Shown here: positions 1-36,764 of the stretch, piece after piece
How the letters are laid out: each line of letters starts with the position of its first letter
How positions within the stretch are numbered: position 1 is the first letter of the stretch
Origin: Paludibacter sp.
GTDB lineage: Bacteria; Bacteroidota; Bacteroidia; Bacteroidales; Paludibacteraceae
NCBI GenBank assembly: GCA_028692715.1
Contig: JAQUWU010000046.1
Coordinates: 1 to 36,764, forward strand
DNA length: 36,764 nt
Direction of reading: 5' to 3'
The notes under the pieces: model-generated
The model's database searches: none
Seen by the model: only the letters and a program-made list of their open reading frames with translations
Told to the model about the DNA's origin: nothing
Made by a program: the position numbers and the translations under genes

Positions 1-109
1 TGCCATAACCTTCGGCTGTAGGGAATGCAGGTGTTTGTGCTTTCAATCCACTAAAAGCAAGCAAAACTATTAGTGAAATAATATACTTCAGTTGTATTTT
101 TCTATTCAT
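1..109 (-). CDS. Pectate lyase-like protein, N-terminal fragment (cut by window edge)
   Basis: Only the first 36 codons are present; the rest lies left of the window. The start is the ATG at 107-109 on the minus strand. The visible peptide has a signal sequence (lysine-rich start, then a run of Ile, Leu and Val, then a small-residue site ending KAQ), followed by TPAFPTAEGYG. The pattern AFPxAEGxG just after the signal peptide is characteristic of secreted PL1-type pectate lyases, which cleave de-esterified homogalacturonan. It lies 93 bp downstream of the pectinesterase on the same strand, so it is probably the next gene of the pectin locus. The fold is inferred from this short motif; a different pectin-active beta-helix enzyme cannot be excluded. 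Confidence 0.6.
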   Translation of the reverse strand, partial: MNRKIQLKYIISLIVLLAFSGLKAQTPAFPTAEGYG

Positions 110-202
110 GATTTTTTCTTTTTTTTATTTACAAATATATTGTATTTTAGGCATAATAACCGTTGTAAATTGACTTTTTAGGTGGATTAATTGAGATAAA
201 AG

Positions 203-1654
203 TCATTTTTCAATTATCAACTTTTGAGAATTAATAAAATTATTGGTATCTTGGGTTTGCAAAACATAAACCCCATTTGTAAGGTTTTTTATTGAAACAG
301 AACTGCATTTTTCTGAGGTCAATAATTTAACTCCATTTAAAGTATATAATTTTACTGTTGCAGGTTCAGAAAGCAAAATTTCATCTTTTTTAATGAAAGC
401 TTTTATTCTTTTTGTTTCAATATCTTCAATTGCAGTAGATGTCGATGTGGCATCACTTAACTGGCCTAAAGCACCAACACATTTTACACTATAAACTCCT
501 GTTTGCCCTGAATTATCTGTATAACTTGTTTCACTTGTTTCACTCACATATTGACCATCAAGCAAAATGATATAACCTGCAACCCCGTCAACAGATGCCC
601 AGTATATTGTACCTCCATTCAAAGTTACTGAAGTAGGAGCTGACGGAGCAGTACAAATTGGAACAGGATTATAAACCTCCGTTGAAACTCGTTGGTAAAT
701 TGCCTGTAAACCTAATAAACTATCCACATCTGCCTTTGGTAATTGAAAACTCCAACTTACACGACTCGTTGTATCGATAGGAATACCATTCATATCCGTA
801 CTGTTATATTCAGCAAAACTACTCGATGTTTCATTTCCACTCCAGTCTTTCCAACCGGCAGGCTTAATGTGTTTTCCTAATTTACAATTTAAATAAAATG
901 TTCCCGCCATGCTATTCCACGGTCGACCCAAATAATAGCTATTATCAGGCACATCCGAATTTGCAGTAATATCACAGTTTCTAAAAAAGAAACCTACCCG
1001 AAGAAATTTTTGACAAACTGTGGAAGCTTTTGGAATGGTAACATAAGCATCTTCGGGTGCGGTAATGTAGCCACCTCCATTTACACAGTTAATGGTACAA
1101 TCGTCAAAAAACTCAACTCCCCCTGCATAAATAAAATCGACAGCACCTTCAATCCAACAATTTTTAAAATATCCGCGTGTCCCTTTTTTTGACCGGTATG
1201 TATCCTGATATCCTAAAATTCGACAATTTTTAAACGTCTGACGATCACCTGCAGTATAAAGTGCCAATGCTTGTCCGGTATTTCCCGCCGAATTAGCGAA
1301 AGTTATATTCTCAGCATAAAAATCATTGGCATAGATCTGAAAAGTAGTTGCTTCTTCAAATTTGGTAACCATCGGCAACGATTTATCGTAAGTAAGAATT
1401 ACTTGTTCAGGATCTTCACCAATTAAACTGATAATTTTTGATGAGGGTGTCGCTTTTGCACCAATATATGTTTGTCCGTTATATGTACCTTTCTTTATAA
1501 ATATGATACTCTTTTCATTCTCAGGGCATTTGTCAATTGCAGATTGAATGATTGAGTCAGTACCTGTTCCATCAGCTGCAACAATGCAACGAAAAATCTG
1601 AGAATTGGAAGAAACCGAAATCAATAATAAAAAATAAAACAAAAATCGTTTCAT
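203..1654 (-). CDS. Secreted pectinesterase (CE8) with C-terminal sorting-like domain
   Basis: 483 residues. This is a carbohydrate esterase family 8 enzyme that removes methyl esters from homogalacturonan so that lyases can cut it. A signal peptide covers about residues 1-19. The CE8 beta-helix runs from about 22 to 330 and keeps the family signatures: QDT at 150-152 (D151 the expected acid/base), GAVDF with D173 as the expected nucleophile, and LGRPW at 242-246 with the substrate-binding R244 and W246. Residues 335-405 look like a fibronectin III-like linker. The last 70 residues (LYTLNGVKLL, then LTNGVYVLQ, ending in a basic tail) resemble a type A C-terminal domain of type IX secretion, so the enzyme is probably exported and surface-attached. 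It follows susD by 137 bp and precedes the pectate lyase fragment. The assignment is strong; the sorting route is inferred. Confidence 0.93.
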   Translation of the reverse strand: MKRFLFYFLLLISVSSNSQIFRCIVAADGTGTDSIIQSAIDKCPENEKSIIFIKKGTYNGQTYIGAKATPSSKIISLIGEDPEQVILTYDKSLPMVTKFEEATTFQIYANDFYAENITFANSAGNTGQALALYTAGDRQTFKNCRILGYQDTYRSKKGTRGYFKNCWIEGAVDFIYAGGVEFFDDCTINCVNGGGYITAPEDAYVTIPKASTVCQKFLRVGFFFRNCDITANSDVPDNSYYLGRPWNSMAGTFYLNCKLGKHIKPAGWKDWSGNETSSSFAEYNSTDMNGIPIDTTSRVSWSFQLPKADVDSLLGLQAIYQRVSTEVYNPVPICTAPSAPTSVTLNGGTIYWASVDGVAGYIILLDGQYVSETSETSYTDNSGQTGVYSVKCVGALGQLSDATSTSTAIEDIETKRIKAFIKKDEILLSEPATVKLYTLNGVKLLTSEKCSSVSIKNLTNGVYVLQTQDTNNFINSQKLIIEK

Positions 1655-1742
1655 AATAATATCTTAAATATAAAAACTTTCCTTACATGGATCATTTCAT
1701 TTAAATGAAAATCACATTCGAAAAGTTTATGATTAATCAGGT

Positions 1743-3605
1743 TTACTTGAACGGGTCAAATTCTCCGGCCGGCCATCCTAGGGTCTGTTTAACTGCCGGA
1801 CTCCTTGTCATAATACCTTCCGGAATATCAAAGAAATTATAATTACCAGTTGTAGTCGTCTGTAAATCTGCCTGTGTTGTTACAGCTCTGTAAGCTATCG
1901 CTTTTACCAGCGGCCCCGTACTTTTTGCATTCATTTTGAAATAACTGTAAATTGTATTCAAAGGCAAGGTGTTTTTTATGAGGTCAAAATTGCTGGCTGT
2001 AATTCCGGTTAACGTAAAAGTATATCCAGAACCACTTTTTTTCCAGTCATTTAATTTTATGATATTAGTTCCCAAATCGTTGGTAAACATATTTCGGCGG
2101 CGTAAGTCAAAGAATCGTTTTCCTTCGAATGCCAATTCAACCCGTCTTTCGTTCATTACAATTTCAATCGGAGTGAATGCTGGATTTGATTTCAAACCGT
2201 AGTACCCATCGATACCCGGTTCTATTCCTGCTCTTTTACGAATGTCAATCAAACAATCGTAGCCAACCTGTGAATTATCTCCCTGATACTCAAAAGCACT
2301 TTCAGCGAGATTCAGCAACACTTCTGCATATCTTATTTCGATCCAATCAGTATAAGTCTTGTCTCTTTCGTCACCCGAAATATCAGGATTAACGTACTTG
2401 CGGCAATAGAAACCTGTAAGTGATATTAGATCTGAAGTCGTACCTTCACCCCCAGTGTAAGTCCATTGGCGACGGCTGGAATTTCCTTCAAGAGGGTAAT
2501 AACATCCGTTGTATGCCACCGTAGCATAAAAACGTGGATCACGATCCAGATAGTATTTATTAATATCTGAATTTCCAATAAACTTTCGGCTACTATTGAA
2601 AGGAAGGGTGCCATCTTTCATAGGGAAAGATATCACTAAATCCCAACTGGGGCAATTTGACGGACGATCTTTTGAATTTGTAATCTCAACAGGTCGTACA
2701 CTGTTTTCATAACCATGGTATTTCAGTGCTTTCAAGTAAGGTTTTACCAGTATCACCTCCGGATTTCCGTCAGATTTTTTTGTGATAAAGATCTTATTAA
2801 AATCTTTTTCAACAGGCCATTGGTCAGTAATTGGAGTGGAAATATCCATCAATGCATATCCATCCTGAGTACAAAGGTCACGGGCATAAAGATTTGCTTC
2901 ATAGGCATTCTTCCAACGATTAATATCATTTGAGGGATTAAACTCAGGACTTGCGTAAAATAGAAGAATCCTTCCAAGGAATGCAGCAGCAGCTCCACGC
3001 GTTACTCTTGCATATTGATCGGAAGTCCATACTGCTGGTAAATTATTTATGGCCGAATCCAGATCTTCTTTCAATAGAGCAATACATTCTGAAGTTGTAT
3101 TTCTTGGAGCATTTGTAATAGCATCAGAGCTGGTATAATCCACAACATCTTTCATGTAAGGAACCCCACCATACAATTCCACCATTTTCCAATGTTGGAA
3201 TGCCCTAAAAAAGAAAAGCTGTCCCAAAATATTTTTGCGTGCATCACCTGTCAGTTTCGAGGTTTTCATTTCGTCAAAGGCAATGTTTATATACCTGACA
3301 GATTGATAGGTTAATGCTGAAATGGTTCCTACTTTTCCCATCTCAAGTGTTCCCAGCAATAATTTGGAATCCATGCTTGCCGTTTCATCCGAAATTGCGT
3401 TCAGTGAACCATCGGGAACAATTTTATCTCCTCCAAATCCCGGCAGACACAAATCATATATATTGTTGATATACAGCTCGGCGGAAGATTCATTATTCCA
3501 TATCGCAGGGTTGATGGCGGATTCATCTTTTACATTTAAAAAGTCATTGCACGAGTAAAACAATGTTAGTGCAAAAATATATAAAACTATTTTTTTTATT
3601 TTCAT
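1743..3605 (-). CDS. SusD/RagB-family outer-membrane glycan-binding lipoprotein
   Basis: 620 residues. SusD-like lipoproteins sit on the outer surface and form a lid over the SusC channel, capturing oligosaccharides. The N-terminus is a lipoprotein signal peptide with the lipobox FYSC, so Cys19 is the likely lipidated residue. Family features include the N-terminal CNDFLNV segment, the TPR-like helices around GQLFFFRAFQHWKMVELYGG, and the C-terminal region EIRYAEVLLNLAE ... NERRVELAFEGKRFFDLRR. It starts 11 bp after the stop of the SusC gene, the usual order of a polysaccharide utilisation locus. The neighbouring pectinesterase and pectate lyase point to homogalacturonan or rhamnogalacturonan fragments as ligand; that specificity is inferred from context, not from this sequence. 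Confidence 0.96.
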   Translation of the reverse strand: MKIKKIVLYIFALTLFYSCNDFLNVKDESAINPAIWNNESSAELYINNIYDLCLPGFGGDKIVPDGSLNAISDETASMDSKLLLGTLEMGKVGTISALTYQSVRYINIAFDEMKTSKLTGDARKNILGQLFFFRAFQHWKMVELYGGVPYMKDVVDYTSSDAITNAPRNTTSECIALLKEDLDSAINNLPAVWTSDQYARVTRGAAAAFLGRILLFYASPEFNPSNDINRWKNAYEANLYARDLCTQDGYALMDISTPITDQWPVEKDFNKIFITKKSDGNPEVILVKPYLKALKYHGYENSVRPVEITNSKDRPSNCPSWDLVISFPMKDGTLPFNSSRKFIGNSDINKYYLDRDPRFYATVAYNGCYYPLEGNSSRRQWTYTGGEGTTSDLISLTGFYCRKYVNPDISGDERDKTYTDWIEIRYAEVLLNLAESAFEYQGDNSQVGYDCLIDIRKRAGIEPGIDGYYGLKSNPAFTPIEIVMNERRVELAFEGKRFFDLRRRNMFTNDLGTNIIKLNDWKKSGSGYTFTLTGITASNFDLIKNTLPLNTIYSYFKMNAKSTGPLVKAIAYRAVTTQADLQTTTTGNYNFFDIPEGIMTRSPAVKQTLGWPAGEFDPFK

Positions 3606-3616
3606 GGTAATATAAA

Positions 3617-6600
3617 TTAAAATGAAAGGTTTAAACCAAAATTAAACGTACGAATCATTGGGTAATCTGACCAGAATCCCACACTAGCATCTTTATAAGG
3701 ATATGGATTGATAATTGTCCATAAATTGGACCCGGTGAAGAATATGCGGAAGCGATCAATGCCGATTGATTTAGCAAATTTTTGGGGTAAATTATATGAT
3801 ACATTGACATTTCTCAATTGAAGAGTATGTCCATCTCGCAGCCAGAACGTAGATCGCTTATCTCGGAAACTATAGGAGTCCAAACGGGGATATTTAGAAT
3901 TTAAATTCGATTCTGTCCAGTAATTTCCATACCACTCTGCCAGTTGATTAGACTCGGTAGATAAGAAATCACCGGTACGGCTTCCTCCTGAAGCGGTTGT
4001 ATAAAATCCCTTATCAAAGATCACATCATTTCCAAACTGCCCTGTAAATAACGCATCAACTTTAAAGTCTTTCCAAGTAAAACCTAGTGTAAATGCATAC
4101 GAGTATGGTGCTGAATCGTATTTACTGATGATGCGCTGATCATTTTCATCAATTATTCCATCAGGTGCTCCATCATGCCATTTTCCGGCATCATCCTGAT
4201 ATCTGGGACCACCAACGTCTTTGAACATCAACATCCCTGGTTTTAAATCAGCTTCAGGGACACTAAAAATACTTGTAGTTCCGGTAGTTGAATTTTGTTT
4301 TAACTCAGCGATATAAGCATCCACCTGATCTTGTGTCCGTGCAATACCAGTTGAAAAGTATCCGACTTCACCTCCACGAATACGGCCGACTTCATCCTGC
4401 CATGTACCAACTACTCCCGGATTTTGTGATTTTTGAATTACAAAGCTTGTTGCATAAGCCATGTTAACCTTTACTTGTATACTCCAGTCTTTATTCAATG
4501 ATTTGTTATATGAAATATCGAATTCTCCTCCCCACGAATCCTGAATTCCCTTATTCAGTTTAGGAGTAGAAGCATTTACACCTGAAGTTTGAGGAAATTG
4601 ACTTTTATAATCATCCAAAATATCAAAGGTATGACGATAGAACCCATCAAAGCCCACAGTTAGTTCATTGAAAAATCTCATATCGAGACCACCATTATAT
4701 GAATCTGATTTTTCCCATGTTGAATAAGTCACTACTAATCCTTCTTCGGTCGGATATAAAGTAGTTGCCAGAGATGTTCCACCTATATAAGCTCCACCCG
4801 ATGTGCTTCCATAACTTGACCTCCACTGGTTCAATGACGCTTTATCACTTCCCAATCTTCCGTATGACATGCGGAGTTTCATATTATCCATAAAATCAAT
4901 ATTATCCCTGAAGAAACTTTCTTCTGAAATTCTCCAAGCCAAAGCTAAAGAAGGAAATAATCCCCAACGATATCCGGGTGCAAAATTGGTAGATGCTTCG
5001 TAACGCGTGGCACCTTCCACAAAATATTTCTGAGCATAATTATAATTTAAACGTCCGATAAATGATTGCCGGCGTGATAAAGTCTTAATAGTTGAATTAT
5101 TGCTCAGCCCATCCTGACTATAACCTCCCATAACTTCATAATTGTCAATCACTACACCTGTACGATAAGCATTTAGTCCATTACCCCCGCTTTCCGATTG
5201 TTCAAACATAAGCATGGTTGAAATGTCATGTTTTCCAAATTTATTAGCATACGAAATCTGAGGATTCAACTGATAAGAATAAGAAAAATCGGCCGCTTCG
5301 TAAAGTTTATCATCATTCGTAATTTTGGTTCTGTAACGAGCATCGCTTTCCGTCCACTGTACATCTGAAATTAGATAACTATTCTGATCTGTTCCCTGTG
5401 GTATAAAATTATAAACGTAATATGGTTTCGAGAGTTGTTTCCCGTAACCCGAGTTAGACCCGTAGTTGCCTGAAATCGCCACTTTTAAACCGGTAATAGT
5501 GGGGAATGAATATTCAAGTGAAACTCCTCCGGAAATATCCTGTGTTTGATTTCTACGGTAAGAACCTGAATTCATAACTTCGAGCGGATGTGTACCGTTT
5601 GTGGGTATTGAATTCCCAACCGGAATTCCGTTAATATAGGCAGGAATAAAACGTGGAGCTCTTACTAAATCACTGAAAGTTCCATACATACGTTCCGCCT
5701 CTTTATCTTTAGAATTTAAAGGCATTTCGGTGTTTTTTGCAGAATAGTTCAAACTGAATGATCCTTTCAGATGTTTTGTCAAATCGGCATTTACTCCTAC
5801 ACGCATTCCGTAACGGTTCATACTTAGGTTTTTGAAATTCCCATCTGCATACATATACGACCCTCCGACAAAATACTGCACATCTTCAGACCCACCGCTG
5901 ACATTCAAAGTATGTCGCGTGTTAATTGCACTTTTCCATGCCTGATCCAGCCAGTTATAATTAAGGGTTTTCATTTGATCCAATTCGGCTTGTGTAAACA
6001 TTTTCTTTGTTGCAGGATCAACTCCTTTGTATGTAATTTCCTGTTGCCATAAATCATTCAAGGCAACTCCCTGCTGATAAGCACTCATCATTTGAGGTAA
6101 TTCTACACCCTGATTTGCTCCGAATGAAGTTGAATAATTTACTTTCGCTTTTCCGGCTTTACCTTTTTTTGTTGTTACAAGGATTACACCGCCGGCTCCA
6201 CGTACTCCATATACAGAGGCAGCCGCATCTTTCAATACGGATATATTTTCTATTTCGGATTGATCAAGTAGGTTAAATGCATCCTGATCCCGAATAAACC
6301 CATCAATCACAAAAAGCGGATCTTCGGCATTCCACGAGCCATTAATACGAACCGAAATAGATGAAGTTCCCACTACATTTCCGGTGGCTTCACTCACGTG
6401 TACTCCGGGCATTGTTCCCATCAAAACAGATGATAAATTTGGTGCAGGAATATCCTGCAGATCTTTCATAGATACACTTGAAACTGCACCTGTTAAATTC
6501 GCACGTTTAACCTGACCATAACCTACCACAACAACTTCATCAAGCTTTGCTACATCCTCGGTCATTGTAATGACAATTGGTTTCAATGAGGCTTTAACAC

Positions 6601-6904
6601 GTTGTGTTGTGTATCCGATATATGAAATTGAAAGTGTAGAATTGGGTATTGCTCTAATCGAAAAATACCCTTCCAGATCGGTTATAGTCCCAGTTTTTGT
6701 ATCTTCAGCTACAATAGAAGCTCCAATAATTGGAGTTTTTGTTTCATCAAGAATTTGCCCTTTAACTGTTATATGCTGAGTGGTCTGTGCAATAACTGAA
6801 AAAGGATTCAATAACAGACTTGAAACTAGTATCAAAGCAACATAAAAAGATGTGCAAAAATGATGAGTGGCAACATTTTTCATTTGATTTTTTTTGTGAT
6901 TCAT
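3617..6904 (-). CDS. SusC/RagA-family TonB-dependent outer-membrane transporter
   Basis: 1095 residues, the typical length for the family. It is an outer-membrane TonB-dependent transporter for oligosaccharides released at the cell surface. A signal peptide ends near residue 40 (SVIAQ). A carboxypeptidase-regulatory-like beta-sandwich follows (about 45-125, KGQILDETKTPIIGASI). Next comes the TonB box DEVVVVGYG and a plug domain with the SusC hallmark PLFVIDGFIRD and LKDAAASVYGVRGAGGVILVTT. The rest is a 22-strand barrel ending in an aromatic strand (FNFGLNLSF). It is the first gene of the susC-susD-CE8-PL1 run. A second Met at residue 8 could be the true start; both give a workable signal peptide. 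I see no convincing promoter box in the 300 bp upstream, and no sigma/anti-sigma or hybrid two-component regulator lies in the window. Confidence 0.96.
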   Translation of the reverse strand: MNHKKNQMKNVATHHFCTSFYVALILVSSLLLNPFSVIAQTTQHITVKGQILDETKTPIIGASIVAEDTKTGTITDLEGYFSIRAIPNSTLSISYIGYTTQRVKASLKPIVITMTEDVAKLDEVVVVGYGQVKRANLTGAVSSVSMKDLQDIPAPNLSSVLMGTMPGVHVSEATGNVVGTSSISVRINGSWNAEDPLFVIDGFIRDQDAFNLLDQSEIENISVLKDAAASVYGVRGAGGVILVTTKKGKAGKAKVNYSTSFGANQGVELPQMMSAYQQGVALNDLWQQEITYKGVDPATKKMFTQAELDQMKTLNYNWLDQAWKSAINTRHTLNVSGGSEDVQYFVGGSYMYADGNFKNLSMNRYGMRVGVNADLTKHLKGSFSLNYSAKNTEMPLNSKDKEAERMYGTFSDLVRAPRFIPAYINGIPVGNSIPTNGTHPLEVMNSGSYRRNQTQDISGGVSLEYSFPTITGLKVAISGNYGSNSGYGKQLSKPYYVYNFIPQGTDQNSYLISDVQWTESDARYRTKITNDDKLYEAADFSYSYQLNPQISYANKFGKHDISTMLMFEQSESGGNGLNAYRTGVVIDNYEVMGGYSQDGLSNNSTIKTLSRRQSFIGRLNYNYAQKYFVEGATRYEASTNFAPGYRWGLFPSLALAWRISEESFFRDNIDFMDNMKLRMSYGRLGSDKASLNQWRSSYGSTSGGAYIGGTSLATTLYPTEEGLVVTYSTWEKSDSYNGGLDMRFFNELTVGFDGFYRHTFDILDDYKSQFPQTSGVNASTPKLNKGIQDSWGGEFDISYNKSLNKDWSIQVKVNMAYATSFVIQKSQNPGVVGTWQDEVGRIRGGEVGYFSTGIARTQDQVDAYIAELKQNSTTGTTSIFSVPEADLKPGMLMFKDVGGPRYQDDAGKWHDGAPDGIIDENDQRIISKYDSAPYSYAFTLGFTWKDFKVDALFTGQFGNDVIFDKGFYTTASGGSRTGDFLSTESNQLAEWYGNYWTESNLNSKYPRLDSYSFRDKRSTFWLRDGHTLQLRNVNVSYNLPQKFAKSIGIDRFRIFFTGSNLWTIINPYPYKDASVGFWSDYPMIRTFNFGLNLSF

Positions 6905-7271
6905 TGAATTGTTTATTTTAGAGTAGATAAAAGATTATTTGATATAGTACTTTTTATCAATCAAATTACTCCTGATTTTTTTAGTATTAATAAGACGAAG
7001 GAACTCGAAAAATGTAATCAAGCAATTATTTGAAATTTAAAAATCAACAAAAAAAACAAATCTTTAGCTGTATTGGCTTACTTTAAACCTTATAATAACA
7101 GTTGATTAAATCTAAAAAAATATTGAAAAGTATTTTCGATACAAAAAATTTATGTTTTTATAAATATAATTTTTTCCTTTTATATTCACCGTTTTTTTGG
7201 GATATTTAATACCGACGATCGCTCATTAACACTTATACCGACTGCACAAACCATATAGTCCAATTTCGACC

Positions 7272-7301
7272 CTGTCTGCCACACTTGTCTGCGGCAGACA
7301 G
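7272..7301. repeat. Palindromic repeat, CTGTCTGCC/GGCAGACAG
   Basis: A perfect 9-bp inverted repeat (arms 7272-7280 and 7293-7301) with a 12-nt loop. It belongs with the elements at 7546 and 16616, which share a CCTGYCTGC core. Confidence 0.7.
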
Positions 7302-7435
7302 AGGCTAATTCGATTCATTGATACTATTTGTTTGTCCCAGAAGCATTAACCATAGTAAAATTATAATACAACTTTTGTGCTATTTTACTCAACTTTAGCA
7401 AGTTCTCTTTAAGGAACTTCCGCCCCTAACCCCGA

Positions 7436-7465
7436 CTTACTTTTTGTCTTGACACAAAAAGTAAG
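7436..7465. repeat. Large hairpin, 12-bp perfect stem
   Basis: CTTACTTTTTGT (7436-7447) pairs perfectly with ACAAAAAGTAAG (7454-7465) over a 6-nt loop. It is preceded by a CCCCTAACCCC tract. No gene ends close by, so it is unlikely to be a simple terminator. Very similar strings are common in intergenic DNA of Bacteroidetes. Confidence 0.7.
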
Positions 7466-7493
7466 CAAAAACACCTCACCCGTCCTTCGGACA

Positions 7494-7513
7494 CCCTCTC
7501 CAACAGGAGAGGG
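7494..7513. repeat. CCCTCTCC-loop-GGAGAGGG hairpin repeat, copy 1
   Basis: An 8-bp perfect stem with tetraloop AACA. It is preceded by an ACCTCACCC tract, the same arrangement as the copy inside the 3' end of mtaB (12292-12311). Confidence 0.75.
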
Positions 7514-7545
7514 AATAAACGTAAAATGTAATTGATTGCGGACGC

Positions 7546-7565
7546 CCTGCCTACCGTCAGGCAGG
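7546..7565. repeat. Palindromic repeat, CCTGCCT/AGGCAGG
   Basis: Perfect 7-bp arms (7546-7552 and 7559-7565) around a 6-nt loop, followed by TTCA. The copy at 16616-16636 is also followed by TTCA. Confidence 0.7.
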
Positions 7566-8230
7566 TTCACTCGAAAAATTATCTTCGTTGATTTTGCTTA
7601 CGCTCGGCATAGCTCAAGTAAACTTGGTTCTGCTCACGCTTAAAGCAAAATTTGCGTTCGGAAGGCTCAATTCCGATAGTGATCGGCACCAAACTCGTTG
7701 AAGTTCGACCATCAGCTTACAAGAATGTCAGTTTTCTACACGAACTTCTACTACAAGCAAGGACGATTTTTAACCGCCTTCCTATCTTATTTTTCGGCTC
7801 ATCGTCCGATGTCGTGCGCCAAAGATCGGCGTCGGAAAAAGGAGAATTGCTTTTTTACTTCAAGTAAAAAGATCATTAGAGTTTGTTTAAAATTAACAAA
7901 CGACTAGACGACATTCTATAAACTGTTTATTTTCAGTGTAATCAAAATGTTAAATAAACAATAGACATTTATAGATATGCGAAAGTTAAATTATTTTATA
8001 ATTGCAAACAGTAAAATAGTACTGATCTAAAGGCATAAAACAAATGCAATTCAATTATGTAAATGCAAATAACGTAAAAAACACAAATTTTCGCAAGAAA
8101 TCAGTTATTTATCAATTCAAAAAGTGATATTTAACGCTTATGTTTTTTGGCGAAAATTTATGTTTTTTGGGGTCAACAGGCTGGTTAAGCAGTGTTTATT
8201 TTCTTGAGAGACACCCATCTGGGGCGAGGT

Positions 8231-9283
8231 CTAGTAATTACTCACCACTCTTTTAATTCCTTCATCAATTGATATCGATGGTTTCCAGCCGAGTCCCATT
8301 AATTTTGATACATCGAGTAATTTTCGGGGTGTTCCATCAGGTTTCGTAGTATCCCAACGAATTTCACCTTTATAACCTACGGCTTTACGTACAATTTCCG
8401 AAATTTCTTTAATGGTTTGATCTTCTCCACATCCGGCATTTACATGCGAGGGAATGCTATCAGGGGCATCGTAATTCAATAATAAATAGACACTTGCATC
8501 CGCCATATCATCAACATGTAAAAATTCACGCATTGGAGAACCGGTTCCCCACAACGTAATAGATACTTTTCCGTTTTCAGAAGAAATTCCGTATTTTCTA
8601 AGAATATTTAATATCACATCCATGCTGAAAGTTCCATCTACACCTTCAATTGGATGTTTAGTCAAATCTGTGCGTAAACCGGCTTCATCATTTTCAGTCA
8701 GTAATTTACCCAAGGTCATTTTGCGAATCAAAGCCGGTAACACATGTGATTTTTCCAAATCGTAATTATCATTTTGTCCGTACAAGTTGGTTGGCATAAT
8801 GGAAATAAAATTGCAACCGTATTGTGAATGATAAGCCTCGCACATTTTAATTCCTGCAATTTTTGCAATAGCGTACGGCTCGTTGGTACTTTCCAAAACT
8901 CCCGTTAGTAAAGCATCTTCACTCATTGGCTGAGCTGCATCTCGCGGATAAATGCAGGATGACCCCAGAAATAATAATTTTTTCACACCATTTAGATAAC
9001 TCTGGTGTATGACATGATTTTGTATTTGTAAATTCTCGTAAATAAATTGGGCACGATAGGTATAATTGGCAATAATTCCACCCACTTTGGCAGCTGCCAG
9101 CACCACATATTCGGGTTTTTCAACTCTAAAAAAATCAGCAACATCATTTTCATTCAACAAATCAAGTTCATTTTTCGTACGTGTAACAAAGTTTGTAAAT
9201 CCTTTATTTTCGAGATTTCTTTTAATTGCAGACCCCACCATTCCCAGATGTCCGGCAATATATATTTTTGAATCTTTTTTCAT
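8231..9283 (-). CDS. fcl: GDP-L-fucose synthase
   Basis: 350 residues. It converts GDP-4-keto-6-deoxy-mannose to GDP-L-fucose by epimerisation and NADPH-dependent reduction in the cytoplasm, the step after Gmd. It is an extended short-chain dehydrogenase: the nucleotide-binding GHLGMVG is at 11-17, the SSCIYP catalytic serine region at 108-113, and the YxxxK pair at Y137 and K141. MPTNLYGQNDNYD is a family signature. It is about 30 residues longer than the E. coli enzyme; the extra segment falls near 195-225 (TENDEAGLRTDLTKHPIEG), as I recall for other Bacteroidetes homologues. It lies 157 bp downstream of gmd on the same strand and probably shares its transcript. The gene is also called wcaG. 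Confidence 0.95.
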   Translation of the reverse strand: MKKDSKIYIAGHLGMVGSAIKRNLENKGFTNFVTRTKNELDLLNENDVADFFRVEKPEYVVLAAAKVGGIIANYTYRAQFIYENLQIQNHVIHQSYLNGVKKLLFLGSSCIYPRDAAQPMSEDALLTGVLESTNEPYAIAKIAGIKMCEAYHSQYGCNFISIMPTNLYGQNDNYDLEKSHVLPALIRKMTLGKLLTENDEAGLRTDLTKHPIEGVDGTFSMDVILNILRKYGISSENGKVSITLWGTGSPMREFLHVDDMADASVYLLLNYDAPDSIPSHVNAGCGEDQTIKEISEIVRKAVGYKGEIRWDTTKPDGTPRKLLDVSKLMGLGWKPSISIDEGIKRVVSNY

Positions 9284-9440
9284 TTTTCGTTCTTAATCAT
9301 TAGTCCTACGGACGTTATTTATTCTCTTCAGTCATGATTGATGAAAATTATTGAGGTAAATCATAAATATTTTTTACAATTAAACTCATTTATCACTAAT
9401 CATTTATCGTTTATCATTTTGTTCAACAATAAACAACCCT

Positions 9441-10592
9441 CTATTCAAAATAATTTAATATTCTAAAACCACCCTCTTTCAAATAGGTTTCTTTTTTCAT
9501 GAGTTTTACATCGGAGTGCATCATATCTTCTACCAGCCCTTTCAGATCATATTCCGGAATCCAGCCAAGAACAGTGCGTGATTTTGTTGCATCTCCAATA
9601 AGCAATTCAACTTCAGTAGGACGGAAATAATTAGCATCTACTTCTACAATAGCATCTTTCTTTGTTTTTATTGTCTCAAGGAATTCAGCACCAACTTCTT
9701 TTACAAAAACTTCTTCGTTAACAGAAGCGATATACCCTTTTTCTTCAACACCTTCACCGTTGAACTCAAATACTAAACCGATTTCGGCAAAAGCCATACG
9801 AACAAATTCTCTTACTTCTGTTGTTATTCCAGTAGCAATTACATAATCACTTGGTTTTTCCTGTTGAAGAATCAAATACATTGCACGTACATAATCCTTT
9901 GCATGTCCCCAATCTCGTTTTGAAGATAGATTTCCTAAAAACAACTTTTGTTGCATTCCCATTGCTATGCGAGCTGCCGCACGAGTAATTTTACGAGTCA
10001 CAAAAGTTTCCCCACGTAAGGGTGATTCATGATTAAACAAAATACCATTGCTGGCGTGGAGATTATATGCTTCGCGATAATTCACGGTAATCCAGTAAGC
10101 ATACATTTTAGCTACTGCATAGGGAGAACGAGGATAAAACGGTGTAGATTCTTTTTGTGGAACTTCCTGCACCATACCATATAATTCAGAAGTTGAAGCT
10201 TGATAAATCCGCGTTTTTTTAACCATACCCAATAATCGTACTGCTTCTAAAAGGCGTAAAGTACCAATACCATCGGCATTTGCAGTATACTCAGGGGTGT
10301 CAAAACTCACTTTCACATGACTCATGGCTGCCAGATTATAAATTTCATCAGGTTGTGTTTCCTGAATAATTCTGGTTAGGTTCATTGAATCAGTCATATC
10401 ACCATAATGCAAAATCAAATTGCGGTTATCGACATGTGGATCCTGATATAAATGATCAATTCGATCTGTATTAAAAGACGATGAGCGTCGTTTCAAACCA
10501 TGTACTGTATACCCTTTTTTCAATAGTAATTCGGCTAAATAAGCTCCATCCTGTCCCGTAATTCCGGTAATTAAAGCAACTTTGTTATTCAT
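9441..10592 (-). CDS. gmd: GDP-mannose 4,6-dehydratase
   Basis: 383 residues. It converts GDP-D-mannose to GDP-4-keto-6-deoxy-D-mannose, the first committed step to GDP-L-fucose. The Rossmann motif TGITGQDG is at 9-16. The catalytic set is complete and lines up with the E. coli enzyme with an offset of two: T134, E136, Y158 and K162. [16 protein letters not shown] and the [10 protein letters not shown] segment are family signatures. An insertion around 255-300 ([16 protein letters not shown]) lengthens the C-terminal half and appears typical of Bacteroidetes homologues. With fcl it forms a two-gene pathway that probably feeds fucose into capsule, LPS or surface glycoproteins. A likely -7 box lies about 185 bp upstream. 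Confidence 0.96.
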
Positions 10593-10776
10593 ATTAAATT
10601 CTTTAGTTTATTTTTTACTGTTCTAATCAATTTTAAGAAGATAGAATTCAGAAATCATTTTATTCATTTTATCTTAATGAAATAGAGACTATTTACATAT
10701 ATAAAAATATAAACAGTTCATCAGAAATATTGTTTATTTTAATTGTAAACTGTTTAAAAATTCTTCTTTACACATG

Positions 10777-10784
10777 CAAAAGTA
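10777..10784 (-). promoter_or_regulatory. Probable -7 box for gmd-fcl
   Basis: TACTTTTG on the minus strand matches the Bacteroidetes -7 consensus TAnnTTTG and is followed by CA. No clear TTG lies at the usual -33 distance, so support rests on the -7 box alone. It would give a leader of roughly 180 nt. Confidence 0.45.
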
Positions 10785-10951
10785 AACATTTTTTTTTAAC
10801 TGTCGTTCTTAAAATACAAAATGAAATAAGCAAAAGCTAAATCCATTAAAAAAATTATATTTGTTTAATTTATTCTAGCTGTGAGGTAGAAATTTAGAGA
10901 TCTGCTATAAACTAACGGTTAATCACTTATCTTTTATCCCTAAAAATTCAC

Positions 10952-10959
10952 TATCTTTG
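10952..10959 (+). promoter_or_regulatory. Probable -7 box for mtaB
   Basis: TATCTTTG, followed by CAC, matches the Bacteroidetes -7 consensus TAnnTTTG and lies 22 bp before the mtaB ATG, giving a very short leader. The -33 TTG is not evident. Confidence 0.6.
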
Positions 10960-10981
10960 CACCTGATTTTCTTTAACAATA

Positions 10982-12322
10982 ATGATAGACAATTCTCTTT
11001 TCAACAATAAAAAAGTTGCATTTCATACACTGGGTTGCAAGCTTAATTTTGCAGAAACTTCTGCCATTGGCAAACAGCTTTTTGATGAAGGTTTTGTAAA
11101 AGCAAAGCCAGGTGAGCAAGCTGATGTTTGTATTATAAACACCTGTTCGGTAACCGATACAGCCGATCATAAATGCAGACAAGCAATAAACAGGTTAAAT
11201 CGCTTGCATCCTAATGCAATTATGGTGGTAACAGGATGTTATGCTCAACTCAAACCCGATGAAATAGCTAATATAGAAGGTGTTGACTTAGTGTTGGGCG
11301 CTAACGAAAAGTTCAGCATTCTCGATTATCTGAACAAATCGGATAAAACAAAAATTCACCGAACCGAAATAAATAAAGTAACGGAATTCAAGCCATCCCG
11401 TTCAAGCGATGACCGCACCCGTTATTTTCTGAAAGTTCAGGATGGTTGCGATTATTTCTGCACTTATTGTACTATTCCATACGCACGTGGCAAAAGTCGC
11501 AATGCATCTATTGCCGAAACAGTAAAATCGGCGAGACAGGCGATATCTGAAGGTGCAAAAGAAATCGTTTTATCAGGAGTAAATACAGGTGATTTTGGTA
11601 AATCAACCAATGAAACATTTATAGGTTTAGTGGAAGCTTTGGATGCAATACCTGAAGATATTCGTTTTCGCATTTCTTCCATAGAGCCAAATTTACTGAC
11701 AGATGAATTAATCGAATTTGTATCGAAAAGCCGACACTATATGCCCCATTTTCACATTCCATTACAGTCTGGGTCTAATGAAGTGTTGAAGTTGATGAAA
11801 AGACGTTATAACACTGAACTTTTTGCCCAAAAAGTTTCAACGATAAAAAAAATAATGCCCGATGCATTTATTGGTGTTGATGTAATTGTGGGAGTACGAG
11901 GTGAAACGAATGAACATTTCGAAGAAGCAAGAAATTTTATTGCATCGTTGGACATTTCGCAACTTCATGTTTTTAGTTATTCAGAACGTGCCGGAACAAA
12001 AATGTTGGAAATTGACCATCCGGTTTCCAATCAGGAACGCAAAAGACGTAGCGATATATTGCATATACTTTCAGATGAAAAAATAAAAGTATTTTACGAA
12101 AAACAAATTGGGAAAACAGTGAATATACTTTGGGAAAGCCAACATAATGCTGACTTTATGGTCGGTTTTAGCGATAATTATATTAAAGCTGAACGACTAT
12201 ACGACAAATCATTGGTAAATACCGTTCAACAAGTGAAACTGGATTGTTGGAATAATGAGAGAAATGCATTAAAAATAGCACCTCACCCCGACCCTCTCCT
12301 TAAGGAGAGGGAGCAAGCGTAA
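10982..12322 (+). CDS. mtaB: tRNA t6A37 C2-methylthiotransferase MtaB
   Basis: 446 residues. It is a radical-SAM enzyme that adds a methylthio group to N6-threonylcarbamoyladenosine at position 37 of ANN-decoding tRNAs. The N-terminal UPF0004 domain holds the cysteines for one 4Fe-4S cluster (C19, C55, C86; TLGCKLNFAE, INTCSVTDTAD). The radical-SAM cluster motif is C156, C160 and C163 in DGCDYFCTYCTIPYARGKSR. INTCSVTDTADHK separates MtaB from MiaB and RimO. A TRAM-like domain closes the protein. The last 15 or so residues (APHPDPLLKEREQA) are not family sequence; they are encoded by the hairpin repeat at 12281-12317, so the original stop codon appears to have been replaced. The next gene starts 177 bp downstream. 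Confidence 0.93.
   Translation: MIDNSLFNNKKVAFHTLGCKLNFAETSAIGKQLFDEGFVKAKPGEQADVCIINTCSVTDTADHKCRQAINRLNRLHPNAIMVVTGCYAQLKPDEIANIEGVDLVLGANEKFSILDYLNKSDKTKIHRTEINKVTEFKPSRSSDDRTRYFLKVQDGCDYFCTYCTIPYARGKSRNASIAETVKSARQAISEGAKEIVLSGVNTGDFGKSTNETFIGLVEALDAIPEDIRFRISSIEPNLLTDELIEFVSKSRHYMPHFHIPLQSGSNEVLKLMKRRYNTELFAQKVSTIKKIMPDAFIGVDVIVGVRGETNEHFEEARNFIASLDISQLHVFSYSERAGTKMLEIDHPVSNQERKRRSDILHILSDEKIKVFYEKQIGKTVNILWESQHNADFMVGFSDNYIKAERLYDKSLVNTVQQVKLDCWNNERNALKIAPHPDPLLKEREQA
12281..12317 (+). repeat. CCCTCTCC hairpin repeat, copy 2, inside the mtaB coding end
   Basis: ACCTCACCCC tract, then CCCTCTCC (12292-12299), loop TTAA, and GGAGAGGG (12304-12311). It matches copy 1 at 7494-7513 in stem and in the preceding tract. 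It is read through as the C-terminal codons of mtaB and may act as a weak transcript end. Confidence 0.75.
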
Positions 12323-12499
12323 GTATTAAGATTTTTGTATTCCTATCGATTTTTAATTTTTATTTCATCACGAAACTTTTTGCAAAATCGTAAACATTAC
12401 AAAATAATACTATTACTTTGAGAGTTCCCATCTCAACAGAAGTGAAATGAACAAAGAATAAAAAGTCCTATTGTAAATCATTAAATTGTAACTATAAAA

Positions 12500-13255
12500 G
12501 TGCTAGCGAAACGTATAATTCCTTGTCTGGATATAAAAAATGGACAAACCGTTAAAGGTATTAATTTTGAAAACATTACCGATGTAGGTGATCCGGTTGA
12601 ACTTGGAGCATTGTATGCAAAAATGGGTGCCGACGAGCTGGTATTTCTCGATATTACAGCTACTAACGAAAAGCGCAAAACCTTATCGGAGCTGGTAACC
12701 CGCATTGCAAAACATATTAATATACCTTTTACAGTCGGTGGTGGTATTTCTAGCGTGGAAGATGTTTCTGTACTTCTGGCTTGTGGTGCCGACAAGATTT
12801 CTGTAAACACATCTGCCGTTCGCAATCCACAACTTATCAGCGATTTGGCATCTCAGTTTGGAAGTCAGTGTGTGGTATTGGCCATCGACACTAAATATAT
12901 CGATGGAGAATGGTATGTATTTTTAAATGGTGGACGAATTCCAACCGATATAAAAACCGTAGAATGGGCAAAACAGGCTGTTGCGTTGGGTGCAGGCGAA
13001 ATTTTACTCACTTCAATGAACAATGATGGGACAAAAGACGGATTTGCATTGGACATAACCCGTGCAATATCCGAAGCAGTAAATGTTCCCGTTATTGCCA
13101 GTGGTGGTGCAGGCACAATGGAACATTTTGTTGATGTTTTTGATGCAGGAAAAGCCGATGCTGCTTTAGCAGCCAGTATTTTTCATTACAAAGAAATTGG
13201 TATTCCGAAGCTAAAAAGTTTTTTAAAAGAAAAAGGTGTAGAAGTGAGGATTTGA
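12500..13255 (+). CDS. hisF: Imidazole glycerol phosphate synthase cyclase subunit HisF
   Basis: 251 residues, the normal HisF length. It is the (beta-alpha)8-barrel subunit that uses ammonia from HisH to turn PRFAR into imidazole glycerol phosphate and AICAR, step 6 of histidine synthesis. The catalytic aspartates are at the canonical positions, D11 ([10 protein letters not shown]) and D130 (LAIDTK). The phosphate-binding loops VGGGI and ASGGAG are intact. The start codon is GTG (12500-12502): no in-frame ATG lies nearby and the sequence from this codon matches the family N-terminus. No other his gene is in the window, so it is an orphan relative to the usual his operon. A HisF-like amidotransferase partner of surface-sugar synthesis is an alternative, but the match to true HisF is close. 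Confidence 0.94.
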
Positions 13256-13348
13256 TGATGTAGTAATGTGATGATGTGGTAATGTGAGAATGGGGTAATG
13301 TGATAATGTAGTAATGTGATGATGTGGTAATGTGATGATGTGAAGATG
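13253..13348 (+). repeat. 16-bp tandem repeat, six units
   Basis: Six head-to-tail units of consensus TGATGATGTRGTAATG, starting at 13253, 13269, 13285, 13301, 13317 and 13333. Units 2 and 5 are identical and the last is degenerate. The hisF stop codon TGA is the first three bases of unit 1. Six units of this length will slip easily, so copy number probably varies between strains. Confidence 0.9.
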
Positions 13349-13399
13349 TAAATATCTAATTGACTAAAAACAAGAACAAACTCCTCCTAAATAAAAGAT

Positions 13400-14392
13400 A
13401 TGGCTAAAAAATTAATACTATACGTAGTCATACTCATTTTTTTGAGTTGCAACAATGCTGTTGAATCACCCTACCCTGATATTTCTTTTGAGAGAGTTGC
13501 AACCATGCCCGGAAACGGACGATCATCTGCTGTTGCATTCTCTATTAATGGGAAAGGATATGTAGCATTAGGACGGGATCCAAATGGTACAGCTTTAAAA
13601 GACTGTTGGGAATTTGATCCCACCACTTCCATAAGCTGGACAGAAAAAAATGAATTTCCCAGTGTTGGTCGTGTAAAAGCAGTGGCTGTTGTTGTAGGTA
13701 ATAAAGCCTATATTGGACTTGGATATGACAATACAATTGGTGTTTATACTGACAGGAATGCATATTTAAAAGATTTTTGGGAATATGATCCTTCAAATAA
13801 TTACACATGGACACAAAAAGACAGTTTTCCTTCTTTTGCGACCGATGCTTGTGTCAGTTTTGAATACAAGGGTCAGATTTATATCGGAGCAGGATTTAAC
13901 GGGTATGGCTTCACCAATGAATTTTGGAAATATTCTCCCGAAAATGATAAATGGACAAGATTAAATGACATACCGGTAGACGGTCGTGCAGGAGCTGTTC
14001 TTTGTAAAGGTGAAAATCATATCTTTTTTGGTACTGGCTACCGAACCTTGAATGCAAATGATTGGTGGGAATATTTCCCTGATACCGATTCGTGGGCAAA
14101 ACGTAAATCTCTCCCCGACAATGGACGTGAAAATGCCGTTGGTATGACTATCAATGATCATTATTTTGTTTCAACAGGAAAACATTTTGGAGGCACACTC
14201 ACCACTATGCATTTCTTTCAGGACATACTTGAATATGACGCAAGCCGAAACGTTTGGTATGAAAGAGGCAAATTGCCTGCCGGAGGGAGAGAAAATGCTA
14301 TTTCATTTATTCTCAACGGCAAAGGTTATATTGGTTTTGGCGATAATGATAATCATGTATTTAACGATTTGTGGAGTTTTAACCCTGAATAA
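13400..14392 (+). CDS. Kelch-repeat beta-propeller lipoprotein
   Basis: 330 residues. A lipoprotein signal peptide ends in the lipobox FLSC (Cys17), so the protein is anchored in the cell envelope. The rest is six kelch-type repeats, recognisable from GR[SVAE]xAV followed by GKGYVALG, NKAYIGLG, GQIYIGAG, NHIFFGTG, DHYFVSTG and GKGYIGFG, each with a W-x-F/Y-D/N-P strand. That count fits a six-bladed propeller. Kelch propellers usually bind carbohydrate or protein; no catalytic residues can be assigned. It precedes a Wzi-type capsule protein on the same strand by 50 bp, which suggests a surface-polysaccharide role. That link is inferred from position only. Confidence 0.85.
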   Translation: MAKKLILYVVILIFLSCNNAVESPYPDISFERVATMPGNGRSSAVAFSINGKGYVALGRDPNGTALKDCWEFDPTTSISWTEKNEFPSVGRVKAVAVVVGNKAYIGLGYDNTIGVYTDRNAYLKDFWEYDPSNNYTWTQKDSFPSFATDACVSFEYKGQIYIGAGFNGYGFTNEFWKYSPENDKWTRLNDIPVDGRAGAVLCKGENHIFFGTGYRTLNANDWWEYFPDTDSWAKRKSLPDNGRENAVGMTINDHYFVSTGKHFGGTLTTMHFFQDILEYDASRNVWYERGKLPAGGRENAISFILNGKGYIGFGDNDNHVFNDLWSFNPE

Positions 14393-14393
14393 C

Positions 14394-14411
14394 CCCCTGA
14401 ACCTTTAGGGG
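14394..14411 (+). repeat. CCCCT...AGGGG hairpin between kelch and wzi genes
   Basis: CCCCT (14394-14398) pairs with AGGGG (14407-14411), directly after the kelch stop codon. It resembles the CCCCTAAA/AGGGG elements near rimO. No U-tract follows, so a terminator role is doubtful. Confidence 0.45.
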
Positions 14412-14442
14412 AGTAAGAATCCAAACAATTTTGCAATATTTT

Positions 14443-15852
14443 ATGCATAAATATCTTAAAATAATTATCATTTTATTATTTGTTTCATCACAAATAAAAT
14501 CTCAAAACGACAGCATTAAATATAATGTTTGTCTGATGGGATTGTATTCTACTGGTGAATATTCTCCATTCTGGTTGCAAAACAGGCAGTTTGGAGAAAT
14601 TTCCTCCTTGCCAAGCAGTGCAGATGTGATGCTGGGACTTGACAAAGAATTCTCACAACCCAAAAGCTTATTCGATTATGGTTTCAAAACTAATATCCTC
14701 CTACAAAACGACAATTTGAAAACCACAGTTTATTTTCATGAAATATACGCTAAAGTCCGTTTATCAGTTTTCGATTTGGTAATCGGTTCACGCGAAGAAA
14801 ATCTCGGAAATCAGGACTCCACTCTTTCATGTGGTGGATTGTTTTTCTCTCATAACGCCAGACCTATGCCTAAAATCACACTCGGAATTGAACGATTTAC
14901 TCCAGTTCCTTTCACAAAAGGGTTTTTAGAGGTTAAAGGAGCATTAGTTCACGGTTGGTTTACCGATAACACTTACATCCAAAATATGCTGCTACATCAC
15001 AAGTATGCTTACCTACGTGTTGGTGGAAAATTTCCAGTACATCTTCAATATGGATTGGATCACGTAGCGCAATGGGGAGGTTATGTTCCGGGATTAGGAC
15101 AACAACCCACATCGTTAAAAGATTATAAAGTAATATTTTTTGCGGGTCACGGCGGCTCGAATGCAAATATAAGCGACCAGATTAATGCACTGGGGAATCA
15201 TATTATATCACAAAGTACACGATTGGATGTCGACATTTCAGATTATAAAATAAGTACCTATTGGCAAAACCTGTCAGAAGATGGACCTATAAGAATAATT
15301 TATAATTCGATGAATGTATCTGATGGCTTATGGGGAATATCAATCAAAAACAAAAATTTCCCTTATGTAAAAGGCTTTTTATACGAATACATGAACACAA
15401 CAGATCAGTCTGGTCCGTATCATGACAAAGATGGGATTATTTATGGTGGCAACGACAGCTATTTTAATAATGGGATTTATCCCACAGGATGGACTTATTT
15501 TACAAGAACTATAGGTTCTCCCTTTTTTACATCTCCTATATACAACAAAAATTCAGAAGTTTACCTTTTGAATAATCGTGTTCAGGTTCATCACATTGGA
15601 ATTGAAGGTGAAATTGAAGAATTTGACTACAAATTTATGACTTCATATTCAAAGAATTATGGTTCTTATAGTGTCCCATTTGCCGAAATGAAACCTTCTA
15701 CTTCCCTCCTACTTGAAATAAATAAAAGATTTCCTCAATTTTATAATATTGAAGCAGGTTGCTCAATTGGTGTTGATGTTGGTAAAATGTATGGAAATTC
15801 GGTAGGTTGTTTATTCTCAATAAAAAAAATCGGTGATTTGTTCCACTATTGA
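14443..15852 (+). CDS. Wzi-family capsule assembly outer-membrane protein
   Basis: 469 residues from the ATG at 14443. An upstream in-frame TTG at 14431 is less likely, because the ATG gives a clean signal peptide (HKYLKIIIILLFVSSQIKSQ). The body is rich in alternating aromatic and glycine strands, as expected of a beta-barrel. It carries features of the Bacteroidetes capsule-assembly Wzi group, such as SPFWLQNRQFGEIS and LQYGLDHVAQWGGY. Wzi-type barrels sit in the outer membrane and attach capsular polysaccharide to the surface. It follows the kelch lipoprotein and ends 7 bp inside the convergent PAP2 gene. Family assignment is fairly firm; the exact glycan is unknown. Confidence 0.85.
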   Translation: MHKYLKIIIILLFVSSQIKSQNDSIKYNVCLMGLYSTGEYSPFWLQNRQFGEISSLPSSADVMLGLDKEFSQPKSLFDYGFKTNILLQNDNLKTTVYFHEIYAKVRLSVFDLVIGSREENLGNQDSTLSCGGLFFSHNARPMPKITLGIERFTPVPFTKGFLEVKGALVHGWFTDNTYIQNMLLHHKYAYLRVGGKFPVHLQYGLDHVAQWGGYVPGLGQQPTSLKDYKVIFFAGHGGSNANISDQINALGNHIISQSTRLDVDISDYKISTYWQNLSEDGPIRIIYNSMNVSDGLWGISIKNKNFPYVKGFLYEYMNTTDQSGPYHDKDGIIYGGNDSYFNNGIYPTGWTYFTRTIGSPFFTSPIYNKNSEVYLLNNRVQVHHIGIEGEIEEFDYKFMTSYSKNYGSYSVPFAEMKPSTSLLLEINKRFPQFYNIEAGCSIGVDVGKMYGNSVGCLFSIKKIGDLFHY

Positions 15853-16523
15853 AAAATAAAAATGCTGTAAAAGATAATTACAAGATAAGATATTCCAATT
15901 ACTGAAAGAGGAATAAAAAAACCTGAATAATTGGCAAATTCATTTTTCTCACGATGAAATATTGCTGTTGGTCGGAATTTCAACACTACTAAATATAACA
16001 AGAAAGCAACCATTACGCCTACAATTCCTCCACCCAAAACATCCAAGGGGTAATGAACACCCAAATAGATACGTGAATAAGCAAGTGAGACAGCCCACAG
16101 GAATATTATTGTTGAATAAAGCTTGTTCCTGAAAAACAAAGAAGTCAGCGTAGCAAGCCCAAAAGCATTAGCAGCATGAGAAGATACAAAACCATACATA
16201 CCACTTTTACTTCCATGAACTAAATGAACAATATCCTTAAGATCTTCATTGTGTGATGGTCGCAAGCGCTGAACAAGGTTTTTTATTATTCCGGATGAAA
16301 TCTGATCGGCAAGAACGATACATAAAATTAGTGCTAGAATAATCCAAACAGCTTCTTTTTTCCGACTTTTAATTATAATAAATATTAAAGCAAGATACAA
16401 TGGCACCCAGGTTAGTTTTGCGCTAATTGCAAACATAAACCCATCGAAAAATGTGGAATGAATACCGTTTAAGAGTAAAAAAAAGGCAGTATCCCAGAGT
16501 TTCAGTGTTTCAATAAAGTTCAT
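15846..16523 (-). CDS. PAP2-family membrane phosphatase
   Basis: 225 residues with five or six hydrophobic helices. The three acid-phosphatase motifs are complete: KX6RP at K81-R88-P89, a PSGH-type motif VSSH with H116, and SRX5HX3D at S150-R151-H157-D161. Such enzymes remove phosphate from lipid phosphates at the periplasmic face of the inner membrane, for example undecaprenyl pyrophosphate, phosphatidylglycerol phosphate or lipid A. Which substrate applies cannot be read from the sequence; lipid A phosphatases of the LpxE/LpxF type belong to this superfamily and are possible. The 3' end overlaps the convergent Wzi gene by 7 bp. Confidence 0.9.
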   Translation of the reverse strand: MNFIETLKLWDTAFFLLLNGIHSTFFDGFMFAISAKLTWVPLYLALIFIIIKSRKKEAVWIILALILCIVLADQISSGIIKNLVQRLRPSHNEDLKDIVHLVHGSKSGMYGFVSSHAANAFGLATLTSLFFRNKLYSTIIFLWAVSLAYSRIYLGVHYPLDVLGGGIVGVMVAFLLYLVVLKFRPTAIFHREKNEFANYSGFFIPLSVIGISYLVIIFYSIFIFQ

Positions 16524-16615
16524 GTGATTAAAGTAAGTAAGTAATAGAATTCAAATATTGTCGTATTTCTTTATTAAAGATAAAAAATGTAACGCAAATA
16601 TAGCTGAATAAATAG

Positions 16616-16636
16616 ACCTGTCTGCAGCAGGCAGGT
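16616..16636. repeat. Palindromic repeat, ACCTGTCTGC/GCAGGCAGGT
   Basis: Ten-base arms pair with one G-T wobble around a single central base. It shares its core and the trailing TTCA with the element at 7546-7565. Confidence 0.7.
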
Positions 16637-16700
16637 TCAAAAGTTGGATTCAGACATCGCTTTCAACGATATGATTTTCAAATACTTGCACCTTAATCCT

Positions 16701-16716
16701 CCCCGATTTATCGGGG
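16701..16716. repeat. CCCCGAT-TT-ATCGGGG hairpin
   Basis: A perfect 7-bp stem with a 2-nt centre. No U-tract follows on the minus strand, the direction of both flanking genes, so it is listed as a repeat and not a terminator. Confidence 0.6.
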
Positions 16717-16882
16717 AAAAATCTTTTTTCTAAATCCGTCATTTTCAGCTAAATCAGCTAAAATCAGCGTTCTATTAACTCTTTTAAATGAGACATTATA
16801 TAGTTCCATTTACTTAAGATTATAGTCAGATTATTATTTATAGTTTGAAAAAAAACTCAGGACACAGCAAGAAGAACAACAG

Positions 16883-17635
16883 CTATATTTTTTCAATGCT
16901 TTGACCCTCTACCCAACCTACATTGCCATTACCAAGCTGAATTTCTACCCATTGGCCTAATGAACTTTTGATACTAACCTTAGTGCCTTCGTGTAATTGA
17001 AATAAGTCTGTTCCGCTTTTGTCAGGTGAACTTTTTACAACTACAACTCCCTGCATTACAATTGCTTCGTGATGATTCTGTAATTGATCTTTTCGGACAC
17101 CAGCAAATATAAATGAGATAAGGCTAAAAAATAAGAATACGATTCCTATATAAAATGACGTTTTTCGTGATTGACGAGATGAGCCAAACAAGAATAAAAA
17201 CGAAAAGCCCAGAAACAGTATAAATACAATGAAACTAAATATAAACCATTGATTACTTGTAAGAACTTTTATCAGGTTTTCAATCCACCTACCAAGGAAA
17301 AATGTAGGTGCCTGAACAATATTATCTACCACTTTTTGTTGAGCGAGTTCAAGATTAAAACTGGCATCATCATACAAAGGTGATAATCTGAGTGCCCGTT
17401 CGTAATTCAGTATAGAACGTCCAATTTCATTCGATTTATAATAAGCATTCCCTAAATTATAATATAATTCAGGTGCAACGCCATCGTGTGAAATAATTTC
17501 CTCGTAAAATTTGGCAGCTTGAGTATAATCTCTTTTAATATATGAATCGTTGGCTTGTTTCAGCTTATTCGACTGAGCGTAAGCCGAAAAACCAAAAATA
17601 AAAACAGCTGCAAAATATATAATAATTCGTCTCAT
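16883..17635 (-). CDS. batE: BatE: TPR, membrane and SH3 protein of the aerotolerance operon
   Basis: 250 residues. A signal peptide (1-20, ending AYAQ) is followed by tetratricopeptide repeats at about 21-100 (YYNLGNAYYKSNEIGRSILNYERALRLSP). Two transmembrane helices lie at about 128-150 and 160-180. The bacterial SH3-like domain covers about 190-250 (VVVVKSSPDKSGTDLFQLHEGTKV ... GNVGWV). This TPR-TM-TM-SH3 order is that of BatE in the Bacteroides aerotolerance operon. It is the last gene of the run, 5 bp after batD. The molecular role of Bat proteins is still unclear; they were linked to survival under oxygen in B. fragilis. Confidence 0.88.
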   Translation of the reverse strand: MRRIIIYFAAVFIFGFSAYAQSNKLKQANDSYIKRDYTQAAKFYEEIISHDGVAPELYYNLGNAYYKSNEIGRSILNYERALRLSPLYDDASFNLELAQQKVVDNIVQAPTFFLGRWIENLIKVLTSNQWFIFSFIVFILFLGFSFLFLFGSSRQSRKTSFYIGIVFLFFSLISFIFAGVRKDQLQNHHEAIVMQGVVVVKSSPDKSGTDLFQLHEGTKVSIKSSLGQWVEIQLGNGNVGWVEGQSIEKI

Positions 17636-17640
17636 TGTTA

Positions 17641-19470
17641 TTATGCTTTTCGGATTAATTCTTCCAACTTACTAATAGTATTGATTGTTTCGTCGTACAA
17701 ATTTCCCATTTCTTCCTGACCTGTGTTGGGCGCATAACGGGCAAATTCGCAAGTATTCAGTATTTTAATAAAATCTAAAACAACCTCATTCGCTATCTTT
17801 CTATCTGCCAATTCATATTCAACTTTTTCTTTTGTAAGTTCCGAAACGGGAATAGATAATTTATCGCTTAGATAAGACCAAACCGATTTAAGCACCTCCT
17901 CGTAAAACTTATCTTTATTTCCTTCGGCAAGTAACTTTTGAGCTAATTTCAATCGCTTACGGGCAATTTTATTAGCTTTCTTATTTTTTACAAGCTTAAT
18001 ATCTGCATTATCTTTAATTTGCTTACGGAAAAAGAAAAACAAAACCAACGATAAAAGTAAAGGTATTAAAAACATTAACCAACCATTGAGTGTGCCGAAT
18101 AATATCTCTTTTTCATTCGATAGTGTAATGTCTTCAGTTTGAATATACCGAATATCTTTCCCAATTTGTTTTACATCTTCTTTATCAACATAGTTACCAA
18201 CTACTGTAGAGCCTTCGCTATTATCACCTTTTAAAACATGTAATTTATAAACAGGTGTACGTAAGGTTTTATAGGTATTCTCCTTGTTGTCAAAGTATGT
18301 AAATTCGGCCGAAGGTATTTCAAAATCACCTGAATGGCGGGGGATAAATAGATATTCAATAGTTTTTGTTCCGGTTACTCCCGAAGAAGTAGTTTTAAAA
18401 TTGTTATTTACTTTCGGATCATAAAGCTCAAAACCTTCAGGGAATTTTATATCGGGATTCTGAATCAGCTTCATATTACCTGTACCGGCAATATTCACTT
18501 TTATAGTCACAGCATCATTCGCTTTCACTTGTTCAGTAGTGATGGAAGAATTTAATGAAAATCTACCCACTGTTCCGTTAAATGAAGCCGGTTTATTTGC
18601 AGGTAAAGCTTTTACATTAATTCTCAAGCCGGGGGCAACCAATGTTTTCGACACATTAGTATACGAATCGAAGAAATCGTCGAAAATACTCCGTACAGCT
18701 GTTCGGTTTTGAACCCGGATGCCCGCTTCAAAAGTAGCTTTATCAATGTTTATTTCTCCCGCATGTTGAGGATAAAGTAACACCTGATACAATACTACTG
18801 TGCCGTAATTTTTACCGTTAAAGTTTTCGTATGAAAATTGTTTATTTTGCGATTGGTCAATATCCTGCTTCATAAATCCATTGAAATCAGGCATTTTTTT
18901 GTTTACACATTGAACAACATCCAACAAAGTATATAATTTATAGGTAACTAAAATTGCTTCTTGTTCGTAAACATTCGTTTTGGAAGCACTTGCACGAATA
19001 AAAACATTATCTGCTGAAATAGATTGTCCATTTGAACCGGTAGATTGTCTTTCACCTCCCTTCGAGTTGGAAGGAGTTGAACTGTCGGCAGGCAATACCT
19101 TTATTGAAACACCATTCGAAGTATATTTTTGTCCCTCTACCGTAATTGATGCAGAAGAAATAGTAAATGTTCCCGTTTTTTGCGCCTGCAAAGTATAAGT
19201 ATAAGAAACAGAAACCGATGATGAGGTTTTACCGTTGATAATCTGCATACTCGAACTATGTGACTCAAATGGTCCGGCCAACACATCAAAACCATTTATT
19301 TCAGGGACACGTATATCTTTTCCGGTTGCATTTACTGAATAAACCAGTTGAAACGGCTTATCGAGAATAACCGTAGAAGGTGCGGATGCCGTGAAACGAA
19401 TTGGTTCGTCGGCACGAATTCCTAATGAACTAATTATCAATAAGATAAGAAGAAATATTTTTCGTTTCAT
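17641..19470 (-). CDS. batD: BatD: aerotolerance operon membrane protein
   Basis: 609 residues. A signal peptide (about 1-20) is followed by repeated Ig-like or bacterial cadherin-like beta-sandwich segments with the BatD pattern PFQLVYSVNATGKDIRVPEI and the recurring FTISSASITVEGQKY. A Ser/Gly-rich low-complexity stretch sits near 130-150. One transmembrane helix lies at about 463-483 (WLMFLIPLLLSLVLFFFF), followed by a cytoplasmic helical tail of about 120 residues (KRLKLAQKLLAEGNKDKFYEEVLKSVWSYL). Most of the protein is therefore periplasmic. It starts 54 bp after batC and ends 5 bp before batE. Confidence 0.9.
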   Translation of the reverse strand: MKRKIFLLILLIISSLGIRADEPIRFTASAPSTVILDKPFQLVYSVNATGKDIRVPEINGFDVLAGPFESHSSSMQIINGKTSSSVSVSYTYTLQAQKTGTFTISSASITVEGQKYTSNGVSIKVLPADSSTPSNSKGGERQSTGSNGQSISADNVFIRASASKTNVYEQEAILVTYKLYTLLDVVQCVNKKMPDFNGFMKQDIDQSQNKQFSYENFNGKNYGTVVLYQVLLYPQHAGEINIDKATFEAGIRVQNRTAVRSIFDDFFDSYTNVSKTLVAPGLRINVKALPANKPASFNGTVGRFSLNSSITTEQVKANDAVTIKVNIAGTGNMKLIQNPDIKFPEGFELYDPKVNNNFKTTSSGVTGTKTIEYLFIPRHSGDFEIPSAEFTYFDNKENTYKTLRTPVYKLHVLKGDNSEGSTVVGNYVDKEDVKQIGKDIRYIQTEDITLSNEKEILFGTLNGWLMFLIPLLLSLVLFFFFRKQIKDNADIKLVKNKKANKIARKRLKLAQKLLAEGNKDKFYEEVLKSVWSYLSDKLSIPVSELTKEKVEYELADRKIANEVVLDFIKILNTCEFARYAPNTGQEEMGNLYDETINTISKLEELIRKA

Positions 19471-19524
19471 ATTTATAAACTATAAACAACTCACTATAAA
19501 CTATATATTATTAACTTTCAAGAT

Positions 19525-20229
19525 TTACCAGTCTTTATCAGCACTTCTGGTACCTTTGACTTGTTGTTTTTTTGCTTTTTCCTGCGTATTTTTCTCATCT
19601 TGCATTAAAGCATCCAAAATCTGTTGAGCATTCTGTTTAGACATTTTAGGTTGTTGTTGCTGTTGCTGCTGTTGTTTTTGATCGTCTTTTTTCTGATCTT
19701 GTTTTTGATCCTGTTTCTGATCTTGTTTATCTTTATTTTTATCTTTATCTTTATCTTTATCTTTGTTTTTATCTTTGTTCTTATCTTTATTCTGTTGCTC
19801 TTTTTTCAACATCATTTGAGCATAAGCCAAATTATATCGGGTATCATCATCTTTCGGATTATTTTTTAATGCCATCTTGTAAGCATTAATACTTTCTTCA
19901 ATTTTTTTATCCGAAAGTAATGCATTTCCAGTATTATGAAATGCCGCAGCCAGTTTTTTCTTGTCAGTAGGTTGCAAAGCTATGGAATTATTATATTGTT
20001 GCATTGCATCATTGTACTTTTTTTGGCGGAACAATGCATTTCCTAAATTGTAATTTGCTTCGAACGACTTAGGGTTTTTCTGAAGTCCCTTTCTATATTC
20101 AATCTCAGCTTCGGTAAATTTTCCTTCTTTATATAATTTGTTTCCTGAACGCACATCATTACTCTCCTTTTGTGCAAATGCAGATAAGGAAATTATGCTC
20201 AACAACAATATAATACTTATATTTTTCAT
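19525..20229 (-). CDS. batC: BatC: TPR protein with Lys/Asp/Gln low-complexity tail
   Basis: 234 residues. A signal peptide (1-19, ending AFAQ) is followed by at least three tetratricopeptide repeats at about 25-140 (FEANYNLGNALFRQKKYNDAMQQYNNSI; AFHNTGNALLSDKKIEESINAYKMAL). A low-complexity tract covers about 145-195: repeated KDKNKDKD, then QDQKQDQK, then a poly-Gln run. The DNA beneath it is a 6-bp microsatellite (TTTATC on the plus strand). The C-terminal part (QNAQQILDALMQDEKNTQEK) is a conserved-looking tail. TPRs suggest protein docking, presumably with the other Bat proteins. It lies between batB (21 bp upstream) and batD. Confidence 0.87.
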   Translation of the reverse strand: MKNISIILLLSIISLSAFAQKESNDVRSGNKLYKEGKFTEAEIEYRKGLQKNPKSFEANYNLGNALFRQKKYNDAMQQYNNSIALQPTDKKKLAAAFHNTGNALLSDKKIEESINAYKMALKNNPKDDDTRYNLAYAQMMLKKEQQNKDKNKDKNKDKDKDKDKNKDKQDQKQDQKQDQKKDDQKQQQQQQQQPKMSKQNAQQILDALMQDEKNTQEKAKKQQVKGTRSADKDW

Positions 20230-20250
20230 TTCTGAATTGTAATTTTAATC

Positions 20251-21294
20251 TTAGTTCTTAATAACTTTGTCTTTCAAATCAAAAATTTTAAACTTGCTTA
20301 GTCGTTTATTCTGTCTGTCGAATACAAAAAAGTCTAAAATAATCAGCAACAAAGCCAATAATGCAAATGATTGAAATTGCTCATTATAATCTGAGAAAAC
20401 GCTGGTTTTAATATCCGATTTTGCTAACTTATCCAACTGTTTACTCACTTCTTTAAAAGCAGCATTTGTATTATCAGCTCGAATATAAATACCTTTTCCT
20501 GCTGCAGCAATGTCCTTACACATTTGTTCATTAAGCTTTGAAACCACCACATTTCCTTCCTTGTCTTTCCAAAAACTCATTGTTCCGGGAACAGGAATGG
20601 GTGCACCATCGAGTTTTCCCATCCCGATTACATGCACAGCAATATCATTTTCGGTGGCGAGCTTTGCTGCACCAATAGCATCATCTTCATGATTTTCACC
20701 ATCAGTTAGAACAATGATAGCTCTACCGGCTTTTCCCTTAGTCCCAAACGATTTAATGCATAAATCAATAGCACTTCCTATGGCTGTACCTTGACGAGGC
20801 ACCAGTTTTGGGTTAATAGAAGAAAGAAACATTTTTGCTGAGACATAATCAACTGTTATTGGTAATTGAGTGTACGCATCTCCGGCAAAAACGACTAAAC
20901 CAATTCTATCATTGGTCATTTCATCAATCAGGTTGGACAAAACTTGCTTAGCTTTGTCAAGTCTACTAGGTTGTATGTCCTGAGCCATCATCGAATTGGA
21001 AACATCGAGCGCTATCATTACATCAATTCCCTGACGTTTTGCAGATTCCATCTTTGTGCCAAACTGTGGTTGAGCCAACACTATAATAATCAGTAAAACG
21101 GCTGTTAACTGAAGATAAAATTTCAAAGTTGGGCGAATAACAGAAACGTTCGGCATAAGTTGTGCCAACAATTCCGGATTCCCAAATTGTTTAATCTTAC
21201 GACGTTTTTGAATGCCTGTATAAATAAATACTGCTATTAATACCGGGATTAACAGGAGTAAAGATAGATATTCAGGATGTGCAAATCTAAACAT
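20251..21294 (-). CDS. batB: BatB: von Willebrand factor A domain membrane protein
   Basis: 347 residues. Two N-terminal hydrophobic helices (about 8-28 and 58-76) precede a vWA domain of about 200 residues. The metal-binding MIDAS motif is DVSNS at 97-101, with later elements TDGENH and the conserved threonine in RQGTAIGSA. A third helix lies near 310-328, just before the basic C-terminus. This architecture, directly after BatA, is that of BatB. It is 129 bp downstream of batA, across a gap filled with 9-bp tandem repeats, and 21 bp before batC. MIDAS-type vWA domains bind partners through a divalent metal; the partner here is unknown. Confidence 0.9.
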   Translation of the reverse strand: MFRFAHPEYLSLLLLIPVLIAVFIYTGIQKRRKIKQFGNPELLAQLMPNVSVIRPTLKFYLQLTAVLLIIIVLAQPQFGTKMESAKRQGIDVMIALDVSNSMMAQDIQPSRLDKAKQVLSNLIDEMTNDRIGLVVFAGDAYTQLPITVDYVSAKMFLSSINPKLVPRQGTAIGSAIDLCIKSFGTKGKAGRAIIVLTDGENHEDDAIGAAKLATENDIAVHVIGMGKLDGAPIPVPGTMSFWKDKEGNVVVSKLNEQMCKDIAAAGKGIYIRADNTNAAFKEVSKQLDKLAKSDIKTSVFSDYNEQFQSFALLALLLIILDFFVFDRQNKRLSKFKIFDLKDKVIKN

Positions 21295-21366
21295 ATTATA
21301 TTTTAAAATTAAGCGTTCAATGTTTCGTGTTTAGTGTATCTCAATAATTACTTAAAACGAGCTTCA

Positions 21367-21411
21367 AACTTTATGAACTTTACGAACTTTATAAACTTTA
21401 CGAACTTTATA
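21367..21411. repeat. 9-bp tandem repeat, five units, between batA and batB
   Basis: Five head-to-tail units of AACTTTAYG or AACTTTATA, beginning at 21367, 21376, 21385, 21394 and 21403. It is non-coding and fills a third of the batA-batB gap. A related AAACTTTATA palindrome lies at 34488-34511. Confidence 0.85.
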
Positions 21412-21423
21412 AACTAAAAACCA

Positions 21424-22407
21424 TTAAGGTATTTTTCTAAATACAGTATTTCTAACAAAAATTTCTGAAATCAGGAAAATAAATGCAAGTAAACTAAAAA
21501 TAAAAAATTCTTCGTTCTTTTTACTATACTCTTTTACACTTATTTTAGTTTTTTCAAGTTGGTCAATTTCCTGATAGATATTTCTCAATTTTGAATTATC
21601 AGTCGCCCTGAAGTATTGACCTCCAGTTAATTCAGCAATATCCTTCAACGATTTTTCATCAAATTCCGATTCCATTTGTTGGTATTGTATCCCAACAGGA
21701 GTTTGTACCGGTACATTTACTATACCATGCGATCCAACACCAATTGCATACACTCTGATTCCGAAAGTTTTAGCAATTTCAGCGGCAGTAATCGGAGCTA
21801 TATCACCACGATTATTCGATCCATCTGTCAACAAAATAATAACTTTTGATTTTGCATTGCTATCCTTAATTCGGTTAACGGCATTTGCTAACCCAAGTCC
21901 GATAGCAGTTCCATCCTCAATCATTCCGTATTTTACACCTTTAAACAGATTTACCAACACGGCATGATCAGTTGTTAAAGGACATTGAGTAAAACTTTCG
22001 CCGGAAAAAATAACTAAACCAATGTTATCATTTGGTCGAGACATAATAAATTCAGTAGCCACATCTTTCGAAGCTTCTAGTCGATTAGGTTTTAAGTCTT
22101 CAGCCATCATTGTTCCCGAAATATCCAAAGCTAACATAATATCAATACCTTCCGTTTTTTCAGTTCTCCAGCTATTTGAAGCCTGAGGTCTGGCAATTGC
22201 CAGTATTAAGGTTGTAATAGCCAGTATCCGAAGTACAAATGGCAAATGAATGAATTTCAGCTTTTTGCTTTTTGGAAATTTTAGTAAATTCTGATGCGAT
22301 GATATTTGAAGACTCGCATCTGATTTATGCAACTCCCAAACATACCAAAAAATGACTGGAATAAGCAGCAATAATAAAAATAAATATTCCGGGTTATGAA
22401 ATGTCAT
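21424..22407 (-). CDS. batA: BatA: von Willebrand factor A domain membrane protein
   Basis: 327 residues. It has the same plan as BatB: N-terminal helices (about 8-24 and 56-72), a vWA domain with a MIDAS motif, and a helix near 303-318. The MIDAS is DISGT at 95-99, so the last position is Thr rather than the Ser seen in BatB. The conserved EDGTAIGLGLANAV and LLTDGSNNRGD follow. BatA and BatB are the paralogous pair of the operon and share the PEYLxLLLLIPV N-terminus. It begins 45 bp after the stop of the preceding membrane protein. Confidence 0.9.
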   Translation of the reverse strand: MTFHNPEYLFLLLLLIPVIFWYVWELHKSDASLQISSHQNLLKFPKSKKLKFIHLPFVLRILAITTLILAIARPQASNSWRTEKTEGIDIMLALDISGTMMAEDLKPNRLEASKDVATEFIMSRPNDNIGLVIFSGESFTQCPLTTDHAVLVNLFKGVKYGMIEDGTAIGLGLANAVNRIKDSNAKSKVIILLTDGSNNRGDIAPITAAEIAKTFGIRVYAIGVGSHGIVNVPVQTPVGIQYQQMESEFDEKSLKDIAELTGGQYFRATDNSKLRNIYQEIDQLEKTKISVKEYSKKNEEFFIFSLLAFIFLISEIFVRNTVFRKIP

Positions 22408-22452
22408 TGTTTACAAAGTTTTTTATAAAATTCGCACTTAAATTACTTCAAT

Positions 22453-23421
22453 TTAGTCTTGAATTCCTTCTTGTTTTTTAATTTCTTCCAGTGGTTTCAC
22501 CTCTTCTTTTTTAGTTTGATTTACGAACAGAAAAGCATTCATCAAACTCAACTCATTTTCATCAGGCATTGCATTCCATTTTGCAAATTTCGCCAAATCG
22601 GCAAGTTGCAGTATCTGCTTCAATCCAGTATAAGTGGATTTTTGTTCAACTTGCATCGTCTTCAAACTCTGGAGAATTTCATCGGAAGTCATTTCCATAC
22701 TATTTATATCAAAAGCACTTTCAATATAACTTCTAAGTACATCCGTCAATTGAGTATGGAATTCTTTTGAACGACCCTGCTGCCATAATTTTTCTGTTTT
22801 AATCCGCTCAAGCTCACTTAACGCTACAATATAGGGTGCAATATCAGGATCTTTTTTAGACCTTTCGAAAACAGGTTTTTTCTGAAAATACTTTCTGAAT
22901 AAAACAATAGCTATAACTATCAATGCAATGATAACGAACACTAAAAGTATTATTTTCAAAAGAGCTAACCAATCAAATTTAGGAGTGAAAACCGGTTTTA
23001 TATCAGTAATGCTATTCGAAGCAGTATCTATCTGAAATGGTTGAACAACCTTTAACGACAAAGATTTTGACCAAACGGTATCATTATCAATTATAAATGG
23101 ATAAGAAGGAACATACAATAATGAATCCTTAAACGAAGTAACCAAATAATTCAGATTCACTATAATATGACCATCCGGAGATTTTATAGTATCCATTTTT
23201 GACGGTTCAACTATTTCAAGTCCACCTACAATAGTATCCGAAAAAACAGGCATTATCACTTTTTGATTCGGTTGCTGAGAAACTTCAAAAGTTAGTTTTG
23301 TCTGATCACCAATCCGCAACACAGTAGAATCTAACTTCGCATTAACTGTGATTTTCTGAGCCCACAATGAAGTTTGTACTATAGTAGAAAAAAGAATGAA
23401 AAAGAATATATATTTTCTCAT
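22453..23421 (-). CDS. Bat operon single-pass membrane protein of unknown function
   Basis: 322 residues from the ATG at 23421. A longer in-frame form starts at a TTG (23457) but places extra residues before a good signal peptide (RKYIFFFILFSTIVQTSLWAQ), so I prefer the ATG. A periplasmic beta-sandwich-like part covers about 22-150 (TVLRIGDQTKLTFEVSQQPNQ). A transmembrane helix follows at about 158-180 (LLKIILLVFVIIALIVIAIVLF). The cytoplasmic helical tail ends in an acidic and basic stretch and includes a segment (RSYIESAFDINSMEMTSDEIL) resembling the tail of BatD. It sits between the DUF58 gene and batA, where many Bacteroidetes operons carry an uncharacterised protein. I do not recognise a named family with certainty. 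Confidence 0.8.
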   Translation of the reverse strand: MRKYIFFFILFSTIVQTSLWAQKITVNAKLDSTVLRIGDQTKLTFEVSQQPNQKVIMPVFSDTIVGGLEIVEPSKMDTIKSPDGHIIVNLNYLVTSFKDSLLYVPSYPFIIDNDTVWSKSLSLKVVQPFQIDTASNSITDIKPVFTPKFDWLALLKIILLVFVIIALIVIAIVLFRKYFQKKPVFERSKKDPDIAPYIVALSELERIKTEKLWQQGRSKEFHTQLTDVLRSYIESAFDINSMEMTSDEILQSLKTMQVEQKSTYTGLKQILQLADLAKFAKWNAMPDENELSLMNAFLFVNQTKKEEVKPLEEIKKQEGIQD

Positions 23422-23471
23422 AAATAAAATTTGCAATCGAATATTGGAAATAACCAAATTGTAATTATAAA

Positions 23472-24338
23472 TCAGGCGCGCATTTTAAACATTTTCATTA
23501 ATGTTCTCACATAATCATCCGATGTGCTCATCGAAACCGAATCCACACCCGATTTTGTAAAAATCTTCTGAAGGCTAAGTTGTCCTTGACCCCACGCATG
23601 TTTGTAAGTAGTTCGAAGTCGTTTATCGGAAGTATCCACCCAGATTCTTTCACCGGTTTCTGCATCTTTCAGTTTTATAAGTCCAACATCCGGAAGTTCA
23701 GTTTCACGAATATCATATACTTGCAAAGCAACTACATCGTGTTTCCTGTTGGCTATTGTCAAATCTTTTTCAAAATTTGAATCCATAAAATCGGATATGA
23801 TGAATGCTGTAGAACTTTTCTTTATTGCATTGGTAAAATACTGTAATGCTCCGGCAATATTGGTTTTATTACTTTCCGGTCTAAAATCAATTAATTCACG
23901 AATTATATGTAAAACGTGTTTTCTCCCTTTTTTAGGTGGAATAAATTTTTCAATTTTATCGGAAAAGAAAATGACCCCTATTTTATCATTATTCTGAATG
24001 GTAGAGAACGCAAGTGTAGCAGCCAACTCAGTAAAGATGTCTTTTTTTAATTGCGAAACAGTACCAAAATCACGACTTCCTGAAACATCTATTAATAACA
24101 CCACTGTCAATTCACGTTCTTCTTCAAAAACTTTTATATAGGGATGTCCAAATCGAGCTGTCACATTCCAGTCAATAGAACGTATATCGTCACCATACTG
24201 ATATTCACGCACTTCAGCAAATGTCATTCCACGACCTCTGAAGGCCGAATGATATTCACCTGCGAAAATATTCTTCGATAAACCACGCGTTTTTATCTCG
24301 ATTTTCCGTACTTTCTTTATTAATTCACTGGTTTCCAC
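23472..24338 (-). CDS. DUF58 / vWA-like protein of the MoxR-Bat operon
   Basis: 288 residues. DUF58 proteins are partners of MoxR AAA+ ATPases. The domain hallmark is clear: GEYHSAFRGRGMTFAEVREY, then QYGDDIRSIDWNVTAR. A vWA-like fold follows with DVSGS at 84-88, a complete DxSxS metal site. No signal peptide or transmembrane segment is present, so it should be cytoplasmic. The start codon is GTG (24336-24338), with no in-frame ATG nearby, and the N-terminus METSELIKKVRKIEIKTRGL matches the family. It lies 54 bp after moxR, across a 7-bp tandem repeat. Confidence 0.92.
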   Translation of the reverse strand: METSELIKKVRKIEIKTRGLSKNIFAGEYHSAFRGRGMTFAEVREYQYGDDIRSIDWNVTARFGHPYIKVFEEERELTVVLLIDVSGSRDFGTVSQLKKDIFTELAATLAFSTIQNNDKIGVIFFSDKIEKFIPPKKGRKHVLHIIRELIDFRPESNKTNIAGALQYFTNAIKKSSTAFIISDFMDSNFEKDLTIANRKHDVVALQVYDIRETELPDVGLIKLKDAETGERIWVDTSDKRLRTTYKHAWGQGQLSLQKIFTKSGVDSVSMSTSDDYVRTLMKMFKMRA

Positions 24339-24351
24339 AAATTCAAAATCT

Positions 24352-24386
24352 AATTATTAATTATTAATTATCAATTATTAATTATG
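24352..24386. repeat. 7-bp tandem repeat, five units, between moxR and DUF58 gene
   Basis: Units AATTATT, AATTATT, AATTATC, AATTATT, AATTATG. The tract fills most of the 54-bp gap just upstream of the GTG start of the DUF58 gene, where copy changes could alter translation. Confidence 0.8.
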
Positions 24387-24392
24387 AATTGA

Positions 24393-25388
24393 TCAAGGCA
24401 CTTCAACTGTATTTAAAATTTCAGTAATAATTTCCTCGGTTGTCATATTGTTGGCTTCGGCTTCATAACTCAAACCAATACGATGACGTAGAACATCATA
24501 GCATACAGCACGAATATCTTCAGGAATTACATATCCTCTGCGTTTGATAAATGCATAAGCACGAGCAGCCAGCGCCAAATTGATGGAAGCACGTGGAGAA
24601 GCTCCAAAAGAAATCATTTCTTTCAATGAATCTAAACCATAATCCTGTGGAAAACGAGTCGCAAAAACGATATCAACAATATATTGTTCAATTTTTTCAT
24701 CGATGTATACCTGGCGAACCACATCCCTGGCGTCGATAATATCTTTTGGAGAAAGAATTGGTTTTACTTCAGGTTTATCTTTCAATAAGTTCTGACGGAT
24801 AATCAATTTTTCTTCTTCTTTTTTTGGATAATTGATAATTACCTTCAACATAAAACGATCGACCTGAGCTTCCGGTAGTGGATAAGTACCTTCCTGCTCA
24901 ATTGGATTCTGAGTTGCCAATACTAAAAACGGTTCATCTAATTTATAGGTATTTTCACCAATAGTTTCTTGTCGTTCCTGCATAGCTTCAAGCAAAGCAC
25001 TCTGAACTTTTGCCGGGGCACGATTTATTTCATCCGCCAAAATGAGGTTGGCGAAAATAGGTCCTTTTTTAATATGGAATTCTTCCTTTTTCTGACTATA
25101 AATCATTGTTCCCACCACATCGGCAGGTAAAAGATCCGGCGTAAACTGAATTCGACTGAAATCGGCTTTAATCAAATCCGACAATGTTTTAATGGCCAAC
25201 GTTTTTGCTAAACCGGGTACACCTTCGAGTAATATGTGACCATCGGACAATAAACCGATTAACAATGACTCTACTAAATGCTTTTGACCTACAATAACCC
25301 GGTCCATTCCCATGGTTAACGCATCAACGAATGAACTCTGGCGTTCGATGCGCTCATTAAGTTCCCTAATATCAACAGATTGAATCAT
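24393..25388 (-). CDS. MoxR-family AAA+ ATPase
   Basis: 331 residues, a normal MoxR length. It is a cytoplasmic AAA+ chaperone-like ATPase thought to act on vWA partners. Walker A is GVPGLAKT at 56-63 and Walker B is LILADE at 115-120, followed by INRAPAKVQSALLEAMQERQ. The sensor 1 region is LATQNPIEQEGTYPLPEAQ and the arginine-finger segment VDRFMLK follows. The C-terminal lid has GASPRASINLALAARAYAF. It is the first gene of the moxR-DUF58-bat run. A -7 promoter box lies about 37 bp upstream, beyond which is the terminator of the previous operon. Confidence 0.94.
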   Translation of the reverse strand: MIQSVDIRELNERIERQSSFVDALTMGMDRVIVGQKHLVESLLIGLLSDGHILLEGVPGLAKTLAIKTLSDLIKADFSRIQFTPDLLPADVVGTMIYSQKKEEFHIKKGPIFANLILADEINRAPAKVQSALLEAMQERQETIGENTYKLDEPFLVLATQNPIEQEGTYPLPEAQVDRFMLKVIINYPKKEEEKLIIRQNLLKDKPEVKPILSPKDIIDARDVVRQVYIDEKIEQYIVDIVFATRFPQDYGLDSLKEMISFGASPRASINLALAARAYAFIKRRGYVIPEDIRAVCYDVLRHRIGLSYEAEANNMTTEEIITEILNTVEVP

Positions 25389-25424
25389 ATAATTTTATAT
25401 TTGTTATGTTTCTTTTTTGTTTAG

Positions 25425-25432
25425 CAAATATA
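25425..25432 (-). promoter_or_regulatory. Probable -7 box for the moxR-bat operon
   Basis: TATATTTG on the minus strand fits TAnnTTTG and is 37 bp from the moxR ATG, directly after the preceding terminator. No TTG is visible at the -33 distance. Confidence 0.5.
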
Positions 25433-25548
25433 GCTATTAAATTTTCCGATAAAACTCTGATTTAATATCTATTAACCTGAATTTAGATTATTAAGTATTG
25501 AGCGTTTTTATACTGAATAATCTTTCAAAAATTATACTTTGTTGAATT

Positions 25549-25583
25549 AAAAAAGTTCTGCAAATGTAAATAAATGCAGAACT
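25549..25583 (-). terminator. Terminator of the rimO-HU-HU/LysM operon
   Basis: On the minus strand AGTTCTGCA and TGCAGAACT form a perfect 9-bp stem (25575-25583 with 25554-25562) over a 12-nt loop, followed by a run of six T. It lies 60 bp after the stop of the HU-LysM gene. Confidence 0.85.
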
Positions 25584-25642
25584 ATTTTAATATATTAAAG
25601 AGATACATAAATAAGTCCAATTATTCAATGCTTACTACGCAT

Positions 25643-27076
25643 TTACCTCTTTACATATAAATCATGTAATTTTTTGGCATACTCAATACATCTAGGATTA
25701 GATTTGTCAATCAAACGGGGATCTAATTTAGGAATACGAATCAATGCACCAACAGGAATTTTATCTGGATCATCAAATCTATCCATGTTGGCTTCGTATA
25801 TATACACCCAAAAATCAGAAAGACCATAATACTTTTTTGACATCCATGCCAGTCGACTTCCATTTGTTATTTGTTCACTGGCAATATATTCAGGATATAC
25901 TCTAGCAGTGTCAAATAATACTTGAAGACTATCCTCTGACTCTGTAACATTTGTATCTACAGTGGCTGTATCTTTAGGAATTATAACCGTTTCGATTTTC
26001 GCCGTGGGTTGTTTTTTATCTAAATCAATCCAATCAGAAGCATTTTTCACTAAATCAGAAAAAGAAGTATTCAGTTTCTCGATTTTTGTTATAAATGAAT
26101 TCTCATTCTTTGTTGTTGATAGAATCGAAAAATAAAGAATCGCTAAAACTCCTATAATAAATAATGAAATGATAGGGATAAGCCACAGTTTCCTCTTTTT
26201 GTGTTGTTTTGGAGCTACAAAAACGGGAGCATTATTAGTTTCTGGCTTTGAATCCGTGTTTTCAATTTCTATAGTAGATTCTGTGCTATTTTCAACGAAA
26301 GTTTCAATGGTTAAGCTTTCGGCCTTACCTCCATCAGAATCGTTTTCATGAATATGTTCTTTTTCTTCAACTATTTCTTCTTCAACTATTTCATCTTCAA
26401 CAACATCATCCTCTTCAACATCTTCTTCCTCAACATCATCCTCTTCAACATCATCTTCATCAACATCATCTTCATCCTGTTCGGTTTCAACTATTTCCGA
26501 TTTATCCTCAACAATACTTAAAGTATCAACTTCATAGTGGAAATTTTCAGTATCTGATACTTCAGAGCTTTCAAGCTTAGAAACGGCTGATAAAGCATTT
26601 ATTTCAGAAAGAAGATCTTTTATCTCAGATGCCTGTTCCGTAAATATTCGTAGTGGTTCAGGGACGTCATCCTGTTCATCTTGAATTAAAGGTTCTTTTA
26701 CAGATTCCTTTATTGGATCTTTTTTATCGTCAACATTCGGCTCATCTTCCCCATCAAGCCTTACGGATTCCAAATGTGCAAATGGTTCATTTACTAATTC
26801 TTTTAACAAACGTTCCGGAGCAAAATTCACTTTATAATAACCATCAATAATAAAGTCCTCACCAGTTTGTACATTAACACTCTTTCTTGGAGCATTCCAT
26901 TGAAGTTTAAACGTTCCGAAACCTTTGACCTTAACTGTTTCACCAGCCAACAAAGCTTCTTCGATGGTTGCAATCATTACTTTCAGAAATTCTTCTGCAG
27001 CACGTTTACTAACCGATGCTTTTGTTGCAACTAGGTCAATAATCTCTTGAGAGGAAATTTTTTCTTTACTGTTCAT
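25643..27076 (-). CDS. HU-family DNA-binding domain fused to a transmembrane helix and LysM domain
   Basis: 477 residues in four parts. Residues 1-97 are an HU/IHF-type domain (VKVKGFGTFKLQW, then a beta-arm PRKSVNVQTGEDF, then VNFAPERLLKELVN). About 98-290 is a long acidic linker with a five-residue repeat (EEDDV, EEEDV) at 197-240. Residues 292-320 are KKRKLW followed by a single transmembrane helix. About 395-450 is a LysM-like domain (GSRLAWMSKKYYG ... YEANMDRFDDPDKIPVGALIRIPKL). The basic residues before the helix predict that HU stays in the cytoplasm and LysM faces the periplasm and peptidoglycan. The beta-arm lacks the usual proline in RNPxTG (here VNVQTG). It overlaps the preceding small HU gene by 11 bp. 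Domain calls are strong; a tethering role is inference. Confidence 0.88.
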   Translation of the reverse strand: MNSKEKISSQEIIDLVATKASVSKRAAEEFLKVMIATIEEALLAGETVKVKGFGTFKLQWNAPRKSVNVQTGEDFIIDGYYKVNFAPERLLKELVNEPFAHLESVRLDGEDEPNVDDKKDPIKESVKEPLIQDEQDDVPEPLRIFTEQASEIKDLLSEINALSAVSKLESSEVSDTENFHYEVDTLSIVEDKSEIVETEQDEDDVDEDDVEEDDVEEEDVEEDDVVEDEIVEEEIVEEKEHIHENDSDGGKAESLTIETFVENSTESTIEIENTDSKPETNNAPVFVAPKQHKKRKLWLIPIISLFIIGVLAILYFSILSTTKNENSFITKIEKLNTSFSDLVKNASDWIDLDKKQPTAKIETVIIPKDTATVDTNVTESEDSLQVLFDTARVYPEYIASEQITNGSRLAWMSKKYYGLSDFWVYIYEANMDRFDDPDKIPVGALIRIPKLDPRLIDKSNPRCIEYAKKLHDLYVKR

Positions 27077-27359
27077 GGTGCGGTAAATCTTTAAGTTTCT
27101 CTTTTAAAATATTACTCTGTTTAAAATTCACTACCAGCTTTGGGGGAATTAAAGTTCGAATTTGTGTTGCAGGATGAACTGAAAGGCGTTCATCTTTTTT
27201 TCTCACTTCAAAATTTCCGAAACTTTGAAAACCAATTGTTTTTTCATCAACCAACAATTCAGTACAGGTTACAATCGTAGTTTCCAGTAAATTTTCAACC
27301 ACCGATTTTGGTGCGTTCATTTTGGAAGCCATACTGGCAATTAGTTCTTTGTGGTTCAT
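27066..27359 (-). CDS. Small HU/IHF-family DNA-binding protein
   Basis: 97 residues, the usual HU size. HU-type proteins bind and bend DNA as dimers. The N-terminal helices (KELIASMASKMNAPKSVVENLLETTIVTCTELL) and the turn GFQSFGNFEVRK mark the family. The arm is divergent: the usual R-x-x-R-x-G-R-N-P pattern is replaced by KKDERLSVHPATQ, though a proline remains near the tip. It lies 81 bp after rimO and its 3' end overlaps the HU-LysM gene by 11 bp, so the two are probably translated together. A heterodimer with the membrane-anchored HU domain is plausible, but this is inference. Confidence 0.87.
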   Translation of the reverse strand: MNHKELIASMASKMNAPKSVVENLLETTIVTCTELLVDEKTIGFQSFGNFEVRKKDERLSVHPATQIRTLIPPKLVVNFKQSNILKEKLKDLPHHEQ

Positions 27360-27369
27360 AATATTTGAA

Positions 27370-27395
27370 GCCCCTAAATCCCCTAAAGGGGACTT
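27370..27395. repeat. CCCCTAAA repeat, copy A (inverted relative to copy B)
   Basis: A 26-bp element with internal palindrome TCCCCTAAAGGGGA. It matches 25 of 26 positions of the reverse complement of copy B at 27451-27476. The two face each other across the rimO-HU gap and could form a long hairpin in the transcript. Confidence 0.85.
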
Positions 27396-27440
27396 TTAGA
27401 CTTTGTTTAATTGAATATTTTGATATGCTAAATTTACAAA

Positions 27441-28778
27441 TTATTTCTTTAAGTCCCCTTTAGGGGATTTAGGAGCCTCCCCGTATAAATCGAAATCGTT
27501 TGCATCTACAATTTTAGCCTGATAGAATTCTCCAATTTTTATTCCTTTTGTTGTTATTGGTATCAGTACTTCCGGATCAACTTCAGGCGAATCATATTCA
27601 GTTCTTCCCACAAAATATTCATCTTCTACCCTATCAATTATCACTTTCAGGGTTTTACCTATTTTTGATTGATTAATATCGGCTGAGACTCCCTGTTGAA
27701 GAGTCATAATTTCATTCACACGCTGATTTTTAACCTCATCAGAAATATCATCTTTATATGTTTTGTAGGCAAATGTTCCTTCTTCATTCGAAAATGCAAA
27801 AGCGCCTAATCGCTCAAAACGAGCTTTCAGAATAAACTCTTTCAATTCTTCCACATCAGCTTCAGTTTCTCCGGGATGTCCAAGCAATAGTGTCGTTCTC
27901 AAATGAATATCGGGCACTTCAGTTCTTATTCTGTCAATCAGCTCATAGGTTTGCGCTTTGGTAATATTACGTCTCATTAACTTCAACATATTATCACTCA
28001 CATGTTGTAAGGCAATATCCAGATAATTACACACGTTCTCACGTTCACGCATCACTTTCAATAAATCATAAGGGAATTGAGCCGGATAGGCATAATGTAA
28101 TCTCAACCATTCTACGCCCGGAATATCTGAAAGTCTCTGAGTCAACTCAGCCAATTTTAATGTTTTATATCGATCCTGTCCATAATAAGACAAATCCTGC
28201 GCAATCAATTGAAATTCCTTCACTCCTTTTTCCACCAAACTCTTTACCTCGTTTTCGATATCTTCCATCGAACGTGATCGATGTTTTCCGGCAATAATAG
28301 GAATAGCACAATAAGAACAGGTACGGTTACAACCTTCAGAAATTTTTATATAAGCATAATGATTCGGCGTTGTCAATATTCTCTCCAATCTCAAATCAGC
28401 TCGATATTCCTGACCAATTTCTTTGAGAATATCGATATAATTAAACTTTCCGTAGAATTTATCTACTTCAGGAATTTCCAGACTCAATTCTTTCAGATAA
28501 CGCTCGGAAAGGCAGCCCATCACGAATAATTTTCCGATTTTATTCTGTTTTCTTAATTCTGCAAATTGTAATATTGTATTTATGCTTTCTTCTTTTGCAT
28601 CACCAATAAATCCACAGGTGTTTACAATGACTATCTCACCATTGGGATTTTCAGCATCGTGCCTTACAGTATAACCCAATGCATCAAACTGACGCATCAA
28701 CTGCTCGGAATCAACCAGATTCTTGGAACAACCAAGCGTAATAACATCAACTATTCCTTTATTCTTTAAATTTTTCAA
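27441..28778 (-). CDS. rimO: Ribosomal protein S12 methylthiotransferase RimO
   Basis: 445 residues. It is a radical-SAM enzyme that adds a methylthio group to the conserved aspartate of ribosomal protein S12. The UPF0004 domain has C17, C55 and C89 (TLGCSKNLVDSEQLM is the RimO signature). The radical-SAM cluster is C150, C154 and C157 in EGCNRTCSYCAIPIIAGKHRSR. A TRAM domain ends with KIVDANDFDLYGE. The start must be TTG at 28778: the next in-frame Met lies beyond the essential GCSKN motif and an in-frame TAA sits five codons upstream. The final residues APKSPKGDLKK are encoded by the 26-bp repeat at 27451-27476, so the native stop was lost or replaced. It follows ftsY by 125 bp. Confidence 0.94.
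   Translation of the reverse strand: MKNLKNKGIVDVITLGCSKNLVDSEQLMRQFDALGYTVRHDAENPNGEIVIVNTCGFIGDAKEESINTILQFAELRKQNKIGKLFVMGCLSERYLKELSLEIPEVDKFYGKFNYIDILKEIGQEYRADLRLERILTTPNHYAYIKISEGCNRTCSYCAIPIIAGKHRSRSMEDIENEVKSLVEKGVKEFQLIAQDLSYYGQDRYKTLKLAELTQRLSDIPGVEWLRLHYAYPAQFPYDLLKVMRERENVCNYLDIALQHVSDNMLKLMRRNITKAQTYELIDRIRTEVPDIHLRTTLLLGHPGETEADVEELKEFILKARFERLGAFAFSNEEGTFAYKTYKDDISDEVKNQRVNEIMTLQQGVSADINQSKIGKTLKVIIDRVEDEYFVGRTEYDSPEVDPEVLIPITTKGIKIGEFYQAKIVDANDFDLYGEAPKSPKGDLKK
27451..27476. repeat. CCCCTAAA repeat, copy B, inside the rimO coding end
   Basis: Same 26-bp element as copy A in inverted orientation, with internal palindrome TCCCCTTTAGGGGA. It encodes the C-terminal tail of RimO before the TAA at 27441-27443. 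Confidence 0.85.
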
Positions 28779-28809
28779 CCTAAATACAATTTATTTAAAA
28801 CATTTTTTA

Positions 28810-28902
28810 AGTCCCTCTTACTCCCTCTCAAAAACACTTTTCCTATTTCTTTCTCCTTTTGGAGAAAGTACCCGTAGGGGGATAGAGGTAGTGAGGGTGA
28901 GG
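28810..28902. repeat. Repeat-rich spacer between ftsY and rimO
   Basis: On the minus strand it starts right after the ftsY stop codon with ACCTCACCCTCACTACCTC. Further on is a perfect hairpin CTTTCTCC (28849-28856), TTTT, GGAGAAAG (28861-28868). The ACCTCACCC lead-in and the -CTCC/GGAG- stem place it in the same family as the elements at 7494 and 12292. Confidence 0.6.
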
Positions 28903-28903
28903 T

Positions 28904-29854
28904 CTATTCAAACAACGAAGCAACAAACTCATTTCGGTCGAATACCTGCAAATGCTCCATGCCTTCTCCCAAACCGATATATTTTACCGGGATTTTAAAC
29001 TGATCGGAAATGCCAATAACAACTCCACCTTTAGCAGTGCCATCTAATTTTGTAATTGCTAGTGCGGTCACATCGGTAGCTTTGGTAAATTGCTTTGCTT
29101 GTTCAAATGCATTTTGACCTGTAGAGCCATCGAGTACCAACAGCACTTCGTGAGGTGCATCAGGGATTACTTTTTGCATAACATTTTTTATTTTGGTCAA
29201 TTCGTTCATTAAATTGATTTTATTATGCAACCGACCTGCCGTATCAATAATCACTACATCGGCATTATTTGCTTTTGCGGAGGCAATTGTATCATAAGCC
29301 ACAGAAGCAGGATCGGAACCCATTTTCTGTTTAATCACCGGAACTCCCGCACGTTCGCCCCAAATAACCAATTGTTCGACTGCAGCAGCACGAAAAGTAT
29401 CTGCAGCACCCAAATATACTTTTTTTCCGGCTTTAGTAAATTGATGAGCTAGTTTTCCGATAGTTGTTGTTTTTCCAACACCATTAACTCCCACAACCAT
29501 AATTACATACGGTTTATTTGACAATGGAGCATCAAAACCAATAGGCGAATCAGAATTATTTTCGGCAAGTAAAGATGCAATTTCTTCTTTGAGAATTACA
29601 TTTAACTCAGTTGTATTAATATATTTATCTTTCGCTACTCGGCTTTCAATCCGTTCAATGATTCTCAAAGTGGTTTCTACTCCTACATCTGAGGTTATTA
29701 ACACTTCCTCCAAATTATCAAGTACTTCATCGTCAACTTTCGATTTTCCGGCAACAGCACGCGTCAGTTTTGAAAAAACACTTTCTTTCGTCTTCGACAA
29801 GCCCTGATCAAGTGTTTCCTTTTTTTCTTTACTGAAAAAATTAAAAATTCCCAT
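28904..29854 (-). CDS. ftsY: Signal recognition particle receptor FtsY
   Basis: 316 residues, without the long acidic N-terminal domain of the E. coli protein. FtsY is the membrane-associated GTPase that receives SRP-ribosome complexes and delivers membrane proteins to SecYEG. The N domain (about 20-100) precedes the G domain: G1 [10 protein letters not shown] at 122-131, [11 protein letters not shown] at 162-172, DTAGR at 204-208, TKLD at 268-271, and the closing [13 protein letters not shown]. The short N-terminus [12 protein letters not shown] is amphipathic and basic, which may serve as a lipid anchor. A good promoter lies upstream, next to the terminator of the ribosomal protein operon, giving a leader of about 120 nt. 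Confidence 0.97.
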
Positions 29855-29982
29855 TATTTCGATTTAGTTTATTCATTATAAATTATCCTTTTTTGTTAGT
29901 ATGAAAAATTTAATATTTGACATCTCAATTCAAAATCAAGTAACTAATTAACTGATTTACAAATTATCTACTAACAGAACTA

Positions 29983-30012
29983 CAAAATTAAGTTTTTTTT
30001 CTGACCTGACAA
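29983..30012 (-). promoter_or_regulatory. Promoter for ftsY (and probably rimO and the HU genes)
   Basis: On the minus strand TTG (30010-30012) and TAATTTTG (29983-29990) are separated by 19 nt, matching the Bacteroidetes sigma-ABfr pattern TTG-N19-21-TAnnTTTG. It begins next to the U-tract of the preceding terminator. Confidence 0.65.
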
Positions 30013-30013
30013 C

Positions 30014-30047
30014 AAAAAAAATCCCCTCATTTTGTGAAATGAGAGGA
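30014..30047 (-). terminator. Terminator of the rpmB-rpmG-DUF4295 operon
   Basis: On the minus strand TCCTCTCATTT pairs with AAATGAGGGGA around a 4-nt loop (one mismatch), followed by a run of eight T. It sits about 30 bp after the DUF4295 stop codon. Confidence 0.85.
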
Positions 30048-30076
30048 ATCTTTCTATTTTTAGGAACGATATTTAC

Positions 30077-30225
30077 TTATTTAGCAAAATGATCTTTTAC
30101 TTTATCGTTATGTACAATTTCTTCCTGGAATGTATATGCACCGGTTTTTGGTGATTTCACCATTTTAATAACCTTTGCAAATGCACGTCCTTCTCCTTTT
30201 TGCATAGATGCAACCGCTTAGCCAT
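30077..30225 (-). pseudogene. DUF4295 small basic protein gene, frameshifted near its start
   Basis: The minus strand has an ATG at 30225 reading MAK, but this frame then departs from the family. One frame over, 42 clear codons follow (MQKGEGRAFAKVIKMVKSP ... NDKVKDHFAK) and end at the TAA at 30077-30079. DUF4295 proteins follow rpmG in Bacteroidetes and begin MAKK. Inserting four bases after the second codon would restore exactly 50 residues; 149 bp are present where 153 are expected. The gene is therefore either broken by a 4-bp deletion, mis-sequenced, or translated from the internal ATG at 30205, which would give a 42-residue form. It lies 10 bp after rpmG and before a terminator. Its function is unknown; position suggests a ribosome-associated protein. 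Confidence 0.75.
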
Positions 30226-30235
30226 ACTTCAGGTT

Positions 30236-30424
30236 TTATTTTATTTCTTTATGAATTGTTACTTTTTTCAAGATGGGATTGTATTTTTTCAATTCCATAC
30301 GAGCCGGTGTGTTTTTTCTGTTTTTCACAGTAATGTAACGCGATGTTCCGGGCATACCGCTTTCTTTATGCTCTGTGCACTCCAGAATAACCTGGACTCT
30401 TGCTTCTTTTGATTTCTTAGCCAT
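30236..30424 (-). CDS. rpmG: 50S ribosomal protein L33
   Basis: 62 residues. It is a small basic component of the large subunit. It begins [19 protein letters not shown] and has [29 protein letters not shown], both typical of L33. Only one cysteine is present, so it is the zinc-free (C-minus) type. It lies 20 bp after rpmB and shares its promoter. Confidence 0.95.
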
Positions 30425-30444
30425 GCTGTAATTTCCTCCTTAAA

Positions 30445-30684
30445 TTATGCGTATAAATACCCTTTTTCTGACGCTTTTTTAATGGCAGCATCCAATCCAA
30501 CTTTGTTTATTGTACGTAATCCGGCTGCTGATACATTCAGGCTAATCCAGGTATCTTGTTCTACCCAAAAGAATTTTTTGGTAAACAGGTTCACATCAAA
30601 GGTTCTCTTTGTACGACGTTTTGAGTGCGATACGTTGTTTCCTACCATTGCTTTTTTTCCGGTAATCTGACAAATTTTTGACAT
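30445..30684 (-). CDS. rpmB: 50S ribosomal protein L28
   Basis: 79 residues, the normal length. It is a large-subunit protein starting [27 protein letters not shown], the classic L28 N-terminus, and ending with [20 protein letters not shown]. It is the first gene of the rpmB-rpmG-DUF4295 operon and has the clearest promoter in the window, 46-76 bp upstream. Confidence 0.96.
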
Positions 30685-30729
30685 TTCTATATCTTTTTAT
30701 TGTTTACATTTTTTCTCAAAAACAGTGTG

Positions 30730-30760
30730 CAAAAGTATAGCATTTTTTCCAGCTATGCAA
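30730..30760 (-). promoter_or_regulatory. Strong promoter for rpmB-rpmG-DUF4295
   Basis: On the minus strand TTG (30758-30760), a 20-nt spacer and TACTTTTG (30730-30737), followed by CAC. This matches the Bacteroidetes housekeeping consensus at both boxes and predicts a start near 30723 with a leader of about 40 nt. Confidence 0.75.
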
Positions 30761-30840
30761 GTTTTTTGTTGATTAATTTCATTAAAATCCCCCTATTTTA
30801 TGGAGTATTTAAATAATTAACTGACATTAAAGCATTTAGT

Positions 30841-32085
30841 TTAAATTATTTCTTTTAAAAGCAATAATGCAGCTTGCGAAGAACGAATAATATTTTGTTC
30901 ACGTAAAGCTCCAAATCTAAATTCTTTTGAAATGCAGTTTTCAGCGGAACAAACTGAAATCCAAACAGTTCCTACAGGTTTTTCATCAGTTCCTCCTGTT
31001 GGACCTGCAATTCCGGAAGTTGCTATGGCAACATCTGTTTTCAACAACCTTCTGACCCCTTTTGCCATCTGTTCTACTACTTGTTGACTAACCGCTCCGT
31101 GCTGCTCTAAATCATCAATTGAGACATTTAAAAGACCTATTTTAATATCGTTTGAATAAGCTATTACAGAACCTTTAAAATACTCCGAACTTCCCGGAAT
31201 TGAGGTTAATTGATGAGCTAAAAATCCACCGGTACAACTTTCAGCTGTTCCAACTACCAATCCTTTAGCTTTCAACATGTCGCCAATCAATTTTTCAATC
31301 GAGATATCTTCATAAGCAATAATAGTTGAGCCCAAGATATGTTTTAATTTTTCAATTTGCTGAATCATTAGAAACTCCAACTCCAGCATATTCTCCATCA
31401 AACCGCTTAACCGCAATTTCACCACACCATAATTTGGCAAATAGGCCAAACTGATAAAATCAGGCAAGGCATTTTCCCAATCTGCAATTTTAATAGCAAG
31501 TGCTGATTCTCCAAAGCCATATACCTGAACAGTCTTGTAAAGTAAAACTGGTGTTTTAAAATGTTCCTTAAGTCGCGGAATGATTTCCGTAGTCATAACA
31601 TATTTCATTTCATATGGAACTCCGGGCATCGAAACAATTACTTTTCCCTCTTTTTCAAACCAGGTTACAGGTGCTGTCCCCACTAAATTTTGAATCAATA
31701 TACAACTTTCAGGAACCATTGCCTGAGCTTGAGTAAGTTCGTTTCTCACAAAGCCGGGTCTATTTTCGAAAAGTTTATCTATATTTTCAATTACTGAAGG
31801 TTCAAAAACTAATTTCGTATTAAAATATTCTGTAAGTGTTTGTTTGGTAATGTCATCATTCGTTGGACCTATTCCTCCGGTAAACAACACTATATCAGCA
31901 CGAGTCAATGCAAGGTTCAATGATTCAATAATATGTTCTTTTTTGTCGTGAACCGAAGTAATCTGAGCAAGTTCAAACCCTTCTTGATTTAAATGAGTTG
32001 CCATCCATGCAGAATTAGTATCCACAATCTGACCAATCAGGATTTCATCTCCGATTGTTATAATTTCTACCTTAACTCTTTCCAT
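30841..32085 (-). CDS. cinA: CinA-like protein (molybdopterin-binding domain plus nicotinamide mononucleotide deamidase domain)
   Basis: 414 residues, full length for two-domain CinA. The N-terminal MoCF-like domain (about 1-170) has IITIGDEILIGQIVDTNSAWMA and FTGGIGPTNDDITKQ. A middle segment carries SMPGVPYEMKYVM. The C-terminal PncC/CinA-C domain (about 250-414) has VGTAESCTGGFLAHQLTSIPG and ATSGIAGPTGGTDEKPVGTVW. The family acts as ADP-ribose pyrophosphatase and/or NMN deamidase in pyridine nucleotide recycling; the link with competence is historical and lineage-specific. It lies 41 bp after the DUF3109 gene, and rpmB downstream has its own promoter. Confidence 0.93.
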   Translation of the reverse strand: MERVKVEIITIGDEILIGQIVDTNSAWMATHLNQEGFELAQITSVHDKKEHIIESLNLALTRADIVLFTGGIGPTNDDITKQTLTEYFNTKLVFEPSVIENIDKLFENRPGFVRNELTQAQAMVPESCILIQNLVGTAPVTWFEKEGKVIVSMPGVPYEMKYVMTTEIIPRLKEHFKTPVLLYKTVQVYGFGESALAIKIADWENALPDFISLAYLPNYGVVKLRLSGLMENMLELEFLMIQQIEKLKHILGSTIIAYEDISIEKLIGDMLKAKGLVVGTAESCTGGFLAHQLTSIPGSSEYFKGSVIAYSNDIKIGLLNVSIDDLEQHGAVSQQVVEQMAKGVRRLLKTDVAIATSGIAGPTGGTDEKPVGTVWISVCSAENCISKEFRFGALREQNIIRSSQAALLLLKEII

Positions 32086-32126
32086 TACAAACTATTTACT
32101 TTAAAAACATTATATACTTTTGTACT

Positions 32127-32702
32127 TTACAAACGGCCTTTCAGCTCTTTATCTGCAATTTCCAATTGCTCATACCACGCTTCTCCAAACCTCCTTATCA
32201 ATGGATCTTTCAAGAAACGATATACAGGAACATCTAGTTTTCCACCCAATTTTCGGGCACAATTACAGACCTTCCAGCGATGATAATTTACAGCCGTAAA
32301 TTCCTCATATTTTTGCAATCGAACCGGATATAAATGGCAGGAAATTGGTTTGTAAAAATCCGTTTTCCCTTCGCGGTAAGCCTTTTCAATCGCACATTTA
32401 CAAATTCCTGATTCATCGGTATAAGTAAAAACACATTCCGCACCATTCACAATGGATGTTACAGGTTCTCCATCATCATCAATATAAGAGACACCTTGTT
32501 TCTTAATTATTTCTTTGGAAGTTTCCGTTAAATCATCCCAGATTAGAGGGAGCAAATCTTCAATAATTTTCACTTCCGATTCTTCGAGTGGTGCTCCATC
32601 ATCCCCTTCAATACAGCAAATACCTTTACAGGTTGCTAAATCGCAAACAAACTTTTCATCGAGCAAATCAAGACTAATAATTGTATTGTCTATTTGTAAC
32701 AT
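32127..32702 (-). CDS. DUF3109-family cysteine-rich protein
   Basis: 191 residues. The cysteine layout is that of DUF3109: FVCDLATCKGICC near 18-30, a cysteine in GAECVFT, then GICKCAI, the SCHLYPVR element, and VCNCARKLGG. The spacing recalls the YkgJ-like CxxxCxxCC metal or Fe-S cluster proteins, so a bound metal or cluster is likely but unproven. No signal peptide is present. It lies between the TRIC-type channel gene (29 bp upstream) and cinA. No reaction can be assigned. Confidence 0.88.
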   Translation of the reverse strand: MLQIDNTIISLDLLDEKFVCDLATCKGICCIEGDDGAPLEESEVKIIEDLLPLIWDDLTETSKEIIKKQGVSYIDDDGEPVTSIVNGAECVFTYTDESGICKCAIEKAYREGKTDFYKPISCHLYPVRLQKYEEFTAVNYHRWKVCNCARKLGGKLDVPVYRFLKDPLIRRFGEAWYEQLEIADKELKGRL

Positions 32703-32731
32703 AATTGAAATTAATGGTTAAAAGATTGAAG

Positions 32732-33346
32732 TTAGTCTTCACTATTTCCTTTTAAAACAGGGACACTTATATGATATTTAACAGCTAAAATTCTGGTTAA
32801 AATAATTGATCCAACAGATAACAATTGAGTTATTATCGAAGAGAATTCCAGTTTATAGCAAATATAGAAAACCACTCCTCCAATTACACAGGCTAGTGCA
32901 TAAATATCTTTTCGGAATATCAACGGTACTTCATTAATCAATATATCCCGAATTACTCCGCCAGCTGAACCGGTTATCATGCCCATAATAATCACTACCC
33001 AAAACGGGAAACCTGCATCAAGTGATTTTTCTATTCCAACAACAACAAATAATCCTAATCCAATGGTGTCAAAAATAAAAAAGGTATTGGACAAGCGAAT
33101 GACAAACTTACCGAGTAAGATGACAAATAAAAGTGCCAACCCAGTAATTATTACATAGGAAGGTTGCAACATCCAAAATGGAGTTACATTAAGGAGCAAA
33201 TCACGTATCGTACCACCACCAATGGCAGTAACCAACCCTACTACATACGCACCAAACCAATCGAATTGTTTTGCAGAAGCAAGTCGAATTCCACTAATTG
33301 CAAAAGCAAAAGTTCCAGCGTAGTCAATTAAGTTTATAAAGTTCAT
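32732..33346 (-). CDS. TRIC-type cation channel family protein (UPF0126/YicG-like)
   Basis: 204 residues with about seven hydrophobic helices, an inner-membrane protein. The domain is an internal duplication of about 90 residues; each half carries a glycine-rich motif, AIGGGTIRDLLL and GSAGGVIRDIL. These are hallmarks of the bacterial TRIC-like family (formerly UPF0126), whose characterised members form trimeric cation channels. The substrate ion in this organism is unknown. It is the first gene before DUF3109 and cinA, with the secG terminator directly upstream and no clear promoter of its own, so read-through may feed it. Confidence 0.9.
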   Translation of the reverse strand: MNFINLIDYAGTFAFAISGIRLASAKQFDWFGAYVVGLVTAIGGGTIRDLLLNVTPFWMLQPSYVIITGLALLFVILLGKFVIRLSNTFFIFDTIGLGLFVVVGIEKSLDAGFPFWVVIIMGMITGSAGGVIRDILINEVPLIFRKDIYALACVIGGVVFYICYKLEFSSIITQLLSVGSIILTRILAVKYHISVPVLKGNSED

Positions 33347-33361
33347 TTTTTAGCCAGCATC

Positions 33362-33402
33362 AAAAAAAATGAAAGCGCATCAAAATGATTTTGACACGCT
33401 TC
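33362..33402 (-). terminator. Terminator after secG
   Basis: On the minus strand GAAGCG, a mismatch and TCAAAAT pair with ATTTTGA and CGCTTTC, forming a long stem (33371-33402), followed by a run of eight T (33362-33369). Confidence 0.85.
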
Positions 33403-33424
33403 ATTATCAATTTTGATTAAACTT

Positions 33425-33781
33425 TTAATTAGCAGGCTGTTGAGCAGGAGCTTCTTCTGGTGTTTCTCCAAAATTAGGAGCTACAACCCCTGGTTCAGTT
33501 TGTTTAGCTTGTTGAACTTGTTCTTTTATTTCAGATTCGTTTGCTGAAACATTTAATTCATTTTTATGAACACCTACAGCAGCGATTGATAAAACAACAA
33601 CAGCAATCACTAATCCCCATGTTGCTTTTTCAAGAAAGTCAGTAGTTTTGCGAACACCCATTATTTGATTTGAAGAGGAAAAACCAGATGCTAAACCACC
33701 TCCTTTTGAGTTTTGAACCAACACCAACAAGGTAAGTAAAATTGAAGCTATTACAATTAAAATAGTAAGAAGAACGTACAT
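33425..33781 (-). CDS. secG: Preprotein translocase subunit SecG
   Basis: 118 residues. SecG is the small subunit of the SecYEG channel. Two transmembrane helices lie at about 3-23 (LLTILIVIASILLTLLVLVQ) and 52-70 (ATWGLVIAVVVLSIAAVGV). Between them is the family motif NSKGGGLASGFSSSNQIMGVRKTTDFLEKATW. A polar C-terminal tail of about 45 residues, rich in Gln, Glu and Pro, appears usual for Bacteroidetes SecG. It is the last gene of the sigma-54 activator, lptE, TPR-like, secG run and is followed by a strong terminator. Confidence 0.95.
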   Translation of the reverse strand: MYVLLTILIVIASILLTLLVLVQNSKGGGLASGFSSSNQIMGVRKTTDFLEKATWGLVIAVVVLSIAAVGVHKNELNVSANESEIKEQVQQAKQTEPGVVAPNFGETPEEAPAQQPAN

Positions 33782-33789
33782 AATATAGT

Positions 33790-34434
33790 TTATTTTTTTG
33801 AGTTTGCTATTACTTTTTCCAAAAATCGAATTTGGTCTGCAAAGTAAACACTTTTTTTCGGATTATTCAAATTTAATTTCCTCAATATTTCAATCGCGTC
33901 AATGTATTTCTTCTCTTGAATCATTTTTTTCGCAATGATTTCCAAACTTTCGGGTTTTTCTGGTTCAAGTGACTTATTAATATCCATATCTGAATTTTGT
34001 TTCTGCACCTTCACATTACTTTTCATTTCAGTATCAGTATTCCCAATTACTAAAGCTCTTGCTGATTTCAGCCTCTCGGCCAAATTCTTTAGCGATTGTT
34101 TGGTATCACCACCTTCTCGTTCAAGAGCTTCTATCATATCAAAATAATCTCCATGCGAATTTATAGTATTTTCTCTACGGTAAGGTTCTGCAGACAATTT
34201 CTTTTCCGGATGCATATAATAATACAACCATCTTTTGTTTCCACTATATAGAGTGGCTAACTTTAAATTTGAGCCGAAATGAACATTGTTCGTAAGCTGT
34301 AAAGCCTTTGTATACAATATCCTAGCCGGTACAAATGCAGGATACATTACCATTAATTCTTTCAAATCGGCAATATATTCATTCGTCAGTTTTTCTGGTT
34401 GTCGAACTAGTGTCAACAGATCGTTATGATTCAT
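33790..34434 (-). CDS. Conserved TPR-like protein between lptE and secG
   Basis: 214 residues; no signal peptide or membrane helix, so probably cytoplasmic. The N-terminal part (LTLVRQPEKLTNEYIADLKELMVMYPAFVPARILYTKAL) and the C-terminal part (AKKMIQEKKYIDAIEILRKLNLNNPKKSVYFADQIRFLEKVI) look like isolated tetratricopeptide-type helical hairpins joined by a charged linker. A protein of this kind commonly lies between lptE and secG in Bacteroidetes. The function is unknown; the context suggests envelope assembly or secretion. It starts 88 bp after lptE, across a palindrome, and ends 8 bp before secG. Confidence 0.8.
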   Translation of the reverse strand: MNHNDLLTLVRQPEKLTNEYIADLKELMVMYPAFVPARILYTKALQLTNNVHFGSNLKLATLYSGNKRWLYYYMHPEKKLSAEPYRRENTINSHGDYFDMIEALEREGGDTKQSLKNLAERLKSARALVIGNTDTEMKSNVKVQKQNSDMDINKSLEPEKPESLEIIAKKMIQEKKYIDAIEILRKLNLNNPKKSVYFADQIRFLEKVIANSKK

Positions 34435-34487
34435 TTAGAATTAAGGAAAATGCTATAATTTTACAAACTGTCCAGACTACCCTTTAC

Positions 34488-34511
34488 AAACTTTATAACT
34501 TTATAAAGTTT
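34488..34511. repeat. Perfect 10-bp palindrome AAACTTTATA/TATAAAGTTT
   Basis: Arms 34488-34497 and 34502-34511 around a 4-nt loop, in the gap between lptE and the TPR-like gene. No T-run follows on the minus strand. The AACTTTATA core is the same as in the 9-bp repeat at 21367-21411. Confidence 0.7.
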
Positions 34512-34522
34512 AATATAACTGT

Positions 34523-35077
34523 TCACCACTTAGCAACCGTATCATTATAGATATTATCTGCAATTTCTTTTACCATCACCGTCATTAATTCATCCTGAAC
34601 GTCAGTAAGCATCTGATTACTATCAAATGTTTGATATGCAATATACGTTTTTTCAAAGTCATCTTCAGGATTTTTATTATTTGTAAATCGAACCTTTATG
34701 GTCATGGTCAATTTTGTTTCGGACGAATACGAATCAGCACTAATCGCCATTGGAGTTAATTGATAACCTACAATTTCTCCTTCGATATTCATATCACCCC
34801 CTTTTTTCAACAACTGAAGGCGGGTTTGTTTACTATACTCATCTCTGAGTGTTTCAGAAAATTCCTGTGCTAATGGAGGGTAAATCAACTCAGCTACATT
34901 CGGAAAATCGGAAATAGAGATTGATTTTGTTTTTGTATAATCAATCGAAGCTCCATTAAATTTATAAGAAATTGTACATGATTGAAAAAATAAAAACAAA
35001 ATAAAAACAACAAATAATTTCAAAAACTTTGCATAAAGCAAATACTTAATGAGAAATTTCTTTCTATTCAATTCCAT
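34523..35077 (-). CDS. LptE-like LPS-assembly lipoprotein
   Basis: 184 residues. LptE plugs the LptD barrel that inserts lipopolysaccharide into the outer membrane. The N-terminus is longer than usual (basic, then LFVVFILFLFFQSC), with the lipobox FQSC at Cys34. The mature part begins TISYKFNGASIDYTKTKSISI, the signature of the Bacteroidetes LptE-like family, and contains the GGDMNIEGEIVGYQLTP strand region. It overlaps the 3' end of the sigma-54 activator gene by 14 bp, indicating coupled translation. The family assignment is good; it is distant from E. coli LptE. Confidence 0.87.
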   Translation of the reverse strand: MELNRKKFLIKYLLYAKFLKLFVVFILFLFFQSCTISYKFNGASIDYTKTKSISISDFPNVAELIYPPLAQEFSETLRDEYSKQTRLQLLKKGGDMNIEGEIVGYQLTPMAISADSYSSETKLTMTIKVRFTNNKNPEDDFEKTYIAYQTFDSNQMLTDVQDELMTVMVKEIADNIYNDTVAKW

Positions 35078-36347
35078 ATTCTTTAATTTTTCTATACAAT
35101 GTCCTTTCTGAAATTTTTAATTCTTCGGCTGCTGCCTTACGTTTACCGCGATGCTTTTCAAGAGTTCGTTTAATCATTTGGCGTTCCATATCTTCAAGCG
35201 ATAAGGGTTTCTGAACAGACTCAACCTCATGATAAACTTCAGCATCCTGATATTCTTCAACCTCTGTAACTTCTTCGAACTTATTCGGCTCCCGCATTAT
35301 TTTTTCAGGTTTTGAGTCAACTTTTGAATTTGAGTTATTTACAAAGGCATCTTTATGAGCAAGAAATGAGGAGAATTGTGTTTCTTCGTGATGAACCTCC
35401 GGCGACTGTCCATTCATAATATCGTGAACCAGTTTCTTCAAATCATTCATGTCTTTCTTCATATCAAATAGCACCTGATACAATATTTCACGTTCGCTAT
35501 TAAACGATTTATGATCGTTTTTTGCACCTGAAAATAACGCGGGTAAGCGTTCATTGTCATCATTCGGTAAATATGTTCTCAAATTTTGAGCTGTAATTTC
35601 ACGTTGTTGTTCTATAACTGATATTTGTTCCGTTATATTTTTTAGTTGTCTTACATTACCATTCCAATAATAATTTGCCAATAACATTTTCGCATCATCA
35701 GTTAATTTTATGGATGGCATCCTGTATTTTTCAGCAAAATCAGACGAAAATTTTCTGAATAACAACACTATATCTTCTTTTCGTTCTCTCAATGGTGGAA
35801 CTGCAATTGGTACAGTATTTAAACGATAAAACAAATCTTCTCTAAATTTACCATCACGTGTAGCTTGAGACATATTAAGATTAGTAGCAGCAACCACACG
35901 TACATTTGTTTTTTGAGTTTTTGACGAACCTACTTTAATAAATTCTCCTGCCTCTAATACCCTTAACAATCTAACCTGAGTAGAAAGTGGTAATTCACCC
36001 ACCTCATCTAAAAATATAGTTCCTCCATCGGCTACTTCAAAATAGCCTTTTCTATCGGATGTTGCTCCGGTAAATGAGCCCTTTTCGTGACCAAACAATT
36101 CAGAATCAATGGTTCCTTCTGGAATTGCCCCACAATTTACGGCAATATAAGGACCATGTTTTCTATGACTGTAATGATGAATAATTTGCGGGAAATTCTC
36201 CTTTCCTACTCCACTTTCACCTGTAATTAATACGGAAAGATCGGTTGGTGCCACTTGCACCGCAATATCTATGGCTCTGTTTAATAGTTCAGAACTTCCA
36301 ATAATCCCAAATCGTTGCTTTACTGCTTGTATTTCTGAATGTTGCAT
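35064..36347 (-). CDS. Sigma-54-dependent transcriptional activator without receiver domain
   Basis: 427 residues from the ATG at 36347. A longer form would need the TTG at 36395 and adds 16 residues not expected in the family. The AAA+ domain starts almost at once: Walker A GESGVGKE at about 43-50, the sigma-54 contact loop GSFTGA at 90-95 (canonical GAFTGA with Ala to Ser), Walker B IFLDEVGE at 111-118, and arginine fingers in FREDLFYRLN and PPLRERKEDI. A long variable linker follows, then a Fis-type helix-turn-helix (RQMIKRTLEKHRGKRKAAAEEL ... SERTLYRKIKEYGIE). With no N-terminal sensor, it may be controlled by level or by a partner. It shares an operon with lptE and secG. Confidence 0.93.
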   Translation of the reverse strand: MQHSEIQAVKQRFGIIGSSELLNRAIDIAVQVAPTDLSVLITGESGVGKENFPQIIHHYSHRKHGPYIAVNCGAIPEGTIDSELFGHEKGSFTGATSDRKGYFEVADGGTIFLDEVGELPLSTQVRLLRVLEAGEFIKVGSSKTQKTNVRVVAATNLNMSQATRDGKFREDLFYRLNTVPIAVPPLRERKEDIVLLFRKFSSDFAEKYRMPSIKLTDDAKMLLANYYWNGNVRQLKNITEQISVIEQQREITAQNLRTYLPNDDNERLPALFSGAKNDHKSFNSEREILYQVLFDMKKDMNDLKKLVHDIMNGQSPEVHHEETQFSSFLAHKDAFVNNSNSKVDSKPEKIMREPNKFEEVTEVEEYQDAEVYHEVESVQKPLSLEDMERQMIKRTLEKHRGKRKAAAEELKISERTLYRKIKEYGIE

Positions 36348-36392
36348 ACTAATTTTATAAACAAAACTGCAATTATGACATGATAAGTCTGA

Positions 36393-36400
36393 CAAAATTA
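36393..36400 (-). promoter_or_regulatory. Possible -7 box for the sigma-54 activator operon
   Basis: TAATTTTG on the minus strand, 45 bp before the ATG at 36347. No TTG lies at the right -33 distance, so this is tentative. Confidence 0.4.
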
Positions 36401-36611
36401 GTAAAAAATAAACGAAAGCAGTTATAAATAAAGTACAAATTAATCAAACAAGTATAAAAAGGTTCAAACAACTGCGAATTTGCTTTACTCACAAAATAAT
36501 AAATTACAGATTTTTGATCTTTCACACGAATATTGGATCAATAAAATTCTGATTCAGTCAAAAAGAAGTCGAAAAATACGAAATGACAGGATAAAACGCT
36601 GTAATTTTGCA

Positions 36612-36653
36612 CAAAAAAAAAGCCTCAACTACTTTTACAGTAATTGAGGCTTA
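36612..36653 (-). terminator. Terminator of the rRNA operon
   Basis: On the minus strand AAGCCTCAA pairs with TTGAGGCTT around a central loop with further pairing (GTA/TAC), followed by a run of nine T. It directly follows the 5S rRNA 3' end. Confidence 0.9.
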
Positions 36654-36656
36654 AAA

Positions 36657-36764
<108 letters not shown>

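What the first reader, a model, noticed from the sequence alone, without database searches (positions are those of the whole stretch)
25643..27359. Membrane-anchored HU protein with a LysM domain, overlapping a second HU gene: a possible nucleoid-to-cell-wall tether
Seen: an HU/IHF-type domain, a 200-residue acidic linker, a positively flanked transmembrane helix and a LysM-like domain in one 477-residue protein. An ordinary-sized HU protein overlaps it by 11 bp. Known: HU dimers bind DNA, LysM binds peptidoglycan, and positive charges before a helix stay in the cytoplasm. Inference: the protein could link chromosome and cell wall, with the small HU as its dimer partner. Both HU arms are unusual: one lacks the tip proline, the other lacks most arginines. 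A heterodimer may therefore be the DNA-binding form.
Basis: partly seen in the sequence, partly recalled or inferred. Interest (0 to 1): 0.75.

Follow-up and report, generated by a model that had tools for sequence, protein, structure and literature searches.

The report
Two-gene HU–LysM nucleoid-to-wall link
A bacterium related to Paludibacter carries a DNA-packaging protein that appears to be built into its inner membrane with a cell-wall-binding tip outside, encoded right after a second small DNA-packaging protein, which suggests a dedicated two-part tie between chromosome and cell wall.

Summary
The 477-residue protein (25643–27076, minus) has an HU domain, a 186-residue acidic linker (net charge −58), one basic-flanked hydrophobic helix and a C-terminal LysM. 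Pfam LysM misses it, but a LysM model of NCBIfam (below its curated cut-off), a PDB profile search and a fold search point to LysM. The small HU gene overlaps it by 11 bp.

The new evidence is comparative. Of 123 distinct full-length HU-TM-LysM proteins, 123 have an HU gene directly upstream (106 overlap by 4, 8 or 11 nt), against 0 of 21 HU-CCDC81 genes and 0 of 6 lone HU genes. They come from Bacteroidales (98) and one family of another class (25), with different neighbouring genes. In a tree all membrane HUs form one clade and all small HUs another, so the pair arose once and was inherited or moved as a unit. In Bacteroidales the membrane HU has lost the tip proline (93 of 98 V/I) while the small HU keeps it (96 of 98).

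Best reading: an obligate HU heterodimer tied through the membrane to peptidoglycan. DNA binding, wall binding and dimerisation are inferred. Closest precedents: HU-CCDC81–SPOR proteins (one is in the same genome) and, in layout, HubP/FimV.

The parts
25643..27076 (-). Large protein: HU – acidic linker – TM – LysM, 477 aa
26789..27052 (-). HU domain of the large protein (residues 9–96); arm tip N-V-Q-T-G instead of N-P-x-T-G
   Evidence: PF00216 E 9.6e-20; own-genome search; columns
26219..26776 (-). Acidic, mostly disordered linker (residues 101–286; net charge −58, pI 4.05)
   Evidence: pLDDT under 50 for 109–139 and 168–292
26585..26656 (-). Helix inside the linker (residues 141–164, EPLRIFTEQASEIKDLLSEINALS), conserved among close relatives, role unknown
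26132..26209 (-). Basic flank KQHKKRK and transmembrane helix (residues 290–315; modelled helix 295–322)
25724..25888 (-). LysM domain (residues 397–451), predicted periplasmic
25649..25696 (-). C-terminal helix after LysM (residues 461–476)
27066..27359 (-). Small HU gene, 97 aa, predicted partner
   Evidence: PF00216 E 1.4e-17; an HU gene is adjacent in 123 of 123 relatives
27066..27076 (-). 11-bp overlap of the two reading frames, consistent with translational coupling
   Evidence: overlap lengths in relatives

Best explanation
The two genes make one unit: a small soluble HU subunit and a membrane-bound HU subunit that pair as a dedicated heterodimer. The large subunit's long acidic tail keeps the DNA-binding pair away from the membrane, its helix crosses the inner membrane with the N-terminus inside, and its LysM domain in the periplasm grips peptidoglycan. 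The unit would thereby tie the nucleoid to the envelope, as an anchor or landmark for chromosome placement or segregation. Shown by computation: the domain order, the hydrophobic helix and its charge pattern, the LysM match, and the strict, single-origin pairing of the genes. Inferred: heterodimer formation, DNA binding, peptidoglycan binding, and the cellular role.
For: Domains. Pairing: 123 of 123 distinct full-length fusions have a same-strand HU gene immediately upstream (overlap 8 nt in 73, 4 nt in 22, 11 nt in 11; gaps of 1–29 nt in 17), against 0 of 21 HU-CCDC81 loci and 0 of 6 lone-HU loci. The pair persists with different neighbours: rimO upstream in 66 of 98 Bacteroidales loci; in 25 loci of family f41 an aconitase-like gene in 13 and an FAA-like gene in 6 (gene names read by eye). 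One origin: in a tree of a sample, all membrane HUs one clade (100/97), all small HUs one clade (97/91); separate pairing in each lineage rejected (p-AU 0.00027 for Bacteroidales, 0.014 for f41). Distances of the two HUs correlate beyond RimO (partial r 0.39, n 68 of 98) and MoxR (0.46, n 54 of 98), about as much as the two ends of the large protein do (0.41, 0.51). Topology: helix score over 1.6 in 122 of 123; more net positive charge before than after the helix in 107 of 122. Arms: tip proline in 1 of 98 large but 96 of 98 small Bacteroidales HUs. The same set of parts (periplasmic LysM, TM, acidic cytoplasmic stretch) is documented in FimV/HubP, and in P. putida FimV the LysM is needed for binding sacculi (PMC12918733, abstract and passages).
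Against: The HU domain of the large protein is weakly acidic (net −1, pI 6.3); group medians are −2 (large, Bacteroidales), 0 (large, f41) and −2 (small, f41), against +5 (small, Bacteroidales), so strong DNA binding is not assured; R58 is kept in only 8 of 25 small f41 HUs. The correlation of distances is modest, its permutation null ignores the tree, and the LysM end also correlates with the small HU (partial 0.33 and 0.22), so the excess for the HU domain is small with RimO as control. 15 of 122 helices do not show more positive charge before than after (4 equal, 11 fewer). No LysM fold match reaches E 0.001; Pfam LysM recognises only 3 of 24 members, and the NCBIfam LysM match is below that model's cut-off. 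The fusion is patchy: at least 28 of 198 sampled genomes of the order, none seen in other orders of the class in a 395-genome phylum sample, so it is not a general need of the phylum.
Confidence: 0.5

Rival explanations
1. A membrane-bound regulator: LysM senses the state of the wall, and the HU pair changes DNA shape at particular promoters, so the protein signals rather than tethers.
For: One-chain topology like membrane-bound one-component regulators (recalled: CadC, ToxR); long flexible linker. In 41 of 98 Bacteroidales loci the pair lies between rimO and moxR.
Against: HU binds DNA with little sequence preference (established knowledge); neighbours differ in f41, so no common target gene is suggested.
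Confidence: 0.15
2. A polar or division-site landmark like HubP/FimV in which the HU domain is mainly a pairing or docking module and DNA binding is lost.
For: Parts as in HubP/FimV; acidic HU domains and lost tip proline; conserved linker helix that could recruit clients.
Against: In Bacteroidales core HU positions are kept in both chains (G48 98 of 98 in each; F50 96 and 85 of 98; R58 93 of 98 in each) and the small partner keeps the tip proline.
Confidence: 0.2
3. The two HUs are merely co-transcribed; each works as a homodimer and the large one tethers DNA alone.
For: HU homodimers are common (established knowledge); no heterodimer was modelled here.
Against: 123 of 123 adjacency through changed neighbourhoods, one origin, overlapping frames, correlated distances.
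Confidence: 0.1
4. LysM here binds something other than peptidoglycan, for instance potassium, as the closest solved relative Kbp does.
For: Kbp is the best match in sequence and fold.
Against: The next natural match is the sugar-binding LysM effector Ecp6 (8.5e-5; solved with a GlcNAc tetramer); predicted place next to the wall.
Confidence: 0.1

Closest known systems
HU-CCDC81_bac – SPOR proteins of Bacteroidota (Pfam PF18174 + PF18175 + PF05036)
   Same: HU-fold domains at the N-terminus, a hydrophobic stretch, and a peptidoglycan-binding type domain at the C-terminus; one is in the same genome (L115). A chromosome-partition role was predicted by Burroughs et al. 2017, Cell Cycle (recalled; paper not held).
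   Different: Those scanned carry two HU domains in one chain and SPOR (11 of 11) and have no HU gene beside them (0 of 21); their hydrophobic stretch is weaker (over 1.6 in 7 of 21, the rest 1.09–1.60). The window protein has one ordinary PF00216 HU domain, ends in LysM, and its second HU is a separate gene.
HubP / FimV polar landmark proteins
   Same: Periplasmic LysM-like domain, TM region, long acidic cytoplasmic stretch; in P. putida FimV the LysM is needed for binding sacculi (PMC12918733, abstract and passages).
   Different: Reverse chain order (LysM first), TPR/FimV domain instead of HU.
Rv3852, membrane-anchored nucleoid-associated protein
   Same: A nucleoid protein held in the membrane by a C-terminal helix and linked to wall synthesis (PMC8233713, abstract).
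   Different: Annotated as H-NS rather than HU, no wall-binding domain mentioned in the abstract, known only from M. tuberculosis and close relatives.
IHF / HU heterodimers
   Same: Two different HU-fold chains; both window domains score best against IHF-alpha among NCBIfam models, below its cut-off.
   Different: IHF and HU are soluble and neither chain is membrane-bound; IHF genes are normally unlinked (recalled).

Membership tests
HU/IHF superfamily (PF00216) | Match over the whole profile above the curated cut-off | tested here: met
   71.1 and 64.1 bits against 22.4
HU/IHF superfamily (PF00216) | Arm-tip proline that intercalates into DNA | tested here: not met
   Large HU: V in the window, P in 1 of 98 Bacteroidales (but 25 of 25 in f41); small HU: P in 96 of 98
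HU/IHF superfamily (PF00216) | Dimer that binds and bends DNA | not testable with these tools
   No multimer prediction or binding assay
LysM domain | Pfam LysM above cut-off | tested here: not met
   No match for the window protein; 3 of 24 members at E ≤ 0.1
LysM domain | β-α-α-β fold and similarity to solved LysM domains | tested here: met
   Strands 397–402 and 445–449 around two helices; Kbp 3.1e-9, Ecp6 8.5e-5; best fold matches are Kbp, but at E 6.7e-3 and above
LysM domain | Binds peptidoglycan/GlcNAc | not testable with these tools
   Needs a pull-down with sacculi
HU-CCDC81–SPOR | PF18174 and PF18175 domains in tandem | tested here: not met
   Window protein matches neither at E ≤ 10; PF18175 matches 12 of 24 members at E ≤ 0.1, best 6.1e-5
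HU-CCDC81–SPOR | SPOR domain at the C-terminus | tested here: not met
   No SPOR match; LysM instead
HubP/FimV | C-terminal FimV (TPR) domain | tested here: not met
   No such match in Pfam or NCBIfam scans

The most novel reading that the evidence does not exclude
Some Bacteroidota tie their nucleoid directly to peptidoglycan with a dedicated, obligate HU heterodimer whose one subunit spans the membrane, and run it beside a second, independently built HU-based link (tandem HU in one chain with a SPOR tip). HU pairing plus a wall anchor would then be a recurring bacterial design for placing chromosomes, used here in place of the polar anchors known from other phyla.
Probability: 0.4. Interest if true: 0.82.

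Novelty: new variant of a known kind. Interest (0 to 1): 0.64.

Why it matters
In the listings of my paper searches I saw no factor described that physically holds the nucleoid to the wall in this phylum. If the pair works as read, two genes would give a direct, testable chromosome-to-wall link, show that HU, a very common bacterial DNA packager, has been recruited as a membrane anchor, and offer an asymmetric HU dimer (one tip proline per pair in Bacteroidales) for study of DNA bending. It also shows how annotation can miss it: Pfam LysM does not recognise the domain in the window protein, so the gene can pass as an ordinary HU.

Tried and rejected
Rejected: that the LysM call was wishful. 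Pfam LysM misses it, but other lines agree. Rejected: a one-off fusion or assembly error; all 23 of 23 genus-mates have a match to this protein, 21 with both ends in one frame and two (G008, G020) cut by contig ends. Rejected: separate pairings in the two classes (AU tests). Undecided: whether the second class's membrane HUs are one clade (p-AU 0.43), hence whether the patchy distribution means many losses or transfer of the pair. A test whether all large and small HUs together form one clade against ordinary HU did not finish and was not repeated. Considered and not adopted: potassium sensing as in Kbp; phage origin (PHROG matches are to the HU and LysM domains apart).

Led nowhere: literature searches listed no paper on an HU–LysM fusion; I saw listings only, some of them the top of longer lists (20 of 25, 15 of 3,319, 12 of 50, 12 of 15), the library is open-licence only, and the 2017 HU-superfamily paper is not held, so whether it lists LysM fusions is unknown. 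The name of family f41 could not be obtained (codes carry no names); Balneolaceae is a guess from memory. Gene names rimO, moxR, bat, aconitase and FAA are read by eye or by short motifs, not from a family search.

Rows dropped before counts: 11 relatives' loci in which my two-profile test did not find both domains (L027, L075, L079, L089, L091, L097, L108, L109, L120, L187, L191), several of them cut by contig ends; 28 repeated fusion ORFs and 1 without a start (152 to 124 to 123). Near-identical relatives remain, and 50 of the 123 are Paludibacteraceae by title or the window's own family f1. Loci L192–L230, fetched later, were not in these counts.

Full report
What is in the sequence. On the minus strand lie a rimO-like gene (27441–28778), a small HU gene (27066–27359), a large gene (25643–27076) whose start overlaps the small gene's end by 11 bp, and, after a 254-bp gap, a moxR-like gene and a bat-like cluster (these neighbour names read by eye). 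The nearest titled relatives are Paludibacter MAGs, so the window is from Bacteroidales, most likely Paludibacteraceae.

The large protein. Residues 9–96 are an HU domain (PF00216, E 9.6e-20). Residues 101–286 are strongly acidic (70 D/E, 12 K/R, pI 4.05) and modelled with low confidence except for a helix at 141–164 that is conserved among close relatives. KQHKKRK and a single hydrophobic helix follow (residues 290–322), then a stretch ending in a compact domain at 397–451 and a last helix. Pfam LysM does not match the window protein and matches 3 of 24 members of alignment A1. NCBIfam's LysM model PRK11198 matches the window protein at 1.6e-5, below its own curated cut-off, and all 24 of 24 members. 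A profile of the region matches Kbp at 3.1e-9 and the LysM effector Ecp6 at 8.5e-5 among solved structures. The region alone is modelled with mean pLDDT 89.8; its two best Foldseek matches are Kbp entries, followed by phage and contractile-injection baseplate proteins and LysM effectors, all at E 6.7e-3 or above. I take the LysM fold as well supported, the ligand as untested.

How widespread. All 23 of 23 genus-mates have a match, 21 with both ends in one frame and two cut by contig ends. In the order, at least 28 of 198 sampled genomes (own included) carry a fusion that passed my two-profile test, spread over many families. Titled hits fall in Paludibacteraceae, Tannerellaceae, Prevotellaceae, Porphyromonadaceae and Bacteroidaceae. 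In a 395-genome phylum sample none was seen in other orders of the same class: the four same-class genomes with a match at E ≤ 1e-20 show HU-sized frames only. One family of another class, f41, has it: 49 of 145 genomes sampled from that class match, all 49 in f41, with open frames of 340–584 residues; two f41 genomes looked at more closely, G108 and G116, show only single HU-sized frames. The tool gives f41 no name.

The pair. From the 191 loci then held, two profiles found 152 fusion ORFs, 124 distinct, 123 with a start. Each of the 123 has an HU gene directly upstream on the same strand, 73 overlapping by 8 nt, 22 by 4, 11 by 11, and 17 separated by 1–29 nt. The HU profile was built partly from such small HUs, but adjacency was not part of the search. 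Controls: 0 of 21 HU-CCDC81 loci and 0 of 6 lone-HU loci have an HU neighbour. The pair is kept while neighbours change: by motif, rimO upstream in 66 of 98 Bacteroidales loci (10 more are cut short, 22 show no motif), against an aconitase-like gene in 13, an FAA-like gene in 6 and neither in 6 of 25 f41 loci.

One origin. A tree of 70 HU domains (18 of 98 Bacteroidales pairs, 14 of 25 f41 pairs, 6 single HUs; few columns for so many rows) puts all large HUs in one clade (100/97) and all small HUs in another (97/91). Trees in which each lineage made its own pair are rejected (p-AU 0.00027 and 0.014). Whether the pair is ancient and often lost, or moved between lineages, is open: the Bacteroidales large HUs sit inside those of f41, but a separate f41 clade is not rejected (p-AU 0.43). 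Distances between large and small HUs correlate after allowing for RimO (0.39, 68 of 98 pairs) or MoxR (0.46, 54 of 98), about as strongly as the two ends of the large protein with each other (0.41, 0.51); the LysM end and the small HU correlate less (0.33, 0.22). That is modest, and the permutation null (0 of 500 as high) does not respect the tree.

The arms. In Bacteroidales the tip proline is V or I in 93 of 98 large HUs and P in 1; the small HU has P in 96 of 98. In f41 both have P, 25 of 25 each. The Bacteroidales heterodimer would thus carry one intercalating proline, an asymmetric pair. The window's small arm keeps R53, K54, K55, R58, R68 and K74, so the remark that it lacks most arginines is only partly right. 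Charge is a caution: the window's large HU domain is net −1 (pI 6.3), the small HU +2 (pI 8.8), and the f41 medians are 0 and −2.

Topology. The helix exceeds 1.6 on the Kyte–Doolittle scale in 122 of 123 (the other, L031, 1.53); the net charge before it is greater than after in 107 of 122, equal in 4, lower in 11; mean +3.1 against −0.2. By the positive-inside rule this puts HU inside and LysM in the periplasm.

A second system in the same cell. The genome also encodes a protein with HU-CCDC81_bac_1, HU-CCDC81_bac_2 and SPOR (L115). Ten of ten relatives scanned, out of 20 loci fetched, have the same three domains. So that type holds two HU domains in one chain with a SPOR tip, and the window type splits the two HUs over two genes with a LysM tip. 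A caveat found on checking: with the same test only 7 of 21 of those proteins have a stretch above 1.6 (own copy 1.73; the rest 1.09–1.60), so their membrane helix is less sure than that of the window type. All 6 of 6 genomes of the order in the phylum sample have the CCDC81 type over its cut-off. A partition role for that family was predicted in 2017 (recalled; not held).

Mechanism. I consider a nucleoid-to-peptidoglycan tether through an HU heterodimer the best explanation (0.5). In P. putida FimV a periplasmic LysM on a membrane protein with an acidic cytoplasmic stretch is needed for binding sacculi and for polar anchoring (PMC12918733, abstract and passages), and Rv3852 is a nucleoid protein held in the membrane that affects wall synthesis (PMC8233713, abstract). 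The next likeliest readings are a landmark that has lost DNA binding (0.2) and a wall-sensing regulator (0.15).

Novelty. HU plus a wall domain in one chain is a known, predicted kind; the LysM form with its own HU partner gene, its single origin and its presence in two classes were not among the papers listed in searches. Hence: new variant of a known kind.

Noticed in passing
window 27371–27395 (+) and 27451–27475 (−): Two inverted copies of a 25-base repeat lie just before the small HU gene; the second is inside the end of rimO and encodes residues near its C-terminus (PKSPKGD). The genome has 16 copies with up to 2 mismatches, 0 for the reversed control.
   Followed up: partly
window 26585–26656 (−): A helix (EPLRIFTEQASEIKDLLSEINALS) inside the acidic linker is conserved among close relatives; a loose motif for it is found in 36 of 98 Bacteroidales and 0 of 25 f41 proteins. 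It could be a docking site.
   Followed up: partly
L115:1330–2226 (+): Own-genome protein with HU-CCDC81_bac_1, bac_2 and SPOR and a hydrophobic stretch of score 1.73: a second HU protein with a wall-binding type tip.
   Followed up: yes
L005 (G000:C12:66512–66676): A fifth HU match in the genome covers only positions 3–57 of the profile in a 134-residue frame.
   Followed up: no
L120: In one same-order genome (G433) the HU-bearing 462-residue protein keeps a small HU gene before it but its C-terminus does not pass my LysM profile.
   Followed up: no
window 10982–12322 (+) and 27441–28778 (−): Two radical-SAM methylthiotransferase-type genes of the MiaB/RimO group in one window, read by eye only.
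   Followed up: no
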